Shown one piece after another: positions 1-64,000 of a stretch of 64,000 nt of DNA. The position numbers and the translations under genes were made by a program. This DNA comes from a virus: the IMG/VR virus record IMGVR_UViG_3300046517_002960, positions 62,001 to 126,000 of that record. One strand, given 5' to 3'. Positions within the stretch are counted from its first letter, which is position 1. Every line of letters begins with the position of its first letter. The notes beneath the pieces were generated by a model. That model was not told where the DNA came from, did not search any database, and worked only from the letters and a program-made list of their open reading frames with translations.

Positions 1-706
1 CGGCAGGCTCTACCGCTTCCACCTGAACAGGTTCGGTCATCCCGGCGGTCACCGAGATGTCCTCCCACAGCGCCTCGTAACGCGGCTGGAAGCGCACCGG
101 CTGGAGCGTGCCGAGAATCTGCATGATGTGCCGGACAGATGTAGTCCCGGCCCGGTGGCACCGGGACGTGTTACCCAGTGAATCCGGCCGGAGCGTGTGC
201 ATCAGCCCCAGGTCAGTCATGCCCTTGCAGAACGCGTCCATCACCGGGCCTGGATTCTGGGCGAACTCCAGCTTGCGGGCGGCCCGGACCTGATTCGGCG
301 TGCAGATCTGGAGGTTTGCCTCGCCGTCGTACAGCCCGGCCAGCCAGCCAGCCGTACGAGTGTCAGCTTCCCGCCAGGTCCCGATGGACAGCAGCTCGTC
401 GCCAGGCTGAAGTACGTCAGCCTGCACCCAGGACAGGTACCGGCCGCGCTTGCCGTTGAGCTGCCTGCGCCGGACAAGCCACAGGTGGTCCGCGCTGCAC
501 GTGACAGCCCGGCCGCCGGCCCGCACCAGGACAGACGGCTTGCGCACCATGCTGGCGGCTTCCACGACAGCCGTCCGCATCCGGCGATGCTGATTACCGG
601 GCAGCCGGTTCTCATCGAAAGCCACGAGCCGGTCGCCCACCTGAATCTCCGCGGCTGGCACGTACCGCAGATCGCTTCTGAGCACGGGCGTGTCCGGGGC
701 CAGGCA
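1..706 (-). other. Intein in the polymerase domain (C-terminal end outside window)
   Basis: The polymerase extein reads ...RHHAAGNY and is followed by Cys 1 of CLAPDTPVLRSD, a normal class 1 intein start. Block B is present (AVTCSADHLWLV, with Thr and His). A LAGLIDADG-like segment AGWLAGLYDGEA lies near 330-350, and a block F-like segment VQVEAVEPA at the left edge. 235 residues are visible; the terminal His/Gly-Asn and downstream extein are off the window. The insertion point is the conserved segment after the O-helix where family A polymerases normally read ...N..IQG, a typical intein site. One endonuclease motif is clear; a second was not identified. Confidence 0.85.
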
Positions 707-3700
707 GTAGTTGCCGGCCGCGTGGTGACGGCCGCGGGGCAGCCAGATGGTCCGGCCGGAGTACGCGGTCCAGGCCCGGTTGCCGGATTGCGCGTAGGCC
801 CGCATCTCCTGGTCCCAGGCGGCGTACCGGGGAGCGATCTGCTCGAACGCCCGGTGCACCGCCCGGCCGTGCGCCACTGGCAGCCCGACCTGCTTCGCCC
901 CGGTGTCCGGGCCGCCGCCGAACATCTTACTGAACACGATGCGCTTGGAGTTGTAGCGGTCTTCCTTGCCGGCGTTCCCGCCGAAGGCCATCCGGGCGGC
1001 CATCCAGTGCAGCCCCTTCTGGTCCAGCCCGCAGGCCGGGTGACACGGGTCGTTCCCGCACGCCTGGCAGCGGGTGGACAGCTCGGCCTCCAGCAGCGCG
1101 AAGTCGCCGCTCAGCGCGGCGCCGACCCGGATCTCCACGCCGGAGAAGTCGGCGCTGATCCCGGCCATCGGCACCCCGTACGGGCTGGTCAGCTCGTCGT
1201 CGGCGATGACGCAGGCGCGGATCCCGCCCTGCCGTGAGAATTGTTGCCCGTTGGGTCTCACGCAACTACTGCGACCCGTGTCGGCGTTGATCGTGTAGAC
1301 CACCGGGCGCATCCGGCCGTCGCCGCGTTCGCACAGCGTGTTCAGCGGGTTGAGCAGCAGGCCGAGGGTAGTGACGTCATGCCGGTACTCCAGGATCTGC
1401 CGGCACAGCTCGGAATGCTCGTAGAAGTCCCGGCCGTCCTGGCCGTCCTGCTTGGCCAGCGGCTCGAGCACGTCCTTGGCCGCGGACGGGCCGCCGCTCC
1501 CGGTCCGGCCCAGCGGCACGCCCATCGCGGCCAGCGCGGCCGGGACTTCCTTGGACGAGCTCGGGTTGGCGATGTCCGGGCACAGCTCGGCCACCCGCCG
1601 CCGGGCTGCCTCGCGGGCCTGCTCGTACTCGGCGATCTTGGCCTGGATGTGGCGGTGGTCCAGCCGGAACCCGTCGTGCGCGACCCGGGCGCACATGGCC
1701 TGGAAGACCCGCTCGCGGGCCAGCACGTGCTCGTCCGGGCGGGGCAGCACGCGCAGCACCGCGGCCAGGTCCAGCACGTCGGACCCGGCGTACCGCTCGA
1801 ACGTCTCGCAGTCCTTGCGGACCATGGCCCAGCCGGATTTCTCCCGCGGGGTGCTGGCCTCCAGGTTGGTCAGCCACCGGCCGGACTTGAACAGCGCGCT
1901 GCGCGCCTCGTCGGCCGGCTTGGACGCCGAGTAGCCGCCCAGCAGGCCGAGGGCGAGCCGCTTCAGCTCGTTCTCGTCCGACCCGGCCAGCGACGGGTCG
2001 CCCAGCTTGGAGATCAGCACGGAGTCCTCCATCCGCGCCCACATGGAGTCGCGGTCGCCGAGCCCGTGCCAGGCCAGCGGGACCAGGTCGGCGCAGGCCG
2101 AATGCGCGTGCAGCTTGCCGGCCCGGGCCACCAGGTCCCGGATCGCCGCCGCCTGCGCATCGTCGGAGGGGTCGAAGACCGCGGCGATGTGCTCCCCGCC
2201 CAGCTGGACCAGCCGCAGCTCGTGGTCGGCATGGCTGACCGGGTAGCCGGAGTGCTCCACGTCCACCGACAGGTCCGCCAGGTACGGGGTGACCGCGGCG
2301 ACCGCCTCGGCGATCGTGCACGGCAGCACCATCGGCGGCGCGCCCGGGTCGGCCGGGTTCCGGGCGGTGAGCACCGGCAGCGGGTACACCGGGCCTTCCA
2401 GCGCCGGGTCCGGCCGCAGCGGCTTCGGCTTCGGGGCCTTCGGCTCCCGGGGCTTGCGTTCTGCTCGCTTCCGTTCGGCTGGCTTCCGCTCTGGCTTGTC
2501 CGCTACAGGCTGTGACGGAGCTGCCGGGTCCGCTGCCGGGGGTGCCGCTGCCGGGGATTCCTGAAGGGATTGAGGGTCTGAGGGGTTATTTCTATTTTCC
2601 TGCGTGTGCGTGTGTGCGTGTGCATGCGCATTAGGAATAGAAACCAACCCTTCATACCCTTCAGGAGGAGAAAAACTGAAGGGTTGCTGGATGGTTTGAC
2701 CTGCAGTTTTTCCGTTCTGAAGGGTTTGGGCTACAGGCGGTGCAAACCCTTCAGTACCCTTCATGAACCCTTCAGCAGGACGGGTGGAACCTCCGCTGAT
2801 GCCCATGAACTCGGCCGGAGTCGGCGTGAAGCTGCCTGGCGGGCGCACCCGGAGCGGCCGGTAGTTGCCGTCTGCCCGGTGAACGGCCTCAAACCCCTCA
2901 CTGTTCAGGCGCCGTCCCCAGGCCGTCTCGGACGGGATCTGGGAGGGGTGCATATTCTTCCGGCGGCAACTCTCCGTGAACGCCTCGTAGAGCTGGTGGG
3001 ACTTGGTGCCCGGCTCCCAGGGCTCGCACTCGTCCTCTACCCAGAGCATGACCCGGTCCTGGCTGGCCTGGATTTCCAGTGCCGCCCGCCGGCCGGCCTC
3101 GGGGGCGCTTTCGCTGCCCGCGGACCCCGGCTCGGCCAGCCACCCGGCCGCCTCGGCCATCAGCGCGGCGAGCACGCCGGGGGCCTCGCGCCGCCAGGCC
3201 GGGCCGTTCACGTTCCCGATCGCGGCCCGGGCCGCGCGCACCTGCGCCGGGTCGCCGTCGCACGGGATCAGCCGGACCCGCCGCCGGATCGCCGGGTCCA
3301 CCAGGTTCGGCTCGTGCTCCGGGTTGGCGGTCAGGATCAGCGTGTGGGTCGGGGGGAACGTGACCGGGTTCTCGGCCATCCGGTTGCCGGTCAGGTCGGC
3401 GCCCCCGGTGATCTGCTTGAGCCGTTCGGTGGCCATCGTGCCGGCCCGGGGGGCCTCATCGATGAAGGACAGCCGGCGGCCTTTCAGCGCGTACACGATG
3501 GAGGCGTGCGACCGGTCGGCCGGGGACAGCAGCCGCGCGTCGGCGGTGTGCGCGTACGTGCCGAGCACGCTCATCATCAGGTCGATGACGGACGTCTTGC
3601 CCACGTCGGTCTCGCCCAGCATGATCGGCAGCGCCTTGTCGGAGTACCCGGTAACCGCGATGGCCAGCACCCGCAGCGCCCAGGCCCGCAGCTCCGCGTC

Positions 3701-5347
3701 CGGCCAGACGGCTGCCAGGAACGCGTCCCATAGCGGCGTCTTGCGCTCGCTGTCGGGGGTGACCGCCGCGCTGTGCAGATGCGGCACGCCCCAGTCAATG
3801 CGCCGGGTAGGTTCCGGGCTGCCCGCGAACTCCCGCAGGTCCCACGGCACCCCCCCGGCCCACAGGATCTCCCGGTCGGCATCCAGCCCGGCCAGGTCGA
3901 TCGCCGAGGGATGGAAGCCGACGCCGGTCTGCGCGTTCATCTTCCCGGCGATCCCGGCCGAGGACGCGTTGGTGCAGAACCTGGCCCGCCGTTTGGCCTG
4001 GGCCTTTTCCGGGGTGCCGTCATCGGCGGCCGGGTCGCCGGGCAGCATCAGCCAGCTGACCAGGTCGACGGCCCAGGCGGCGGCGTTGCCCCGGCGCGGC
4101 ACCCAGGCCTCCGGCCCGCGCACCAGCCAGGTGCCGGCGTCGGGGGCGTACCGCAGCGCCGGGTGCACCCGGGTCAGCACGTCCCGGGCCAGGGTGGCGT
4201 CCAGTTCCGCGGCCGTCTCGAACGGGGCGGTGCCGATTGCCTGGTACGGCGTCCAGAGCCGGGCGGGCTCGATCGGCTCGGGCTCCGGCTCGCCCTCGGG
4301 CACGCCCGGGGCCGGGGCCTGGTACTCCTGGCGGGCCGCCGCGTTCACGGTCAGCACGCACGGGTCCCACCCGGCCGGGCGCGGCCCGTGCTCGGTGACC
4401 GCGGACCGGGCGGCGCCCAGCACCATCTCGGCGAACTCGGCCTGGCGGCCCTCCCCGGCGGTCAGGTCGTTCCACAGCTCGTCCAGCGCCCGGATCGCGG
4501 TCAGGTAGCCGGGGTGGCCCTTGGCGCCCAGCATCACCGCGGCCAGGGTGTACTTCAGCATCGCGTCATGCCGCGTGCCCGGCTCGGCCCGGGTCAGGGC
4601 GCGCCGCGCCTCGTCCATCACCGCGGCCATGTCCACGCACCACGGCGCCCCGGCTGCCTCGCTGCCCTCGAGTTCGAGCAGCAGCTGCTGCCCGGCCTCC
4701 GGGGGCGCGTTCGCCCCGGCCGGCTTCGACGCCCCGGCCGCCAGAGCGGTCACCCAGGCGGGCGGCAGCTGCGGCAGCTGGTCCGGCCGCGGGATCTCGC
4801 CCGGGTCCGCCGCCGAGCCGTCCGGCCGGTACCAGGTGTAGGTGCCGTCCACCGCCCCGTCGTCGTCGTGGTGCGGGCTCGGCCAGACCACGGCGTACCG
4901 GTGGTGCAGCTGGATGATCTCGATGTCCGGGTCGATGGTGCCCGCGTACCGCTGCGCCGGCGCCCGGAAGAACCAGATCCGCGACGGCTGGCCCGGCCCC
5001 CGCGCGGTGGAGGACCAGGTCGGCGGCAGCTCGCCCCACTCGGCTGCCCGGGCGGCCAGGGTCTGCGCCCCGTGCTTCTGCTTGCCGTGCTTGACGTACT
5101 GGTCGACGTCGATGCCGATGACGCCGGCCGGCAGCCGCAGCGCGACCGAGCTGCCGGGCCTGCTGCCGATCCAGCCGATCACCGTGCCCGCGTCGGTCCA
5201 GGCCCCGTCCGCCCCGGTGTAGCCCTCCGGCGGCGGGTACTTGCCCTGCGCGGGCACCGGGATGACGCCCGGCCACCCTTTCAGGAGGTAGTCCCCGGCG
5301 TGCTCCGCGTACGGGCGCGCCGAGATGCCGGGCGCCGCCGCCGTCAC
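1..5347 (-). CDS. Primase (AEP) - SF3 helicase - family A DNA polymerase fusion, C-terminus cut by window edge
   Basis: One open frame of at least 1782 codons. Residues 1-230 look like a bifunctional primase/polymerase (AEP) domain, with the metal-binding Asp pair in IGIDVDQY (residues 80-82). An SF3/D5 helicase follows: Walker A GETDVGKTS (Lys 584), Walker B FIDEAP (630-631), then a sensor segment LILTANPEHE. After a low-complexity linker (about 870-990) comes a family A polymerase: 3'-5' exonuclease motif VDVEH (1029-1031), motif A ADFSGVEIR (1400) and O-helix RYNSKRIVFSKMFGG (Lys 1468). An intein starts at residue 1548. I read the frame through the linker and found no stop. The start is taken as GTG 5347, overlapping the TGA of a short leader ORF (GTGA). 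It is probably the phage replisome core. Domain calls are firm; single-polypeptide synthesis is inferred from the open frame. Confidence 0.85.
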   Translation of the reverse strand, partial: MTAAAPGISARPYAEHAGDYLLKGWPGVIPVPAQGKYPPPEGYTGADGAWTDAGTVIGWIGSRPGSSVALRLPAGVIGIDVDQYVKHGKQKHGAQTLAARAAEWGELPPTWSSTARGPGQPSRIWFFRAPAQRYAGTIDPDIEIIQLHHRYAVVWPSPHHDDDGAVDGTYTWYRPDGSAADPGEIPRPDQLPQLPPAWVTALAAGASKPAGANAPPEAGQQLLLELEGSEAAGAPWCVDMAAVMDEARRALTRAEPGTRHDAMLKYTLAAVMLGAKGHPGYLTAIRALDELWNDLTAGEGRQAEFAEMVLGAARSAVTEHGPRPAGWDPCVLTVNAAARQEYQAPAPGVPEGEPEPEPIEPARLWTPYQAIGTAPFETAAELDATLARDVLTRVHPALRYAPDAGTWLVRGPEAWVPRRGNAAAWAVDLVSWLMLPGDPAADDGTPEKAQAKRRARFCTNASSAGIAGKMNAQTGVGFHPSAIDLAGLDADREILWAGGVPWDLREFAGSPEPTRRIDWGVPHLHSAAVTPDSERKTPLWDAFLAAVWPDAELRAWALRVLAIAVTGYSDKALPIMLGETDVGKTSVIDLMMSVLGTYAHTADARLLSPADRSHASIVYALKGRRLSFIDEAPRAGTMATERLKQITGGADLTGNRMAENPVTFPPTHTLILTANPEHEPNLVDPAIRRRVRLIPCDGDPAQVRAARAAIGNVNGPAWRREAPGVLAALMAEAAGWLAEPGSAGSESAPEAGRRAALEIQASQDRVMLWVEDECEPWEPGTKSHQLYEAFTESCRRKNMHPSQIPSETAWGRRLNSEGFEAVHRADGNYRPLRVRPPGSFTPTPAEFMGISGGSTRPAEGFMKGTEGFAPPVAQTLQNGKTAGQTIQQPFSFSPPEGYEGLVSIPNAHAHAHTHTQENRNNPSDPQSLQESPAAAPPAADPAAPSQPVADKPERKPAERKRAERKPREPKAPKPKPLRPDPALEGPVYPLPVLTARNPADPGAPPMVLPCTIAEAVAAVTPYLADLSVDVEHSGYPVSHADHELRLVQLGGEHIAAVFDPSDDAQAAAIRDLVARAGKLHAHSACADLVPLAWHGLGDRDSMWARMEDSVLISKLGDPSLAGSDENELKRLALGLLGGYSASKPADEARSALFKSGRWLTNLEASTPREKSGWAMVRKDCETFERYAGSDVLDLAAVLRVLPRPDEHVLARERVFQAMCARVAHDGFRLDHRHIQAKIAEYEQAREAARRRVAELCPDIANPSSSKEVPAALAAMGVPLGRTGSGGPSAAKDVLEPLAKQDGQDGRDFYEHSELCRQILEYRHDVTTLGLLLNPLNTLCERGDGRMRPVVYTINADTGRSSCVRPNGQQFSRQGGIRACVIADDELTSPYGVPMAGISADFSGVEIRVGAALSGDFALLEAELSTRCQACGNDPCHPACGLDQKGLHWMAARMAFGGNAGKEDRYNSKRIVFSKMFGGGPDTGAKQVGLPVAHGRAVHRAFEQIAPRYAAWDQEMRAYAQSGNRAWTAYSGRTIWLPRGRHHAAGNYCLAPDTPVLRSDLRYVPAAEIQVGDRLVAFDENRLPGNQHRRMRTAVVEAASMVRKPSVLVRAGGRAVTCSADHLWLVRRRQLNGKRGRYLSWVQADVLQPGDELLSIGTWREADTRTAGWLAGLYDGEANLQICTPNQVRAARKLEFAQNPGPVMDAFCKGMTDLGLMHTLRPDSLGNTSRCHRAGTTSVRHIMQILGTLQPVRFQPRYEALWEDISVTAGMTEPVQVEAVEPA

Positions 5348-5430
5348 GGCCGCCTGCCCTGGGTTTCGCGATGCATCGCGTGGCGGGGCAGCGTAAACGG
5401 CCCGCTGGCGGGTATGCTCTGGCTAAGCAT
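5344..5430 (-). CDS. Leader peptide upstream of the primase-polymerase, translationally coupled
   Basis: A 28-codon ORF starts at ATG 5430 after a strong GAGGAG ribosome site. Its TGA overlaps the GTG start of the primase-polymerase (GTGA), suggesting translational coupling of a replicase that otherwise has a poor ribosome site. An in-frame upstream ATG at 5460 has an identical ribosome site because of a 30-bp-period duplication, giving a 38-codon alternative. The peptide has no recognisable domain. Its role as a leader is inferred from position alone. Confidence 0.5.
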   Translation of the reverse strand: MLSQSIPASGPFTLPRHAMHRETQGRRP

Positions 5431-5644
5431 GGTTCTCCTCACGGGGATCGTGCGGAGCATGGTTCTCCTCACGGGGAGCTGTGCGGCGCGTCACGTGGTC
5501 CCTTCCGGGAATGGGTCCCCGGCAGGCCGGGTGGTGCAGCGGTGAGATAGTCAGCTGGGTAGCGACTGGGCCGGGACCTTTACTGGGCAGTGGAGGTCCC
5601 GGCAGCCGCTCAGCCCTCCGGTCCGGTCCTCGTACGGTCGTCAT
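5423..5644 (-). CDS. Doubtful small ORF between leader and 66-aa gene
   Basis: 73 codons starting at ATG 5644, overlapping the end of the upstream 66-codon gene. The C-terminus PREENHA occurs twice because it reads through the duplicated ribosome site. No domain is visible and the composition resembles a shadow frame. It is listed because 5461-5609 otherwise holds no gene; it may simply be non-coding leader DNA. Confidence 0.2.
   Translation of the reverse strand: MTTVRGPDRRAERLPGPPLPSKGPGPVATQLTISPLHHPACRGPIPGRDHVTRRTAPREENHAPHDPREENHA
5426..5477 (-). repeat. Duplicated ribosome-binding site plus start codon
   Basis: Two identical 22-bp copies lie at 5426-5447 and 5456-5477, period 30 bp. 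On the minus strand each reads a GTGAGGAGAACC ribosome site followed by ATGCT. The 30-bp spacing keeps both starts in the same frame. Confidence 0.85.
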
Positions 5645-5810
5645 GGTCTCGCTCCCTCGCCCTCGCGCTCTTTCCGTTCGTGGTGATCATCACGCCCCGG
5701 TACCGGCCCGCCGCCTCAGCCAGCAGCACGTTCGCGATGGCGCGCTCGTCGCGCAGCCGCAGGTGCACGTGGTCTCCGGGGTGCGGGCAGCCCCGGCGGT
5801 TACAGGGCAT
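5610..5810 (-). CDS. Small hypothetical protein with Cys/His N-terminus
   Basis: 66 residues beginning MPCNRRGCPHPGDH. The ATG sits 11 nt inside the end of the upstream gene, the tight packing seen through this module. A Cys/Cys/His cluster at the start could bind a metal, followed by a charged helical stretch. Function unknown. Confidence 0.55.
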   Translation of the reverse strand: MPCNRRGCPHPGDHVHLRLRDERAIANVLLAEAAGRYRGVMITTNGKSARARERDHDDRTRTGPEG

Positions 5811-6219
5811 CTCCGGCCTCCCCCGCTCCGGCCTGCGCCTCCGGCCGGTACGGCACGCGGAACCGGGCGTGCTGTTCCCGCGCCACCTCCTCCGGCGTCA
5901 GCTCCTCCCCGGGCGGCAGGTACCGCCAGAAGTTCACGGCCGCGGCCGGGGCCGCGTTCACCGTGTCCTCGAGCGCGACGATGCCGTGCATCTGCAGGCC
6001 GCACTGGATGACCGGCCCGTTGCTGCCGCTGGCGGGCTTCTCGGTGACCCGGAAGACGCCCCAGCCGATCAGCGGCTCGGCCACGTAGCCGGGCGGGGTG
6101 CCCCCGGGACGGCCGGCGAACACGGCCCGCCAGCCGTACTCGGCCGCGATAATCGAGACCGGCTCGTAGACCGTGACCCGCTGCGGAGCCTGCGCGCTCC
6201 TGCTGCCCGCTGCTTTCAT
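5800..6219 (-). CDS. Hypothetical protein, replication module
   Basis: 139 residues. The start ATG 6219 follows GGGAGG and overlaps the stop of the RuvC-like gene (ATGA). The frame stays open upstream, but that part is a shadow of the resolvase gene. The mid-part reads as a folded mixed alpha/beta protein (GWGVFRVTEK) and the end is acidic. No family recognised; position suggests a replication or recombination accessory. Confidence 0.7.
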   Translation of the reverse strand: MKAAGSRSAQAPQRVTVYEPVSIIAAEYGWRAVFAGRPGGTPPGYVAEPLIGWGVFRVTEKPASGSNGPVIQCGLQMHGIVALEDTVNAAPAAAVNFWRYLPPGEELTPEEVAREQHARFRVPYRPEAQAGAGEAGDAL

Positions 6220-6821
6220 GGCTGCGCCTCCCTGCTCCTGGCGGGTTCCTGGCCGGTTGCTCCCGGTCCCGGCAGCCGCCGCCTGCTCAGCGGGTCCGGC
6301 AGCCCGCAGTCCCAGGTAGCGGCGAAGGTCATGTGCCTCCCGCCGTCCCGGGCGTGGTGCTTCATTGCCGCCGGGTTCGTGATGTCCAGCACCCCGGCCC
6401 GGGCCAGCCGCTCGTCGGTGGCCCAGTTCTTGACCATCGACGCGGTCCGGGCCTGGCACGGGATGCCGCAGTCCGCCAGGATCGCCTCGAGCTCGTGCTG
6501 CTGCCGGCGGATCTGCTCCGGGCTGGTGCCTTTCAGCCCCTTGCGCGACGCCACGAACATCTCGATCCCGGCGGCGGTCAGGTCATCGCCGAACACGCCC
6601 AGCAGCATCAGCAGCAGGCTGGCCGCGCCGCCCGCGTCGACCTGCCAGGCCCGGGTGAACGCCGCCTTGCGCTCGAAGCCATCCGGGTCCCGCCGCCACG
6701 CGCCGAGCTGGAACCCGGCGGTGCCGCTTCCCGTGTCGATGCCGAGCGTGACCACCGACCCGGCCGGCAGCCCGGCGGTCGCGCTGGCCCTCACCAGGCC
6801 GGTGTGCCGCGAGATGCCCAT
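6216..6821 (-). CDS. RuvC-like Holliday junction resolvase
   Basis: About 201 residues. The N-terminal strand LGIDTGSGTAGF carries the first catalytic Asp (29) of the RNase H-like/RuvC fold. A helical middle with ASRKGLKG follows, and the C-terminal HHARDGGRHM (Asp 159) fits the last acidic motif. RuvC-like genes are standard in actinophage replication modules and resolve branched DNA before packaging. ATG 6821 is used; an in-frame GTG at 6827 would overlap the upstream stop (GTGA) and is equally plausible. Confidence 0.75.
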   Translation of the reverse strand: MGISRHTGLVRASATAGLPAGSVVTLGIDTGSGTAGFQLGAWRRDPDGFERKAAFTRAWQVDAGGAASLLLMLLGVFGDDLTAAGIEMFVASRKGLKGTSPEQIRRQQHELEAILADCGIPCQARTASMVKNWATDERLARAGVLDITNPAAMKHHARDGGRHMTFAATWDCGLPDPLSRRRLPGPGATGQEPARSREAQP

Positions 6822-6823
6822 GG

Positions 6824-7882
6824 TCACCGCCGTCCCCGGCTCAGCCGGAAGACCCCGGACGTGACGAGGACGACGGCAATGACGCACAGCCACGGGGCCG
6901 CCTGCGCTCCCAGGAGGAACAGCGCGATGCCGAGGCCCAGGCTGATGAACGGGTGGCCCGGGTACCGCCGCGCGGCTGGGCGCTGCCCGGCGGGAATCCG
7001 CCTGACCGGGGTGAACCGGCCACACCGGGCGCACCGGCCGTCGCGGGCGAACCGCAACCGGGGGCCGCCGTGGTCGCACGTCCGGCGCCGTTCGGTCAGC
7101 TCGCCCGTGTCCTGCCCGGCCTTGTCCAGAGCGTCCTGTGCCGGGCGCCGCCTCACCGCCGCCAGCGCGCGGGCGTGATAGAGCTCTCCCAGCCGGGTGC
7201 AGTAGGAGCAGCGCTCCTGGCCGTCCGGCACCGGCAGGTGACAGCCGTGGCAGCAGCCGGGCGGCACCGCCTCGTACGACGGCAGCGCGGATTCTGGCAG
7301 TGCCAGCGGCCCGGCCAGCGCGGCCAGCGCGGCGTGCCTGTCCGGGTCCCACAGCGGGATGCCCGCGCTGCCGGGCTCGTCCTTCTCCTCTTTCTCCGGC
7401 CGGCCGGAGGATCCGTCCGCAGCCGCGGCGCGCAGGTTCCCCGGGTACGGGCACGCCAGGGCGTGGGCCGCCGGGACCGGGTTGCCGCGGGCAGCGCATT
7501 CGCAGCTCCAGCTCCATGGACCCGGGTCGTGCCCCGGGGTCCAGGCTGCCGTGCACGGGCCGTGTCCCAGCATGGCCATCGCCGGCCGGACGCTCCGGTC
7601 GACCTGCGCGCAGGGCTCACACGCCGCGCCCTCGCCGTCGCAGGTATGCCGGGGCCGCCGCGTGCCCGGGCCGCTGCCGGGTTGCGGCCCGCCGAGATCA
7701 ATGAGCTGCCCGGGCGGGACGGCGGCGTACTCGCAGAGCTGGCCCGCCGGGCAGCCGCAGTCCTGGCGCACGGTGGTGTCGATGAAGATCTCGATGCCCG
7801 GCAGCCGCCGGGTGGTTCTGTCCAGGTGCCCGGCCAGCGCTTTCATCTGCGCGGCCTGCCAGATCTCGTCCGCGGCGCTCAT
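6824..7882 (-). CDS. Cys-rich protein with C-terminal membrane anchor, unknown function
   Basis: 352 residues. Several Cys pairs (QDCGCPAGQLC, CCHGCHLPVP, CSYC, CARCGRF) suggest two or three zinc-ribbon-like modules. The last 50 residues contain hydrophobic helices (ISLGLGIALFLL, LCVIAVVLVTSGVF). The ATG lies next to the upstream stop. Zinc ribbons plus a membrane anchor in a replication operon would fit attachment of something to the membrane, but that is speculation. One copy of the dispersed palindrome lies in this gene at 7395-7408. Confidence 0.7.
   Translation of the reverse strand: MSAADEIWQAAQMKALAGHLDRTTRRLPGIEIFIDTTVRQDCGCPAGQLCEYAAVPPGQLIDLGGPQPGSGPGTRRPRHTCDGEGAACEPCAQVDRSVRPAMAMLGHGPCTAAWTPGHDPGPWSWSCECAARGNPVPAAHALACPYPGNLRAAAADGSSGRPEKEEKDEPGSAGIPLWDPDRHAALAALAGPLALPESALPSYEAVPPGCCHGCHLPVPDGQERCSYCTRLGELYHARALAAVRRRPAQDALDKAGQDTGELTERRRTCDHGGPRLRFARDGRCARCGRFTPVRRIPAGQRPAARRYPGHPFISLGLGIALFLLGAQAAPWLCVIAVVLVTSGVFRLSRGRR
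7395..7408. repeat. Dispersed palindrome TCCGGCCGGCCGGA, copy 1
   Basis: 14-bp perfect palindrome inside the Cys-rich membrane-anchored gene, followed on plus by GGAT. Confidence 0.7.
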
Positions 7883-8338
7883 TCAGCCCACCTCGATCCC
7901 GCGGTCAGCGTGCCAGCGAGCGTACACCGCGCGGGCCTCGGCGGCCGGGAACTCGAGCCGCGCGTCGATGATCTCCCGGGGGCGCCCCCGCCCGGCACCG
8001 GTTCCGGCCGGCCGGGCCAGGCAGTTGCACGATACGGCGATCTTGCCAGCCGCCGCTGCGGCGGACGGGAGCAGCAGCATGATCTGGTGCGGCAGCGCCG
8101 GGTCGGCGAGCACCGCGGGCCTGCCGTCCGGTTCCCCGGTGACGGACGGCCAGCCGATCGCGCGGAGCACGGCGTGCCGCCAGCAGCCGCAGTCCCGGGT
8201 GTGCCCCGCGGTCTCGGCGGCGACCTGGCCGGCGCTGATGTGGTCGGAGCTGAAGCAGTTCCCGTGCCCGGCGGTGCCGCAGTGCCAGCGCAGCGCGAGC
8301 ACCGTGTCGCGGCTGGCGTCCTGTGTCATGGCGCTCAC
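7883..8338 (-). CDS. Hypothetical protein with Cys/His residues
   Basis: 151 residues from GTG 8338, which overlaps the TGA of the MazG-like gene (GTGA); ATG 8329 is an in-frame alternative. Contains HTRDCGCWRH and SCNCLARP, possibly metal-binding. No recognised family. Confidence 0.65.
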   Translation of the reverse strand: MSAMTQDASRDTVLALRWHCGTAGHGNCFSSDHISAGQVAAETAGHTRDCGCWRHAVLRAIGWPSVTGEPDGRPAVLADPALPHQIMLLLPSAAAAAGKIAVSCNCLARPAGTGAGRGRPREIIDARLEFPAAEARAVYARWHADRGIEVG

Positions 8339-9492
8339 CCGGTGATCCCGTTGTCATAGGCGGCCTGGCCGGCTGTGCCGGACTCCGGCGGGAGCGCCGG
8401 GCCGCCGCGTGCCTGGTGGTCCAGCACCCGGCCGCGCGCCTTGTCCAGCGCGGCCAGGAAGACCGCCCAGGTCTGCGACAGGTTCTTGACCAGGGACTGG
8501 ATGGCGAGCAGCGCGGCCACGGCGGTGTCGCCGAGCTCGGCCAGCAGCTCGTCCCGGCTGCCGCAGGCGCCCTTGCGCGGGTTCTCGCCGTCCCAGCCGG
8601 ACAGCGCCCGCCACACCTCGCCCGATTCCTCGCAGACCTTGGTGACCCGACGCCACCGGTTGGCCACCGGGTTCTCCCGGAACTGCCAGGGCGCGGCCTC
8701 GTCCAGGTGCGCGTCGACCGCCTCGATCCTGGCCAGAATCTCGCCGACGTCCCGTTCCCGGTCCAGCTCGGGCCACCTGCTGCCGCGGTGCTGCTGCGGC
8801 TGGCCAGCTACCGGGGGGCCGGACAGCGGCTCGATGGTGATCCCGTCAGCCAGCAGGTAGATGACGTGCCGGTCCAGGATGCCCATGGCGCCGTCCGCGG
8901 ACCCGGCCATATCGATGGCGGCCTCGGCCTGCGCCGGGCTGTACCCGAAGGTGCCTCCGGTCAGCGCTTCGGTGGCCTGCTCATAGGTCAGCCCGGTGAA
9001 GCCGTTGATGAAGCCGTGCTCCGCCGGGTTATCCGCCAGCCGGGTGATCATCCAGGTCCCGGAGGAGTGGTCATACCGGACCCGGTGGCCGGGCAGGGTG
9101 TGCACGTACCCCCTGGACGCACTGGATGAGTACTCCAGGGCCATGTCGGTCTCCGGCTTATCAAAGCCGAGCTGGGCGAGCATCTGCCGGGCCTGGCCCC
9201 GGTTCACCCATGCGGTGGGCTGCCGCCCCATCGGCTGCCATAGCAGCGGAGTCTCGCCGTCCGGCACGGGGAACGGCTCCCGGGCCGGGCGGGGCGGTGC
9301 CGTCGCCTGGTCCTTGCCCTCCACGGCCTGCCATGCGTTCGCGGCGATCGCGGCTTCCTCCGCGTCCGCGCTTGCTTCCTGCCTGGCCGGGGGGCCGGGG
9401 CACACGTGGCACCCGCCGGCGCGCGGCTCCTCGCACACCGGGCACAGCGCCGGGTCGCGTCCGGGGACCATGTTAGTGCCGTGCTCATCCAT
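8335..9492 (-). CDS. MazG-like NTP pyrophosphohydrolase domain protein
   Basis: 385 residues. The start ATG 9492 is set by the module's recurrent ribosome site (GATCAGGAGACA); an upstream in-frame ATG at 9531 lacks one. A Cys pair (CPVC...CHVC) opens the protein. The C-terminal third has the all-alpha MazG pattern: KVCEESGEVWRA (Glu 288, 289, 292), then DELLAELGDTAVA (Glu 319, Asp 322). Such phage enzymes hydrolyse nucleoside triphosphates and can reshape host nucleotide or alarmone pools. The 270-residue N-terminal part is unrecognised. Confidence 0.7.
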   Translation of the reverse strand: MDEHGTNMVPGRDPALCPVCEEPRAGGCHVCPGPPARQEASADAEEAAIAANAWQAVEGKDQATAPPRPAREPFPVPDGETPLLWQPMGRQPTAWVNRGQARQMLAQLGFDKPETDMALEYSSSASRGYVHTLPGHRVRYDHSSGTWMITRLADNPAEHGFINGFTGLTYEQATEALTGGTFGYSPAQAEAAIDMAGSADGAMGILDRHVIYLLADGITIEPLSGPPVAGQPQQHRGSRWPELDRERDVGEILARIEAVDAHLDEAAPWQFRENPVANRWRRVTKVCEESGEVWRALSGWDGENPRKGACGSRDELLAELGDTAVAALLAIQSLVKNLSQTWAVFLAALDKARGRVLDHQARGGPALPPESGTAGQAAYDNGITG

Positions 9493-9573
9493 GCCTGTCT
9501 CCTGATCTGTCTCTCGCGGTATACGGTACATGGTAAGCCCCCGGAGGCGCGGCGGATTCCCGGTGCCCGCCCA

Positions 9574-12500
9574 TCAGTCCAGCCCCCCGAGCAGCATCCG
9601 GACATATCTGGGGTCCTTGTACAGCTGGCCCGCCTGGCCCGCCTTGTCTTTCAGCACCTCGCGACGGTACTGGTCGACCGTGTCCAGCGTGACGAAGTCC
9701 ACGATCTCCACGTGGTCCCACTTCTCGGCGCCGATCCGGTGCACCCGGTCCTCGGGCTGGATGGCCAGGTCCAGCTGGTAGGACCGCTGCAGCATGGCCG
9801 CGCTGTTGCTCGCGGTCAGGGTGATGCCGAGCCCGCCGGCGCCGAGCGTGCAGATGATAACGTCCAGCTTGCCCGCCTGGAAGTCCTCGACTGCGGCCTG
9901 CCGGGTCTTCTTGGTGACCCGCACGCCGGGCTCGCCGTACTCGCCGGAATTGCCCTCGCCGACGACGTAGCCGGTGCGCAGCCCGGCTTTGGCGCAGTAC
10001 TGCCCGGTGATCATGGCCAGCTGCCGGGACTCGGCGAACACCGCGGTGGGCTGGTCCGGCCGCTCGGCCAGCAGGTCCAGCAGCGCCTCGGCCTTCCAGC
10101 ACGGCGGCTTGAGGGTGACTGTGTAGTGCGGCTTGAGCAGCCCGGTGGCCTCGTCCAGCCGGTAGTCGACGGCGACGTCGGCGGCGCTCGACGCGAGCTG
10201 GGACAGCCGGGTCAGCTTCTCGATCGTGTACATGACCGGGAGCTCGCCGCCGTCCGGGAGCTCGGCCAGCATCTGATCGCGCATGGTGTCGTACGCGTGC
10301 CGCCAGGCCGGGGGCATCTCCGGGCGGCGCAGCGAGTAGATCTTGTCCGGCAGGAACGCCAGCACGTCGGCCTTGGCGACCCGGCGCAGCTGCCCGGCCA
10401 GCGCGGCGAAGAACTCGGCTTCCATCTCCGGGCGCAGGCCCAGGATCAGCTCGTCGTAGTCCCCGTTGCCGCGCCGGGTGGCCAGGTACCGCCGTTTCAG
10501 GTCTTCCTTGGACGGCCAGTCCAGCGGCGCCATGGTGAACAGCGGCTGGTAGATGTCGCCGAAGTCGTGGGTGACCAGCGTGCCCGACGCCCAGACCAGG
10601 GTCGCCGCGTAGTGCGCGACCCGCCACAGCGCTTTAGACTGCTTGGCCTTCGGGTTGCGGCCCAGGTGAGATTCGTCGGCGATGACGCAGGCGGCCCGGA
10701 TCTTCACCAGCAGGCCGCGCATGTCCGGGGCGTCCCGGCGCATCGTGGCGTAGGTGGTGATCAGGATGTACCGGCCGTGCTTCCAGCTGGCGATCCTGGC
10801 CCGCTTCGCCCCGCGGTGCAGGACCGGCTCCGGCCAGTGCGGCATCAGCTCGCGGATATGGTCCTGCCAGACGCGGGCTACCTCCCACGACGGCACGACG
10901 ATGACCATCGGGAAGACGTCGGTGCCGGCCAGGCGGCGGGCCTCGATGCCGAGCAGCGTCGACGCGGTGTTATGCGTCACCGCGAACCGGTCTGTAACGT
11001 ACAGGCGGGACGGGTGATCAATAGCGATGCACTGCATCGGCTTCCGGCCGGCGAACTCTGCTGAGACGAGTGACCGGGCCGGCTGGCGCGTGCTGTGCCT
11101 GTTTTTCCACAAGCAGGTCTTCCGGGACAGCCGGAACGGGGACAGCGGCTGTGGCAGGTTCACCGTGACCGTGTACCGCTCCCGGCCCAGCTGGAATCTT
11201 GCCGCCAGGTGCCCGGTGCCGCCCAGAGATTCGGCCAGCCACCGCACGTCCTCGGCCAGCTGCCGGCTGGATGAGCCGAACTGCGCGGTTCCGTCACGGC
11301 TCAGAACCCATCCATCGGTATCCATCAGTCCCTGCAGGACAGCAAGGCGGCAGCTGGCCGGGCTCATCTTGTAGGCGTCCGGGACGAACTTCGTCAGGCT
11401 TGAGCATCCACGCAGGCCCAGATCGGCCAGCGGGCCGGCAACCGGATGACACCTTTTTCCTGCTATCGGGAACCGGCTCCGGGTATCGTCCTTAACAGCT
11501 GCCTGGTAACAGCGCCCGCACAACCCTCGTGCGATGGCGATCCGCCCGCATGCGCAGATCCGGCCGTTCGCGGAACCGAGCGTGCTAACCAGCCGGTAGT
11601 CGTACTTTTTGCCCGGCTCTTTCTTCACGATGATACCGGGAGGAACTAGAGACTCGATGGACGCGACAATCTCGGCGTCAGCCGTTGACACCCGGGTTGA
11701 CCTGGTCGTGAACCCGCCGTCACCCAGCAGCAGGCCGAGCAGGTACGGGTCCAGCTCGCGTTTCGCGCCGCACTCAAGATCGGGGGCCGTGATCATCGGG
11801 ACGTACCACTTCGCACGGTCACTGTCACCGTTCGGAGCCCGGAGCCCGGCATCAATGAGATCCCGTAGCGTCCGGGTCTGCCAGTAATAGGGAAGCCGCT
11901 CACCGGTTGTCTTCGAGAGCATGCGGCGGTGCCTGCTTACCCGCCAGAGATGCTGGTCATTGCATTCAGCTGATGAGCCGTCGCTGAAGATGACTTCGTA
12001 GCAGTCTTGTTCTCCCTGCGGGAACACGCCGGTAACCCGGGATGGCGTGCCGTCTCCGGCGATCACCAGGTCGCCCGTGCGAATCTCGCCCATAGCCCGG
12101 AATCCGCTCGGGGTCAGCACTTGTGCGTCCAGTGGCTGTGCTTTCCCGGTGCCCGGCTCATCGCCCAGGAGGTACTTCCCGGCTGACGCGATCGCGGCGG
12201 CGCCGTCCAGCTGGTGCGGGTAGGGCGTGAACGACTCCGGCCAGCACCGCGGGATGGCGGGCGGTGGCGAGGTGCGGCGGATCGTCTCGGCGATGATCCA
12301 CTCGGTCAGCTTCGGCCAGGGCTTCCAGACCGTATGGCCGTCGTGGTTGTAGATGAACCCGAGCTGGACGATGGTGGCCCAGCTCAGCGGGTAGTACCGG
12401 GCGCCGGTCGGCTGGCCGTTCTCGTCCAGTGCCGATTCCCCGGCCGCCGTCAGCAGGTGCAGCCGCTCGGCGATGTTCTTCTTGTCATGCGCGGAGCCGG

Positions 12501-12675
12501 TGGCCCACAGCACCATGTGCCGGCCGTCCGCCGTCATCTCGCCGCGCAGGGCGCCATCGCCATAATAACCGTTCCGCGGCGGCTCGCGGTACGCCGGGAG
12601 CCGGTACGGGCCGGGCTGCTCCGGCGCCAGGAACATGGCCACGGCGTCGTGTGCCGCTGCTTCGGCGAGATTCAT
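9574..12675 (-). CDS. SNF2/DEAD-type helicase interrupted by a class 3 intein
   Basis: 1033 codons; 642 residues remain after intein removal. Walker A GDEPGTGK (to Lys 178) is split from its Thr by the intein. After the intein come a DEAD-like box ADESH, motif III-like ASGT, the C-terminal RecA lobe and motif VI QPEDRVHRIG, the usual SNF2/RapA pattern. ATG 12675 (MNLAEAAAHD) is chosen over the longer open frame because the upstream part is a shadow of the next gene. Likely a replication, repair or recombination translocase acting with the neighbouring exonuclease and resolvase. Confidence 0.88.
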   Translation of the reverse strand: MNLAEAAAHDAVAMFLAPEQPGPYRLPAYREPPRNGYYGDGALRGEMTADGRHMVLWATGSAHDKKNIAERLHLLTAAGESALDENGQPTGARYYPLSWATIVQLGFIYNHDGHTVWKPWPKLTEWIIAETIRRTSPPPAIPRCWPESFTPYPHQLDGAAAIASAGKYLLGDEPGTGKAQPLDAQVLTPSGFRAMGEIRTGDLVIAGDGTPSRVTGVFPQGEQDCYEVIFSDGSSAECNDQHLWRVSRHRRMLSKTTGERLPYYWQTRTLRDLIDAGLRAPNGDSDRAKWYVPMITAPDLECGAKRELDPYLLGLLLGDGGFTTRSTRVSTADAEIVASIESLVPPGIIVKKEPGKKYDYRLVSTLGSANGRICACGRIAIARGLCGRCYQAAVKDDTRSRFPIAGKRCHPVAGPLADLGLRGCSSLTKFVPDAYKMSPASCRLAVLQGLMDTDGWVLSRDGTAQFGSSSRQLAEDVRWLAESLGGTGHLAARFQLGRERYTVTVNLPQPLSPFRLSRKTCLWKNRHSTRQPARSLVSAEFAGRKPMQCIAIDHPSRLYVTDRFAVTHNTASTLLGIEARRLAGTDVFPMVIVVPSWEVARVWQDHIRELMPHWPEPVLHRGAKRARIASWKHGRYILITTYATMRRDAPDMRGLLVKIRAACVIADESHLGRNPKAKQSKALWRVAHYAATLVWASGTLVTHDFGDIYQPLFTMAPLDWPSKEDLKRRYLATRRGNGDYDELILGLRPEMEAEFFAALAGQLRRVAKADVLAFLPDKIYSLRRPEMPPAWRHAYDTMRDQMLAELPDGGELPVMYTIEKLTRLSQLASSAADVAVDYRLDEATGLLKPHYTVTLKPPCWKAEALLDLLAERPDQPTAVFAESRQLAMITGQYCAKAGLRTGYVVGEGNSGEYGEPGVRVTKKTRQAAVEDFQAGKLDVIICTLGAGGLGITLTASNSAAMLQRSYQLDLAIQPEDRVHRIGAEKWDHVEIVDFVTLDTVDQYRREVLKDKAGQAGQLYKDPRYVRMLLGGLD
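10969..12141 (-). other. Class 3 intein with LAGLIDADG endonuclease in Walker A of the SNF2 helicase
   Basis: 391 residues between GTGK and Thr of the P-loop. The first residue is Ala (AQPLDAQVL), the last are VTHN, and the +1 extein residue is Thr. It has the class 3 W-C-T signature: Trp 66 in the block B region (DQHLW), Cys 371 in block F (MQCIAID) and Thr 389 in block G. Two LAGLIDADG motifs are seen, LLGLLLGDGGF (134-144) and LQGLMDTDGWV (269-279), with a four-Cys cluster between them. Class 3 inteins splice without an N-terminal nucleophile by using the block F Cys. Confidence 0.9.
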
Positions 12676-12695
12676 GCCGGGGTACCTTCTGCCGT

Positions 12696-12968
12696 CTACT
12701 GCGCCTGGGGGTCCGTGCCGGGCGCGAACGCGGTGCCGCGCAGGTGCCAGCGCTCGCACATCGGGGTGCCGGTCAGCGGCTTGCCGTCCAGCCCGGACGG
12801 GGCCGTGGCGGCAGTTGCCCGGCCGGCCTGCCGGATCACGCCTCCGCGGGGGACCGCGCCGTCCGCGTGGCAGGGGCGGGCGCAGCCGCAGTGGCCCTCG
12901 CGGGCCAGGGTGTCCTCGGCGTTGGCGCGGATCCCGCAGTGAGCACCACATTCGAGGGTCAGGGCCAC
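12696..12968 (-). CDS. Small Cys/His-rich protein
   Basis: 90 residues from GTG 12968 after GGGAGG. The N-terminal half contains Cys and His clusters (ECGAHCG, GHCGCARPCH), suggesting zinc binding; the second half is Gly/Pro-rich. It sits 20 nt upstream of the helicase start, so it is probably co-transcribed. No family recognised. Confidence 0.6.
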   Translation of the reverse strand: MALTLECGAHCGIRANAEDTLAREGHCGCARPCHADGAVPRGGVIRQAGRATAATAPSGLDGKPLTGTPMCERWHLRGTAFAPGTDPQAQ

Positions 12969-13005
12969 GGTATCCCTCCCGGGCAGTGGGGTCGGAGGGG
13001 TGAAG

Positions 13006-13062
13006 GCCCCGGGCGGGCCGGCTGCCGTCGTCGGAGGAGAACGGCGCCGTCCCGCCCGGGGC
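13006..13062 (-). terminator. Perfect 12-bp GC hairpin after the Pro/Gln-rich gene
   Basis: Arms at 13006-13017 and 13051-13062 are exact reverse complements (GCCCCGGGCGGG), with a 33-nt loop that can fold further. It lies just after the stop at 13076 in the direction of transcription. There is no T-run, so it may be a weak terminator, processing site or attenuator. Confidence 0.55.
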
Positions 13063-13075
13063 GGCGTGCGGGGGC

Positions 13076-14476
13076 TTACTGCGGCTGGGGCTGCATGTTC
13101 ACCTGCTGCGCCGCCAGCTTGCTGATCAGCGCCAGCTGCTCGGGGTTCATGCCGGCCACGTCCTCGGCGCTGACGCCGGGGGGAAGCGGGGCGGCCTGAG
13201 CCTGCGGTGCTGGCGGACCTGGCTGGTACGGCGGACCCGCGGGCGCGGGCTGGGCGTGCTGGGGCTGCTGGTACTGTCCGGCGGTGGCCATGGCGGCCTG
13301 GGTCGCGTTCTGGACAGCCTGCCCGGCCGCGGACTGCGGGGTGCCCTGGGGTGGACCCTGCTGCTGCGGTGCGGGCGGCTGGCCGGGCAGCTGCTGCGCC
13401 GGCTGGGGGTAGCCCTGCGGGACGCCCGGAGGCGGACCCTGCTGGTAGCCTCCTGGCGGGCCTACAGGGTAGGTCCCGTACTGCGCCGCGTTCTGCACGT
13501 CCTGCCGGAACTGGTACTGCGGTTCCTGCTGCTGGTACTGCGGCTGAGGCTGCTGCGGTGCCGCCGGGGCAGGCTGGGCCGGGGGGGCCTGGGCCTGCTG
13601 TCCGTCCGGCGCGGGGGGTACCCCGGAGCCGTCCGGCCGGCGGTAGACGATGTTGTGCAGCTTCTTGGCGTTGAGGTTGGGGATGTTCCGGTCGCCGACG
13701 TAGGTGATCGTGATGATCGCGCCCATCTCCGGCGGCCCGGCGGGCGCTCCGGCCCGGCCCATCGCGGCGGCGAGCTCGTCACGCTCGCTGCCGCGGACGT
13801 ACCAGGTCGCGCGCCCGTCCGGGAACTCGATCGACTCCTGGACGGCCAGCGGGACGGTCATCTGCCACTTCGGCCGCCCGTCACGGAACTCCAGCCCGCG
13901 GCCGGTGGTGAAGTCGGTCTGCTGGGTGACGTCAGCGTGGGTGACCGGCCGCGCGACCACCCCCGTGATCGACTGGCCGACCTGCTTGTGCAGGAACGAG
14001 GCGATCGACCGGCCGCCGCCGGAGGGCTGGTTGAAGAACAAGTCCAGGTCGCCCTGGGTCGCGGGCGGGCGCTGCTGCTGGGCCTGGCCGGCGAACCCGC
14101 CGGGGCCGGGCTGCTGCCACTGCTGGCCAGCCGGCGGACCCTGGTAGCCCTGCTGGGGGATGCCCTGGTAGCCCTGCTGGGGGATGCCCTGGTAGCCGGG
14201 CTGCGGGGCGCTGGGAGGCGGACCCTGGTAGTAGCCCTGGACGGGCATCCCCGTGTAGCCGGGCTGGGCGGCCGGGGCGGGGGGCGGGGGCTGCTGCGCG
14301 TAACCCGGGTCGGGCGGCGCGGGCGCGTACCCTGGCTGGGCCTGGGTGTAGCGCGGGTCGTAGCCGGGCTGGGGCGCCGGGGCGGGTCCGGGGGGCGGGG
14401 GCTGCTGCGCGTAGCGCGGGTCGTACTGCGGGTCCTGCGGTGGCTGGGCGTACCGCGGGTCGTAGAGCTGGGACAC
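13076..14476 (-). CDS. Pro/Gln/Tyr-rich protein with central folded domain, possible ssDNA-binding protein
   Basis: 466 residues from GTG 14476, with GGAGG upstream. The first 140 residues are tandem repeats rich in Pro, Gln, Gly and Tyr (YDPRYAQ, GYQGIPQQ three times). Residues about 145-280 form a beta-rich domain (SITGVVARPV, GRPKWQMTVPL, GAIITITYVGD); the rest is again Q/P/G-rich. This order, a compact beta domain with disordered tails inside a replication module lacking an obvious SSB, suggests an SSB-like role. That is inference from architecture, not a recognised family. The low-complexity tails resemble prion-like, condensate-prone sequences. Confidence 0.7.
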   Translation of the reverse strand: MSQLYDPRYAQPPQDPQYDPRYAQQPPPPGPAPAPQPGYDPRYTQAQPGYAPAPPDPGYAQQPPPPAPAAQPGYTGMPVQGYYQGPPPSAPQPGYQGIPQQGYQGIPQQGYQGPPAGQQWQQPGPGGFAGQAQQQRPPATQGDLDLFFNQPSGGGRSIASFLHKQVGQSITGVVARPVTHADVTQQTDFTTGRGLEFRDGRPKWQMTVPLAVQESIEFPDGRATWYVRGSERDELAAAMGRAGAPAGPPEMGAIITITYVGDRNIPNLNAKKLHNIVYRRPDGSGVPPAPDGQQAQAPPAQPAPAAPQQPQPQYQQQEPQYQFRQDVQNAAQYGTYPVGPPGGYQQGPPPGVPQGYPQPAQQLPGQPPAPQQQGPPQGTPQSAAGQAVQNATQAAMATAGQYQQPQHAQPAPAGPPYQPGPPAPQAQAAPLPPGVSAEDVAGMNPEQLALISKLAAQQVNMQPQPQ

Positions 14477-14538
14477 TGTGTCCTCCAGTGCTGTGCGGTG
14501 GATTCCCGGTGGGGCTTGCGACTGTGCTGTTAACTGTG

Positions 14539-14590
14539 AAGTGTGTACTGCGGTGGTACAGCCGTGTTACGGCTAGATACTGCGTAGGAC
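14539..14590. promoter_or_regulatory. Two ATACTG-type operator-like repeats in the 130-bp gap 14477-14605
   Basis: On the plus strand GTACTGCGGTGGTACAG (14544-14560) and a related ATACTGCGTAGGACTG (14573-14588) lie between the exonuclease stop and the next start. The first closely matches the -10 region and downstream sequence of the promoter at 22,459. It has an internal GTAC...GTAC inverted symmetry, so it could bind a dimeric regulator. Confidence 0.4.
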
Positions 14591-14605
14591 TGACTATAGC
14601 GCATT

Positions 14606-15479
14606 TCAGCGGCGGACGCTCGGCACCGAGGGATCGGAGTGCCCGGGGCAGCCCGGACCCCCGTCCCGCGCGCTCTGCGGCCTGTAGAAGGGGCACCAGA
14701 ACAGCTAAGAAACATCCGTCGTCAGTCGGGGTGCGCGGCACCGCCGAGATCGGGATGTTTCTTGCCATCACCTCCCCCGCGATCTGGCGGCGGATGGCCG
14801 TCTTGCCCAGCACGGCCTCGATGACCACGTCGTCCAGCGCGCTGTACTGGTGCTCCCAGACGTACATGGAGTCCAGGGTCGGCTCGGTCCGCGGCAGCGC
14901 GGCCAGCACGATCCGGTCGACCGGCAGGCCCAGGTTGCGGTAGCCGAGCGCGTACAGCAGGAGCTGGATCTGGTACCGCTGCGGCGGGCCTTCCGGGCGG
15001 CGGATCTTGGCCAGCGATGTCGGGCCGAGGACCTTCCAGTCCACGACCGCGTGATAGGCGGTGTCGTAGAGGTCCGCCGTGCCGGGGTAGGACGGGTGCG
15101 GGGATACCCGCTGCTCGGTCAGCCAGCGCGGCACGGGCAGCCCGTTCAGCTGGTTCTCGAGCTGGAATTTCTCGGCCAGCCAGGCGTGCACCGCGGTGCC
15201 GACGATGGACGGCCACGGATCCGGCACGTGGTTGGTCACCGGCTCCCCGGCCAGCTTGCCGACTACCGCCCGGTCGCAGACGTCGCCGATCTCGGAGGGG
15301 CCGAGGTGGGCCTGCATGTTCCGGGGCTGGCGGTGCGCCTGGCGGTTGATGATCTCCAGCAGCTCGTGCGCGTACAGCGACGCCCAGGCGGAGTTGCCGT
15401 TCGGGAGCGTCGGCGCGGTGCCCATGAACGAGGCCGGGTCCATGAACTCGGCCGGGCTGATGCGCGGGCGGTCAGCCAC
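14606..15479 (-). CDS. Cas4/RecB-like PD-(D/E)XK exonuclease with Fe-S cysteines, frame displaced near C-terminus
   Basis: From GTG 15479 (preceded by GGGGGGAA) the frame encodes a nuclease: a first Cys (DVCDRAVVG), GTADLYDTAYHAVVDWK carrying the catalytic Asp...Asp-x-Lys, then TPTDDGC. The expected C-terminus FWCPFYRPQSARDGGPGCPG lies in the +1 frame, ending at TGA 14606; the original frame runs on as an anomalous shadow. The four Cys expected to bind a 4Fe-4S cluster are thus split two and two across frames, with the join near 14712. It probably acts in recombination with the SNF2 helicase. A 10-nt insertion, recoding or an assembly error could explain it. Confidence 0.75.
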
Positions 15480-15496
15480 GGGTTCCCCCCGGATTA

Positions 15497-15510
15497 TCCG
15501 GCCGGCCGGA
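15497..15510. repeat. Dispersed palindrome, copy 2
   Basis: Same 14-bp palindrome, followed on plus by GAAT, just upstream of the exonuclease GTG start. Confidence 0.7.
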
Positions 15511-15558
15511 GAATGCCGGGTGCGCGGGTGCTGGTGCGGGTGACATGACTGATACCTA

Positions 15559-15792
15559 TCACCGGGGTACGACATTCCCGCGGCGGCGCGCCCGCCGCTC
15601 GCGGTTGCGCAGCACGGCCTGGGCCAGCATCCGCCGGTAGGCAGCCTCACTGACGTGCCGCCGGCCCGGGTGACCCCTCGGCCGCCAGCACCGGGACCGG
15701 TCCGGGCCGCGCGGGACGACGTCCATCTTGTCCGGCTCGCGGCGCAGTTCGTAGTACTCCACCGGGTGACCGCAGCGCGGGGTGCTGACCAT
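15559..15792 (-). CDS. Small basic hypothetical protein
   Basis: 77 residues starting MVSTPRCGHPVEYYELR. The ATG overlaps the upstream stop (TGATG). Arg-rich towards the C-terminus (RNRERRARRRG). CGHP and SRCW may be a zinc-binding pair. The longer open frame upstream is a shadow. Function unknown. Confidence 0.65.
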   Translation of the reverse strand: MVSTPRCGHPVEYYELRREPDKMDVVPRGPDRSRCWRPRGHPGRRHVSEAAYRRMLAQAVLRNRERRARRRGNVVPR

Positions 15793-16175
15793 CACCGCTT
15801 CGCCTTCTCCAGCTTCCAGGTGCCGCCCTTGACGGCGTACCGCACCCAGTCCGCCAGGCGCTCGGCCTTGAACCGCTTGGTGTCGAACCGCCAGGACTCC
15901 GTCCAGCGCACGAGGAATTCGGGGCGGTACGGCGTGCCGGCCACGATGATCGTGGTGGTGCCGGGCGGGGCCAGCGGGATGACCTCGGCCTTGATCGAGT
16001 CGGAGATGTTCTTGGCGCGGGCCTCGGCCTCGTCCGCTTCCGCACGCGCGGTCTCGAGTGAGTCCAGCAGCTGCTCTGCGCGGCTGCCCGGCGGCGCGGC
16101 GTAGCGCCAGGGCGGCGGCCCGTCCTGGGCAGGGGCAGTGCCAGGCTGGACCGTGCCGGGCAAGGTGGGTTCCAT
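15792..16175 (-). CDS. Conserved-type actinophage hypothetical, first gene of leftward module
   Basis: 127 residues. ATG 16175 (GTG 16178 alternative) follows the recurrent GATCAGGAGACA site. Residues 30-70 form a coiled-coil-like helix (LDSLETARAEADEAEARAKNIS); a compact domain with ESWRFDTKRFKAE follows. I recall similar small proteins beside phage recombination exonucleases, but no function is known to me. Confidence 0.7.
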   Translation of the reverse strand: MEPTLPGTVQPGTAPAQDGPPPWRYAAPPGSRAEQLLDSLETARAEADEAEARAKNISDSIKAEVIPLAPPGTTTIIVAGTPYRPEFLVRWTESWRFDTKRFKAERLADWVRYAVKGGTWKLEKAKR

Positions 16176-16312
16176 CACGAACTCCCTGTCTCCTGATCGT
16201 CTTCTGCCCGCTCAGCATAGACCCGGGCGGTGTCATTCGCATCCGGGCCGCGCCGGGCCGCGGAGTATGCTCGCCGTAACGGGTCAAGGCCAGGAGATAC
16301 GGGAGAGCGCCC
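16176..16312. promoter_or_regulatory. Divergent control region between leftward and rightward modules
   Basis: 137 bp separate the two outward-facing modules. A TATGCT -10-like hexamer occurs in each direction: 16266-16271 on plus and 16214-16219 on minus. No convincing -35 hexamers are present. Each start has its own AGGAGA-type ribosome site. The promoter call is positional. Confidence 0.45.
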
Positions 16313-16867
16313 ATGCCGCGCGTCGTGATCAGGGACGAGCACGTCGACTACGAGATCGACGGCGACGTTATCGCCGGCGGGCCGGATCACCCGGTCAGCA
16401 CCGCCCTGGACGCCCGGCAGCGGCAGCGCGCCCGCTGGATGGAAGCCACCCTGTACCGCAAGATCGACGGCACCTACGTGCTGCACCAGGTGAACCATTC
16501 CCTGGTCTGGCACCTGATCGACGGCGGGGGCCATGTCCGCAAGCCGCGCGAGACGCCGTGGAGCAAGCTGCCCCGCGGCGCGGTGTACTGCGGGTTCCTG
16601 CCGCCCCGGGAGCACCGCGAGCAGTGCCCGCCCGGAGGCCGCCGCGGGCCGCGCGGTGCAGGCCCGGTCGTGCTGACCGAGATGCCCCAGCACAAGGTGT
16701 CTCACCACCCGGACCCCCAGTCGGTGATCCGGGTGGTGACCATGGCCCGGCACGGCGACGGCGGCACGTCCGCGGCGGTGTCCGAGCCGATGCGCGAGCT
16801 GCTGCGCCAGGCCGCGGAGAACGACCCGGCGTTCACGTCCGGCGCCCGGCCCGTCATCCGGATGTAG
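16313..16867 (+). CDS. Hypothetical protein, first gene of rightward module
   Basis: 184 residues from an ATG after GGGAGAG. Contains an aromatic/His-rich mid-section (HQVNHSLVWHLIDGGGH) and a basic Gly/Arg-rich loop near residue 110. No recognised family. As the first gene after the divergent region it is probably expressed early. Confidence 0.7.
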   Translation: MPRVVIRDEHVDYEIDGDVIAGGPDHPVSTALDARQRQRARWMEATLYRKIDGTYVLHQVNHSLVWHLIDGGGHVRKPRETPWSKLPRGAVYCGFLPPREHREQCPPGGRRGPRGAGPVVLTEMPQHKVSHHPDPQSVIRVVTMARHGDGGTSAAVSEPMRELLRQAAENDPAFTSGARPVIRM

Positions 16868-16918
16868 CCGCGGACGCTACAGCCGTCGCGGTCCCGGCCC
16901 CGGGAAGGAACATACGTC

Positions 16919-17086
16919 ATGGTGAGGACCTGGCACATTGACGGCACGCCCTGCTATCACCGCGCGCACGGGTGCGGGCAGTTCTGGCCGCCCCGGCTGC
17001 AGGCCGAGATGGACGGCTGGCACATACGGCGGGCAGCCCTGGCCCGTATCCGCGGGAATATCCCGTGCCGCAACGCTGTCACGTAG
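16919..17086 (+). CDS. 55-aa Cys/His small protein
   Basis: ATG 16919 follows GGAAGGAA. The peptide contains CYHRAHGCGQFW, a possible Cys/His metal site, and Trp residues. Its TAG stop (17084-17086) lies inside the next promoter-like element. Confidence 0.5.
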   Translation: MVRTWHIDGTPCYHRAHGCGQFWPPRLQAEMDGWHIRRAALARIRGNIPCRNAVT

Positions 17087-17100
17087 ACTGCAAGGGACAG
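17076..17100 (+). promoter_or_regulatory. CTGTC-N15-GACAG promoter/operator element, copy 1
   Basis: 25 bp with inverted arms CTGTC and GACAG; TAGACT (-10-like) lies at a fixed offset inside. It precedes the 163-aa gene at 17,128. Copies 2-4 are near 22,451, 22,870 and 35,211. Confidence 0.5.
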
Positions 17101-17127
17101 CTGTAATACAGCAGATCAGGAGATCAC

Positions 17128-17619
17128 ATGGAAGACCGCGCAGAGCGCACGGAAGCAGAGCGCACGGAGCACATCAAGGCACTGATGGGTGAGCGGGTCA
17201 CCGTGACCAACCCGGACGTCTCCGGGGCCAGCTGGACGGGGACGCTGACCGGGCGCTACGACGAGCCGGTGCTGGTCCTCGAGATGCCGGACGGCTCCAG
17301 CCGGGCACTGCCCCAGCGGTTCACCCTCGCCCCGGCAGAGCCTGACGGGAAGCCGGGCGACGAGGAGATCCTGGCCCGCCTGCAGGACGAGCTGCCGGAG
17401 ATCGCCGAGATGGTCGTGGAAGTGAGCCGCCCGGCCTGCGTTAACTGCCAGGCCTGCGTGGCGCTTGCCGACATGCGCGCCGCACTGCGCTGCGTGCTGC
17501 TGCCCTGGCTGGAAGAACAGGCTGAGCCCGCGACCGCCCGGCGGCTCCGCAACGACTTCGAAACCCGCCTCGATGAGCTCGAGGACCTGATCGACGGCGT
17601 CTGCGAGGCAGGCGGCTAG
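17128..17619 (+). CDS. Acidic hypothetical protein with central Cys pair
   Basis: 163 residues after GATCAGGAGATC. The N-terminal part is a small beta domain (VTVTNPDVSG...GTLTGRYDEPVLVLEM); a helical second half carries ACVNCQACVA. Function unknown. Confidence 0.7.
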   Translation: MEDRAERTEAERTEHIKALMGERVTVTNPDVSGASWTGTLTGRYDEPVLVLEMPDGSSRALPQRFTLAPAEPDGKPGDEEILARLQDELPEIAEMVVEVSRPACVNCQACVALADMRAALRCVLLPWLEEQAEPATARRLRNDFETRLDELEDLIDGVCEAGG

Positions 17620-17691
17620 CCTCTCAGGACAGGCAAGGTCCCTGGCGAGGAGGATCCTGTGCCAGGCAGAGAAGAACAGGAGACCGGACGT

Positions 17692-18228
17692 ATGCCCGCG
17701 AGCGCCCAGGTTAAAGACAAGCCCGCCAGGACCCGCAGGAGCGGGAAGAAAACCGCGTCTTCCGCGCTGTCCCGAGCGGGTGGCGCGCCGCCGCCGCCGA
17801 GGCTGAGCGACGAGGTTATCGCCTACCTGGACCAGCTGTACGCCGCCAACCCCGCCCAGGTGATCTGCCTGGGTTACGGGCACCAGTGGCCGGTGCTGAT
17901 CCCCGGCCGCGGCAGGCCGCGAGGCTGGTCCTCGCACTGGCTCGGCAGCCGGGTGTTCGGCATCGAGGAAGACTGCCTCCGCGACGAGCTCGGCGACGGC
18001 AGCACCTGCGAGACGACCCGGGTGTCGAACACCACCGCCCGCGGCATCTTCCTGGACCGCGGCGTGCACCGCCAGTACAAGCGCGGCGAGCACTGGCGGA
18101 TCCGCCCGGAGCGCAGCAGGATCACCCGGCTGGACATCATCGACTACCTCACCTGGACGATGGGCGACGTGCTGTTCGACGGCGGCCAGCCTGAGACGGG
18201 CGACGTGAGCGACCGGGGGCTGGCGTGA
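17692..18228 (+). CDS. Hypothetical protein, basic N-terminus
   Basis: 178 residues from ATG 17692, preceded by the recurrent ACAGGAGAC site. An in-frame GTG at 17659 with GAGGAGG is an alternative, but its extra peptide merely translates the ribosome site. Lys/Arg-rich first 35 residues, then a folded domain (IAYLDQLYAANPAQVICLGYGHQWP). Function unknown. Confidence 0.65.
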   Translation: MPASAQVKDKPARTRRSGKKTASSALSRAGGAPPPPRLSDEVIAYLDQLYAANPAQVICLGYGHQWPVLIPGRGRPRGWSSHWLGSRVFGIEEDCLRDELGDGSTCETTRVSNTTARGIFLDRGVHRQYKRGEHWRIRPERSRITRLDIIDYLTWTMGDVLFDGGQPETGDVSDRGLA

Positions 18229-18497
18229 CCACGGGAGAACGCAAGCGCACCTGCCAGTCTCCGGGAACCGAACCGGGGCGGCAGCACTGCGGCGCGCCCG
18301 CCGTGTTCAGCGTGCTGCGGCGCGACTTCGACCCGGTGCGCCCGAGCCCGCGCGACGGCTACGACTGCTGCGAGGCGCACCTGGGCCGCGTCATCCGCGA
18401 AGTCGATGAGATGGCAGCGCCGGGTTACGTCGTGCACGTCACGGTGATCGCCAGCGTCGCTGAGAAGGAAGCCCGCGCCCAGGCGGCAGAAGCATGA
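18225..18497 (+). CDS. Small hypothetical protein
   Basis: 90 residues from GTG 18225, overlapping the previous stop (GTGA). Contains CQSPG, CGAPA and YDCCEAHLG, suggesting a zinc-binding fold. Function unknown. Confidence 0.65.
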   Translation: MTTGERKRTCQSPGTEPGRQHCGAPAVFSVLRRDFDPVRPSPRDGYDCCEAHLGRVIREVDEMAAPGYVVHVTVIASVAEKEARAQAAEA

Positions 18498-18563
18498 GCG
18501 GTGCAGGCAGGAAGCGCATGAACGCGGATATACGGACCCGCCCCGGCGGAACCGGAGGCAGTC

Positions 18564-18857
18564 ATGAGGAACCCCGCGGAAAACCTGGCAGACGCGATCC
18601 GGGAACAGCTGGGCGGATTCGTCCCGCAGGATGCCGGGGAGCTGGACCTGTTTTTCGAGAACTTGCCCCAGGTTTTCAGCACGCTGGGCCAGCAGCTGGG
18701 CCAGCTCGCGCCCCACCTGGCGGACCGTGACTGGATCAGCGATACGACGGCGGAGCAGCTGCACCAGCTGGCAGGAGACTGCACCGCTTCCTGCCAGCTG
18801 GCGGTAGCCGCCCGGGAATCCCACGCGACCGGACCCGCCGCGTTCTGGCGGCGCTGA
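18564..18857 (+). CDS. Small helical hypothetical protein
   Basis: 97 residues after CCGGAGG. Amphipathic helices predominate (LDLFFENLPQVFSTLGQQLGQ). No recognised family. Confidence 0.65.
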   Translation: MRNPAENLADAIREQLGGFVPQDAGELDLFFENLPQVFSTLGQQLGQLAPHLADRDWISDTTAEQLHQLAGDCTASCQLAVAARESHATGPAAFWRR

Positions 18858-18873
18858 GGAGCCGGAGGTGATC

Positions 18874-19257
18874 ATGAGTACTGACCAGAACAGCCGCACC
18901 CTGGCCCAGCTGCAGGATGACGCCGCGCTGAACGCCGATGTGGACCGGAACCGGTTCGCCGTGCCCGCCATCCGCCGGATTGTCGCCGAGGCCTGGATGG
19001 GCGGCCGGGCGGAGGTGAAGGCTGAATCGGCCGTGCCGGACGGCAGCTGGCAGGAAGCGCTGAACTGGCTCAAGGCGTGCCTCCAGGGCTATGACTACCT
19101 GCTGATCGAGCCGGAAGAAGGCCTGGCAGCCTGGCAGGAAGCTCGCGCCCGTGGCGAGCAGCGCATCATCGCTGCCTGTGCGAGAGTTGCCGCGCTGGCC
19201 GGACTGACGGAGGACCAGGCACAGCTCCTCGCGAAACTTGCGGAGCCGCAGTTATGA
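18874..19257 (+). CDS. Hypothetical protein
   Basis: 127 residues from ATG 18874 after CCGGAGGTG. Mostly alpha-helical with Trp-rich mid-part (WQEALNWLKACLQGYDYL). Stop overlaps the next start (ATGA). Function unknown. Confidence 0.65.
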   Translation: MSTDQNSRTLAQLQDDAALNADVDRNRFAVPAIRRIVAEAWMGGRAEVKAESAVPDGSWQEALNWLKACLQGYDYLLIEPEEGLAAWQEARARGEQRIIAACARVAALAGLTEDQAQLLAKLAEPQL

Positions 19258-19631
19258 CCGGGGACGACCCGTACGAGCTGGCCGTGGTGCTGGACGACCT
19301 GACGGCAAACCAGGAAGACGGCATGACGCCGGAGGAGGCGTATGAGCGGCTGGGCGAGCTGCACGAGGCGACCGGCGCCGACTTCGGCATCAGGCTGACC
19401 GTGAGCGCGCACGTGGCGTGGAACGCCGAGGTGCGGGTCACCCCTAAGCCGCACGACCCGGGCACCTCCGACCGCAGCTATGTCACGTTCCGGCACGGCC
19501 CGGCGGAATGGGCGCTGTGCCAGGCCGTGCTGGACGCGCTCCGCTGGCTGGCGCAGGATAAACCCGCGTACACCGATGAGCCGTGCCTGGACTGCACAGA
19601 CGACGATGACCCGGAAGGAACCCCGTCATGA
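19254..19631 (+). CDS. Hypothetical protein
   Basis: 125 residues from ATG 19254 in an ATGA overlap. Ends with an acidic Cys motif CLDCTDDDDPE. A mixed alpha/beta core (FGIRLTVSAHVAWNAEV) is visible. Function unknown. Confidence 0.65.
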   Translation: MTGDDPYELAVVLDDLTANQEDGMTPEEAYERLGELHEATGADFGIRLTVSAHVAWNAEVRVTPKPHDPGTSDRSYVTFRHGPAEWALCQAVLDALRWLAQDKPAYTDEPCLDCTDDDDPEGTPS

Positions 19632-19672
19632 TCCCGGATCCTGACGGCAACCCTCCGCAGATCAGGGGGTGA
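19628..19672 (+). CDS. 14-codon micro-ORF in the overlap chain
   Basis: ATG 19628 overlaps the previous TGA (ATGA); the ORF ends five bases before the Lsr2-like ATG. It could be a coupling peptide that carries ribosomes to the next gene. Coding status cannot be shown from sequence. Confidence 0.25.
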   Translation: MIPDPDGNPPQIRG

Positions 19673-19676
19673 CGGC

Positions 19677-20210
19677 ATGACGACCAGGATGCAGTTCATC
19701 ACGACGGATGACCTGGACGAGTTCGACAGCGGCGGCAAGGTGCTCAACGACATCGGCGACGACGGCGAGACGGTCGTCTTCTCGGTCGGCGGGCACGTCC
19801 GCGAGCTGCACCTGACGGCGGTCCACGCGAAAGAATTCCGCGCCGTGATGGCGCGGTACGTGGCCGCCGGGCACGAGCCGGGGCAGCAGCCGCTGCCGCC
19901 CGCGGGCGACCGCCCGCCGCCGCGCAAGGGCCAGGGCCGCCGCCGGGAGATCCCCGGCACCCGGGACTTCTACCGGGCCATGCGCGACTTCGCCGCGGAG
20001 CACGGGATCGAGGTGCCCCTGGCGGGCCGGGATGACGACAAGAAGAACTACGTCTACACCGACGAGCTGAAGCGCAGGTACCTGAGCGACCTGCAGCGGC
20101 TGGCCGGCGACCGCAGGGACGGCGGCGGCGCAGCCGCGCAGCTGGCCATGGCGGGACAGCTCGGCCTGATCACGGGCGTACCATCAGGAACACAGCGCGC
20201 TCCGGGGTAG
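19677..20210 (+). CDS. Lsr2-like nucleoid-associated protein
   Basis: 177 residues. Residues 30-63 (ETVVFSVGGHVRELHL...FRAVMARYVAAG) resemble the Lsr2 N-terminal dimerisation domain, a beta hairpin plus a long helix. A basic Pro-rich linker (73-95) leads to a C-terminal helical segment FYRAMRDFAAEHGIEV...DELKRRYLSDL, comparable to the Lsr2 DNA-binding domain. Lsr2 silences AT-rich foreign DNA in actinobacteria; phage copies are thought to modulate host silencing or lysogeny. The minor-groove RGR motif of host Lsr2 is not obvious, so this is a divergent member. Confidence 0.6.
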   Translation: MTTRMQFITTDDLDEFDSGGKVLNDIGDDGETVVFSVGGHVRELHLTAVHAKEFRAVMARYVAAGHEPGQQPLPPAGDRPPPRKGQGRRREIPGTRDFYRAMRDFAAEHGIEVPLAGRDDDKKNYVYTDELKRRYLSDLQRLAGDRRDGGGAAAQLAMAGQLGLITGVPSGTQRAPG

Positions 20211-20290
20211 TTGATACCTGTGTGGGAAGTACCACGGGAGTATCATGCGGTCAACCGCACCTTCCCTTACCGACATGACGGAGCGAGAAG
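20211..20290 (+). promoter_or_regulatory. Upstream region of the XRE-like regulator with operator-like sequence
   Basis: 80 bp holding TTGATACC and GTACCACGGGAGTATC; the latter, read in reverse (GATACTCCCGTGGTAC), resembles the ATACTG...GTAC elements near 14.54 and 22.46 kb. It sits just upstream of a probable regulator gene, so autoregulation is plausible but unproven. Confidence 0.35.
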
Positions 20291-20953
20291 ATGAGCACCA
20301 TGACGGAGGCGCGGCCAGCCAGGCCGGCCCGTACCGACATCCGCCGGCCGGCGTCGGGGATCGTCATCGACCCGGCCGGCCTGACCTGGTGGCGGGATCG
20401 CCGCGCGATGTCCCGCCAGGACCTGTCCGACATGATCACTGTGCTGTGGCTGGACGGCCACCCGGACGCGCTGGCGTTCTGGCACGCCGCCGGGCCGCCC
20501 GGTGACGGGCATGCCGCCGCGCCGCCGCGCCCGGTTCCGGGCAGCACGGCCGATCCCCGGGTCTGCACGGTGTGCGGCGCCAAGATCAAGGGCGGCCTGA
20601 CCCGCGACGGGATCGCCAAGATAGAGCACCCCGATCCCGCCCGCGGCAGGCGGCCGAAAGCCCGCACCCTGCGGGCGCTGTGCGCGGCGCTGAGCACCAG
20701 TGACGAACCGGTCCTGCCCAGGCACCTGCAGCCAGGCGGGCCTGAGCTGCCGCTGTCCGCCGCCGCCCAGGACCGGCAGGCCCGCAAGTACTACAACGAC
20801 GCCATGGTCGGTTTCGCGGACGCGCTGGGCCGGCCGGAACTTTACACCAACAGCGCGGGCCGGCGGTATTACAGTAAGGAACTGCGCGAGATGTACGAGC
20901 AGTACCTGGCGCAGACCCGGGCCGGGACAGGCAGCACGGCCCGCGTGGCGTAG
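20291..20953 (+). CDS. XRE-like DNA-binding protein with HTH split by a Cys-containing insertion
   Basis: 220 residues. LTWWRDRRAMSRQDLSDMI (31-49) reads as the first two helices of an XRE/HTH_3 domain, and LTRDGIAKIEHPDPARG...TLRALCAALS (103-135) as its recognition and closing helices. About 50 residues, including CTVC (92-95), separate them. A C-terminal helical domain (ARKYYNDAMVGFADALG) may be for oligomerisation. Likely a transcriptional regulator. The split HTH is inferred from pattern, and an alternative fold is possible. Confidence 0.5.
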   Translation: MSTMTEARPARPARTDIRRPASGIVIDPAGLTWWRDRRAMSRQDLSDMITVLWLDGHPDALAFWHAAGPPGDGHAAAPPRPVPGSTADPRVCTVCGAKIKGGLTRDGIAKIEHPDPARGRRPKARTLRALCAALSTSDEPVLPRHLQPGGPELPLSAAAQDRQARKYYNDAMVGFADALGRPELYTNSAGRRYYSKELREMYEQYLAQTRAGTGSTARVA

Positions 20954-20999
20954 CCCCGCCCGCCGCCCCGGCATCACGCAGCCGGCACCAGGAGGATCC

Positions 21000-21134
21000 G
21001 TGGGATATATCGGCGAGGATGAGGACACGGAGGAGATCGTGTTCGAGCCGCTGGACGAGCCCGTCCCGGACGGGATGCCGGCCGAGCCCGTGACCCCGCT
21101 GCCGGCCCGGCCCGCGCAGCCGGTCCCGGTCTAG
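21000..21134 (+). CDS. 44-aa acidic/Pro-rich peptide
   Basis: GTG 21000 follows CCAGGAGGATCC. The pattern (GYIGEDED...FEPLDEPVPDG...PARPAQPVPV) matches a kind of short acidic, proline-ended peptide that I recall from many actinobacterial mobile elements, function unknown. The stop lies just before the next GTG. Confidence 0.55.
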   Translation: MGYIGEDEDTEEIVFEPLDEPVPDGMPAEPVTPLPARPAQPVPV

Positions 21135-21139
21135 CGCCC

Positions 21140-22291
21140 GTGACCCCGCAGGAACAGCAGGCTGCGAAAGAGGCCGCCAAGAGGGTCACCGCCAGCCTGG
21201 CCTACATCGCCCGCCGGTACGGCCGCCTGACGGACGCGACCGCCCAGGCGACCGCGTACATGCAGCAGGTCAGCCACGCGTGGTACGCCGCGGGTGGCAG
21301 CGTCTCCCCCGGCAGCGGGCAGGACGCGAGCACGGGCCTGGCTCAGGTCCCGGGGGTTGCCTGGGGCTCAGCGGGCGGGAGCGCCGCGGGCAGCGTGACC
21401 CTGAGCGGCGGCGGAAGCGCCAGCCCCGGTCCGGGCGGCGGGGGCGGCGGGTTCACGCAGGTCCCGGGGGTTGCCTGGGGCAGTGCGGGCGGGAGCACGG
21501 CCAGCGCGAGCCTGGCTGGCGGTGCCTCGCGGAAGACAGCTCCCCGCATTGCCTCGGACGGGTTCAGCGATACCGAGCCCCCGGTCGTCGCCGGCTCCGT
21601 CACCGGTTACCGGTGGTGGACGCTTGCCGCCCCGGACCTGGCCGGCAACCCGCTGGAAGCCGACCGGTACTGGGACCCGGAGCGCGCGGCCAGGCTGCGC
21701 GGGGCCTGGGCCGCCTGGCAGCCGGGCGTCAACTTCGCGCAGTGCCTGGCCTACCAGGGCGCGGCGGCAGGCCATGACCCGGCACTTCTTCCGGCTAAAG
21801 GCTGCGGCTGCGGGTTCTGGGCGTACTGGGGCCTGCAGCAGTCCTCGCTGACCCGGCCCGGCACGCTGCCGGTGTTCGGCGTCATCAAGGGTTTCGGCCG
21901 GACCCGGACCGGCGCGCACGGCTTCCGCGTCGCCAAGGCCCGGATCCTGGCCGTGCACCTGCCGCTGGTCATCGGGAACCGGCAGCACATGCTGGACGAG
22001 CTGGCCCGTCGTGAGGCCGTCCGCCGGGCGATGTTCACCGGCCGGGTGATCAATGTCGGCACGGACCACGTGCCCGGGCCGCTGGGCGGCGCTCTCCCGG
22101 CGCCGGAACCGGTGCCCGAGCCGCCGCCGGAGGAGATCGCCGCGGACGAGGCCCGGGGCGAGGCGTGGCTGGCGGTGATCGGCGACCGGATCGAGCAGGC
22201 CTACCCCGGCGTCCGCGTGTTCGAGACGCGCGACGCGCTGCTGAAGACCTTCCCGCCGGACGCGGTGTACGGGCGGGGACAGCAGGCGTGA
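21140..22291 (+). CDS. Actinobacterial-type domain protein with Gly-rich linker
   Basis: 383 residues from GTG 21140. A helical N-terminus (1-50) is followed by a Gly/Ser-rich linker holding two copies of QVPGVAWGSAGGS (about 68-80 and 107-119). The core (GYRWWTL..., GCGCGFWAYWG, GVIKGFGRTRTGAHGFRVAKARI) resembles a domain common in actinobacterial genomes of the pattern CGIYA...VWGRV..HE.GWRAE, function unknown. The stop overlaps the next gene (GTGA). Confidence 0.6.
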   Translation: MTPQEQQAAKEAAKRVTASLAYIARRYGRLTDATAQATAYMQQVSHAWYAAGGSVSPGSGQDASTGLAQVPGVAWGSAGGSAAGSVTLSGGGSASPGPGGGGGGFTQVPGVAWGSAGGSTASASLAGGASRKTAPRIASDGFSDTEPPVVAGSVTGYRWWTLAAPDLAGNPLEADRYWDPERAARLRGAWAAWQPGVNFAQCLAYQGAAAGHDPALLPAKGCGCGFWAYWGLQQSSLTRPGTLPVFGVIKGFGRTRTGAHGFRVAKARILAVHLPLVIGNRQHMLDELARREAVRRAMFTGRVINVGTDHVPGPLGGALPAPEPVPEPPPEEIAADEARGEAWLAVIGDRIEQAYPGVRVFETRDALLKTFPPDAVYGRGQQA

Positions 22292-22449
22292 TCCTCATCT
22301 TCGCCCTGGCCGGCGCTAGCGTCGTGCTCGTCATCGCCGGGCTGGCGTACGCGCTGTACGACGCGAGCAGGCCGCAGCGCCCCCGTTTATGTAAGTACGG
22401 AAACCCTGGTCAGAGCCTATGTTTAGCTAACATGTTTGACAATGTTTAA
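22288..22449 (+). CDS. 53-aa single-pass membrane peptide
   Basis: GTG 22288 overlaps the previous stop (GTGA). One hydrophobic helix (ILIFALAGASVVLVIAGLAYALY) followed by a short basic/Cys tail. The 3' end contains the -35 box of the next promoter. Confidence 0.55.
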   Translation: MILIFALAGASVVLVIAGLAYALYDASRPQRPRLCKYGNPGQSLCLANMFDNV

Positions 22450-22464
22450 TCTGTCATGTATACT
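22436..22464 (+). promoter_or_regulatory. Consensus sigma70-type promoter
   Basis: TTGACA (22436-22441), 17-bp spacer, TATACT (22459-22464). The -10 lies in copy 2 of the CTGTC...ACAG element (22451-22476) and is followed by the GTACAG half-site shared with other control regions. It reads towards the frameshifted gene at 22,577 and the secreted protein gene. Confidence 0.8.
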
Positions 22465-22576
22465 GCGGAGGTACAGCGCTCTAGGCTGGGCGCAGAGCAG
22501 GAGACAGGTACATGGCTCTTTCAGGGCAGGACAAGGCCGCGCTGCGGGCGCAGGACGAGGTGACCCGGAGGCAGCC

Positions 22577-22823
22577 GTGAGGTTCTGGCGCGGCAACCGG
22601 GCCGACGCGGAATTCAGCGCGGATCCCGCTGATGTGGCCATGCCGCTGGACCGGTGCCTACGCGTACGACGGCGCCATGCCGCTGGACCGGTGCCTGCGC
22701 GGCTTCCTGACCGACCCGGCCGGCTTCAACGCGGTCTGGGACGAGCCGGACTACGAGGCCCTGTTCGCCGCGGTGCTGGCCGCCTGGCCCGGCGAGCCCC
22801 CGCGCCCCGGATTCCCGGGCTGA
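22577..22823 (+). pseudogene. Small gene frameshifted by a duplicated 23-bp segment
   Basis: GTG 22577 after CGGAGG starts VRFWRGNRADAEF...AMPLDRCL. A 23-bp sequence beginning GCCATGCCGCTGG occurs at 22637 and again at 22674. The 37-bp offset is 3n+1, so the frame that continues well (AMPLDRCLRGFLTDPAGFNAVWDEPDYE...) belongs to the second copy. Without the duplication one continuous protein of about 70 residues would result. A 63-codon ORF from ATG 22632 could still be translated. Confidence 0.55.
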
Positions 22824-22869
22824 CCTGACTTTTATGCACGTGTGAATGCAAATTACCGTTGCACGTGCA

Positions 22870-22894
22870 TTGTCGGGTAGACTGTATAGGACAG
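22870..22894 (+). promoter_or_regulatory. CTGTC-type promoter/operator element, copy 3
   Basis: TTGTC and GACAG arms, 25 bp, with TAGACT at the same offset as in the other copies. TTACCG lies 19 bp and TTGCAC 13 bp upstream of TAGACT. It directly precedes the secreted-protein gene. A GCACGTGC palindrome sits at the upstream edge. Confidence 0.55.
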
Positions 22895-22943
22895 CGAAGG
22901 ACAAAGAACTTCGCGCATCAGGATCACGATCAGGAGACAGTAC

Positions 22944-23393
22944 ATGAAAATCCGCACCATGCTCTATGCCGCTGCAGCCCCCGCCGTCCTGGCGGTCTCG
23001 CTGCTCGGCGCCACCGCCGCGTCCGCGTCGACCGGCCCCGGCTCGTTCAGCGTCGCCGGCACCACGCCGGGCAACAGCTCGCTGGTCAAGGCCACGTTCA
23101 GCTACGGCGACCCGGTGTTCGGGAACGTCATCTGCCAGGAGGTTCACCACCAGAACCGTACCCAGGACTTCGACAGCGTGAGCTGCCAGACCCCTGACGG
23201 CGCGGCTCTCGGCGGCGGGTACCAGCCCGGCGTGAGCTACACGGTGCCGTGGATCAGCGACTTCGCTGGTAACCCGAACGGGACGCTCACCGACCTGCCG
23301 AAGCAGCCGGACACCGCGCAGGTCGTCCTGACCTTCGTGCTCGATGCGGCCGGCAACGGCTACACCGGTACCACGTCCAGCTACACCGGCTGA
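22944..23393 (+). CDS. Secreted protein, moron-like
   Basis: 149 residues after GATCAGGAGACA. A classic Sec signal peptide (residues 1-29: MKIRT, hydrophobic core, ASA cleavage site). The mature part is beta-rich with two Cys (VICQE, VSCQT) that could form a disulphide. Own promoter element upstream and two strong hairpins downstream make it an autonomous unit, the layout of phage morons that alter the lysogen surface. No family recognised. Confidence 0.75.
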   Translation: MKIRTMLYAAAAPAVLAVSLLGATAASASTGPGSFSVAGTTPGNSSLVKATFSYGDPVFGNVICQEVHHQNRTQDFDSVSCQTPDGAALGGGYQPGVSYTVPWISDFAGNPNGTLTDLPKQPDTAQVVLTFVLDAAGNGYTGTTSSYTG

Positions 23394-23402
23394 CCCGGAC
23401 TG

Positions 23403-23441
23403 CCCGCGCCGTCCGGGGGAGCGAGGGGGAGGGCGGCGCGG
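23403..23441 (+). terminator. Hairpin after secreted-protein gene
   Basis: Arms 23403-23414 and 23430-23441 pair almost perfectly (one mismatch) around a G-rich loop, just past the stop at 23393. Confidence 0.6.
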
Positions 23442-23461
23442 GTACTTCTCAGGTAAGCAGC

Positions 23462-23495
23462 GCCCGGCTCGCGGATCAGCTTCCGCGGGCCGGGC
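23462..23495 (+). terminator. Strong GC hairpin followed by GTTTGC
   Basis: Arms 23462-23474 and 23483-23495 pair with one mismatch around an 8-nt loop, followed by a short T stretch. This is the best intrinsic terminator candidate in the rightward module. The remaining gap to 23,698 holds only GTACAG/AGTAC operator-like half-sites near 23,645 and the next gene's ribosome site. Confidence 0.7.
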
Positions 23496-23698
23496 GTTTG
23501 CATGCCCGGCCTAAAGAACACAGCCTTCCGCGGGAATGTCACCGCCCGCCTTTACCCTGGCGGCAGCCAGCTTCCCGCAGGAGAGAGAAACCAGCTGTGT
23601 GCGTGGAATTTGACGCACACAGCTGGTCGGGCATAAGCTGTAGGTACAGCGGAAGTACGGCAACAGACCGAGAACACCAACGATCAGGAGATCAGCGC

Positions 23699-25024
23699 AT
23701 GTCACAGACCCCCACCATCGAAGCGCGCAACGCCGGGCTTGAAGACATCCTCACCATCCTGCAGGAGCAGCGGGCGCGGCGTCTGGACGTCGTGATCCGC
23801 GAGCGGATGATCGACGCCCTCGGCGGCAAGGTCCTCGTCCGGGCCGGAGACTCCACCCAGTGGGTCACCGAGGACGGCGTCACCTCCGCCGCCGGCGTCT
23901 ACCGGCCCACCGCGGTCGGTGACGAGGGCCTGGCCGCGCTGCTCGGCGTGGACGGCGGCTTCCTGAAGAAGCTGCGCCGGCTCGATCCCGCCCGTACCGA
24001 CATGTGGGATGCCATTGTCAACGGCTTCCTGCACGGCGGTGCCGAGACCATCGACGGCGAGGACCGTAATTACCCGCCGTACGACGGCGCGATCCTGCTC
24101 CGCCTGCTCAAGGGCGACGAAGCACAGACAGACGGCGTGCTGCGCGCTGCGCTGTCGCCCCGGTACAAGATCATCGACAACCTGGATGTGCTGCTCGCCG
24201 TCATGGACGGGCTCCGCAAGGCCGGGGTGAACGCCATCCCGGACGTGTCCGACCTGACCGACCGGCGGATGCACGTCCGGTTCTCCGTCCCGGAGATCGC
24301 CGCCTACGCGCCGCAGCTGCTGGAAGGCTACCGGTCCCCGTTCGACGGCCCTGGCGGGCTCAAGCGGGCCGGCCAGGGCAACCGCCCCGGCATGAAGCTG
24401 GACGTCGGCCACTTCGGCGTCGGCGAGCAGGCCCTGCAGCGCGGGCTGGCCGCCGCCAGGGGCGAGCGCAAGGACTACGCGCCCGGCTCCGAGCCCATCG
24501 TGTTCGCCGGGCTCAAGGTCACCAACTCCGACGTGGGCGAGGGCGCCCGCACGATCGCGCCGGAGATCGTCGTGCAGATCTGCGGCAACCGGCTCACCCT
24601 CACCGCCTCGGCTGACCGGGCCGTGCACCTCGGCCGCCAGCAGGACGAGGGCGTGATCGAGTGGTCCGCCGACACCATGGAGAAGGAGCTGGAGCTCATC
24701 ACCGCCCAGGCCGCTGACGCGGTGCAGACCTTCCTCACGCCCGAGTGGTTTTTCGGCGAGGTGGAGAAGATCGAGGCGCTGGCGGGCAAGCCGGTGGAGC
24801 GGGCCGAGGAGGTCATCAAGGACGTCTCCAGGGCGGCCGGGTTCACGCAGTCCGAGGCGAGCGACATCCTGGCGCATTTCCTGCGCGGCGGGGCCTACAC
24901 CGCCGGCGGGGTGGCCAACGCCGTCACCTCCGTCAGCCAGACCCTGGACAACGCCGACCGCGCTGCCGAGCTGGACGCCAAGGCCGTGCCGGTCATGGCC
25001 CACGCCGCCCGGCTAGCGGGCTAG
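23699..25024 (+). CDS. DUF932-like phage protein
   Basis: 441 residues from ATG 23699 after GATCAGGAGATC. Pattern of the phage/plasmid DUF932-type family: an N-terminal region with STQWVTEDG and TAVGDEGLAALLGV, central ALSPRYKIIDNLDVLLAVMDGL, then beta-rich EPIVFAGLKVTNSDVGEG and a helical C-terminus with TPEWFFGEVEKIEALAG. Such proteins occur on phages and plasmids; their biochemical role is not established. A perfect hairpin follows the stop. Confidence 0.6.
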   Translation: MSQTPTIEARNAGLEDILTILQEQRARRLDVVIRERMIDALGGKVLVRAGDSTQWVTEDGVTSAAGVYRPTAVGDEGLAALLGVDGGFLKKLRRLDPARTDMWDAIVNGFLHGGAETIDGEDRNYPPYDGAILLRLLKGDEAQTDGVLRAALSPRYKIIDNLDVLLAVMDGLRKAGVNAIPDVSDLTDRRMHVRFSVPEIAAYAPQLLEGYRSPFDGPGGLKRAGQGNRPGMKLDVGHFGVGEQALQRGLAAARGERKDYAPGSEPIVFAGLKVTNSDVGEGARTIAPEIVVQICGNRLTLTASADRAVHLGRQQDEGVIEWSADTMEKELELITAQAADAVQTFLTPEWFFGEVEKIEALAGKPVERAEEVIKDVSRAAGFTQSEASDILAHFLRGGAYTAGGVANAVTSVSQTLDNADRAAELDAKAVPVMAHAARLAG

Positions 25025-25028
25025 CCAC

Positions 25029-25066
25029 CTGCCCGGCCCGGGTGCTGCATCACCCGGGCCGGGCAG
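25029..25066 (+). terminator. Perfect 16-bp hairpin
   Basis: CTGCCCGGCCCGGGTG (25029-25044) and its exact complement (25051-25066) flank a 6-nt loop, five bases past the stop. No T-run follows. Confidence 0.65.
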
Positions 25067-25111
25067 CCCCATCCTGGGTACCATCACAACACTGACGATC
25101 AGGAGACAGCG

Positions 25112-25327
25112 ATGCCCGACCTGGACCTCTCGGACCTGCCGGAGGATGACGACCTGCTGGTCTCGGCCCGGCAGGCCCTGGCTGGCGAGACCACGTACCT
25201 GCACCTGGGCGGCCGGGTGATCGCCGCCATCGTGCCGGAGTACGTGGCGCAGGAGCACGACGAGGACATCAGCGCCGAGGTAGCGGGCGCCGGGGTAGAG
25301 GACGACGCCTCGGCCCTGGCGCCCTGA
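25112..25327 (+). CDS. Small acidic protein with Phd-antitoxin-like core
   Basis: 71 residues after GATCAGGAGACA. Residues 15-46 (LLVSARQALAGETTYLHLGGRVIAAIVPEYV) resemble the Phd/YefM pattern of a helix followed by two strands ending VAxxVP. Acidic at both ends. No toxin partner is recognisable next to it (the next gene is a lipoprotein), so the resemblance may be only structural. Confidence 0.5.
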   Translation: MPDLDLSDLPEDDDLLVSARQALAGETTYLHLGGRVIAAIVPEYVAQEHDEDISAEVAGAGVEDDASALAP

Positions 25328-25372
25328 CCCTCCGCCCGCAAGCAGGACCAGACACAGATCAGGAGACAGCAG

Positions 25373-25930
25373 ATGACCAGGACCCCCGACACCGACACCT
25401 GGACCTGGATCAAGCGCGCCATCGCGGTCGCGCTGTTCCTCGTCCTCCCCTTCGCGGTCGCCGCGTGCAAGAGCAGCAGCAGCTCCGAGGCTCAGGCCGG
25501 CAAGTCTGCCGCCGCCTCGGTCACCGCCAACCCGGCCTTCATCAAGGCCAAGGCCCTGGTGGCGCACTGTTTCGCCGGCACCCCGGTGCAGCAGGCCCAT
25601 CAGGCGCACCTGGTGTTCTTCTCCAGCGAGAACGGCAAGCACGGCGACGAGGTGAAGAAGGCCCGGGCCACGCTGCTCGGCTGCCTGGGCATCAGCAAGT
25701 CCGACGAGACCCCGTTCTTCAACGACGCGGTCACCCAGGCCAAGTACGGCAAGGTGCTTCTCACGCACGACGGCCGGGTCACCTACTTCGGGACCACGCT
25801 GCCGAACATCGTCCTGAAGTACTCCAGCGCCTACACCCCGCCCGCCAGCCCCGGCGCGGGCACCGTCCCGGGCGCCAGCGATGCGCCGATGCCGACCGCG
25901 ACCCCCGTCACGACAGGAGCCACCTCATGA
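25373..25930 (+). CDS. Putative lipoprotein
   Basis: 185 residues after GATCAGGAGACA. Signal peptide with lipobox AVAAC (Cys 32), then a Ser-rich linker and a compact domain (about 45-155), ending in a Pro/Ala/Thr-rich tail. Predicted to be anchored on the outer face of the host membrane, where it could act in superinfection exclusion; that role is inferred from location only. Stop overlaps the next gene (ATGA). Confidence 0.7.
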   Translation: MTRTPDTDTWTWIKRAIAVALFLVLPFAVAACKSSSSSEAQAGKSAAASVTANPAFIKAKALVAHCFAGTPVQQAHQAHLVFFSSENGKHGDEVKKARATLLGCLGISKSDETPFFNDAVTQAKYGKVLLTHDGRVTYFGTTLPNIVLKYSSAYTPPASPGAGTVPGASDAPMPTATPVTTGATS

Positions 25931-26136
25931 GCGAGCAGGTCACGTACCGGGAACTGTTCGAGAAGTACGCCCGGCGCGAGCAGCGCCGTGACATCGCGGC
26001 CATCGTCAGCGGTGTCGCCGCGGTCGTCGGGCTGGCCGGCTCGGTGCTGGCCCTGCGGGAGCTGAAGGCCGACCGGGCCGCCGTCCAGGCCGTGCAGGCT
26101 GCCCGCCGCCCGGGCCGGCCCGCCGGGAGGCCGTGA
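25927..26136 (+). CDS. 69-aa single-pass membrane protein
   Basis: ATG 25927 in an ATGA overlap with the lipoprotein gene. Charged N-terminal helix (YRELFEKYARREQRR), a hydrophobic stretch (DIAAIVSGVAAVVGLAGSVLAL) and a basic tail. Function unknown; co-translated with flanking surface genes. Confidence 0.65.
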   Translation: MSEQVTYRELFEKYARREQRRDIAAIVSGVAAVVGLAGSVLALRELKADRAAVQAVQAARRPGRPAGRP

Positions 26137-27242
26137 TGACCGCCATCCCGGTGGAGCCGGAGCGCCCTGTCGTCACGAAGCGGCCCGGGCGCAAGTCCAC
26201 CGACCTGCCGCGGATCCGGCCGCTGTCCTGGCTCGGCCTCGAATCGGTCGCCTGGGGCGTGGTCATCGCGCACCTGATCAAGTGGGCGGTGTCGTTCGGC
26301 TACTACGTCGCCTGGCAGGTCAAGTACGGCGTCGGCCAGGCATCCGGCCCCGGGTACTTCACGGTCTGGAACGGCAAGGACTTCTGGGACCGCCTGGTCA
26401 TCCACATCCAGAACGGGCTGCCCGGCGAGGTCGCCGTCCTGGCCGGGATCGCGGTCGCGGTCATCGCGGGCCTGGTGTTCTGGCTGGTCGCCCGGCCGGA
26501 GCGGGCCTGGTCCAAGGCGCTCGTCACCGGGCTCGCCGTGGCCTGCGGGACCGGCGCGGCGCTCGGCATTGCCTGGCAGCTGGCCGGCTGGCACGTGCAC
26601 TGGTTCCCGACCCAGGAGGAGCCCGCCTGGTGGGTGACGTGGCGGCACGACGCCCGCGACGTCGGCATCGCCGTGATCGCCACCATCATCGTCCGGCTCC
26701 TGTTCGTCAAGCCGAAGTACCCGGCTGACGACAACCCCGGCTGGAAGGTCTACGCCACCTCCGTGCCGAAGGCGATCAGCCTGGCGCTCATCCCCATCGC
26801 GCTGATCGGCGTGCTGGCCTGGAAGGTGCCGTGGCTGATGCAGCACGGCTGGAAGGTCCCGGCGAACTGGGGCGTGTACGCGTCCGAGGTAAACGGCTGG
26901 ATAGAGGCCGGAACCTGGATCACGGTCGTCATGGGCATCCTCGGCGGTCTCGCCGCCAGCAAGGCCATCCAGCGGGTGGCGGACGACATCCAGTGGTTCA
27001 TGGCCGAGCGCTCGGCCGGGCACGTCCGGTCCGAGAGCGGCCTGGACGCCCTGCGCGGCAACCGGGTAATCGGCAGCCCGTCGCACCGTCTCCGCACGCG
27101 CTGGATGCTGGGGCGCTCCCTGACGCTGCCGTCCCGCAACCCCTGGCTGGTCCGCGCCCTGGTCTTCGCCGGGTTCGTCACGCTGGTCTTCGCCGGCGCC
27201 GGCGCCTGGCTCAACCTGTTCGGCCCGGCCGCACCGCACTAG
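26136..27242 (+). CDS. Multi-pass membrane protein
   Basis: 368 residues from ATG 26136 (GTG 26133 also in frame). At least five hydrophobic segments: WGVVIAHLIKWAVSFGYYVAW, VAVLAGIAVAVIAGLVFWL, the ALVTGLAVACG region, AISLALIPIALIGVLAW, and a C-terminal ALVFAGFVTLVFAGAGAWL. A basic cytoplasmic N-terminus. No transporter family recognised. It belongs to the lipoprotein/membrane cluster. Confidence 0.7.
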   Translation: MTAIPVEPERPVVTKRPGRKSTDLPRIRPLSWLGLESVAWGVVIAHLIKWAVSFGYYVAWQVKYGVGQASGPGYFTVWNGKDFWDRLVIHIQNGLPGEVAVLAGIAVAVIAGLVFWLVARPERAWSKALVTGLAVACGTGAALGIAWQLAGWHVHWFPTQEEPAWWVTWRHDARDVGIAVIATIIVRLLFVKPKYPADDNPGWKVYATSVPKAISLALIPIALIGVLAWKVPWLMQHGWKVPANWGVYASEVNGWIEAGTWITVVMGILGGLAASKAIQRVADDIQWFMAERSAGHVRSESGLDALRGNRVIGSPSHRLRTRWMLGRSLTLPSRNPWLVRALVFAGFVTLVFAGAGAWLNLFGPAAPH

Positions 27243-27259
27243 GACAGGAGGACACGAGC

Positions 27260-27655
27260 ATGTTCTACTGCGACCCGTGCCGCCGCAAGCGGCAGTGGCC
27301 GGAGTCCCTGGCCCGCAGCCGCGGCTCATGCGAGGTGTGCGGCCAGGCGGCGGTGTGCTACGACATGCCCAGCCCCCGGCTGTCGGCGCCCGGAGCCGGG
27401 GGTCCCTACCCCGATCGCGAGCACGGCGGCGGCGCCGAGGCGACCCGGTACCGGTACTTTGTCACCTATCCCGGCGAGCCTGAACGCGAGGTGGACGTGC
27501 ACGAGTGGCGCGCCGCCGAGCAGGCTGCCGGGTTCTGGCCGAAGCTGGGACCGGGACACAACGCGACAGCCGGGTTCGGAGGCAAGGGGATCCGCGGCCG
27601 GATGCAGCTGATCCCCGCCGGCCCCGGGCACCTGCGCACCGGCAGGCTGCTGTGA
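27260..27655 (+). CDS. Zinc-ribbon hypothetical protein
   Basis: 131 residues after GACAGGAGG. Opens MFYCDPCRRKRQWPES...SCEVCGQAAVCYD, a four-Cys ribbon often seen at the start of small actinophage proteins. The second half includes RYRYFVTYPGEPEREV. Function unknown. Confidence 0.65.
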   Translation: MFYCDPCRRKRQWPESLARSRGSCEVCGQAAVCYDMPSPRLSAPGAGGPYPDREHGGGAEATRYRYFVTYPGEPEREVDVHEWRAAEQAAGFWPKLGPGHNATAGFGGKGIRGRMQLIPAGPGHLRTGRLL

Positions 27656-27987
27656 CCGCGTACCTGCTGCCGGCCAGCGGAGCCTGCGACCCGTCGCTGT
27701 GCCGGGCGCCCAGCTACCACGTATTCCTGCACGGGGCGCTGGCCTGCCAGTGTGGCGCGGAGATCATGGAGTCCTCGCCATGCGGGCCGGGCTGCGAGCG
27801 GCCTGGCCAATCATCCGGCCGGCCGGAGAATCCGGTCAGCTGCCCGTCCTGCGGCTCCCCCGACCGCGGCGAGCTGTACTACGTCGCCGGGCGCAACGAG
27901 CCGGTCAGCTGCAGCAGCGACTGGCACGACCCGGATGCCCGCGGGCCGGACGACGACCCTCACAACGATCAGGAGACACGTACGTGA
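27652..27987 (+). CDS. Cys-rich hypothetical protein
   Basis: 111 residues from GTG 27652 (GTGA overlap). Twelve cysteines in ribbon-like pairs (CQCG, CGPGC, CPSCG). The end DQETRT translates the ribosome site of the next gene. It contains one copy of the dispersed palindrome (27814-27827). Function unknown. Confidence 0.6.
   Translation: MTAYLLPASGACDPSLCRAPSYHVFLHGALACQCGAEIMESSPCGPGCERPGQSSGRPENPVSCPSCGSPDRGELYYVAGRNEPVSCSSDWHDPDARGPDDDPHNDQETRT
27814..27827. repeat. Dispersed palindrome, copy 3
   Basis: Same palindrome with GAAT, inside the Cys-rich gene at 27,652, where it encodes SSGRPE as does copy 1 on its own strand. Confidence 0.7.
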
Positions 27988-28481
27988 ATGAAATTACTCG
28001 CACGGCCCTGCTGACATTCCAGGCCCGGGACGAGGGCGTCTCGCCTGACGTGCTGGCCGAGTGGGCCACGGCGCACGGTTTTGCGCCCGGGCCGCCGCAG
28101 CCTGGCCTGGCCAGCTACTACCACAGCACGGGCGATGTCCGGGTGGAAGCCGCCCAGCGGACCCCGCGGTGGATCACGTTCTCCACGAATCATCTCGGCC
28201 CGGGCGAGGAGGCGGTCGCGCGGCTGGTCCTGTGCGCCTGGGCGGAGTTCGGCGGGTCGCTGAACGCTTCCCTCGCGATCCGGGACATCATCCACGAGCG
28301 GGTGCACCAGGCGGACGACGACTACGACAACGATCAGGAGACCTCATTATGTGCGTCACCCTGCACGAAGCCCGGCTCGGCCAGACGGTCATCGCCGGCT
28401 GGCGGAACCCCGCCCGGCGGACCCACGCCCTGCTGTACGGCAACGAGCCGGAGAACCTGGCCGGCGTGCCCAACGCGATGA
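27984..28481 (+). CDS. Hypothetical protein overlapping the next gene by 133 nt
   Basis: GTG 27984 in a GTGA overlap, after GATCAGGAGACACG. About 118 residues read as a normal protein (a helical start, then DVRVEAAQRTPRWITF). After DNDQET, the next gene's ribosome site, the frame runs on within the following gene to 28481 with shadow-like composition. Elsewhere in this module genes stop at this point, so the extension probably reflects loss of a stop. Confidence 0.6.
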   Translation: MNEITRTALLTFQARDEGVSPDVLAEWATAHGFAPGPPQPGLASYYHSTGDVRVEAAQRTPRWITFSTNHLGPGEEAVARLVLCAWAEFGGSLNASLAIRDIIHERVHQADDDYDNDQETSLCASPCTKPGSARRSSPAGGTPPGGPTPCCTATSRRTWPACPTR

Positions 28482-29230
28482 TCCTGCACATCCCGCTCGA
28501 TCGCGACGCGACCCTGACCCAGGCCAACTTCATCCCCACTCACGGCCTGCGGCACGTCCTGGACGATATGTGGGCCGCCGCGCCGAAGTGGCAGGAACGG
28601 ATGACCCGCGGCGGCCTGCTGGGGGTGGCTGGCGAGCCCAGGGGGGTGTCCGTGTTCGACATGGGCTCCTACACCTGGATCGCCGCCACCCGCGCCCTCC
28701 CGGAGGACATCTACGCCGCCCTGCAGGAGGTCGCTGAAGACCGCCGCCCGCAGATCGGCCTGCCGCTGATCGACTGGTACCAGCGGACCTGGCCGCATGA
28801 TGCGCTCGCCATCGGCTGCTTCAGTGCGGCCCGCGGCGGCGCCACCGAGCCGGTCTGCGTGGAGTACCCGCCGCAGAAGTGGGGCTGGCTGCGCTACCCG
28901 GCGACCGACGCGCACGGCCGCATCCCGCGCTGGGGCGACCAGGTCACGGTCGATCACCGGATCATCGTCGGCACCGACGAGCTCGGCCTGGGCGGGGAGG
29001 CGCGCTACCGCGAGGCAGCCCGGATGGACCCGCGGCTGGCTGAGGCCCTGCCGCAGCTGGCGGTCGGCGCTGAGCTGGCCCGGGTCCCGATGGTCCAGGG
29101 CGACTTCTACATCGACTGGAGCAGCTTCGCCCAGGGTCACCAGGACCGCACCGGTCAGCTGATCCGCGCGCACGGCCCGGCCCCGTCCCCGGCCGGCCAC
29201 GACGACCTCATCCCGGTACCGCTGGGCTGA
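28349..29230 (+). CDS. Hypothetical protein, 293 residues
   Basis: ATG 28349 follows GATCAGGAGACC. N-terminal MCVTLHEARLGQTVIAGWRNP looks like a strand-rich domain beginning with Cys 2, which is reminiscent of N-terminal nucleophile or amidotransferase folds, but no catalytic set can be confirmed. Evenly folded throughout. Function unknown. Confidence 0.65.
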   Translation: MCVTLHEARLGQTVIAGWRNPARRTHALLYGNEPENLAGVPNAMILHIPLDRDATLTQANFIPTHGLRHVLDDMWAAAPKWQERMTRGGLLGVAGEPRGVSVFDMGSYTWIAATRALPEDIYAALQEVAEDRRPQIGLPLIDWYQRTWPHDALAIGCFSAARGGATEPVCVEYPPQKWGWLRYPATDAHGRIPRWGDQVTVDHRIIVGTDELGLGGEARYREAARMDPRLAEALPQLAVGAELARVPMVQGDFYIDWSSFAQGHQDRTGQLIRAHGPAPSPAGHDDLIPVPLG

Positions 29231-29250
29231 GCAGGAGGCAGGAGGCAGAT

Positions 29251-29526
29251 ATGGCAGCTGGCAACGAGGAGAAGCCGGTCGACCTGGGCGCGCTGGCCCG
29301 CTCCGTGCAGCTGGCGCTGCTCATTACCGACGCGGCCCTGCCGCTGTACGGGGCTCCCCGCGGCGCGACCGCAGATAGCCAGGAGATGATCGTCATGGAC
29401 CGGTCCCGGCTGCGCGGCATCGCGTTCACCGCCGTGCTGCGCGAGATGAACCGGTTCGAGTGCACGATCACGTCCGGCGCTCTCGAAGCGCTGATGGACA
29501 GGCGCGTGCCGGAAGCGGGGCTGTGA
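29251..29526 (+). CDS. Small helical hypothetical protein
   Basis: 91 residues after GCAGGAGG. Helical, with LARSVQLALLITDAALPLYG. Stop overlaps the next start. Function unknown. Confidence 0.6.
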   Translation: MAAGNEEKPVDLGALARSVQLALLITDAALPLYGAPRGATADSQEMIVMDRSRLRGIAFTAVLREMNRFECTITSGALEALMDRRVPEAGL

Positions 29527-29966
29527 TGCCGTCTCGCCGCGCCCGGAGGCCGGTCCTTAATTTCGCCGGGCTGGCCGTCGCGCTGGACGGCCGCACCGAC
29601 GTGCAGCTCGGCGGGTACGCCTGGGCGCGCTGGTACGGCACCGACGAGAAGAACCCGCTGCCGCCCGTGATCAGCATCGAAGTGCGCGGCACCGTCCTGG
29701 CGTTCGTCCGGCCGGGCTCGGTGCGGTTCCCCCGGCTCGAGCCGCTGCCGCAGGGCAGCGCCCGCAGGCAGCTGGAACGGCAGGCGTGGCTGAGCCTGGT
29801 CGTCGCGGACAACGGCCTGGGAACGGCCGTGACCAGCATCCGCGTCACTACCGCGCCCCGGGTCCGCGAGCGGCTGCCCGCCATCGACGGCGACCCGGCC
29901 CGGCTGGCCTCCGGGACCACGTATCCCGTCACGGAACACGATCAGGATCAGGAGAAAACTGCATGA
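29526..29966 (+). CDS. Hypothetical protein
   Basis: 146 residues from ATG 29526 (GTG 29523 alternative). Beta-rich (VISIEVRGTVLAFVRPGS). It ends DQDQEKTA, the translation of the next gene's ribosome site. Function unknown. Confidence 0.6.
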   Translation: MPSRRARRPVLNFAGLAVALDGRTDVQLGGYAWARWYGTDEKNPLPPVISIEVRGTVLAFVRPGSVRFPRLEPLPQGSARRQLERQAWLSLVVADNGLGTAVTSIRVTTAPRVRERLPAIDGDPARLASGTTYPVTEHDQDQEKTA

Positions 29967-30340
29967 GCATGGACAGCAGGGACTGGCAGGACTTCGCTAG
30001 CGTGTACCGGGCCGGAGCGGAGCGCGCCGCCGGCTGGTCGCATAACACGGCCATGGTGCAGCACACCGCCGTCCTGGAGCGCCAGGCGGACCGGTGCGAG
30101 GAGATCGCCCCGGACCGGGACGGCAACCCCCCGGTCGTGCATGATCACGACCACTTCCACACCGACCCGGACGACCCCCAGCACCGGCTCCGGCATCACG
30201 ACCGGCACAGTCACGGCCGGGGCCAGACCGAGCACACGGGCGGGGTCTCTGGCCACGCGCATGATGGTGGCAGGGACGGCGGGCTGGATCCGTTCGCGCT
30301 GCTCCAGCCGCTGTTCCCGCCGGAACGGAGCGGGTCATGA
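29963..30340 (+). CDS. His-rich hypothetical protein
   Basis: 125 residues from ATG 29963 (ATGA overlap). The second half has about fifteen His and many Asp (HDHDHFHTDPDD, HHDRHSHG), a likely metal-binding low-complexity stretch. Function unknown. Confidence 0.6.
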   Translation: MSMDSRDWQDFASVYRAGAERAAGWSHNTAMVQHTAVLERQADRCEEIAPDRDGNPPVVHDHDHFHTDPDDPQHRLRHHDRHSHGRGQTEHTGGVSGHAHDGGRDGGLDPFALLQPLFPPERSGS

Positions 30341-30582
30341 AACTCCCGCTGCACGACGAGCACGGCTTCCTCGGCCCGGTGGAGGCCGCATTTCACGCCT
30401 GCTTCGAGCAGGGCGGGTTCTCCACGCCGGAACGGGAGGCAGCCCGGATGCTGCTGGACGGCGGGACCGGGGAGCAGCGGGCGCTGGCCTGGATGACAAA
30501 GCAGGGCCTGGCCCTGGACGACCTGGCATGGGACCCCGGCCAGCTCGCGCACTACCGCAGCAAGACAGATCAGGAGACATGA
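30337..30582 (+). CDS. Small hypothetical protein
   Basis: 81 residues from ATG 30337 (ATGA overlap). Helical, acidic, ending KTDQET, encoded by the ribosome site of the following gene. Function unknown. Confidence 0.6.
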   Translation: MKLPLHDEHGFLGPVEAAFHACFEQGGFSTPEREAARMLLDGGTGEQRALAWMTKQGLALDDLAWDPGQLAHYRSKTDQET

Positions 30583-30584
30583 CG

Positions 30585-31055
30585 ATGGAACCCTACGTGA
30601 CCCATGACGGGCTCGAGGTCCGCGAGGGCCGCTACATCCAGGACGGCCCGCAGACGCTCTACAAGGTCAGCAGCTCGGCTCCCGGGATCGTCCGGCTGAT
30701 CGTCTGCCTGGACGACGGCGAGCTGCCCGGCCGGACCGCGGTGCGCAGCTTCGCCCCGGAGCAGGTGCACGGCATGAGCTCACCCAGCGGTGCGCTCTGC
30801 GACCGGTACGAGGCCATGGCGAGCGCGGGCAGCCTGAGCGGCCGGGACCTGGGCCTGCTCGCCAGCTACGCGGACGGCCCGCTGATCTGGGACGCTGCTG
30901 ACCTGTTCGCGATCGTCTGCAGGCTGGCGGAGCGGGGCCTGCTCGAGCCCGCCCGGACGGACATCGGGTACGGCCCGGAAGACAGGGGCGCGTACCAGCT
31001 GACCGAGGCGGGCCGCGTGGTCCTGGCGAGCGCCGGGGACGTGGCACAGCCGTGA
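30585..31055 (+). CDS. Winged-helix-like hypothetical protein
   Basis: 156 residues from ATG 30585, correctly spaced from GATCAGGAG; ATG 30579 is too close. The second half (LIWDAADLFAIVCRLAERGLLEP...GAYQLTEAGRVVL) follows the winged-helix pattern of helix, helix and beta wing. The N-terminal half is a small beta domain. Possibly a regulator. Confidence 0.5.
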   Translation: MEPYVTHDGLEVREGRYIQDGPQTLYKVSSSAPGIVRLIVCLDDGELPGRTAVRSFAPEQVHGMSSPSGALCDRYEAMASAGSLSGRDLGLLASYADGPLIWDAADLFAIVCRLAERGLLEPARTDIGYGPEDRGAYQLTEAGRVVLASAGDVAQP

Positions 31056-31300
31056 ACCACACCACCCAGGGCGCGCTCGGCACCGTGTTTCATCACAACG
31101 GCGACTACAGCGGCGACGTGACCGTCATCCCGGTTAGCTTCCCCGAGCGGCGTGACGGCCCGGACGGCGCCATCAGCTTCAGCGTGGACATCCCGTTCGA
31201 GGACCTGCGCCAGCTGGTGCTCGGCTACCTGCGCGACCGCCGGATCGAGCACCTGGAGCAGATCAGCGACGACGAGCTGGAAGCGGAGCTGCTGCGGTGA
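31052..31300 (+). CDS. Small hypothetical protein
   Basis: 82 residues from GTG 31052 (GTGA overlap). One beta domain and a helical acidic C-terminus (LEQISDDELEAELLR). Function unknown. Confidence 0.6.
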   Translation: MNHTTQGALGTVFHHNGDYSGDVTVIPVSFPERRDGPDGAISFSVDIPFEDLRQLVLGYLRDRRIEHLEQISDDELEAELLR

Positions 31301-31725
31301 CCGCCCACCCGCAGGTCCCGATGGTGCCGCCCGGCGAAGACGAGCCGGTCGGCATCGACACCCTGATGGTCCCGCTGATCACCGCGCTGTGGGAGACCGG
31401 GTATGCCACGATCACCTGCTGCCAGGATCTCGGCGAGTCGATCGGCTCACTCAGCCGGCGCAAGGCTGCCTACTGGAAGGGCTGGGTGCTGCTGGAGCTG
31501 ACCTTCACGAGCGCGAAGGCGCTGATGGAGCTTGCGGCCGGGTTCGGCAGGTTCTCGATGCACTGGGCAGACGACGACGCGTGGGACGTGTCCGTGCCGG
31601 TGGTCATGCTCGGGTCCGGTGCGGTCATGCCCGGCATCGTCCAGGTGCATTTCCCGCAGGTCCAGCTGGAGCGCCTGACCGGGCTGGTGAAGGCGCACGG
31701 CGCGCAGTTCCTGGAAGGGAGGTAA
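31297..31725 (+). CDS. Hypothetical protein of a common actinophage type
   Basis: 142 residues from GTG 31297. The segment MVPLITALWETGYATITCCQD follows a pattern I recall in many actinobacterial and phage proteins (LW..GY.T..SCQG), function unknown. Confidence 0.6.
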   Translation: MTAHPQVPMVPPGEDEPVGIDTLMVPLITALWETGYATITCCQDLGESIGSLSRRKAAYWKGWVLLELTFTSAKALMELAAGFGRFSMHWADDDAWDVSVPVVMLGSGAVMPGIVQVHFPQVQLERLTGLVKAHGAQFLEGR

Positions 31726-31728
31726 GCC

Positions 31729-34083
31729 ATGGCCGGCGGCAAGCGCAAGCGCAAGAACGGCAACGCCAAGACAGTCAAGCGGTCGCGCCTGTCCCGCCGG
31801 CCGCCGGGCAACCGGTACGGCGACCACGGCTACGGCTACGTCGGGAACACCGCACCGGAGGAGCCGTATGCCGGGCCGGGCGAGCCGGAGCTGGCGGGCA
31901 TGCCCGCGGCGCTGGCCGGCTACGGCCCCGATGACCAGATCCCGGTCGTCATCCAGGCTGACCCGGATGGCCCGGTGCCGCCCAACGCGGGCGCCTACAT
32001 CGGCGAGGCCAACACGACGATCATGATGGTCAATGCCGAGACCGGCGAGGAGTACCCCGCGCCGCCCGGGTCACGGCTGTACGTGCGGACCAGCGGCCCG
32101 GAACCCGGCATCGACCAGACCGTCCGGGTCGGGGACCTGACGGCGATGGAGAAGATCCCGGCCCAGGTGATCACCAGCGTCCCCGAGGACGACACAACCG
32201 GCATGCAGCCCGGCGACGTGATCGCGACCCGCCAGCCGGTCGGCTACACCGACCGTGACGGCAGCCCGGTCATCTACGCCGACACCGGGATCAGCCTGCC
32301 GCCCACCGGCCCGCGCGGGAACATCGCGCCGGGCAGCCGGGTGTGGCGGGCCGGGCACGCGCCGCCCGGCGCCGTCATCGCCGGGGAGGACGTCCGGTTC
32401 CCCGCGCTGCGGGCCGAGCCCGCGCAGGAGGGCATGACGCCCCGCGGGCAGCCCCGGCAGGGTTCCCGCGACGTGCCCGGCACGCCGGAATTGAGCCAGC
32501 TGAAGGGCGTCCTCCCGCCGCACCTGACCGGGGCTGCTAACCAGGCTCTGTCCGGGCGCCAGGACCCGGCCATGACCCCGGAGCTGAGCGGCGAGCTGCT
32601 ACGCCAGATGGAAGCCCGCTCCCCCGGCCTGACCGCCCGGCTGGCTCGCGGGATGAGCAAGGACGAGCTCGGCCAGCCGGAGATCGTCGTCACCGATGAC
32701 CTGGACAGCGTGCCCGCCGGGCCGGAGGACGACGACACGTTCGTGATCGAGGACCTGGACCCGGGCGATCCCGACGCCGGGCGGCTGCGGCTGGGCAGCC
32801 GGACCCAGGTGGAAGCCGCCCGCCGCGCCGAGCGGGCCGCGGACGAGCGGGCGCGCAAGCTGATCCCCGGCCGGGCGGACCCGCGTGGCATCCCGCGCAG
32901 CTATGACGCGGCCACCGCTGTCCGGGTCCGGAAGACCTGGACGGCGGATGAGGTGCTGGACATGCACGCCTGGCTGACCCGGGCGTACCGGAACCCGTCC
33001 GATGCCCTGGCGGACTACCTGGCATTCCACATGCGGCGTGCGCTCGCTGACGACCTCAACACGGAGCAGCTGTTCTGGCCGGTCGACGTGCGCCAGGGCG
33101 CTGACATTCCGCAGGGCCGCCAGATGGCGCAGCTGATCGCCCGCGGGCTGGATGACTCCCGGACACTCCAGGTGACCGCGCCGATGGTGCACCAGCTGCG
33201 CGACGACTGGGCAGGCCGGGGCGCCGGGCAGCTGGTGCTAGACGAGGGTGTCCTGCCGGTCCCGGCCGGGTTCGCCTGGCTGGACTCGCCGTGGCTGGCC
33301 GAGAAGCCGGGCGAGGGCTTCTGGCTGCCGGTCCGGGCCGTGTCCTGGGAGCGCACCGTGGTCACGGCCAGGAGCGAGCACGGGCAGCCCTTCGCCCCGC
33401 CGGGCCTGTCGCAGGCCGACGCGGTCCGGGTCGTGCTGTGGCTGCTGATCGCCGACGACGTCGCGTTCGGCTCGTGGGCGGGCGCGGAGAAGCGCTCCGC
33501 CAAGGTGGCCAACAAGGTCGGCCAGCTCGTCCCGCAGCAGATCGCCGTGCTGCCGTTCGGCATCCGGACCAGCACCCGGGGCGGGGTGACCTCCAACGGC
33601 CGGGAGCTGATCGGGCTGCTTCACGCCCTGTGGACGACCCTGGGGGAAAAGCTGCCGAAATCCCGCCAGGTGCGGGCCAGCGCCCCGGCCGTCCGCCAGC
33701 GGGTGCAGAAATCAATCCGGCATGGCACGGTGACGATCATCCCGCTGCGTGAGTACGACTACGTCGGCGAGCCGGACGGGCGCCACCCGCAGCACCGGGA
33801 CTGGACCTGCCGCTGGCCCGTGAACGAGCATTACCGGCACATCGACTACTACGACGACGGCACCGACGAGCGGGGCCGCCGCCGCCGGCATTCCGCGGTC
33901 CCCGCTCTGCGCAGCGGCGCGGTCGCGGATGATGACCATGACATCTGCGCGGTGTGCCAGGCCAACGGCCAGACCATCCGGATCACGCTGGTGCACGGGC
34001 CGTTCTTCAAGGGTCCGACCGGCAAGCCGATCATCACCCCGGCGGACCGCAAGAAGCGCACAGTGTGGAAGTTGAAAAGATAG
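31729..34083 (+). CDS. Large hypothetical protein with basic N-terminus and actinobacterial C-terminal domain
   Basis: 784 residues after GGGAGG. The first 30 residues are strongly basic (KRKRKNGNAK). A Pro/Gly-rich, beta-containing region runs to about 330, an acidic linker (VPAGPEDDDTFVIEDLDPGD) follows, then a folded domain to the end. That last domain carries the DWTCRWPVNEHYRHI...VHGPFFKGPTGKP...VWKLKR pattern familiar from actinobacterial proteins of unknown function. It is the largest gene of the rightward module, and virion or DNA association is possible given the basic tail. Confidence 0.7.
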   Translation: MAGGKRKRKNGNAKTVKRSRLSRRPPGNRYGDHGYGYVGNTAPEEPYAGPGEPELAGMPAALAGYGPDDQIPVVIQADPDGPVPPNAGAYIGEANTTIMMVNAETGEEYPAPPGSRLYVRTSGPEPGIDQTVRVGDLTAMEKIPAQVITSVPEDDTTGMQPGDVIATRQPVGYTDRDGSPVIYADTGISLPPTGPRGNIAPGSRVWRAGHAPPGAVIAGEDVRFPALRAEPAQEGMTPRGQPRQGSRDVPGTPELSQLKGVLPPHLTGAANQALSGRQDPAMTPELSGELLRQMEARSPGLTARLARGMSKDELGQPEIVVTDDLDSVPAGPEDDDTFVIEDLDPGDPDAGRLRLGSRTQVEAARRAERAADERARKLIPGRADPRGIPRSYDAATAVRVRKTWTADEVLDMHAWLTRAYRNPSDALADYLAFHMRRALADDLNTEQLFWPVDVRQGADIPQGRQMAQLIARGLDDSRTLQVTAPMVHQLRDDWAGRGAGQLVLDEGVLPVPAGFAWLDSPWLAEKPGEGFWLPVRAVSWERTVVTARSEHGQPFAPPGLSQADAVRVVLWLLIADDVAFGSWAGAEKRSAKVANKVGQLVPQQIAVLPFGIRTSTRGGVTSNGRELIGLLHALWTTLGEKLPKSRQVRASAPAVRQRVQKSIRHGTVTIIPLREYDYVGEPDGRHPQHRDWTCRWPVNEHYRHIDYYDDGTDERGRRRRHSAVPALRSGAVADDDHDICAVCQANGQTIRITLVHGPFFKGPTGKPIITPADRKKRTVWKLKR

Positions 34084-34096
34084 GACAGGAGACAGC

Positions 34097-34576
34097 ATGC
34101 ACGAGGTGACTGCGCACTACGAGGCCGGCAGCGGCATCCGCCCGCCACGCAAGTCCGGCAGGTTCCGCGCCGTGGCGCGCGAGGTCGTGCCGGGTGGCGG
34201 CCTGGAGCTGTGGCACTGCGAGCACGATCACGCGCCCGGCGTCCGCGACGTCCGCCAGGCTAGCGAGGAACAGCGCGTTTCGGCGCAGGCCTGTGCCCTG
34301 GCCTGGCTGGCCAGGCAGATCGAAGACGGCCACCTGTACGCGATGCCGGCCTGGCGCGAGGGCGAGAACGAGCCCGAGCCCCTGGTGATCGAGCTGGAGG
34401 CTGCTGACCCGGCGCTGAGCGAGATCATCGTGAAGTACCGGGCGCTGATCACCGCGGAACGCCATTACCGGCAGCTGAACCGCGAGGTGGCGGTGCTGTT
34501 CATCACGCTGGACGAGCGCCAGAAGGCCGCCTACATCGCCGCCACGGAGCGGATCGACAACGAGGACAGGGCATGA
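34097..34576 (+). CDS. Hypothetical protein
   Basis: 159 residues after ACAGGAGACAGC. A beta-rich N-terminus with CEHDH, then a long charged helical half (ALITAERHYRQLNREV). Function unknown. Confidence 0.6.
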   Translation: MHEVTAHYEAGSGIRPPRKSGRFRAVAREVVPGGGLELWHCEHDHAPGVRDVRQASEEQRVSAQACALAWLARQIEDGHLYAMPAWREGENEPEPLVIELEAADPALSEIIVKYRALITAERHYRQLNREVAVLFITLDERQKAAYIAATERIDNEDRA

Positions 34577-34887
34577 GCACGGACGACGCAGGCGGCCTGT
34601 TCCTGCGTGAGCGGATCCGGGTCCGGGGCGAGGGCGACTGGGCGCGTCTCCAGGTTCCCGATGCGGTCGCGCCCGGCGTCGTGCTGCTTCAGCGGCTCGG
34701 CCCGGATGACGAACGGGGCCGGTGCCGGTTCGCCGCGTTCTGGCACGGCCGCCGTCCCGGTACCCCGCCGCAGGCACCCCCGGTCAGCGGTGAGGTGTAC
34801 CTGGCTGACCTGAGCTCATTTGCTGCCAGGGAACACGGTGACTGGGGTCACGTCGTGCTGAGCTGGCCGGACGGGGGACGGCTGTGA
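34573..34887 (+). CDS. Hypothetical protein
   Basis: 104 residues in an ATGA overlap with the preceding gene; its stop overlaps the next start (GTGA). Beta-rich, no recognised motif. Confidence 0.6.
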   Translation: MSTDDAGGLFLRERIRVRGEGDWARLQVPDAVAPGVVLLQRLGPDDERGRCRFAAFWHGRRPGTPPQAPPVSGEVYLADLSSFAAREHGDWGHVVLSWPDGGRL

Positions 34888-35207
34888 GCAGCCGGACGGA
34901 CCTGATCGCGCGGCTACCCTGGGTGACCCGGCTGGAGCAGACGCAGGACTGCGACGGCTACCGGTGGTCGCACATGCCCGGCAAGGCGCTGCGGGACCGG
35001 GCGCTGTTCGACCGGTACCGGTGCAAGGCCCGGGCCAGGTGGATGTTCCGCGGACTGCGCGGCACCGGCCTGGACGCTGATGACGGGGTGTTCTGCTGGC
35101 AGCACCTGCTGGTCCAGCTGCGGTCCAGCCCGGCGGAGACGGAGCGCGCAGAACGTGAGCTCGGCCGGCTCTCGGAGCAGGGCACGCCGATGGACCAGGG
35201 GCACTGA
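34884..35207 (+). CDS. Hypothetical protein
   Basis: 107 residues from GTG 34884. Basic and aromatic (DRYRCKARARWMFRGLRG). It ends just before the promoter element at 35,211. Function unknown. Confidence 0.6.
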   Translation: MSSRTDLIARLPWVTRLEQTQDCDGYRWSHMPGKALRDRALFDRYRCKARARWMFRGLRGTGLDADDGVFCWQHLLVQLRSSPAETERAERELGRLSEQGTPMDQGH

Positions 35208-35210
35208 TGT

Positions 35211-35235
35211 CTGTCATGTATACTTCAAGAGACAG
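35211..35235 (+). promoter_or_regulatory. CTGTC-N15-GACAG promoter/operator element, copy 4
   Basis: 25 bp with TATACT at the same offset as copy 2. The preceding hexamer at -35 spacing is not a match, so it may need an activator. It lies between two genes and drives the winged-helix gene at 35,252. Confidence 0.55.
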
Positions 35236-35251
35236 CAAGGCAGGAGGCGGG

Positions 35252-35536
35252 ATGCCGCAGGAGGAGGCGGGCCTGAGCGAAGTCCAGGCGCAGATGCTGG
35301 CCGTGCTGGACCGGCTCGGCGCGCATGACGCGGGCCTGTCCGTCAGCACGAAGCAGGCAGCCCGGGAAGCCGGCCGGTCAGTGACGGTAGCTGGGCATGC
35401 GCTGCACGTACTGCGCCGGCTGGACCTGGCCGGATGGGCAGCCGCGCCCGGCGGCCGGTCGGACTACTGGCTCACCACGGCAGGCCTGGAGCTGGCACGA
35501 TCACGGAAGACAGGACAGGAGACAGGACATGGCTGA
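35252..35536 (+). CDS. Winged-helix (MarR-like) regulator
   Basis: 94 residues from ATG 35252 after CAGGAGGCGGG; the longer upstream frame would read through the promoter. LSEVQAQMLAVLDRLG...STKQAAREAGRSVTVAGHALHVLRRLDLAGW...YWLTTAGLEL follows a winged-helix pattern. It has its own promoter element, so it may control that element family. Confidence 0.6.
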   Translation: MPQEEAGLSEVQAQMLAVLDRLGAHDAGLSVSTKQAAREAGRSVTVAGHALHVLRRLDLAGWAAAPGGRSDYWLTTAGLELARSRKTGQETGHG

Positions 35537-35936
35537 TACAGCACAGAGCATCGCAGGCGCCCGCAAGCGGCGCCTGTCCGCGGCGAAGCGGTCGCTGAAG
35601 CTGGTCCGGGACGTAGCGGACCAGCATGCCGGGCTGCTGGAGTCCGGCCAGGTGCCTGAGGCGGACTTCGTCACCAGCGCGGTCAAGTACGCCCAGGCCC
35701 TGGGTGAGCTGCGGCTGCTGGACATGATCACCGAGGGCGGTGAGAACGGGGCTGACGGCGTGATCGAGCTGGAGTCCGGGGACGTGGCTGCCCTGCTCGA
35801 GACCGTCCAGGCGTTCGTCCCGGCCGGCGTGCTGGCCGCGCTGCCCCCGCTGGCCCGGGTGAGCGCCGCAATCTCCGGCCAGCCGGAAGATCCCGCCGGG
35901 CCTGAGCCTGAGCCCGCGCAGGAGCAGGGCCAGTAG
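35529..35936 (+). CDS. Hypothetical helical protein
   Basis: 135 residues after ACAGGAGACAGG. Two long helices, one basic (ARKRRLSAAKRSLKLV), and an acidic Pro/Glu tail. Function unknown. Confidence 0.6.
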   Translation: MADTAQSIAGARKRRLSAAKRSLKLVRDVADQHAGLLESGQVPEADFVTSAVKYAQALGELRLLDMITEGGENGADGVIELESGDVAALLETVQAFVPAGVLAALPPLARVSAAISGQPEDPAGPEPEPAQEQGQ

Positions 35937-35938
35937 CC

Positions 35939-36316
35939 ATGGCGAAGGTCAAGGTCACCGCGTACCTGAAGGAACGGGAAGGGCGGGAAGTCCCGTACGC
36001 GGAGCTGGCCGCCGCCGGGCTGGCTCCGTCTGAGGCCACGCTGCAAGCTGACCTGGCCCGGCTGGCAGCAGATCCGCGCAGCGGCGTCAGCCGCCCCGGG
36101 GCAGGCCGGCAGCCGGGGAGAAGGCGGCCCGCCCGGTACGACACCCCGGTCCCGCCGCCCGAGCCGCAGTACGTCATGCTGCGGCTGGTCGGGCAGAGCG
36201 CGGCCGGGAACGGCCTGGCGGCAGATGACGGTACCGGGCGCCTGTACGAGATCGTCCCGGCGGGCCGCCTGGATTCTGCTGCTATCCAGCGGCTGGGGCT
36301 GAACGGGCATGGCTGA
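35939..36316 (+). CDS. Possible HTH protein
   Basis: 125 residues. KVTAYLKEREGREVPYAELAAAG...ATLQADLARLAAD resembles the first helices of a winged-helix domain. Basic middle and a beta C-terminal half. Start two bases after the previous stop. Function not assigned. Confidence 0.5.
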   Translation: MAKVKVTAYLKEREGREVPYAELAAAGLAPSEATLQADLARLAADPRSGVSRPGAGRQPGRRRPARYDTPVPPPEPQYVMLRLVGQSAAGNGLAADDGTGRLYEIVPAGRLDSAAIQRLGLNGHG

Positions 36317-36641
36317 CTGGCGCTATGCCTACCCGTCGGAAATCGCCCGGGAGCTGGCCCGCGAGATCACCCGCCGCCGCCGTGCCCTGGATGACGAGGC
36401 CGCGGCCCGGGCCAGGGCACGCCAGCGCGGATCGCGGCGCCCGCCTGGCCGGGGCGTGCAGCACATCATCGCGGACCGCCGCGTCACGGACGGCATGGTG
36501 CTCGCGCTGTCCTGGCTGATCGGCTGCCCGGACACGCCGTGGCAGGCCGAGCGGTTCATCACGGAGCAGGGCCGGCATCGGTGGAAGACCGGGCACCCCG
36601 GCACCGGGCAGGACCAGGATCACGATCAGGAGAAGACATGA
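36309..36641 (+). CDS. Hypothetical basic protein
   Basis: 110 residues overlapping the previous gene. A long Arg-rich helix (LAREITRRRRALDDEAAARARARQ) and a compact second half. It ends DHDQEKT, the translated ribosome site of the next gene. Possible nucleic-acid binding by charge. Confidence 0.6.
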   Translation: MADWRYAYPSEIARELAREITRRRRALDDEAAARARARQRGSRRPPGRGVQHIIADRRVTDGMVLALSWLIGCPDTPWQAERFITEQGRHRWKTGHPGTGQDQDHDQEKT

Positions 36642-36871
36642 CCGCATCAGGTCGCAGCACGCAGCTGCTGGAAGCCGCCGCCGCGGCACTGGACGACGGG
36701 CAGATCCCGCTCACGGACCCGTTCCTGTCCGAGCACGAGGTCACGCTTGACGAGGCGTACAGCCTCGCGGACAAGCTGGCCCTCGGCGCCCGCATCGTCG
36801 CCCGCGGCCTGGCCGATCCCCGGTCCCCCGAGGGCCAGGCCGTGCTCATGACGATGGTGAGGGACGCATGA
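36638..36871 (+). CDS. Small hypothetical protein
   Basis: 77 residues in an ATGA overlap, after GATCAGGAGAAG. Helical and acidic. Function unknown. Confidence 0.6.
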   Translation: MTASGRSTQLLEAAAAALDDGQIPLTDPFLSEHEVTLDEAYSLADKLALGARIVARGLADPRSPEGQAVLMTMVRDA

Positions 36872-37200
36872 AGATGGAGCAGGCGGTCACGCTGACCCTG
36901 ACCGAGGCCGAGTGCCGCGAGTACTGCCAGCAGCTGGCCGAGGCCGAGAGCATCATCCGGGCCGACCCGCTGGATCACGGCAACACCCGGACCGGGCTGA
37001 CCGTGCTGCGGGACCTGCGGGACCTGTTCGAGCGGCACGGGCTCGGCATCCGGCAGCAGCAGCTCGAGGCCGGGGAGCAGTACAGGGCCAGCCTGCTGCC
37101 GCCGCCCGCTCCGCCGCTGCCGTTCCCGTACCAGCCGCAGCCGCCATCCTGGGCGCCCGCTCAGCCGCAGGGGTACCCGGGAACGGGAGGCCGGACATGA
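36868..37200 (+). CDS. Hypothetical protein with Pro-rich tail
   Basis: 110 residues. Helical first 75 residues (TLTEAECREYCQQLAEAESII), then a Pro/Gln/Tyr-rich tail like that of the 13,076-14,476 protein. Function unknown. Confidence 0.6.
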   Translation: MKMEQAVTLTLTEAECREYCQQLAEAESIIRADPLDHGNTRTGLTVLRDLRDLFERHGLGIRQQQLEAGEQYRASLLPPPAPPLPFPYQPQPPSWAPAQPQGYPGTGGRT

Positions 37201-37547
37201 CAGGTTACCTGGGCCGGCCGGAGCACCCGGATTTCTGGCTGCTCTCGCAGCAGGCCCTGGACAACGATGCCGCCGCGGACTCCGGCCAGGACATCGGCGA
37301 TATCCTCGGCCGCCAGCTGGACCCGGACTCGGTGTTCTACATGGCCACGCAGCGTGCCGCCCGGATAATGGCGCAGGCGCGCGGCCCGGCTGGCGTCGCG
37401 CTCGCCGCGGCCTGGATCGACGGGCTGATGACGGGGATCGGGTTCCAGCACGCGAAGGCCGCGGCGGAACCCGGCGGCATGCGGACGGGCAGCACGACGG
37501 TCTGGGCGCGCATCCCCGGTGACGAGGGAACAGGAGACAGCACATGA
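37197..37547 (+). CDS. Hypothetical helical protein
   Basis: 116 residues in an ATGA overlap. Helices such as MATQRAARIMAQARGPAG. Function unknown. Confidence 0.6.
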   Translation: MTGYLGRPEHPDFWLLSQQALDNDAAADSGQDIGDILGRQLDPDSVFYMATQRAARIMAQARGPAGVALAAAWIDGLMTGIGFQHAKAAAEPGGMRTGSTTVWARIPGDEGTGDST

Positions 37548-37849
37548 CGCAGGCGGACCCGCGGTGGATCGCGGCCGGGAACCTGTTCGACGCGCGGGTG
37601 GGCCGGCAGCCGTACTGGGCGATGTTCTCCGCCGCCCGGGCCAGGATCCGGTCCGCGGTCCAGGCCGCCGCGGTCGGGCTCAGCTCCACCTACGGCGACG
37701 CGGACGCCACCCTGGCGCATGAGGTGGGCACGTTCGTGTATCGGTCGCAGCTGAACGAGGCCGGCGTGGGCTTGCTAGCCCAGTGCCGGTCCATCGCGCG
37801 CAGCGCAGCGCGAGCAGGAACACAGGGACAGGAGACAGCGCATGAATGA
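37544..37849 (+). CDS. Hypothetical protein
   Basis: 101 residues after ACAGGAGACAGC, overlapping the upstream stop. Helical and basic, ending GQETAHE. Function unknown. Confidence 0.6.
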   Translation: MTQADPRWIAAGNLFDARVGRQPYWAMFSAARARIRSAVQAAAVGLSSTYGDADATLAHEVGTFVYRSQLNEAGVGLLAQCRSIARSAARAGTQGQETAHE

Positions 37850-38114
37850 CAGCGAGCCGCTTGCGGCCCGGGTAACCTGGGCGGTCACGGACTGGGCCGA
37901 GCGGCGCGGCAGCTGGTGGCCGGCGGTCGCCGGGCTGCTGGCCATGCTCATCATCTACGCCATCGGGACCGGGGCCTGGTGGGCCTGGGCGCTGACCGCG
38001 CTGGGCCTGGCCATGACCGCGATCCGGCCCGCCGGGACATCGCTGCGCGGCTACTTCCTGGTCACCGCCGGCCGGCAGGCGCTGCGAGCTCAGCAGGAGG
38101 CAGACCGTGACTGA
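37842..38114 (+). CDS. Two-pass small membrane protein
   Basis: 90 residues after ACAGGAGACAGC. Hydrophobic segments WWPAVAGLLAMLIIYAIG and WWAWALTALGLAMTAI, followed by a basic tail. It might be holin-like by size, but it is far from the lysis genes. Confidence 0.65.
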   Translation: MNDSEPLAARVTWAVTDWAERRGSWWPAVAGLLAMLIIYAIGTGAWWAWALTALGLAMTAIRPAGTSLRGYFLVTAGRQALRAQQEADRD

Positions 38115-38802
38115 CGAGGAGCGGATCGCAGCGAAGGCGCTGGAGCTGCTGACCGAGCAGGGCCTGGACGAGCGGGATACCGCGGGCCGGGACGGGTATC
38201 CGGAGTACGCCATCAGGAAGGCGGTTACCGGGATCGCCGGCGGCGGGGAGCGGGCCGCGCTGGCGCAGCTCATCGGGATGGTGGCAGCCAGCCCGGCCGC
38301 GGTAGGCCGGCTGACCGCGCAGTGCATGGAGATCATCCAGCAGGCCCGGCACGCGGCGTTCGCCGGCAACACCGGGTGGGAGTGGGACGAGGACGACAGG
38401 CAGTGGGCAGCCTGGCGCGGCGGGGCGAAGATCGTCGCCCGGTACCCCCGCGACCGGATGCCGCCCCTGCGGGCCGACTGGCTCGGCATTCAGCTGACCG
38501 GCGAGAGCTGGCACGGCGTAGTCGCCCGGGGGCGCATGGAGAACCCGGGCGAGAAGGCCCTGCCCTGGAACCGGCCCGTCCTCGCCGAGATCCCGGTGCG
38601 GCCTGGCACCGAAGACTGGTACACGGGCCTGCGCGGCCGGGTATACCTGGGCATGCTGTGCTCACCGTGCGGCCGGACGGACTCCCGGGTGTGCCTGCAG
38701 CCGCAGACCGTCCTGCAGTCCTCGGAGACGCAGTGCGTGCCAGTCGACCCGGATCATGTCCGGCTCATCGTGCTGGACGGCAAGCTGGCGGACTACGCGT
38801 AG
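38107..38802 (+). CDS. Hypothetical protein
   Basis: 231 residues from GTG 38107, after CAGCAGGAGG. A helical N-terminal half and a beta-rich second half with MLCSPCGRTDSRVC. Function unknown. Confidence 0.6.
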   Translation: MTDEERIAAKALELLTEQGLDERDTAGRDGYPEYAIRKAVTGIAGGGERAALAQLIGMVAASPAAVGRLTAQCMEIIQQARHAAFAGNTGWEWDEDDRQWAAWRGGAKIVARYPRDRMPPLRADWLGIQLTGESWHGVVARGRMENPGEKALPWNRPVLAEIPVRPGTEDWYTGLRGRVYLGMLCSPCGRTDSRVCLQPQTVLQSSETQCVPVDPDHVRLIVLDGKLADYA

Positions 38803-38810
38803 GAGGGCCG

Positions 38811-39068
38811 GTGAGCAGGAAGGCACCCGGGGTCATCATCGTCCTCCGGAACGGCGCTGATGAGCCAGAGGTGCTGCGCTTCCTGCCGGATACCGCCGAG
38901 GCGCGGCATGTCAAGGTAACCGCCTTCCCGGACGGCGACCTGATCGTGGCGCTGCGCCTCGGCCGGGTGATCAGGCGCCGCGGGCCGGGCGAGTGGACCG
39001 GGTACAGCTTCGACCTGATGAAGCGCCGGGCTGGCGACCGGCCGCCGCGGACACCCGCGGACGAATGA
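38811..39068 (+). CDS. Small basic hypothetical protein
   Basis: 85 residues from GTG 38811 after TAGGAGGG. Beta-rich (GVIIVLRNG, LIVALRLGRVIRRRG). Function unknown. Confidence 0.55.
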   Translation: MSRKAPGVIIVLRNGADEPEVLRFLPDTAEARHVKVTAFPDGDLIVALRLGRVIRRRGPGEWTGYSFDLMKRRAGDRPPRTPADE

Positions 39069-39088
39069 AGACGGACAGGAGACACGGC

Positions 39089-39535
39089 ATGGCACAGGCA
39101 GACGGCAAGCCGGTATGGGTGTTCACGCTCGAAGTGCGGGTACCTGAGGAAGGCGACGGTGAGGAGCAGGCCCGGCGCAAGCTGGCTTATCACCTGGACC
39201 CGCTGGACTGGTCCGATAAGGGCCACTGGATCACCATCAAGGGCGAGTGGCGGGGGCAGCGCCGCCTTCCGGCCCTGGACGACACCGAGCCGGTGCCCGG
39301 CGAGCGGTACGAGCTGGTGCACGTGGAGGACCTGCGGCCAGGCGACCAGATTTACCTGATGGCCCGGCGCAGGCTCGTCATGGCCGAGCCCTACCACCCG
39401 GAGGAGATGCGCCCGGAGCTGCTGCGCATCCCGGTGTCCGGCGCCGTGCCGGGGGAAATGAAGATGGCGCCGCCGTTCGAACGGGATCACCTGGTGCCCC
39501 GGCTGCTGGCGGGTTACGCACAGGAGGCCCGGTGA
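39089..39535 (+). CDS. Hypothetical protein
   Basis: 148 residues after ACAGGAGACACGG. A compact beta-rich domain (WVFTLEVRVPEEGDG...WITIKGEW). Its stop overlaps the next start (GTGA). Function unknown. Confidence 0.6.
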   Translation: MAQADGKPVWVFTLEVRVPEEGDGEEQARRKLAYHLDPLDWSDKGHWITIKGEWRGQRRLPALDDTEPVPGERYELVHVEDLRPGDQIYLMARRRLVMAEPYHPEEMRPELLRIPVSGAVPGEMKMAPPFERDHLVPRLLAGYAQEAR

Positions 39536-39969
39536 GCGCGTCGTTCACCTGCCCGCGCTGCGGGACGACATCGCATAACCCGCGAGATGCCGGGGAGGGC
39601 TACTGCGGCGCCTGCCGTGACTGGACCCGGGGCGAGACCGTCCGGGCCGGCAGCGGCGTCGTCACGCAGGCGCAGCAGGACTGGGGACCGGAGGTCTCCC
39701 CGGATCACTACCCGTACGACGGCTGCTGCGAGCTCCCCGCCGAGCAGCACCCGCTGACCCCGGACGAGGCGCGGGAACGGCGCGAGTGGGGCGAGACCGA
39801 GCCCGGGCTGCGGCAGCGGCTGGCATTCCGCGAGGAGGCGTTCGCCCGGCTGGAGGGGCTGGGCGCGCACCCGGTCCTGCTGGCGAACCAGCGGCGGCTG
39901 GTCAATGAGGTGCGCCGTGAGCTCGGCATGCCGGTGATGGAAGGCGAGGAGTGGGGCCATGGTGGCTGA
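39532..39969 (+). CDS. Zinc-ribbon hypothetical protein
   Basis: 145 residues from GTG 39532. The N-terminal ribbon CPRCGTTSHNPRD...YCGACRDWT is common in short actinophage proteins. A helical C-terminal half (FREEAFARLEGLG). Function unknown. Confidence 0.65.
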   Translation: MSASFTCPRCGTTSHNPRDAGEGYCGACRDWTRGETVRAGSGVVTQAQQDWGPEVSPDHYPYDGCCELPAEQHPLTPDEARERREWGETEPGLRQRLAFREEAFARLEGLGAHPVLLANQRRLVNEVRRELGMPVMEGEEWGHGG

Positions 39970-40360
39970 GTCGCAGCCGGTGCATCAGGTCTCGCCCCTG
40001 CTGAGCGCTGAGCACGAGTACCGCTGCTCCTGCGGCCGGGAGTTCACGTCCATGTTCGCGATCGTCGCCTGCCCGGACGCCCCGGAAAAGCCGCTGCCGC
40101 TGGCCGGCCGCGACGTGGTGCTGATCCGGAACCTGGCGAGGGCGATGCGCAGCCAGGGCGGGCGCGGGCACGGGGTCACGCCGCTGACCGCGACGCCGGA
40201 CCGCCGCGGGTACTGGTTCGAGGTGCACCTGACCGAGGACAGGCAGCCCACCGGCCGGGTCGCGCGGGTCACCGTGACCCTGGACCGGGTGTACCGGTAC
40301 TGCGCCACCCACGGCCGGCAGCACGACGATGACGGCGACCCCACCTGCCGGTGGGAATGA
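39959..40360 (+). CDS. Hypothetical protein with Cys motif
   Basis: 133 residues overlapping the previous gene by 11 nt. Contains YRCSCGREF and late Cys residues (YCATHG, TCRW), suggesting a zinc site around a beta domain. Function unknown. Confidence 0.6.
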   Translation: MVAESQPVHQVSPLLSAEHEYRCSCGREFTSMFAIVACPDAPEKPLPLAGRDVVLIRNLARAMRSQGGRGHGVTPLTATPDRRGYWFEVHLTEDRQPTGRVARVTVTLDRVYRYCATHGRQHDDDGDPTCRWE

Positions 40361-40401
40361 TGAACCGCGACTGGCCCGGGAAGCCGGAGGCCATGCCGTG
40401 A
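40357..40401 (+). CDS. 14-codon micro-ORF in overlap chain
   Basis: ATG 40357 overlaps the previous stop and its own TGA overlaps the next GTG (40398). Same size and arrangement as the 19,628 micro-ORF. It contains a GGAGG ribosome site for the next gene. Translation is unproven. Confidence 0.25.
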   Translation: MMNRDWPGKPEAMP

Positions 40402-40772
40402 CGGACACGGAGATCAGCCGCTGGTGGTACCTGGACCTGGCCGCGGAGTTCCCGGAGCTGGAGATCCACACGGGCGGCTGGGGGCCGGAGCAGGAGCTGG
40501 CCGATATCGAGCTGGGTGACCGGGTGACGACGGAGGAGGCGCTGTGGCTGTTCACCTGGATCTATTCCGAGCCCAGGGACCGGCACTGGGCGGCGGTCAG
40601 CGGCATGGTCCGGATGGTATGCGACCGGATCCGCCGGGACCGGCCGCTGGCGGAGAAGATCCTGGCCGTCCTGGCCGGCGAGGACCCGGACCAGATCCCG
40701 GTGACCCGGGCTGAGATCCCGGACGGCTGGTACCCCGACGTGGAAGCTTGGGAGGCCGGGCGGCTGCCATGA
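40398..40772 (+). CDS. Hypothetical protein
   Basis: 124 residues from GTG 40398. Trp-rich and acidic (ISRWWYLDLAAEFPELEI). An in-frame upstream ATG at 40329 has no good ribosome site. Function unknown. Confidence 0.6.
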   Translation: MTDTEISRWWYLDLAAEFPELEIHTGGWGPEQELADIELGDRVTTEEALWLFTWIYSEPRDRHWAAVSGMVRMVCDRIRRDRPLAEKILAVLAGEDPDQIPVTRAEIPDGWYPDVEAWEAGRLP

Positions 40773-40954
40773 CCGAGACGCACCGGGTGACTATCTACGT
40801 GCCGCCTGCGCTGCATTCCCGGCTGTGGATCCTGCCGCCGCGCACCATCAGCCGGATCTGCCAGGCCGCGCTGCTCGCCGCGGTGGAGCAGGCCGAGCGG
40901 GAGCACGAGGAGGCCATGGCGGCCGGGCTGGACGACGCGTTCGCGGAAGACTGA
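40769..40954 (+). CDS. Ribbon-helix-helix-like small regulator
   Basis: 61 residues in an ATGA overlap. HRVTIYVPPALHSRLWILPPRTISRICQAALLAAVEQAE fits a beta strand followed by two helices, as in Arc/MetJ-type RHH proteins. Last gene of the rightward module. It could be a dimeric repressor. Confidence 0.5.
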   Translation: MTETHRVTIYVPPALHSRLWILPPRTISRICQAALLAAVEQAEREHEEAMAAGLDDAFAED

Positions 40955-41415
40955 CGGGCTGTCGTGACTGAAACGTATACAAGGTACGGACCCTGGAAAT
41001 TTGCTGAAAGCGAGTATCGGCCGGTATCAGGTCTTGAGCGGTTGACGCGGCCCGCGTAAGGTTCGTGCGTGATGGGTCACGAACCTGGGCACGGGCCGCC
41101 CAGCAAGGGGCTTGCCACCGTCTGGCGCGCTCTCCCCGCTAGGCCGTGAGGCGTAGTGTGCGCGGGCTGGTCCGAGCCCGGGCCGAGGAGCCTGCAATTC
41201 CAGGCGCGGTGGGTCACCCCGGCTAGTTCGTCAACCGCACACGGCAGCTTACGCCGTCAAGCGTCTACCGGGTAGTAGGCGCGGCATGAGGATTCGCTGA
41301 ATGTTCGCGGATAATGACCCGGGTCGGCACGATTAGTTACGGCGCGCAAGCGAACTAACTGCGAAGTAACTGCCTGTGACCGGCTGACAGCTCTGCTTAA
41401 CGGCCGGGTTCCTGC
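40955..41415. other. Structured non-coding region between convergent modules
   Basis: 461 bp with no credible ORF. It holds a -10-like TATACA near 40,976, the two-tier hairpin at 41,047-41,099, a hairpin CGGGCT-GGTCCG-AGCCCG (about 41,164-41,181) and a small ACGGC...GCCGT stem near 41,243. It lies where rightward early transcripts meet leftward late transcripts. It could be a bidirectional terminator, a phage ncRNA or a recombination site; sequence alone does not decide. Confidence 0.5.
41047..41099 (+). ncRNA. Two-tier hairpin (candidate RNA structure)
   Basis: Outer arms GCGGCCCG (41047-41054) and CGGGCCGC (41092-41099), inner arms GGTTCGTG (41060-41067) and CACGAACC (41078-41085), 10-nt loop; all pairs are perfect. 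Since it pairs on both strands, direction is uncertain. Confidence 0.5.
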
Positions 41416-43113
41416 CTAGATGATCCGGAGAGCCGCCGTAGGTGTCCAAGAGCCGCCCCAGGTGTGCCAGCCGACCAGCGTGCCGGGTTTGAGGGCACCG
41501 AAGCTGCCGTGCGGCAGGCCCGTAGCGAACTCTACGTGCCCAGGACCGAAGAACAGCAGGTCACCTCGTTTAACCCGGCTGAGTGAGATAGCCGTCAGAT
41601 GCGGGCTCCCGGCTAGCATCGCGAATGTCGTGCGCGGCAGGGAGACCCCGAGAGCAGCCCGGGCTGAAGCGAAGATCAAGCCCGAGCAGTCATAGCCCGT
41701 CCTGCCGGCCCCGCCCCACACGTACGGCGTCCCGGTAGCGTTGCGCTCGGCCCAGTTCAGCGCCGCGTTCCCGGCCGCGCTGCCGCCGGAAGCAGGCTCA
41801 GCCGGGGTGCGCAGCGCCGTCGTCACGGCCGTGGCCGCGGGAGGCACCGCCGGGGACGGGCTGCCGGACGGCGCGGGAGGCACCGCCGGGGACGGGCTGC
41901 CGGACGGCGCGGGAGGCACCGCCGGCGCTGCCCCGGCGGCCGGGGTGCCGAACAGCGGGCAGTTCAGGTTGGCCAGCGAGGCGGTCAGCCGCTGCTTCAG
42001 GAACTCGTTCAGGGTCAGCCCCGGCACGATCGGCTGCGGGCCGGTCTCGAGCGGGGCGTCCAGTGCCAGCCGGGCGGGCGCCAGCGCGGCCAGGTGATCA
42101 CAGAAGCCCTTTGCCTCCGCAGCCAGGTCGCCCGTTACCGCCGGCTGGCCCACCCCGGCCCGGTACGCGTTCGTCTTGACCGCGGACAGGTTCGCTGCGG
42201 TCGGCGGGCTGCCGTTAGCGCCCGTCGTGGTCATCGGGTCGTTGGGCGGGACCAGCGCCACGCCGTCCGGGGACGGGTTCGCCGCGGCCAGCAGCTCGTT
42301 CAGGCCCTGCGCGGTGACGCTGCGGCCGGGGCTGGCCAGGTCCGGCGCGGTGAACGGGGTGCAGCCCAGGGCCGGGTCCACGAACCCGTCGACCAGCCCG
42401 TTGTCGGACGGATTGCGGATCACCGTGGCGCCGGGCAGCGCGGCCTCGTTCGCCGCGGTGTCCTGCGCGGTCCGGCCGTCCGCGGTGGCCAGGTACCTGG
42501 TGGTCACGTTGTCGGACGGGTCCTGGTCGACCAGGGTGAAGTCCCGCACGGTCGGGCAGGGCTTGCCGTCCTTCCCGGTGCCGAGCGGCGGGACGGGAGT
42601 GTGCCGGGCTGCTGCCGCGGCGAAGAACGCGGGCGCGTTCGCGTACGCGACCTGGCCGAATTGCGACCCGGCCGCGCCCTGGGTGAACGCCCCGGCGCCG
42701 GGGCCTTGCAGGGTGAGCACGGTGCCGTCGAACCCGGTCCAGATCGCCACCACGGACCCGGCCGGGAGGACCGGCACGACCGGGGCGGCAGCCGGCTTCT
42801 TGTTCACGTCGGTCACCAGCGGGTTGTAGACGGATGGCGCCCCGTCCGGTCCGATGATCGCGGCCTGCACGAACGCCCCGGTAGCGGGATCCGCCTCGGT
42901 GCACCCGGCCTCGGGGACCAGCCGGTAAGGGGCGGCCAGCCCGGCGGCCGTCAGCGGGTTCGCCGGGACGATCAGCTTGCAGTTCCCGGACCCCGGCGGG
43001 TCAGCCCGGGCCGCGGGCGCAGTGACGGCCGCCGCTGTCAGGCAGGCGGCCAGGACGGCAAGGACGGCCGGGATGGCTGCTCGCCGCCGGGCGCGGGGTC
43101 GGGGCAGGTGCAT
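41416..43113 (-). CDS. Secreted NlpC/P60-family cell-wall hydrolase
   Basis: 565 residues after CCAGGAGGG. Basic signal sequence and hydrophobic core (1-37, ending ARA). Residues 38-400 form a large unrecognised secreted region; a linker with tandem PAPSGSPSPAVPP repeats follows. From about 460 comes an NlpC/P60 domain: TPYVWGGAGRTGYDCSG (Cys 476) and GDLLFFGPGHVEF (His 526). Such cysteine peptidases cleave peptidoglycan stem peptides. As the last gene of the late module, carrying a signal peptide, it may aid lysis or act at the surface of infected cells. Confidence 0.85.
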   Translation of the reverse strand: MHLPRPRARRRAAIPAVLAVLAACLTAAAVTAPAARADPPGSGNCKLIVPANPLTAAGLAAPYRLVPEAGCTEADPATGAFVQAAIIGPDGAPSVYNPLVTDVNKKPAAAPVVPVLPAGSVVAIWTGFDGTVLTLQGPGAGAFTQGAAGSQFGQVAYANAPAFFAAAAARHTPVPPLGTGKDGKPCPTVRDFTLVDQDPSDNVTTRYLATADGRTAQDTAANEAALPGATVIRNPSDNGLVDGFVDPALGCTPFTAPDLASPGRSVTAQGLNELLAAANPSPDGVALVPPNDPMTTTGANGSPPTAANLSAVKTNAYRAGVGQPAVTGDLAAEAKGFCDHLAALAPARLALDAPLETGPQPIVPGLTLNEFLKQRLTASLANLNCPLFGTPAAGAAPAVPPAPSGSPSPAVPPAPSGSPSPAVPPAATAVTTALRTPAEPASGGSAAGNAALNWAERNATGTPYVWGGAGRTGYDCSGLIFASARAALGVSLPRTTFAMLAGSPHLTAISLSRVKRGDLLFFGPGHVEFATGLPHGSFGALKPGTLVGWHTWGGSWTPTAALRII

Positions 43114-43315
43114 GGATGTTCCCTCCTGGGTTCGTGCCGGACCAGAATCCGGCCGGGCTGGCCGCCAGCGCGTACGCGGCGGGAGCTGTCACGGCTGCCA
43201 GCAGCAGGGCGACCGCGGCGCCGAGTTTCCGGGCCGCGCGCAGCTGCCGGGAAACCCGGATGGCGTGCCGGAGCCGGAGCCGGGCGTGTCTAGGGGTGTA
43301 TGAGGCGGAGCGCAT
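43001..43315 (-). CDS. Possible small secreted/membrane protein overlapping flanking genes
   Basis: 104 codons from ATG 43315, overlapping the end of the MsrQ-like gene and the start of the NlpC/P60 gene. The first 60 residues look real: a basic N-terminus and hydrophobic helix (LGAAVALLLAAVTAPAAYALAA). The remainder is probably a shadow. It fills a gap that would otherwise be empty. Confidence 0.4.
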   Translation of the reverse strand: MRSASYTPRHARLRLRHAIRVSRQLRAARKLGAAVALLLAAVTAPAAYALAASPAGFWSGTNPGGNIHAPAPTPRPAASSHPGRPCRPGRLPDSGGRHCARGPG

Positions 43316-44000
43316 TGCCGCAGGCCCTTATCTCCAGCACCGCCAGGATGATCATCCCGGCGGCGAAACCTGCGGCCAGCCCGGCCCGGAGCGCGGTCCG
43401 GGGCCAGCCGCCCTGGCTGCCCCGCCGGGCGATGCGCTTGCGGACCGCCGGGACCCGGGCCGCCAGCAGCGGGGCCGAGGCCAGCGCGAAGCCTGCCCCG
43501 GCCGCGGGCGCGGGGAGCACGGCCAGGTGCAGGCCGGTCACCGCCCATACCGCCCAGGTCAGCGGTTTCTGCCATTTCTTCCAGTAAGCGCCGAGTGCCT
43601 TCTGCGCCGCGCTGTTCGCGGTTGCCGCCAGCGGGACCAGCAGCACCACGATCAGCGTCCCGGTCCACTCCCGCAGGTGGCCGGCCGCCGAGCCGCCTGC
43701 CAGCGCCAGGTCCAGCCCGGTGCCGCCGAGCACCGCCATCCAGAGCCCGTACCGGCGCCGCCACTGGCCGGGCCGCCGCAGCCCGGTCGCGGCGGCCAGC
43801 GGGGTGACGGCCAGCATGGCGAGCAGGCACCCGGTCGCGCCCAGCCCGAGGACCCGGGCGCCGTAGTCCTGCAGGCCCGGCGTCATGGCGGCCAGCGGCC
43901 GGAGCATGACCAGCAGCGGCACGGCCGGCCACAGGCACAGGGCCGCGCTGCCCGCGCGCACGGCGGGCTGGCGCGCGGGGATGATCCTCGCCGTGGTCAC
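43290..44000 (-). CDS. MsrQ/ferric-reductase-like multi-pass membrane protein
   Basis: 236 residues from GTG 44000 (GTGA overlap). Five or six hydrophobic helices. The pattern GCLLAMLAVTPL...GLRRPGQWRRRYGLWM...GTLIVVLLVPLAATANSAAQKALG.YWKKWQKPLTWAVWAVTGLHLAVL resembles the MsrQ (YedZ) haem membrane subunit. One conserved His remains (GLHLAV); the usual LH in the helix after GLWM is replaced by LD, so haem binding may be partial or lost. A redox role is therefore doubtful. It could be structural or lysis-related given its place among envelope genes. Confidence 0.6.
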   Translation of the reverse strand: MTTARIIPARQPAVRAGSAALCLWPAVPLLVMLRPLAAMTPGLQDYGARVLGLGATGCLLAMLAVTPLAAATGLRRPGQWRRRYGLWMAVLGGTGLDLALAGGSAAGHLREWTGTLIVVLLVPLAATANSAAQKALGAYWKKWQKPLTWAVWAVTGLHLAVLPAPAAGAGFALASAPLLAARVPAVRKRIARRGSQGGWPRTALRAGLAAGFAAGMIILAVLEIRACGNALRLIHP

Positions 44001-44470
44001 GGGGAGCTCCCTGAGTCCGGCGGGAAGCCCGGGAGCGTGATCGTGATGACCGGCGCAGGCGTGCTCGGCGGCGGCGCCGGAGCGGGCGCGGGCGCTGAGT
44101 CCGTGGCTGCCGGAGCGGGTGCCGCCGTTGTGGTGACCGTGACCGTAACCGTGCCAGGCGAGCTCGCGGTCCCCGCGGATGAGGGTCCCGGCGAGCCGGG
44201 AGAGGATCCGGGGCTCGTGCCCGCCGGGACGCCGGAAGCCCCGGCGGACGCCGTCCGCGTGGCTGCCGCGGGGTAAGGCGCCGGGCGGGGTGCTGCCTGC
44301 GGCGGCGCGAGAGACAGGCCGGGCGCCACAGCCAGGCCGCGGCTGGCGAGGATCCCGGTGACCTGGCTGGACAGCGCGATAGTGATCGTCGCTGCGACGA
44401 TCACTATCGCGCAGCAGGCGAGCAGGGCGTACCAGGCGTACTGGTACCAGGGCCTGTCCCGGCGGACCAT
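43997..44470 (-). CDS. Single-pass membrane protein with Pro/Ala/Thr-rich extracytoplasmic tail
   Basis: 157 residues. Basic aromatic N-terminus, then one hydrophobic helix (WYALLACCAIVIVAATITIALS, about 13-34), then a long P/A/S/T tail with TVTVTVTT. The build resembles spanin-like or wall-spanning stalks. Function unknown. Confidence 0.65.
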   Translation of the reverse strand: MVRRDRPWYQYAWYALLACCAIVIVAATITIALSSQVTGILASRGLAVAPGLSLAPPQAAPRPAPYPAAATRTASAGASGVPAGTSPGSSPGSPGPSSAGTASSPGTVTVTVTTTAAPAPAATDSAPAPAPAPPPSTPAPVITITLPGFPPDSGSSP

Positions 44471-44521
44471 CCGGGGGTGCCTCCCATCACAGAAGCAGCC
44501 GTGTCATTGACCTGTGAAGTG

Positions 44522-45253
44522 TCAGCCGCACCCGCCGCTGGCCGCCCAGGCCGAGTAACCCGACTGGGCGACTTCCTGGTAGTACGCCTGGTTCTGCTCC
44601 GCTACCGGGGCATCCTGCGGCAGCCCTGAGTGGCCCAGCGCGTGCCAGGTGCTGGGGAGGAACTGGTACAGGCCGCCGGCCCCGGATTCCGGGTTGACCG
44701 CGCGGGCGTTCCCGCCGGACTCATCGGCGATGATGTGCGACTGGCAGCCGCCGGCCCCGGTGTAGCCGGCGGCGAGGCTGGCGCGTGAGGCGGGCTGCCC
44801 GGATGCCGGGGTAACAGGACCGGCCGCGGCGGGAGCGGGTCCGCCGCGGCCGATGCTGGCACAGGATACGTCGTACCCGTCGCCGTCGCCGTCGCCGCAG
44901 TAATACGGGAATCCGTACGTAACGCCCCAGATCCGGCTGGCGCTGCTGGGGGGAGCCGCCGGGCTCGCGGGGCGCGTGCGCGGGCGGGTTTGCCTGGCTG
45001 CCGGCCGGGCAGCCGCCGCGGTGACGACGGCCCCCGAGGCGGCCTGCGCGGACGAGCCGGGGGCCGACGTCGCCACCGCGCGCAGGATGGCGCCAGCTGG
45101 CGCTGCCGCGCGGAGGATCACGCCGGATGGCGCCAGCGCGGCGCAGACGGCGACGGCCGCCGCCCAGGTGACCGCGGCTGCGGCCGTGACCTGCGGGCGC
45201 GCCGGAGCCCGTCTCCGCCTCCTGGCGTGACGTGCTTTCCGGCGCATGAGCAT
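44522..45253 (-). CDS. Transglycosylase/lysozyme-like exported protein
   Basis: 243 residues from ATG 45253 after GGAGGG. A basic start and hydrophobic export helix, an Ala/Pro/Thr-rich linker, then a C-terminal domain IIADESGGNARAVNPESGAGGLYQFLPSTWHALG with the catalytic-type Glu and GLYQF of transglycosylase/Rpf-like folds. It should cleave glycan strands. The arrangement (export signal plus SLT-like domain) matches actinobacterial secreted muramidases. Confidence 0.75.
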   Translation of the reverse strand: MLMRRKARHARRRRRAPARPQVTAAAAVTWAAAVAVCAALAPSGVILRAAAPAGAILRAVATSAPGSSAQAASGAVVTAAAARPAARQTRPRTRPASPAAPPSSASRIWGVTYGFPYYCGDGDGDGYDVSCASIGRGGPAPAAAGPVTPASGQPASRASLAAGYTGAGGCQSHIIADESGGNARAVNPESGAGGLYQFLPSTWHALGHSGLPQDAPVAEQNQAYYQEVAQSGYSAWAASGGCG

Positions 45254-45371
45254 GCCGGTGTCCCTCCAGCAGGAAACCTGGCTGCCGGGAGCGTGGCACG
45301 CTGCTGCGGGCACGGGCAATGCGCCAGGCGACCCGAATCACCGCGGTGCTGACGCGGTTCAGGAAGCCTCG

Positions 45372-45405
45372 TGACCCGGGTCAGCCCGGCCCGTGACCCG
45401 GGTCA
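45372..45405. promoter_or_regulatory. Tandem TGACCCGGGTCA palindromes
   Basis: Two identical 12-bp palindromes at 45372-45383 and 45394-45405, 22 bp apart (about two helical turns). The second overlaps the stop codon of the HTH-membrane gene; both lie upstream of the transglycosylase gene. Likely paired operator sites. Confidence 0.5.
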
Positions 45406-45651
45406 GCCGCCGCCCCAGGCGATCGTCGCCACGGCCGCGGCCAGGACGACGACAGCCGCGGTCAGCACGGCGCACATGATCGTCATCCAGGTCTGCCGCC
45501 GCCGCATGTCGATCCTGGCGAGCTGGCGCTGGACTTCGGATTGCGACATGTGCAGCAGGCGGCCGATCTCCCGCTGGGATTTACCTGCGCTGCGCAAGCT
45601 GCGCAGCTGCTGCTTCTGCTGGGGCAGTGGGCCAGTCTGGGTCTGGGTCAT
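45403..45651 (-). CDS. HTH protein with C-terminal membrane helix
   Basis: 82 residues. Residues 21-48 (SAGKSQREIGRLLHMSQSEVQRQLARI) form a sigma-r4/LuxR-like helix-turn-helix; residues 56-79 (MTIMCAVLTAAVVVLAAAVATIAW) form one transmembrane helix with the HTH on the cytoplasmic side. Inverted repeats lie on both sides of the gene. It may be a membrane-tethered regulator of lysis genes; the function is inferred. Confidence 0.65.
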   Translation of the reverse strand: MTQTQTGPLPQQKQQLRSLRSAGKSQREIGRLLHMSQSEVQRQLARIDMRRRQTWMTIMCAVLTAAVVVLAAAVATIAWGGG

Positions 45652-45657
45652 GTGCTC

Positions 45658-45687
45658 ATACTGTACCGGGACGGCCTTTTACAGTAT
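45658..45687. promoter_or_regulatory. Perfect 8-bp inverted repeat upstream of HTH-membrane gene
   Basis: ATACTGTA (45658-45665) and TACAGTAT (45680-45687), 14-bp spacer, ending seven bases from the start codon. Half-sites resemble the ATACTG/TACAG sequence of the 22.46 kb promoter. Likely operator. Confidence 0.5.
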
Positions 45688-45748
45688 GCCCGGCCGGGCA
45701 CCTGTGCCGCTCCTGGTCAACGCCCCTGCAGGTGCCCCCGGCCGGGCC

Positions 45749-46045
45749 TCAGCGGGACCCGGGCCAGGAGTCCTCCTCGTCCAGCCCGGGGATGGCGAAC
45801 CCGGGGAGCACTACGCAGGCGTCCGGCAAGGTGGCGTTCTCCCGGAAGGTCAGCAGGAACTCCTCGCCGGGCCGCAGGGAAACAGGCTCGTCCGGTACCG
45901 CGAGCCAGGCTGCGCAGCCGGGTTCGTCGGCGTCCTCATCGCGCAGCGGGGTGCACGGGATCACCCGCCCGCGGTAGCACAAGATGATGCCCTTGGGCGG
46001 CGCAGGATTGGCCGGCGCAGGCCGGGATGACCACAGCCACCTCAT
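45749..46045 (-). CDS. Small hypothetical protein, lysis region
   Basis: 98 residues. A beta-rich domain with CYRGRVIPC and an acidic middle, ending acidic. It lies between the amidase and the HTH-membrane gene. Function unknown. Confidence 0.6.
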   Translation of the reverse strand: MRWLWSSRPAPANPAPPKGIILCYRGRVIPCTPLRDEDADEPGCAAWLAVPDEPVSLRPGEEFLLTFRENATLPDACVVLPGFAIPGLDEEDSWPGSR

Positions 46046-46073
46046 ATCTCGCAGGATACTCCCTGGCTGATGC

Positions 46074-46087
46074 TCCGGCCGGCCGGA
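46074..46087. repeat. Dispersed palindrome, copy 4
   Basis: Same palindrome with GGAT, in the gap just after the amidase stop codon. Confidence 0.7.
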
Positions 46088-46099
46088 GGATTCCCGGGG

Positions 46100-46930
46100 T
46101 CAGCCCTTGAAATTGCCGCCGAGGTTGACCCAGCTCCACTTGATCGGGCTGACCGGCGTGGTGTACGCGCACATGTCGCCGCCGGCGTTGATGTAAGTGA
46201 CCCGCATCCGGTCCCCGGCCGGGTCGTAGGCGATGCCCGCCCCGCCCTTGGCCCCGGACTGCTCGCCGTCCACCGCGGCCCATGAGCTGTCGCCGACCTT
46301 GATGTTGACCTGGCCGTTGCCGTCCCAGATCCCGGCCTGCCAGGGCCGGCCGCTGCCGTCGAACGCGACGTCTGCCATGAAAGTCCCTCCTGATGGTGAC
46401 GCGGAGCTCCCGCCCTGCTTCTTTGCCTTGTCGATGACGACGTCCATCGGGAACCCGGAGCCGCAGTCGTGATGCCCGGAGCCCCACGAGCCGAAGTTGA
46501 CGTGCTCGCAGATACCCCGGACGTTCGGGTCCTGAGCCTGATAGTCGTTGAGTACCGTCCAGGGGATCTTGTACTTGTCGACGCAGTAGCGGACCCATTC
46601 CGCCGCATTGTTGATGAGCGTTCCCTTAGAGCCGAGCCAGGTATCCCGCGACCATGAGGCGTAGGCGCACATCTCCAGGGAAAGGCACCAGTCATTTGCG
46701 CTTCCCTGGGTCCACGCTTTGTGGTTCTCATAGACGTACGCGCCGAAGACTCCGGCCTCGTAGTTGTCGGCGCCGTGGTGGCTGGAGCACTGGGCGGACG
46801 GGTTAGCGAACCAGGCGCCCAGATCCCGGATCTTCATCGCGCCTTCAGTCGTGTGAAGGACGATCTTGTTGTACGGTCCCCGGCTGGTTGAGTAGTGCGG
46901 GGACGGCATCCAGATTTCCTGGAGGGCCAT
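46100..46930 (-). CDS. N-acetylmuramoyl-L-alanine amidase (endolysin)
   Basis: 276 residues. An Amidase_2 fold: KIVLHTTEGA (zinc ligand His 26), SSHHGAD (51-52) and GHHDCGSGFPMD (His 153/154, Cys 156). A Gly/Ser linker (172-182) leads to a beta-rich C-terminal domain of about 90 residues (FDGSGRPWQAGIWDG...), probably wall-binding. It cuts the amide bond between muramic acid and the stem peptide. No signal peptide, so release would depend on a holin such as the nearby 47,268 gene. Confidence 0.88.
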   Translation of the reverse strand: MALQEIWMPSPHYSTSRGPYNKIVLHTTEGAMKIRDLGAWFANPSAQCSSHHGADNYEAGVFGAYVYENHKAWTQGSANDWCLSLEMCAYASWSRDTWLGSKGTLINNAAEWVRYCVDKYKIPWTVLNDYQAQDPNVRGICEHVNFGSWGSGHHDCGSGFPMDVVIDKAKKQGGSSASPSGGTFMADVAFDGSGRPWQAGIWDGNGQVNIKVGDSSWAAVDGEQSGAKGGAGIAYDPAGDRMRVTYINAGGDMCAYTTPVSPIKWSWVNLGGNFKG

Positions 46931-47013
46931 GCCGGCGGCTCCCTTGGTGCGGAGAGCCCGGCTCCCGGTAGGCCGCGGGCGAGATGAAGATGGTCAGGTC
47001 AAGCGTAGCCGGG

Positions 47014-47256
47014 TCACGGCCCGGCGCCGGGGAACCTCTCCCGGTAGAGCCGCAGCCGGGCGGCGAACCGGGGATCCCCCTCCGCGGCGTTCCACGGCTC
47101 GGCCTGCTGGCCGTCCGGCGGCGGGTCGCCGGACGGGTCCGGCAGCTCGAGCTCGATCTCGCCGGCGTCCAGCTCGTCGCTGGTGAACGCCGCGCCGTAC
47201 CGGACGAGGCGCCGGCCGCCGTGGCGGTGGCGGCGCAGCCTGTTCCCCATGGGCAT
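47014..47256 (-). CDS. Small hypothetical protein next to holin-like gene
   Basis: 80 residues from ATG 47256 (ribosome site AAGGGG; GTG 47271 alternative in a GTGA overlap). A basic His-rich start (RLRRHRHGGRR) and an acidic middle. Function unknown. Confidence 0.55.
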   Translation of the reverse strand: MPMGNRLRRHRHGGRRLVRYGAAFTSDELDAGEIELELPDPSGDPPPDGQQAEPWNAAEGDPRFAARLRLYRERFPGAGP

Positions 47257-47267
47257 GGTTTCCCCTT

Positions 47268-47477
47268 TCACTTGCGGTTCCCGTTGCCGTTACGGGCACG
47301 GGAGCCGGTAATCAGCCAGACCAGCACGGCGATGCCGCCGACCGCCAGCCAGGATCCGGTCATGACCATCAGGTCCCAGCCTGACAGGTGCGCGGACCCG
47401 GCTGTGATCAGGTCAGCACCGAAGTTGAGCAGCGACAGCGCGAAGATCAGCAGCCAGAAGGTCCGCGGGCTCAGCAT
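47268..47477 (-). CDS. Holin-like two-pass membrane protein
   Basis: 69 residues: hydrophobic helices FWLLIFALSLLNFGADLI and LMVMTGSWLAVGGIAVLVWLI joined by a short loop, then a short basic tail (RARNGNGNRK). Size, topology and location between tail-tip genes and the amidase suit a class II holin. Confidence 0.7.
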   Translation of the reverse strand: MLSPRTFWLLIFALSLLNFGADLITAGSAHLSGWDLMVMTGSWLAVGGIAVLVWLITGSRARNGNGNRK

Positions 47478-47499
47478 GGCAGGATTCCTCCGGGCATGG

Positions 47500-48930
47500 T
47501 CAGAACTTTCCGGGGTACATCGCGGCGATGACCGTGGCCATGTCCTGCCGGGCGCCCTGCAGCGGGGTCAGGGTGGCCGTGTCGGTATCGTCATCGAACT
47601 CGTACTGGCCGGTCATGAAGATCACCGGCCCGGCGGTCACCTCGCCGCCGTACGGCGCGTCCGCGACCATGACCTGGACGAGCGTGCCGGCTTTCTCGCA
47701 GCCCAGGTCGACCGGGAACCCGCCGGCGTTGAGCAGCTGGCCCGGCCCGACCGTGAACGGCCCGGCGAAGCTGGCCCGGACGTACTTGGCCAGGATGTTG
47801 TTCCCGATCTGGGTCACCTGGGAGACGGTCAGCACCCCGGCCGAGCTGGTATCCAGGTAGTACTCCATCGGGCCGTGGCGGAGCACCGAGCTGGCCTGGG
47901 TGACGGTGAGGGTCGCGTAGACGGCAGGCACCGCCTTGGTGGTGGAGGTGGCCTGGATGTCTGTGCTGACCTGGTAGCGGATGACCAGCGTGTTAATGTC
48001 GGCGTTGATCGTCCGCGGCACCGGGGTGTGGCTGATGAGGAGCCGGCCGACCGGGTACTGCAGGGTGCCGTACACGTCGGCGGGCAGCCCGAACACCTGC
48101 AGCTGCCATGGCCCGGCCGGGGCCTGGGTCACGCCTGGCGGGGTGACCATCCAGGTCAGCGCGCCGCCGGAGCAGAGCAGGTTCAGGAACGCCGCGATCG
48201 TCTGCGCGCCGGAGTCGACCTGCTGGGACAGGTAGATGCCCAGCGGCGTGCCGATCCCCGGGTTGGACCAGCGCAGCCCGCGGCTGATGGCCTGGTTCAC
48301 CGGGTCGTCGGCGTTCCACGTGGTGTAGAGCGCGGTGAAGTCCGCGCCGTAGGTGCCCGCCCCGTGTGCCGTGACTGCCCAGCCCTCGGTTCCCGGCTGA
48401 GGCTCGTCCAGCTTGCCTTCCCAGACGCAGTTGGCGCCGCGGAAGACCTGCACCACCCGGCCCGGGTTGAGGGCGTCGGTGCGGTAGTCGGGCGGCAGCC
48501 GCAGCAGGCAGCTCATGTGGTCCGGGCCGCCCGGGCAGGTGAAGCTGTACTTCAGCGCGGACACGTGGCCGAGCGCGCCGAGCCACCGGGGGCTGGTCGG
48601 CGACGGGACGCTTACCGCGGTGTCCGGGCTGCCCGGCTGGGCCTGCGGGGCCGGGGTGAAGAACACGTTGGAGAAGCCCGCGAACGGCGCGGACACCGCC
48701 GCCACGGTGAACAGCGTGGGTTCCTTCAGGGTCCCGCTGGTCCAGAGCCGGAAGTCGTCGCCGGGCAGCACGCCCGCTGCCTGCGCCGGGGTCAGGACGA
48801 GGTAGCTGAACCCGGCGTAGCCTCCGGCCCAGCTGCCGGCGAGGCCCCCGCCGGACAGGGCGGATGACCAGGCGGGCCGCTGCGGGACGAACGTACAAAC
48901 TTGTGAGGCAGAAGCGCGCTCCAGGGCCAT
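47500..48930 (-). CDS. Minor tail protein (Gp37-like tail-tip type)
   Basis: 476 residues. It matches the pattern of siphovirus Gp37-like tail proteins: an N-terminal beta region, GRVVQVFRGANCVWEGKLDEP, then a domain with SGGALTWMVTPPG and a late TLVQVMVADAPYGGEV. Starts one base after the upstream stop. Expected at the tail tip or baseplate hub. Confidence 0.75.
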   Translation of the reverse strand: MALERASASQVCTFVPQRPAWSSALSGGGLAGSWAGGYAGFSYLVLTPAQAAGVLPGDDFRLWTSGTLKEPTLFTVAAVSAPFAGFSNVFFTPAPQAQPGSPDTAVSVPSPTSPRWLGALGHVSALKYSFTCPGGPDHMSCLLRLPPDYRTDALNPGRVVQVFRGANCVWEGKLDEPQPGTEGWAVTAHGAGTYGADFTALYTTWNADDPVNQAISRGLRWSNPGIGTPLGIYLSQQVDSGAQTIAAFLNLLCSGGALTWMVTPPGVTQAPAGPWQLQVFGLPADVYGTLQYPVGRLLISHTPVPRTINADINTLVIRYQVSTDIQATSTTKAVPAVYATLTVTQASSVLRHGPMEYYLDTSSAGVLTVSQVTQIGNNILAKYVRASFAGPFTVGPGQLLNAGGFPVDLGCEKAGTLVQVMVADAPYGGEVTAGPVIFMTGQYEFDDDTDTATLTPLQGARQDMATVIAAMYPGKF

Positions 48931-49237
48931 CTAGCTGCCGCCCCAGAACTGCGACGCGTTGGCCTTGTAGTCCAGCTGCGGCGCGGGCGGCCCGCCTTCG
49001 TACCCCGTGTTCAGGTCGTGGTGCTGGTCCAGGGTGGCGATGAGCGCGTCGGCATCAGCCTGGGTCATGCCGAGGCCGTCCGGGAAGGCGGCGGTCAGGA
49101 ACACCTCGCCGCCCATCGCCGCGATGTAGGCACGCTGGTCGGCCAGCCGGGTGAAGCTGTCCCGGACCCCGGTGAGCAGCGTGCCGAGCGTGGCCAGGTA
49201 AGTCCCCGGGTTCGGGACGTTGGTGGCGATAGGTCAT
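48931..49237 (-). CDS. Small tail-region protein with one extra base after the start codon
   Basis: The frame reads NVPNPGTYLATLGTLLTGVRDSFTRLADQ...GMTQADADALIATLDQHHDLNTGYEGG to a TAG at 48931, but its 5' end meets a TGA with no ATG, GTG or TTG start. An ATG at 49237, with a ribosome site AGGGAAG, lies one base out of frame. Removing one base near 49231, or ten, restores a complete protein. About 100 residues, helical. The type (small protein beside tail-tip genes) is familiar; function unknown. Confidence 0.6.
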
Positions 49238-49247
49238 CACTTCCCTG

Positions 49248-51089
49248 TCAGATGAGCGAGAAGATCCCGTGGCAGTCGATGGAGCTCACGGTGGTGGCGT
49301 TGACGCCGAAGACGGTGACGGAGCCGTCCGTGTTGAAGGACATCGTGGGGGGCCAGTTACCCGACAGCGCGTTCTGGGTCCCGATGACGGGGAGCAGCTT
49401 GCGCCCGGAGGCCGGGGTGTACCCGGCCGGCAGCGCACCCGCGGCAAGCACCGCGGTGCCGTCGCTCTTGGTGCCGATCAGCCGCAGCGAGATCGACACC
49501 TCCACGCTGCCGGTGGGCAGCAGCCGGTACTTCTTCCACCCGCCCGAGCCGAGACCCCAGCCGTTGGCGCCGGGCGGGAAGTCGTGCCAGGTCTCCGCGG
49601 CCGAAGGGCTCGTCCCGGGCTGCACGGCGGTGACCGGCCCGGTGTACCCGGCCGCGAACGCGTTCCCCGCCGTGTCGGTCCCCGCGGCCGGCTGCAGCGC
49701 GGCCAGCAGCACGCCCGCGGTGAAGTAGGTGATGACGACCTTGCCGTCCGCGCCCCCGCCAGCCTGGACCGGCGCGGCGCCGGTATGCCAGTTGACGGTG
49801 ATCAGCGGGTTCTGGCCGTTATCGCCGCCCGCGCCGTACGCGGAGCCGTAGTTATTGAGGTTGAACGAGCTGCCCGGGCCGAGCGAGACGGACTGGGCGG
49901 CCCCGCTCTGCAGCGCGCTGCCGAGGCCCTGCCCGGTCAGGTCGGTGGTGACCGTGCCGCCGACGTTGCCCTGCCACCAGGTCTTGATCCCGGTGATCCC
50001 GCCCGCGTTCCAGCTGGACGGCAGCGACGACCGGTTCGTGTAGCCGAGGATGACGTACGCGCCGTTGTTGTACCAGGTGTGCGTCCACTCAAGCCGGATG
50101 GAGACCTGGTCGATGGTCTTGCCGGACAGGTCGCCCTGGGGGTTCCCGCCGATGATGCCCAGGGCTTTCTGCGTGCCGTTGTACGACCCGCCTGAGGCGG
50201 TCTCGCCGCCCTGCCACATGGTCCCGTCCGCCCTTTTCTGGTTGGCGTTGCCGCCGGTCGCGTCCGACCCGAAGTAGGTGGCTGAGCTGTTCAGCCGGTA
50301 GGTGCTCGTGCCCGAGGTGGCCGCGGTGGCCGCCCCGGCGCCCCCGCCGCCCGCGCCCGGTGTCGACCCGTTGCTCCCGTTGGCCCCGCTGGCGCCCCCG
50401 TTCCCGCCGCCCCCGGTGCCCCCGGACGCTCCGGACGACCCGGATGACGTGATGCCGTTGGCTCCGGATGCGTTCGGACCGGCCGGTGCCCCGCCGCCGC
50501 AGCCGCCGGTTCCCTGGCTGCCGTTCCCGCCGCCGTTCCCGCCGTGGTTCTCGATGGTGCCCGTGCCCGGGCCGCCGTGCCCGGCCGTGCCGCCGCCGGG
50601 ACCCCCGGTGAAACCGCTGCCCGCCCCGCCGCCGTTGGCGAACACACCTCCCGTGGTCGTGCCGCCGCCCCCGGAGGAGGTATCGAACAGCGTCGCGCCG
50701 CCGTCCTGCCCCCCGTTCCCGGTGGTCCCGCCGGAGCCGCCGTTGCCGACGATGTAGCTGTATGTCACCCCTGGCACCACCGGGTAGGCGGGCTCGCTGG
50801 CGTATTCTCCGCCCCCTCCGCCTTCGCCGCCGCGGGTCGACCCGCCGCCGCCCCCGCCCGCGCCGGCCCCCCAGCATTCGATTTTGGCTGCTGTCACGCC
50901 GGCCGGGCAGGTCCAGGTGTACGTCCCGTTGCCCGCCTGGGTGACCTGGCCCTGGTTCTGCCCGTAGGTCAGCGCGGGCGGCGCGGCCGGGTGCGCGGAC
51001 AGGTGCGCGGCCAGCCGGGCTTCGACGTCGGCGGCCTTGGCGTGCGCGGTTGACGGGAGCAGGCGGGGGTCCTGGCCGGGGTTCGTCAT
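49248..51089 (-). CDS. Glycine-rich minor tail / adhesin-like protein
   Basis: 613 residues. After a short helical start comes a Gly-rich domain introduced by YTWTCPAGVTAAKIECWGAGAGGGG (about 57-80) and extending to about 250, then a lectin-like beta region (QVSIRLEWTHTWYNNGAYVILGYTNRSS) and a C-terminal repeat typical of tail tips (WKKYRLLPTGSVEVSI). Gly-rich domains of this kind form polyglycine-II-like sandwiches in phage adhesins, so receptor binding is likely. Confidence 0.75.
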   Translation of the reverse strand: MTNPGQDPRLLPSTAHAKAADVEARLAAHLSAHPAAPPALTYGQNQGQVTQAGNGTYTWTCPAGVTAAKIECWGAGAGGGGGGSTRGGEGGGGGEYASEPAYPVVPGVTYSYIVGNGGSGGTTGNGGQDGGATLFDTSSGGGGTTTGGVFANGGGAGSGFTGGPGGGTAGHGGPGTGTIENHGGNGGGNGSQGTGGCGGGAPAGPNASGANGITSSGSSGASGGTGGGGNGGASGANGSNGSTPGAGGGGAGAATAATSGTSTYRLNSSATYFGSDATGGNANQKRADGTMWQGGETASGGSYNGTQKALGIIGGNPQGDLSGKTIDQVSIRLEWTHTWYNNGAYVILGYTNRSSLPSSWNAGGITGIKTWWQGNVGGTVTTDLTGQGLGSALQSGAAQSVSLGPGSSFNLNNYGSAYGAGGDNGQNPLITVNWHTGAAPVQAGGGADGKVVITYFTAGVLLAALQPAAGTDTAGNAFAAGYTGPVTAVQPGTSPSAAETWHDFPPGANGWGLGSGGWKKYRLLPTGSVEVSISLRLIGTKSDGTAVLAAGALPAGYTPASGRKLLPVIGTQNALSGNWPPTMSFNTDGSVTVFGVNATTVSSIDCHGIFSLI

Positions 51090-51161
51090 GATGCAGCCCT
51101 CAGATCAACCGGATCGTGCGTCGGCTGACGTGGGCTCACGTAGAGTGATGTGGTACTCATG

Positions 51162-54100
51162 TTACGAAATCCGATCGGAGTACCATCGTGGGAGATATGA
51201 CACTCCAAGGTTCGGAGCACCAGTAGGGCTGTACGCGAGGAAGACATTATCTCCTGGGGTTAGATAGAATGGGCCGCCACTTACGATGCAGGAGTCCAGC
51301 ACCGAGATGGCCTGGCTCCGGTCCAGGTTGGAGCCCATGATCCGGCCGAGGTCCCGGTCCGAGGTGGGCTCATCAATGAAGAAGTTGGTGTATGCGTTAC
51401 CGGGGGAGATGTTGAGTATCACGGTCTGTCCCTGGGTATCGAGGAACAGCACGTCCAGGAACTGGTCATTCTGGTCGGTGTCACTTACCGATACGGCGTA
51501 GTACGCGCTGGTATTAGAGGGGTCCATGTCCTTGACGGGAAGCGTGATCTCGCCCATGATCACGACGCCGTTGACGATGTCCGTGGCCGGCGTCACCGAG
51601 CGGGTCAGCTGCGTGGTCCAGACCGGGCCGCCGGCGTACTCGTACTGGTAGACGGTCAGCGTGATCTGCCGGGCGGAGGACGGGCTGTCCCAGGTGAAGT
51701 TCATCAGCACGGCCGAGTAGGTGCCGCGGTACAGCGAGTTGGTCCCGGCGATCACCTGCGGCACCGCGTACTGGCGGCCGTCCGGGTTGTCCGCCGGGTA
51801 GACCGGCACGCACGGGTTCAGGTTCTCGGGCGCGTCCGGGCCGGGCCGGTGCGCGATCAGCGTCCCGAACGGGGCCAGCGGCGGGGTCCAGGTCAGGAAG
51901 ACCGCGCCGCCGCCGCCGGCTCCGCCGAGCTGCGCGGTGGTGCTCATGTCCGCGCCGCCGCCCCCGCCGCCAGGGGGTGAGTTGGTGCTGCCCGGCTGAT
52001 CGGCCGCGGGCGCGCCGTCCGCGCCTTTGCCGCCGCCGGTCACGGCTGCCGCGCCGGCCTGGCTGGTGGCCGCGGTGCCCGCGCTGGCGAACCCGCCCGA
52101 CGCGCCGCCCCCGCCGCCCAGCAGGGTCGTAGACCAGCCCGCGCCGCCGGGGAAGTGCACCGCGTTGGCCGAGCCGGATCCGCCGGCGCCGCCCGCGGTG
52201 GCGTTGAGCGCGGCGCTGGCCCCGCCGCTGGCCCGGACCACGGTCCCGGTCGTGCCCGCCGAGCCGAACGTGGTCTGGCCGCCGGCTACCGGGCTGCCCG
52301 CCGCGATAATGTAAGTCAGCCGGACCTGGCCGATCGCGCCGTTTCCCCCGCCGCCGTTATATGCGGTGGAGAACCCCCCGCCGCCCCCGCCGCCCGGGCC
52401 GCCGCCCGCGCCCGGCCAGCCCGAGGCCGGGGCTCCGGCGCCGCCCGCCCCGCCGCCGGATACCGCGCTGGCCCCGGCACCGCCCGCGGTGGCCCCGCCT
52501 GCCCCGCCCGCGCTGCCGCCCGCGCCCGTGCCCCCGGATCCGCCGCCGCCCCCGCCGCCCTGCCGCGGTGCGGTCCCGCCCGCGCCCCCGGAGAAGTGGG
52601 TGCCGTTAGTGCTGCCGGAGCCTCCCGCGCCTCCTGTGGTCCCGCCGAGCAGCGCGCTGGCGCCGCCGTGCGCGGTGACCACGGTCACGGTGGTCGCCGC
52701 CGACCCGAACGTGGTGCTGGCGCCGCTGCGCTGGCTGACGGTCCCCTGGCCGGACAGCCCGCCGCCGCCGGACCCGCCGGACCCGGTGGTGAACGGGACC
52801 CGGGTGCCGGCCGTGACGGGCAGCGCGGATTCCGCCGCGTACTCGCCGCCCCCGCCGCCGCCCGAGCCCGGGCCGCCGCCCGCGCCGCCGCCCCAGCACT
52901 CGGCCTTGACCGTGGTGACCCCGGCCGGGACCAGCCAGCTGCCGGCGCCGGCCGAGGTGAACGTGATGACGTGCTGGGTGTCACCGGAGGACCCGGCCGT
53001 GCCGCAGGAATACGGGACCGGGGTGCCAGCCGCGACGGTCAGCGCGTTCTCCCGCGCGTACTCGCCCCCGCCGCCCCCGCCGCCCAGCCCGGCGGTGGTC
53101 CGGCTGGCCCCGGCGCCGCCCGCTCCGGTGGCCTCGGCCTGGACGCTGGTCACGCCCAGCGGCGGCCACCACACCCCGGTGCCTGTCAGCTCGGTGCTCA
53201 CCGGCCCGGCCTGCGGCAGCTGGAACTGCGCTGAGAACGGGGTCCGGGCGGTGCCGGCCGCGCCCATGACCTGGTAGATGGTGCCGCGCTGGGAGGCCGG
53301 GGAGGACAGCGAGGACGGGTTGGCGATCACGTCGTCCAGCCAGGCGTGCAGCCGGATCAGCACGGTGGAGCCCTTGTAGACGAAGTTGGAGATCCGCACC
53401 GAGTAGGCCGTGATGCCCGCGTAGTTGAACCCGGCCGCGCCCTGCGGGATGTTCGCGGTGTGCCGGGTCCAGGCCGGGGTGCCCGCCGAGTTCGACCAGC
53501 GCTGGCTGTTGTAGGTGCGGGAGAACCGCAGCGTGTGGCCGCCGTTGTCGGTCAGCGTCCAGGCCAGGGTCAGGTTGACCTTCATGGCCGGCCACGGGCC
53601 GAAGTGAGCGGTGTCGTAGCTCAGCCCCACCCACGCGGACAGCACCGGCAGCCCGGTGATGTTCAGCGTGCCCAGCCCGGACCGGGTGTAGGTGCAGACC
53701 GTGCCCCAGGCGGCGGCCGGCGGGGTCCAGTGCGCCGAGGCCGGGCCGTTCACGAACTGGGTGGAGCTGGAGGACCAGTTCGTCCCGGAGACGGTGCCGA
53801 AGGTATCCAGCGTGACCGGGGCGGGCGGCGCGGCGAGGCCGCCGAGCAGCGGGGAGGCGAACGCGACCTGCTGCAGCCCGTCCGTGTCTGACCGGCCGTA
53901 CGGCAGCGCCTGGAAGTGCAGCGTGACCACGGTGATCGGGTCCTGGTTCATCAGGAACCCGTAAGTGATCGTGGCGGGCAGCGCGCGGAAGCAGTCGAAG
54001 ACCAGCGGCAGGCCGCTCGCCACGGGCGTCCAGGTCAGTGTCCAGGTCTGCTGGTCGGTGACGGACATCAGCAGCTCGCGGGCCGCGTTCATGGTCGGGA

Positions 54101-54410
54101 TGTCCGGCGCCGTGATCTTTACCGGCAGGTGAATTTCCCTGTTCGAGCTACGAAATCCGAAAGGACGTTCGCCATCAAGCAGCAAGCTCTGCACGATGTC
54201 TGTCGTGGCCTGGGGGGCGCCCAGGTCGTACGACATGCCGTAGGACAGCCCGGAGCCGCCGCCCTGCGGGGGAGCGAGCAGCTGGAAGACGACGGCCTGG
54301 CCCGCGGTGTTGACCAGCTCGGGGATCAGCGACGGGACGCCGCCGGGCTGGCCCATCAGCTCGATCATGGTCCCGATGGCCAGGGAATCGTAAAGCCCTG
54401 GGGTCGTCAC
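51162..54410 (-). CDS. Large minor tail protein with distal-tail-like N-terminus and two Gly-rich insert domains
   Basis: 1082 residues from GTG 54410. Residues 1-200 (YDSLAIGTM...FGFRSSNREIHLPVKI...TLHFQALPYGRS) follow a distal-tail protein pattern. A carbohydrate-binding-like beta domain comes next. At about 430-840 there are Gly-rich segments, two of them introduced by the same SAGAGSWLVPAGVTTVKAEC-type sequence seen in the adjacent adhesin. A beta C-terminal part follows. It probably links the tail tube to the receptor-binding tip. Confidence 0.75.
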   Translation of the reverse strand: MTTPGLYDSLAIGTMIELMGQPGGVPSLIPELVNTAGQAVVFQLLAPPQGGGSGLSYGMSYDLGAPQATTDIVQSLLLDGERPFGFRSSNREIHLPVKITAPDIPTMNAARELLMSVTDQQTWTLTWTPVASGLPLVFDCFRALPATITYGFLMNQDPITVVTLHFQALPYGRSDTDGLQQVAFASPLLGGLAAPPAPVTLDTFGTVSGTNWSSSSTQFVNGPASAHWTPPAAAWGTVCTYTRSGLGTLNITGLPVLSAWVGLSYDTAHFGPWPAMKVNLTLAWTLTDNGGHTLRFSRTYNSQRWSNSAGTPAWTRHTANIPQGAAGFNYAGITAYSVRISNFVYKGSTVLIRLHAWLDDVIANPSSLSSPASQRGTIYQVMGAAGTARTPFSAQFQLPQAGPVSTELTGTGVWWPPLGVTSVQAEATGAGGAGASRTTAGLGGGGGGGEYARENALTVAAGTPVPYSCGTAGSSGDTQHVITFTSAGAGSWLVPAGVTTVKAECWGGGAGGGPGSGGGGGGEYAAESALPVTAGTRVPFTTGSGGSGGGGLSGQGTVSQRSGASTTFGSAATTVTVVTAHGGASALLGGTTGGAGGSGSTNGTHFSGGAGGTAPRQGGGGGGGSGGTGAGGSAGGAGGATAGGAGASAVSGGGAGGAGAPASGWPGAGGGPGGGGGGGFSTAYNGGGGNGAIGQVRLTYIIAAGSPVAGGQTTFGSAGTTGTVVRASGGASAALNATAGGAGGSGSANAVHFPGGAGWSTTLLGGGGGASGGFASAGTAATSQAGAAAVTGGGKGADGAPAADQPGSTNSPPGGGGGGADMSTTAQLGGAGGGGAVFLTWTPPLAPFGTLIAHRPGPDAPENLNPCVPVYPADNPDGRQYAVPQVIAGTNSLYRGTYSAVLMNFTWDSPSSARQITLTVYQYEYAGGPVWTTQLTRSVTPATDIVNGVVIMGEITLPVKDMDPSNTSAYYAVSVSDTDQNDQFLDVLFLDTQGQTVILNISPGNAYTNFFIDEPTSDRDLGRIMGSNLDRSQAISVLDSCIVSGGPFYLTPGDNVFLAYSPTGAPNLGVSYLPRWYSDRIS

Positions 54411-54491
54411 AGGCGGTCCGGGTCCTTTCTTCTCTGGACCCGGCTCCGTGACGGCCGCGGGCGTAAGTCTGCTGTTACCTGGCGGGAAGCG

Positions 54492-57400
54492 TTATCTCAC
54501 TGAGCCGTAGTACCCCCTTGAGGAAGCGCTGCCGGCCACCCCGTTCAGTGCCTGGGAGTACGCGGCCGGCGCCGCGCCCGTCAGCGCGATCAGGCGATCA
54601 AGTCTGCTGATCACCTGCATCTCGCCGGGGGTCATCCCGCCCGGGCCGATGACCCCGCCGGGCGGCACGGGCGAGACAACCTCGTTGCGCCCGGTGCCGT
54701 TGTAGGCCAAAGTGAGACCGGGAGGCAGAATGCCACCTCTGTCATACCAGCCGTAAATCGAAGCCAGGGTGGCGTACTGGGACGTACCCTGCTTCGGCAG
54801 CGGCGGCGCGTCGAACATGCTGAACGGCCTGATCGCGGTCGGGAAGCCCGTGCCGGCGGTCTGGGCGAGCTGCCCCAGCATCTGGTACACGCCTATCATC
54901 AGCGCGGGATGGCCGTGTACCAGCGCCTGGTCCTGGGTGACCCGTGCCTCCGCCCGGGCCGCGGCGATGAGGTGGCTCAGCGCGGGTGCGGACGGCACCG
55001 TGCCGGGCCTGCCCAGCGCCGCGTAAGCGGCTTCCCCGGCCCGCTGCCGGGCAGCCAGGGTGGCCAGCTCGCCCCGGATCGCGCTGCGGTTGGAGTACCA
55101 CCAGGTGCCGTGCCGGGCGTGCGCGAGCGAGTCGGCGAAGCCCTTGACGACGTGGGCGTAGTAGGTCTTCTCGGTGCTCTCATCGCTGGCCGCGTTCGCC
55201 CAGAAATCGGACAGGGACTGGGTGCCGTGCGGGGCCGGCCAGGGCGGGAACCGGTGCCCGGCCACGACGCCTCCGGACTGCAGCCGCGGCAGCACCTCGT
55301 GCGGCGGGGCCGGGATGATGGTCTCGTCGTGCCCGGTGGCGTTAACCGCTAGTGTCATCCCGGGCTTGAGCACGCCGCCCTTGTCGTACCAGTTGAACGC
55401 TCGTTCGTGTCCCCAGGCGGCAGCAGGTGAGCCGTACCTGCCGGAGATGTACGCGAGGCCCCACCGGACCTGGTTGGCGTAATCACCCAGGGCGTACGGG
55501 TGGCCGTGTCCCAGGCTGTTACCGGTCAGGTGGATGTGGCCGTTCTGCTCAGCGGTGAAGCTGCCCAGCTCGGTCGTCACGCACCAGACTTCCTGCTCGC
55601 CCGCATCCTCGTAGAAGAACCCCGGGTGCCCGACGTGCAGGGTCGGCTTGACGAACCCGATGATCAGGTTCTCAGTGCCGTACCGCTTGTCTGCGCGCTT
55701 GTAGACGCTGGGCCGGTAGCCTTCCAGGTAAACCGCCAGCCGGATGGTCTCGGCCAGCGCGCCGTCGTTCTGCGAGATCGACCGGTGGACGGTATGGCCT
55801 TCCCGCTGGTCGACCGAGCCTTCCGCCAGGAACATGGCATCCAGCCACGCCCTGCGCTGGGCGCTGGACATCGCCAGGATCATGGCGCGGTGATCCGTAT
55901 TCGGATGCCCGGCGCGCTCGGTCAGGTCCCGTGCGTACGGGGCGCTGAGCCGCCATTCCCGGTCCAGGCGCAGCTCTCCGTGCACCGTGCGCTCGCGCGT
56001 GCGGACCACGCTCCCGTGGCCTGCCAGGGCGCGCTCTATGTCCGGCCAGTTCTCCTGCTTGGTCTGGCCGATATGGAACGTGGCAGGAGAGCCGCCGTGG
56101 CGACCGGTGCCGTACTTCGGGTAGGCCTTGCGCTCCCAGCCGTCGCCGGCGACCCAGCCGAGCAGGGCAGCCTCTTCCAGGGTGATGGGCAGGCCGTCTT
56201 CCGCGTGATGCGGCTTAGCCAGGATCAGGATGCTGTCGGTCAGGCGTCCCTGGATCTCCCGCATTGACTCCCGGGGGAGCGTCGCCCGTGCGCGCTTGTC
56301 ACGCATCAGCCAGCGGTGATTCGGCGTCGTGGTGAACTCGGCCTGCGAGTTTCCGTAGCGGACCACCCGGTGCACTCCGGGATGCAGCACGGCAGTAATC
56401 CGCGTCCACTCGCTGCGCCCGGCCGCCTGGCTGTATCCGACCGTTTCATCACCGACGCGAACCTCGTCATGCTTCAGCCAGCCGCGCCGGGTCAGGACCA
56501 TCATGTCTGTGCTATAGCACTGCGGGATGCCGTAGGCCCCTGAGCTGGGGTTTACTGCCCAGGCGTTCCAGCCGCTTTCCTGGTTCCACAGGGCTTGCAG
56601 CGGCGGCCACTGATTCGCGCCCCAGCCGTACGCCCACAGGATCGAGCGGGCGAACGCCTGCGCCGCGGCAGCGGACCCGCTGTGCGGGGCGCCTGGCGCG
56701 AACCCGACGCCGCCCGGGTTCGATGCCATGGCGGCAGCCCATTTCGGCGGGATCTCGAAACCGGAGTTGCCGGCCAGCGAGGACTCGATCGTGCCGTACT
56801 GGCGGCCCAGCGCGGATAGCATCGTGGCGCCGTTGACGACGAACCCGACGTGATGCGCCGGGTTGCCGAAGAACACCATGCCGCCGGGCACCGGGCCGGA
56901 TGCCTTGCCCCACCGCTGCAGCCCGGCCGCATCAGGCCGCCCTACATTCATGCCGAACTTGTCGTACACAAAACTCACGAATCCGCTGCAGTCCCAGCCG
57001 GTGACAGGAGATGATCCGCCCCACACGTACGGCACCTTGCCCTTGAACCTCTCGGCGTAGGCCAGCACCGACTGCCCGGCGGCCGGCCCGGCCAGCATGG
57101 CCACCGCGCGGTTCGCGCTGTTCACCCCGGCCCTGATGTAGTCCTCCATGGACTTGGCCATCGCGGACGTGAAGCTGCCGTAGATCTTGTTCACGTAATC
57201 CGGGGTCAGGCCCCAGGTGCCAGCCGGGGTGCCGGGTACCGCGCCGCCCGAGGCGAATCCCGGGACGCGCATCCCGGCCGCGCCGTGCGGGGTCACCTCG
57301 ATGCCAGCCAGGCGCGGGACCCGGTCGTACAGCCCGGGGACCGGCAGCAGCGCGGGCGGCACCGCGCCCCCGGCCGCGAACCCGGGCAGCTTGCCGCGCA

Positions 57401-60400
57401 GGTGGTCGACCGCGCCGGCTTGCACCATGCGGGTGGGCACGACGACCTCGCCGGGCATCAGCAGCGCGCCTACCGAGTCGCGGCCGGGGATGCCGCCGGA
57501 GATGAACCCGCCTTCCGCGTGCGGTGACAGGAATCCGCCGGGGCTGATCGAGTAGCTTTTCCCGTCGCTGCCCTTGATGCTGAAGTTGCCGTCGCCGCGC
57601 ATGCTAACCTGCAGGCTGGTGTGCGCGGGCAGGTTGCGCAGCGCGGTGAACAGGTTGTCCGCGTTGCGCCTGCTTACGTCGATGGCGCCGGCCATCTTCT
57701 CGAAGTCGCCCATCGTCGTGCTGGCCTTGCGGCCCGCCTCCGTCAGCTTCTCCCGGCCCAGCTCCTGCCACAGCGCCGCGGCCTTGTCCCGGCTCAGGCC
57801 CAGCCCGTTGACCGCCCAGTCCACGAACTTGGCCTTGGAGTCCCTGGCAGTGAGGTTCAGCTTCGCCAGGTCCGGGCCGAACCTGGCGGTGATCTCTTTC
57901 CACAGCACGTTCGCCCTGCCGGTGGAGACGTCCAGGCCGCTGACCGCCCAGTCCGCGAATGCCTTCCTGGCATCGACGGCTGCGCCCCTGACCTCATTCA
58001 TGGCGGGCTCGAGCTGATTCGAGACCGACTTCCACAGCTGCTCAGCCTGATCGCGGGTCAGGTGCAGGGCCTCCTGCGCGAATGCCAGGAACTGCCTGTG
58101 CGCGTCGGCGGTGCTGCCGGTCAGGTTGACCAGGCTCTGGGCCAGCTGCAGTGCCGTGTCGTGGGTCCTTCTGGAGAACAGCCCGGTTTTCAGCACGGCT
58201 TCGGCGAAGCTGGTGAAGATGGCCTGGCCGCCGTTGGCGGTGATGATGGCCTGCGCCATGGCGGCGTTCAGGTTGGTGCCCAGCGCGATCGACAGGTTCT
58301 TGACGTCCTGGGTCAGGTCGGACGCGTCGGTGGTCAGCGTGGTGGTGATCTTGTCCAGGTCGTGCATCGGGTCCTTGGTCTTGCCGACCCACTTAGACAG
58401 CTCTTTGAAGCTGTTCGCGCCCTGGTACCCTCCGCGCTGCGCCAGCCCGTACAGGATGTCCGTCATCGCCTGCGAGCTCTTGGCCGCCGGCAGCATGGAC
58501 GCGACCATGTCCTTGTTGGCCTGGGCCAGCATGTCCACGCCGTCCTGGCCCTTGCCCGCCGCGTTGGCCAGCAGGGACAGGGAGTCCATCTGGGTGTTGG
58601 CCGCGTCCGCGGTGCGCAGGAACGTGTCCCGGGCCATCAGCGAGGCGGTGTTGATCCCGGTCATCGAGATCTTGCCGCCCTGCGCGGCGTCGGCCGCCAG
58701 CTTCAGGCTCATGCCGACCTTGCCGCTGGAATCGGACAGCTTGACCCCGGCCGTGGTCAGCGACTGGTACAGCCCCTCGGTCTGGGTGGCGAAGGCATTG
58801 AATCCCTGCTCGCCGCCCTCGATCGTCTTGATGAAGGTGTCCCAGCCCTGGTTCAGCTGGCCGACCTTCTCCTGCTGCTGCAGGGCCGCGAAGGTGACCG
58901 CGTTGACCGAGGCCTCCAGCTGGCCGCCGGTCCCGGTGATGTTCTGATAGCCGTTGATCAGGTTCTGCACCTTCTGGTGCATGACCGCGAAGGTGTCGTT
59001 CGCCTTGACCCCGGCCAGGTCCATCAGCGCGAACGCCTGGGAGACGCTGTACCCGTGCCGGACCAGGGAGCCGGTCTCGGCGTACAGGGTCCGGTAGGAG
59101 CCGACCAGCTTGTTCAGCTCACCGCGCAGCCTGGCCACGTCGTCCTGGATGGCCTGTTCTTTCCCGCCACCCGGCACGAACAGGTCCTTGACAGCCCGGC
59201 CGGCCGCTTTCAGGCCGTCCAGGGTGTTCCCGGAGGTGATCCCGGTGACGGCCCTGCCCCACTCAGTGCCGAATGCCTTGGCGTCGTAGCCAAGGGACCG
59301 GAGCGTGGTGCCCAGGTTGCCCCAGTTCTTGCCCTCGGCGGCCAGCAGGGCGCCGCTATCGGTCATCCGCCCGCGGAGCTCGCCGATGGCAACGGCCAGC
59401 CCGGTGGTCGCCGCCTCCGACGCTGTCATCGCCGCAGCCTGGGCCTGTACGTCCGCGATGAGGTTCTTCGTGCCGGTGTCGGTCTGGTTCATCTGGTAGA
59501 CCAGGAGGCCGATCGCGGCAGCCCCGGCGATCGCCCAGGTCCACGGGCTGGTGATCAGCGCGGCCAGCCCGGTGACCAGATTGAGCGACCCGGCTGCCGC
59601 CTTGCCCAGCGCCCCGCCCAGCAAGCCGACGTCAGTGGCGGCCTCGGCCGCGATGCCGAACTTGGAGATCCAGCCGATCAGGGACGCGATCGGGCCGATC
59701 ATCTTGACGAACATGCCGCCGAGCACAGAACCCCAGAGCCACACGCCATGCAGCGCCAGCGCGGCTGCAATCAGCGGGCCGGGCAGCTTGGAGATCACGT
59801 CCAGCACCTGCGTGGCGGCGACGAAGAACTGCAGGAAGTAGTGCGCGATCCCCGGGTCCTTGGTCAGCAGGTTGTGGATCGCCTCGGTGACGTGGCCGAC
59901 GATCTGGCCGAACTGGGCTAGGTACCCGGTCCCGCTCCTGATCATCCCGGCGAAGCTGCCCTGCTTGCCGACCCAGATGTCGATCTCGGCAACCCACCTG
60001 TCGAACAGGTCGACAACCGGCTCGAGGATTTTCTGCAGGTTCGCGGACTGGCTGTTGATGACGCCCAGGGCGCCGCCGAAGATCTCGATGCTCCGCGGCG
60101 CCATCGCTTCCATCAGGGCATCGAACTTGCCGGTCAGCGGCGGGATGTCGGCGCCCATCGCCGCAGACACGGTCCGCACGGCCTGGATCCGCACCCCGAC
60201 GTCATGCATCGACTCGGACAGCGCCGCGACCCCGGCTGCCCCGGCGATGACCGCGCCGGTCACCGCGATGATCGACTCGATGACGGCGTCCAGCGCGACG
60301 TGCCACACCTTGATCCCGCCGATGGCGCCGCCCAGGCCCCAGAATCCGCCGCCCTTGAACGCCCAGCCCTGCAGTTTCGCCCAGGCGCCCTCGGTCGCAG

Positions 60401-61626
60401 CGATCGCCGGGGTCAGGCTGTGCAGCCCGGCGGTCATCGCGGCGACCGCAGCCGCGGCGGCTGCCAGCTTCACCGGGTCCCCGCTGATGGACAGGTCGGC
60501 CAGGGTGGCTTTCAGCTTCTCGCCCCGGAGCTCCAGCGCCGCCAGCTTCGCCTCCGCGGCCGGCTCGCCTGCCAGCTCGATCTTCGCCTTAGCCAGCGCC
60601 GCGTCCAGCTTCTCGGCCCGGATCCGCAGCTCGCCCAGCGCCCTGCCCGGCGGCCCGATCGCGGTCCCGGCCAGCGAGGTGTTCAGCTTGGTCACCTCGT
60701 TGTCGATCCCGGCGATGCCGGCGGCCAGCGAGGTGACCTCCGCCATGGACAGGCCGCCCAGCCGGACCCGCTCGGCTTCAGCCCGCAGCATTCCGACTTC
60801 CGAGGTCACCGCGGCGATCTCGGCCTGGACCTCGTGAATCTGGGCCTCGTTCATCAGCCGGATGCCAGCGCCTTCCGCGCGCAGCCGCATCAGGCGGTCC
60901 TCGGCCGCGGACAGCTGGGAGAACAGCCCGGTGGTGGTGGCGGCCAGCTCGATCCGCCGCGCGTCGGATTTCAGCACGTTGATCCGGCCGACGATCACGT
61001 CCAGCTTCTTCTTCAGCTCCGTGTCCTCGATGTCGCCGGGGATCTTCTCCAGCGCCCGGCGGATCTGCTCGGCCTGGCCCTGCAGGTGCTTCAGCTCGTA
61101 CGCGGCTTCCGCGTCGTTCAGGGTCAGCTGCAGCCCGGACAGCTTGCGCTGCAGCCCGGCGGTGGCGGTGACCTCCCGGGCGATCGCCGCGTCGATCTTG
61201 CCGGTGTCCGCGCCCATCTGCAGGTTGCGCAGCTTGGTCTCCAGCCCGGACAGCTTCGCGGCTCCCTTCGCGATCGCCGCGTCCATCTTGGCCGGGTCGG
61301 CGGCCAGCTCCATGGACCGCATCTGCTTGTCCAGCAGCGCGACCTTATTCAGCAGCTTGGTCACCGCGGCGCTCATCGCCGTGTCGTCCGCGCTGAACCT
61401 GATGTTCGCGACCTTGGCGGCGGCGGCGGCCAGCTCGGCCCGCACCTTGGTCATCGCGGCGGTGACCGGCGAGGTGTCCGCGCCGATCTTGACGTCCTGC
61501 TTGGGTACGGCGGTGACGGCGGCCTTGACCTTCGCGGTCAGCTCCTGGAGGAACGAGTCAGTGTCCGGCGAGACTCGTTAAAATGACAATGAATGCCTCG
61601 CCTAGAACGCGGCCACCCGTTGCCAT
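54492..61626 (-). CDS. Tape measure protein with NlpC/P60 and lytic domains, intein, and displaced 5' end
   Basis: The main frame (from ATG 61454) has 2320 codons. N-terminal 400 residues are coiled coil, followed by hydrophobic helices, a long helical body, an NlpC/P60 domain near residue 1490 (VPYVWGGSSPVTGWDCSG), and a transglycosylase-like domain (LWNQESGWNAWAVNPSSGAYGIPQ) split by an intein. The likely true start is ATG 61626 with AGGAGGGGGG: MATGGRVLGEAFIVI, after which the frame shifts by one base at TTAA (61,578-61,581) into RVSPDTDSFLQEL of the main frame. It sets tail length and helps DNA pass the cell wall. Confidence 0.88.
55518..56519 (-). other. Intein in the lytic domain of the tape measure protein
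   Basis: 334 residues. N-extein ...GAYGIPQ, then Cys 1 (CYSTDMMVLTRRGW), block B FTTTPNHRWLM (Thr, His), LAGLIDADG-type motifs ALLGWVAGDGW and WLDAMFLAEGSV, block F EVWCVTTELGSF, end HLTGN, +1 Ser of SLGHGHPYALGDY. The penultimate residue is Gly instead of the usual His, a variant I recall in other actinophage inteins. Confidence 0.9.
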
Positions 61627-61637
61627 ATCAGACCACC

Positions 61638-61656
61638 CCCCTCCTGATAAGAGGGG
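61638..61656 (-). promoter_or_regulatory. Hairpin enclosing the tape measure ribosome-binding site
   Basis: CCCCTC and GAGGGG arms (6 bp, 7-nt loop) fold the AGGAGGGG ribosome site of the tape measure start (ATG 61626) into a stem. It could restrict initiation or tie it to upstream translation. Confidence 0.5.
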
Positions 61657-61685
61657 CAGCCTGACACGGAAGCGCTGGCGCCACG

Positions 61686-62084
61686 TCAGATCATGCCTTC
61701 CAGGGCGTCCAGCGCCGTGGTCATGAAGGGGTACCGGTCCCGCATCTGCACGGCGCCGTGCGGCCGGTGCTCCAGGAACACGGCCGGGAACGCCGCGACG
61801 TTGACGCCGCCGTACATCCCGCCGAGCGAGCCCGCGACGGGGCCGTGCACGTGGATCGAGCGGCGGGTGAACCCGGGCGGCAGGGCGTACCGCGCGGTGC
61901 TGGTCGCCGGGTTCCAGATGGTCGACCGCCGGGTGCCGGGGAAGACGTGCACGGTGCTGCGGGCGATGTCCGCCGCCTTCTCGTCCAGCTCGGCGATCAG
62001 CCGTCCGACCGGCCCGGCCGGGTCGCTCAGCATCGCTTCCACGTCGCCGGGGCTGATGCGGAGGCTCCCCAGGTTGCGGGGCAT
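61686..62084 (-). CDS. Small structural protein between tail chaperone and tape measure genes
   Basis: 132 residues from ATG 62084. SRTSTIW-like and HVHGPVAGSLGGMYGG segments, with a helical start (VGRLIAELDEKAADIARSTV), give an overall look of HK97 gp10/neck or tail-completion proteins (FLEHRPHG...PFMTTALDAL). Its place after GT rather than in the neck cluster is unusual. Exact role uncertain. Confidence 0.55.
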   Translation of the reverse strand: MPRNLGSLRISPGDVEAMLSDPAGPVGRLIAELDEKAADIARSTVHVFPGTRRSTIWNPATSTARYALPPGFTRRSIHVHGPVAGSLGGMYGGVNVAAFPAVFLEHRPHGAVQMRDRYPFMTTALDALEGMI

Positions 62085-62099
62085 CTCAGCGTTCCCTGC

Positions 62100-62899
62100 T
62101 CATCGTTCCGGCCACCGGAAATCACCGTCCTCGTACAGGGTCTTGTCGTCCGGGGCCACCGGGGCTTCCGGGTCCTCGAACGCGATGCCGGCCGCCTCCT
62201 GGTGGGCGCGCAGCGCGATGACGGCGGCCTCCTCCGGGTTCTCGGCCATCCCCAGGCTGATATCCAGCTGCTCCAGCTCCTCGTCGCTCTCGCACCGGTC
62301 GGCCAGCATGGAGTACGCGACGTTGCAGGCCTGCCGCGGGGTCAGCGCCTCGAGCCCGCGCGCCGACGAGCGGAGGAGCGTGCCGTCGACCCGGCCCGCG
62401 AACCTGGCTGTCCAGGCGAGGAGCGCGACGGCTGCTCGGTAGGGCGGCCGGCCACCATCTCGATGACCTTGGTCACCACGTCCATCAGGTCGTCTGCGCC
62501 GGCCTTGGACTCGCAGGCGTGGTCCTCGAACGCGCGCCAGTCGCCCGCGTCGAACTCCGGGCACGCCTGGGCCGACCCGGCCTTGCAGTCCTCGCACTCC
62601 CCGCAGCCGGGGCTGCCCGGGTGGATGCAGTCCTTGAGCATGGAGTACAGCGCGCCGAGCGCCCGCGGGTCCTGCACGTTCACGTCGGCGAACGCGGAGA
62701 ACTTGAGCAACGGCATCAGGCCGATCTTCTCGGCGATGCGGAACCGCCGGCCGGCGAGCTCCACGGTCCGCTCGCTGGTGACGATCTTGTCCGCGACGAC
62801 GATCTCGGTGGGCGGTGGCGGCTCCACGCCCGCCACGGCGCCCTGGATCCCGGCGAGCTCGGCGTCGAAGTCGATGTCCAGCCCTGCTTCCTCGGACAC
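62100..62899 (-). CDS. Tail assembly chaperone GT (product of -1 frameshift)
   Basis: Initiates with the shorter chaperone at GTG 62899 and changes to the -1 frame around 62,420-62,445, giving a second domain YRAAVALLAWTARFAG...GLEALTPRQACNVAYSML...GDFRWPER ending at 62100. The geometry (two overlapping genes just before the tape measure gene) is that of the classical G/GT pair. A CCCT segment at about 62,446 permits a Pro-codon slip; no perfect XXXYYYZ heptamer is present. Confidence 0.7.
62342..62899 (-). CDS. Tail assembly chaperone G (unshifted product)
   Basis: 185 residues from GTG 62899 after AGAGGAG. Helical and acidic, with FRIAEKIGLMPLLKFSAFADVN and a Cys-rich loop (SPGCGECEDCKAGSAQAC). 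The last about 25 residues past the slip site are basic and low-complexity, as expected for an unshifted tail. It keeps the tape measure protein soluble during tail assembly. Confidence 0.75.
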   Translation of the reverse strand: MSEEAGLDIDFDAELAGIQGAVAGVEPPPPTEIVVADKIVTSERTVELAGRRFRIAEKIGLMPLLKFSAFADVNVQDPRALGALYSMLKDCIHPGSPGCGECEDCKAGSAQACPEFDAGDWRAFEDHACESKAGADDLMDVVTKVIEMVAGRPTEQPSRSSPGQPGSRAGSTARSSARRRAGSRR

Positions 62900-62964
62900 G
62901 GGCTGCTCCTCTCATGACGAAGGGCGCAGCTCCCCCGCGCTGCCGCGGGGGCCGTGCGTGAATG

Positions 62965-62978
62965 TCCGGCCGGCCGGA
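62965..62978. repeat. Dispersed palindrome, copy 5
   Basis: Same palindrome with GAAT, three bases past the major tail protein stop codon. Confidence 0.7.
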
Positions 62979-62981
62979 GAA

Positions 62982-64000
62982 TCAGGTGCCGGGCAGGCCG
63001 TAGACCGGGTAGCGCGCGATGCGGCTGGCCGCGTTCCATGTCGACTTGAGTGACACGGCTGCCGTGACACCGCCAGTGACACTGTAGTCAGGCAGAATGG
63101 TGCCGAAGAAGTACTGCGGCAGCTGTGACGGAAGCGACGACGGGTAAAGATAGAAGTTGCGCGGCAGGCCGTCAGTGGCTGATACGTACGTTTGCGTTGT
63201 AGCGGTGTCGTAGAAGCCGCTGAAGTCTCCTGAGGCGTCCGGGAGTCCTGCGACCCAGATGAGGTTCTGGTCCGATCTGTTACCTCTCGCCCCTGCGAGC
63301 GAGCGGGCCAGTCATTTCTGCTGGCCTCTGCATATCTCTATGCAGGCCGGACTGTATCTTCACCCGCGTGGGGTGCCGCGTACACAGTCTCTGAACCTTC
63401 TCGTCGGCTTGCGCCAGGCGAGCTCGGCTGCTGATTACCCCTGCTGGCTGCTTTTCGGACCGTCGCGCTCGCGCTTTCGCGCCACGCTGTGGTGCAGCCA
63501 GGTGACCCGGGCGTCCCAGCAATTCTCGCAGTTTTCACAGTAGAATCACTTCTACCGGGGGCAAACACCCATAGCAGTTACATCAACTTTCGCAACTGTA
63601 AAATTGATGCTCCAGGCGCTCAAAAACGCCATGGGACTCGCTGTTGGATTGGCGCCACCTGGGCCATCTACAGCCACATAGGCGATGCCGTTTCGCGTTC
63701 TGTTACCTCTCGCCTAAGCGAGCGGGCAGGTCGTTTCCGCCTGCCTCTGCATATCTCTATGCAGACCGGACCATATCTTCACCCGCATGGGGTGCCACGT
63801 ACATGGTCTCTGAACCTTCTCGTCGGGGCTGACCCAGGCGAGCTCGGCTGCTGATTGCCCCTGCCGGCCACTTCTCAGAACCGTCGCGCCCGGGCTTTCG
63901 CCCCACGCTGTGGTGTGACCGGGTGATGCGGGTGTTCCAGCAATTCTCGCGGTTTGCACTGAAAGATCGCTCTCTCAGGCGGCCAGCCGACCGTGAATAC
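62982..64000 (-). CDS. Major tail protein, three exons in window, 5' end outside
   Basis: Exons: 64000-63990 (...IHG), 63695-63567 (43 codons, RNGIAYVAVDGPGG...VAKVDVTAMG) and 63272-62982 (DQNLIWVAGLPDASGDFSGFYD...YPVYGLPGT, stop). Both junctions fall between codons, and the spliced product matches the familiar pattern of actinophage major tail proteins (VDVTxxGDxNK.YV.GLPDASGDFSG). It forms the tail tube. The unspliced frame would be broken by stops in both introns. The start codon lies beyond base 64000. Confidence 0.85.
63273..63566 (-). ncRNA. Group I intron 2 (294 nt) in the major tail protein gene
   Basis: Follows exon ...ATGGGT and ends in G (AACAGATCG). Core elements in order: P (63524-63514, AATTGCTGGGA), Q (63436-63426, AATCAGCAGCC), R (63396-63385, GTTCAGAGACTG) and S (63360-63349, AAGATACAGTCC). 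P7 pairs GACTGT with ACAGTC. A U.G pair at the 5' splice site can form with GCCC in the intron. No endonuclease ORF. It resembles a small subgroup IA-like ribozyme. Confidence 0.85.
63696..63989 (-). ncRNA. Group I intron 1 (294 nt) in the major tail protein gene
   Basis: Homologous to intron 2 and exactly the same length. P (63945-63935), Q (63856-63846), R (63815-63804, GTTCAGAGACCA) and S (63779-63768, AAGATATGGTCC). P7 pairs GACCAT with ATGGTC, differing from intron 2 at paired positions. The GGCAGG/CCTGCC stem likewise replaces GGCCAG/CTGGCC. Ends AACAGAACG. No endonuclease ORF. Confidence 0.85.

What the first reader, a model, noticed from the sequence alone, without database searches (positions are those of the whole stretch)
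1..5347. Single ORF fusing AEP primase, SF3 helicase and family A DNA polymerase
The frame is continuous from the primase through the helicase and a low-complexity linker into exonuclease and polymerase domains, each with its motifs. Phage primase-helicases and family A polymerases are normally separate genes. The closest known analogy is the organellar PREX protein of Plasmodium (primase-helicase plus polymerase). The linker (EGF/EGY, HAHAHTHT, NPSDPQ) looks like the usual end of a free primase, suggesting that a stop codon was lost and the fusion kept.
Basis: partly seen in the sequence, partly recalled or inferred. Interest (0 to 1): 0.85.

Follow-up and report, generated by a model that had tools for sequence, protein, structure and literature searches.

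The report
One-gene phage replisome containing its origin
A group of phages of high-GC, mostly actinobacterial hosts encodes primase, helicase and proofreading DNA polymerase as one protein, and the odd linker joining the parts is very probably the phage's replication start site, read by a DNA-binding domain of that same protein.

Summary
The fusion is real and is not an error. The ORF continues past the window edge: 1888 aa with a 259-aa intein in the polymerase, so motif C lies outside the window. Relatives (42-62% identical) keep the same single ORF. In a search seeded with the fused gene, 60 of 86 distinct polymerase genes of the clade sit in one ORF with primase/helicase modules.

The 'low-complexity linker' is a DNA element read through in frame. 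It carries 7 iterons (ACCCTTCA, both strands, several frames; all 7 copies in the 190-kb record lie here), an alternating purine-pyrimidine tract ('HAHAHTHT'), a GC dip and a strong foldback. Most relatives have the same anatomy with their own homogeneous iteron, usually ACCC-N1N2-CA.

N1 and N2 covary with two residues on the wing of the winged-helix domain encoded just before the linker: 828 is Asn when N1=T, and 823 is His when N2=T. These are the top columns of a tree-aware scan, and 7 of 7 later genes fit. The protein very probably binds the iterons in its own gene, making the linker its replication origin. Distant relatives have separate primase and polymerase genes with iterons between. 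No replication or binding has been measured.

The parts
1..5347 (-). Fused replicase gene (window part; whole gene G000:C1:61681-67347, 1888 aa, GTG start)
4358..5317 (-). AEP primase domain (about residues 11-330; DxD motif D80/D82)
   Evidence: phrog_1156; Prim-Pol in 27 of 28 homologues; AF2 pLDDT 91, best PDB match pRN1 primase-polymerase 3m1m
3128..4195 (-). SF3 helicase domain (residues 385-740; Walker A GETDVGKTS)
   Evidence: DUF5906, TIGR01613 below cut-off; PDB matches ASFV C962R and poxvirus D5
2834..3127 (-). C-terminal winged-helix domain (residues 741-838), proposed iteron-binding domain
   Evidence: AF2 model pLDDT 93, recognition helix then beta-hairpin
2879..2881 (-). Codon of wing residue His823, covaries with iteron base N2
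2864..2866 (-). Codon of wing residue Asn828, covaries with iteron base N1
2285..2833 (-). Linker (residues 839-1021), coding and proposed replication origin; GC falls to about 50% against about 72%
2767..2774 (+). Iteron ACCCTTCA
2756..2763 (+). Iteron ACCCTTCA
2746..2753 (+). Iteron ACCCTTCA
2718..2725 (-). Iteron ACCCTTCA (reads TGAAGGGT on +)
2677..2684 (-). Iteron ACCCTTCA (reads TGAAGGGT on +)
2656..2663 (+). Iteron ACCCTTCA
2647..2654 (+). Iteron ACCCTTCA
2601..2631 (-). 31-nt alternating purine-pyrimidine tract, translated as HAHAHTHT; candidate strand-opening or primer-start element (inference)
2561..2587 (-). Two degenerate iterons (ATCCCTTCAG, AACCCCTCAG) at the place of the conserved ++ pair
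   Evidence: family D4; position as in L004
1718..2284 (-). 3'-5' exonuclease domain (residues 1022-1210; DVE, AD, YAGSD motifs)
   Evidence: phrog_17; motif alignment
707..1717 (-). Family A polymerase, N-extein part (motif A DFSGVEIR, motif B RYNSKRIVF)
   Evidence: PF00476
1..706 (-). Intein (residues 1548-1806, continues to window position -70), CLAPDTPV...FLSHN|C; polymerase motif C follows outside the window
   Evidence: NF038136; gap exactly here in the relative

Best explanation
This is a one-gene replication module. The gene encodes, in order, an AEP primase, an SF3 helicase, a winged-helix initiator domain, a 3'-5' exonuclease and a family A polymerase. The DNA of the linker between winged helix and exonuclease is the origin. 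Proposed mechanism: the winged helix binds the iterons, with wing residues 828 and 823 reading bases N1 and N2; SF3 rings assemble and melt the GC-poor / purine-pyrimidine region; the AEP domain makes the first primers; and the tethered PolA extends them with proofreading. In the window's copy an intein must splice out first to restore the polymerase active site. The fusion arose when the spacer holding the origin, between primase-helicase and polA genes, became readable in frame. Shown here by sequence: the fusion and its conservation, the iteron array and its position, and the base-residue covariation. Inferred: binding, melting, priming, origin function, and action as one uncleaved chain.
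For: Fusion conserved in many contigs and in Nocardioides, Micromonospora, Labedaea and Jatrophihabitans genomes. All 7 copies of the iteron in the 190-kb record lie in 128 bp of linker; about 3.6 were expected by composition in the whole record. L004 has 9 copies of a different iteron (ACCCTCCA) at the same place and in the same order ---++--++. 31 of 50 fused genes have at least 5 identical ACCCNNCA iterons in the linker, and all but one have none of that type in the rest of the gene; seven more have 6-14 copies of another iteron. Iterons occupy 3-6 frame/strand phases per gene, so they are not protein repeats. Covariation: 828 Asn with N1=T (13 of 17) and never with N1=G (0 of 18); 823 His with N2=T (17 of 19) and never with N2=C (0 of 15). 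On the tree 6.1 same/0 opposite and 5.9 same/0 opposite pairs; top columns of about 800 tests each. Seven genes examined afterwards all fit. Both residues lie on the two strands of the wing hairpin. A purine-pyrimidine tract stands out in 26 of 50 linkers, mostly just after the last -- iterons. Foldback z=-6.8. The AEP fold is nearest to pRN1 ORF904, whose origin lies just 3' of its gene (PMC4234260). L234/L238: primase stop, iterons, separate polA.
Against: No binding or replication was measured. GC skew of the record shows no turning point at the linker. About a dozen fused genes have no clear iterons (e.g. L109, L110, L130, L132, L133), and L019, with another SF3, has none. The code is imperfect: TC members L074 and L111 lack Asn828, and iterons of the AACTGTCC type do not follow it. 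Sign tests are only about p=0.03 each because there are 7-9 independent changes. Cultured phages with separate adjacent genes (Percival, Rowa, AbbeyMikolon) showed no such iterons at the primase-polymerase junction.
Confidence: 0.82

Rival explanations
1. The iterons are operators: the winged helix binds them to shut down transcription or translation of its own gene (autoregulation), and the origin lies elsewhere.
For: The covariation shows specific recognition, not what it is for; GC skew is uninformative.
Against: The sites lie about 2.5 kb inside the gene, not at a promoter. The layout (iterons, GC dip, purine-pyrimidine tract, foldback) and the position just 3' of an AEP-SF3-WH unit match a tested origin (pRN1, PMC4234260). 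In split relatives the iterons lie between primase and polA.
Confidence: 0.1
2. The linker is just a proline-rich flexible spacer; its repeats are protein repeats or low-complexity drift without a DNA function.
For: The linker is low-complexity and poorly conserved as protein.
Against: Copies lie on both strands and in 3-6 phases; the unit is uniform within a gene but switches between phages in step with two residues of another domain; the order of orientations is conserved.
Confidence: 0.02
3. The single ORF is a sequencing or assembly error joining two genes.
For: None found; one relative (L013) does have a frame break, between exonuclease and polymerase.
Against: Independent assemblies and bacterial genomes keep the same fusion; 50 of 50 linkers are open in frame (these genes were chosen as fused, but other frames are open in at most 2).
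Confidence: 0.01
4. The gene is one ORF, but the working proteins are separate, through proteolysis in the linker or an internal start before the exonuclease.
For: The linker is long and low-complexity; internal start codons occur. Not tested.
Against: Frame-keeping across about 200 codons in every member is not needed if PolA is made from its own start. Compatible with the origin model in any case.
Confidence: 0.2

Closest known systems
GP55 of lactococcal phage 1706 (four-in-one replicase, PMC12205980)
   Same: [quoted passage not shown] activities shown in vitro.
   Different: Polymerase is family B; the order is helicase-primase-PolB; no iterons or origin in the gene are reported in that paper (0 occurrences of 'iteron').
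pRN1 ORF904 (Sulfolobus plasmid, PMC4234260)
   Same: AEP primase + SF3 helicase + C-terminal winged helix; experimentally mapped origin directly downstream of the gene; nearest solved structure to the AEP domain.
   Different: No fused polymerase; the origin is non-coding and a stem-loop without iterons.
Phage lambda O gene / ori-lambda (PMC7466680)
   Same: Iterons of the origin lie inside the coding sequence of the initiator that binds them.
   Different: O is only an initiator; helicase, primase and polymerase are separate or from the host (from general knowledge); no homology found or claimed.
Phage P4 alpha protein (as described in PMC4234260)
   Same: Primase, helicase and winged helix that binds origin repeats in one protein.
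   Different: TOPRIM-type primase, no fused polymerase; the origin is not described there as lying in the gene.
PREX of apicomplexan plastids
   Same: Primase, helicase and family A polymerase in one chain.
   Different: Twinkle/T7-like helicase and TOPRIM primase (from memory), organellar, no origin in the gene.
PLE RepA and its origin (PMC8263062)
   Same: Initiator DNA-binding domain and iterons covary and only matching pairs replicate.
   Different: Whole-domain swaps, origin in an intergenic region, no enzymes fused.

Membership tests
AEP (archaeo-eukaryotic) primase, Prim-Pol | Prim-Pol family match and DxD catalytic motif | tested here: met
   Window copy itself not hit by Pfam, but 27 of 28 aligned homologues are; GIDVD conserved; fold nearest to pRN1 primase
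SF3 helicase (D5/C962R type) | SF3 Walker A/B, sensor and fold | tested here: met
   DUF5906 over cut-off; motifs; C962R and D5
Family A DNA polymerase with 3'-5' exonuclease | Motifs A, B, C and exonuclease acidic residues | tested here: met
   PF00476 over cut-off; DFSGVEIR, RYNSKRIVF, IHDEV; DVE, AD, YAGSD
Intein | Precise insertion absent from relatives, Cys at first residue, HN|C at the C-terminal splice site | tested here: met
   Gap exactly NY|...|xIQG in the relative; CLAPDTPV...FLSHN|C; NF038136 similarity
Intein | Splicing activity | not testable with these tools
   needs expression
Iteron replication origin | Cluster of short identical repeats unique to one place | tested here: met
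   7 of 7 copies in 128 bp of 190 kb
Iteron replication origin | Cognate initiator with matching specificity | tested here: met
   By covariation only, with wing residues 823/828; binding itself not tested
Iteron replication origin | AT-rich or easily opened region next to the repeats | tested here: met
   GC 50% against 72%; purine-pyrimidine tract
Iteron replication origin | Replication starts there | not testable with these tools
   needs origin mapping; GC skew was uninformative
GP55-type replicase | Family B polymerase domain C-terminal to helicase and primase | tested here: not met
   Polymerase is family A

The most novel reading that the evidence does not exclude
A self-contained single-gene replicon: initiator, primase, helicase and proofreading polymerase in one chain, with the origin inside the reading frame so that initiator and origin are inherited together, and a simple two-residue/two-base address code that lets related phages keep separate replication identities.
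Probability: 0.55. Interest if true: 0.92.

Novelty: new variant of a known kind. Interest (0 to 1): 0.83.

Why it matters
Multi-enzyme replicases are only beginning to be described in phages, and few origins of phages with AEP-SF3 primases have been mapped. Here the origin can be read from sequence, together with a candidate recognition code that predicts which initiator fits which origin. That makes origin choice, incompatibility between related phages and evolution of new replicons directly testable. It also shows how a gene fusion can be fixed across a functional DNA element.

Tried and rejected
GC skew of the whole 190-kb record as an origin marker: no turning point at the linker. Iterons in cultured phages with separate adjacent primase and polA genes (Percival, Rowa, AbbeyMikolon): none by the same criterion at that junction. 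Fused genes in deposited phages or plasmids: none with one place covering at least 80%. AEP profile against PDB sequences: no useful hit, so a fold comparison was used. Pfam intein model: does not fire on the window intein, so it rests on junctions and NF038136 similarity. Sequencing error and protein-repeat readings: rejected. Extending the two-base code to AACTGTCC-type iterons: does not work. Papers searched for an AEP-SF3-PolA fusion or an origin inside such a gene: none found in the held library; subscription papers were not searchable.

Full report
What is there. The minus-strand ORF reported at 1-5347 is real but is cut by the window edge. The window is bases 62001-126000 of a 190,216-bp virus record. 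With the missing end the gene is G000:C1:61681-67347, 1888 aa. It carries an AEP primase and SF3 helicase (phrog_1156, residues 9-824), a C-terminal winged helix, a linker, a 3'-5' exonuclease and a family A polymerase. Residues 1548-1806 are an intein (CLAPDTPV...FLSHN|C), placed directly before the CIQGTAREL stretch and missing at exactly that point in the nearest relative. Polymerase motif C (IHDEV) follows the intein, outside the window. The AEP domain is not recognised by Pfam in this copy but is in 27 of 28 aligned homologues. Its predicted structure (pLDDT 91) is closest to the pRN1 primase-polymerase. The SF3 part (pLDDT 93) is closest to ASFV C962R and poxvirus D5.

The fusion is a family, not an accident. 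A 60%-identical relative without intein (L004, 1595 aa) has the same single ORF. Scans of viral contigs and bacterial genomes gave 86 distinct polymerase genes of this clade: 55 in one ORF with the SF3 domain, one with AEP plus a different SF3, four long ORFs with other N-terminal parts, 18 short ORFs and 8 cut by a contig or locus edge. The search was seeded with the fused gene, so these proportions are not an unbiased survey. Hosts named in genome records are Nocardioides, Micromonospora, Labedaea and Jatrophihabitans. No record among 50,697 phages or 72,556 plasmids has one place covering 80% of the protein. Fifty of 50 linkers are open in the gene's frame (0 stops in 9,849 codons), whereas each other frame has 153-302 stops and at most 2 open linkers. 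These 50 were chosen as fused, so the contrast with the other frames is the informative part.

The linker is a DNA element. In the window it holds seven copies of ACCCTTCA on both strands within 128 bp, in the gene-sense order ---++--. These are all the copies in the whole 190-kb record, where about 3.6 were expected by composition. GC falls to about 50% from about 72%, and the strand folds far better than shuffles (z=-6.8). L004 has nine copies of ACCCTCCA at the same place, ---++--++; the window has two degenerate copies where L004 has its final ++. Of 50 fused genes, 31 have at least five identical ACCC-NN-CA units in the linker, with none of that type in the rest of the gene in all but one. 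Seven others have 6-14 copies of another unit, e.g. AACCCGCCTG, AACTGTCCTG, ATCCGTCAC. Copies sit in 3-6 different frame/strand phases per gene, which excludes a protein repeat. A second element, an alternating purine-pyrimidine tract of 17-47 nt, begins about 21-30 nt after the start of the last -- iteron in most genes that have it and precedes the ++ pair; in 26 of 50 genes the longest such tract of the linker exceeds every one in equal-length pieces of the rest of the gene. 'EGF/EGY' and 'NPSDPQ' are iterons read in one or the other direction.

The iterons match the protein's own winged helix. Among helicase and winged-helix columns, the two most informative about iteron type (GT against TC) are reference residues 828 and 823. 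With the rule of at least three identical units, Asn828 occurs in 13 of 17 genes with N1=T and 0 of 18 with N1=G; His823 occurs in 17 of 19 with N2=T and 0 of 15 with N2=C. TT and GC types, not used to pick the columns, show the expected combinations (Asn+His; neither). On a tree built without the winged helix, independent pairs agree 6.1 to 0 and 5.9 to 0 (about p=0.03 each, limited by 7-9 changes). A scan of about 800 residue tests per base puts 828 first for N1 and 823 first for N2, with no column other than these two above 3.7. Seven genes examined afterwards all fit (L057, L183, L241, L196, L136, L244, L250). In the model both residues lie on the two strands of the wing hairpin (438-440 and 443-450 in model numbering). 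Exceptions are L074, L111, the two TG genes L088 and L092, and iterons of the AACTGTCC type.

How it most likely works. Shown by sequence: one conserved chain, an iteron array in its coding sequence, and residue-base covariation between its winged helix and that array. Inferred: the winged helix binds the iterons, SF3 rings load and open the GC-poor and purine-pyrimidine region, the AEP domain primes, and the tethered PolA extends with proofreading. The inference leans on tested systems: in pRN1, a plasmid with the same AEP-SF3-winged-helix layout, the origin was mapped just 3' of the gene (PMC4234260), the position this linker has. Lambda-type phages have their iterons inside the initiator gene O (PMC7466680). 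GP55 of phage 1706 shows that helicase, primase, exonuclease and polymerase work in one chain, there with a family B polymerase (PMC12205980).

How it arose. In L234 and L238 (163 and 181 kb contigs) a primase gene stops, iterons follow in a spacer of about 200 bp, and a separate polA gene of the same clade follows. Module exchange has happened at this joint: L136 and L058 have the AEP-SF3-winged-helix part, L136 with iterons, joined to a different PolA. L104, L117, L099 and L019 have this exonuclease-polymerase joined to other primase/helicase types, and L104, L117 and L082 have their own iterons in the linker.

Limits. No binding, replication or protein product was measured. GC skew is uninformative. 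About a dozen fused genes have no clear iterons. Cultured phages with separate neighbouring genes show no such iterons at that junction. The literature search covered open-licence papers only.

Noticed in passing
1-706 (-), continuing outside the window; L006:11273-12367; L012:10985-11749: The polymerase part carries intein-like insertions at three different active-site motifs in three family members; the L012 one includes an HNH endonuclease (Pfam).
   Followed up: partly
9574-12951 (-): 1125-aa ORF: N-terminal P-loop ATPase region, a LAGLIDADG stretch (residues 534-584) and an SNF2-type helicase; probably a second intein in a replication/recombination gene.
   Followed up: partly
L136:6905-11536, L058:4792-9564, L104, L117, L099, L019: Modules are exchanged at the origin linker: same primase-helicase with another PolA, or same PolA with another primase/helicase (including RecA-type AAA_25 and DUF3854 types).
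   Followed up: partly
L013:6904-11852: The fused gene of this 210-kb contig is broken by a frame change between exonuclease and polymerase; real frameshift or sequence error not decided.
   Followed up: no
L130:1-7281 and L133:1137-7188: Helicase-exonuclease ORF and polymerase ORF are separated by about 1.7-2.6 kb in two contigs of about 120 kb, perhaps by an inserted element.
   Followed up: no
L020, L034, L035, L142, L150, L153 (3' end of primase genes): Free AEP primase genes also show clusters of several identical 8-mers (about 5-11 copies) at or just after their 3' end, so an origin 3' of AEP primase genes may be widespread.
   Followed up: partly
L002:11125-12423 and L002:12970-13485 (just downstream of the gene, outside the window): A Dda/RecD-like helicase gene and a small gene matching the PHROG family named cysteine dioxygenase follow the replicase gene.
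   Followed up: no
20686-20777 (-): tRNA-Leu (cag) gene in the phage record.
   Followed up: no
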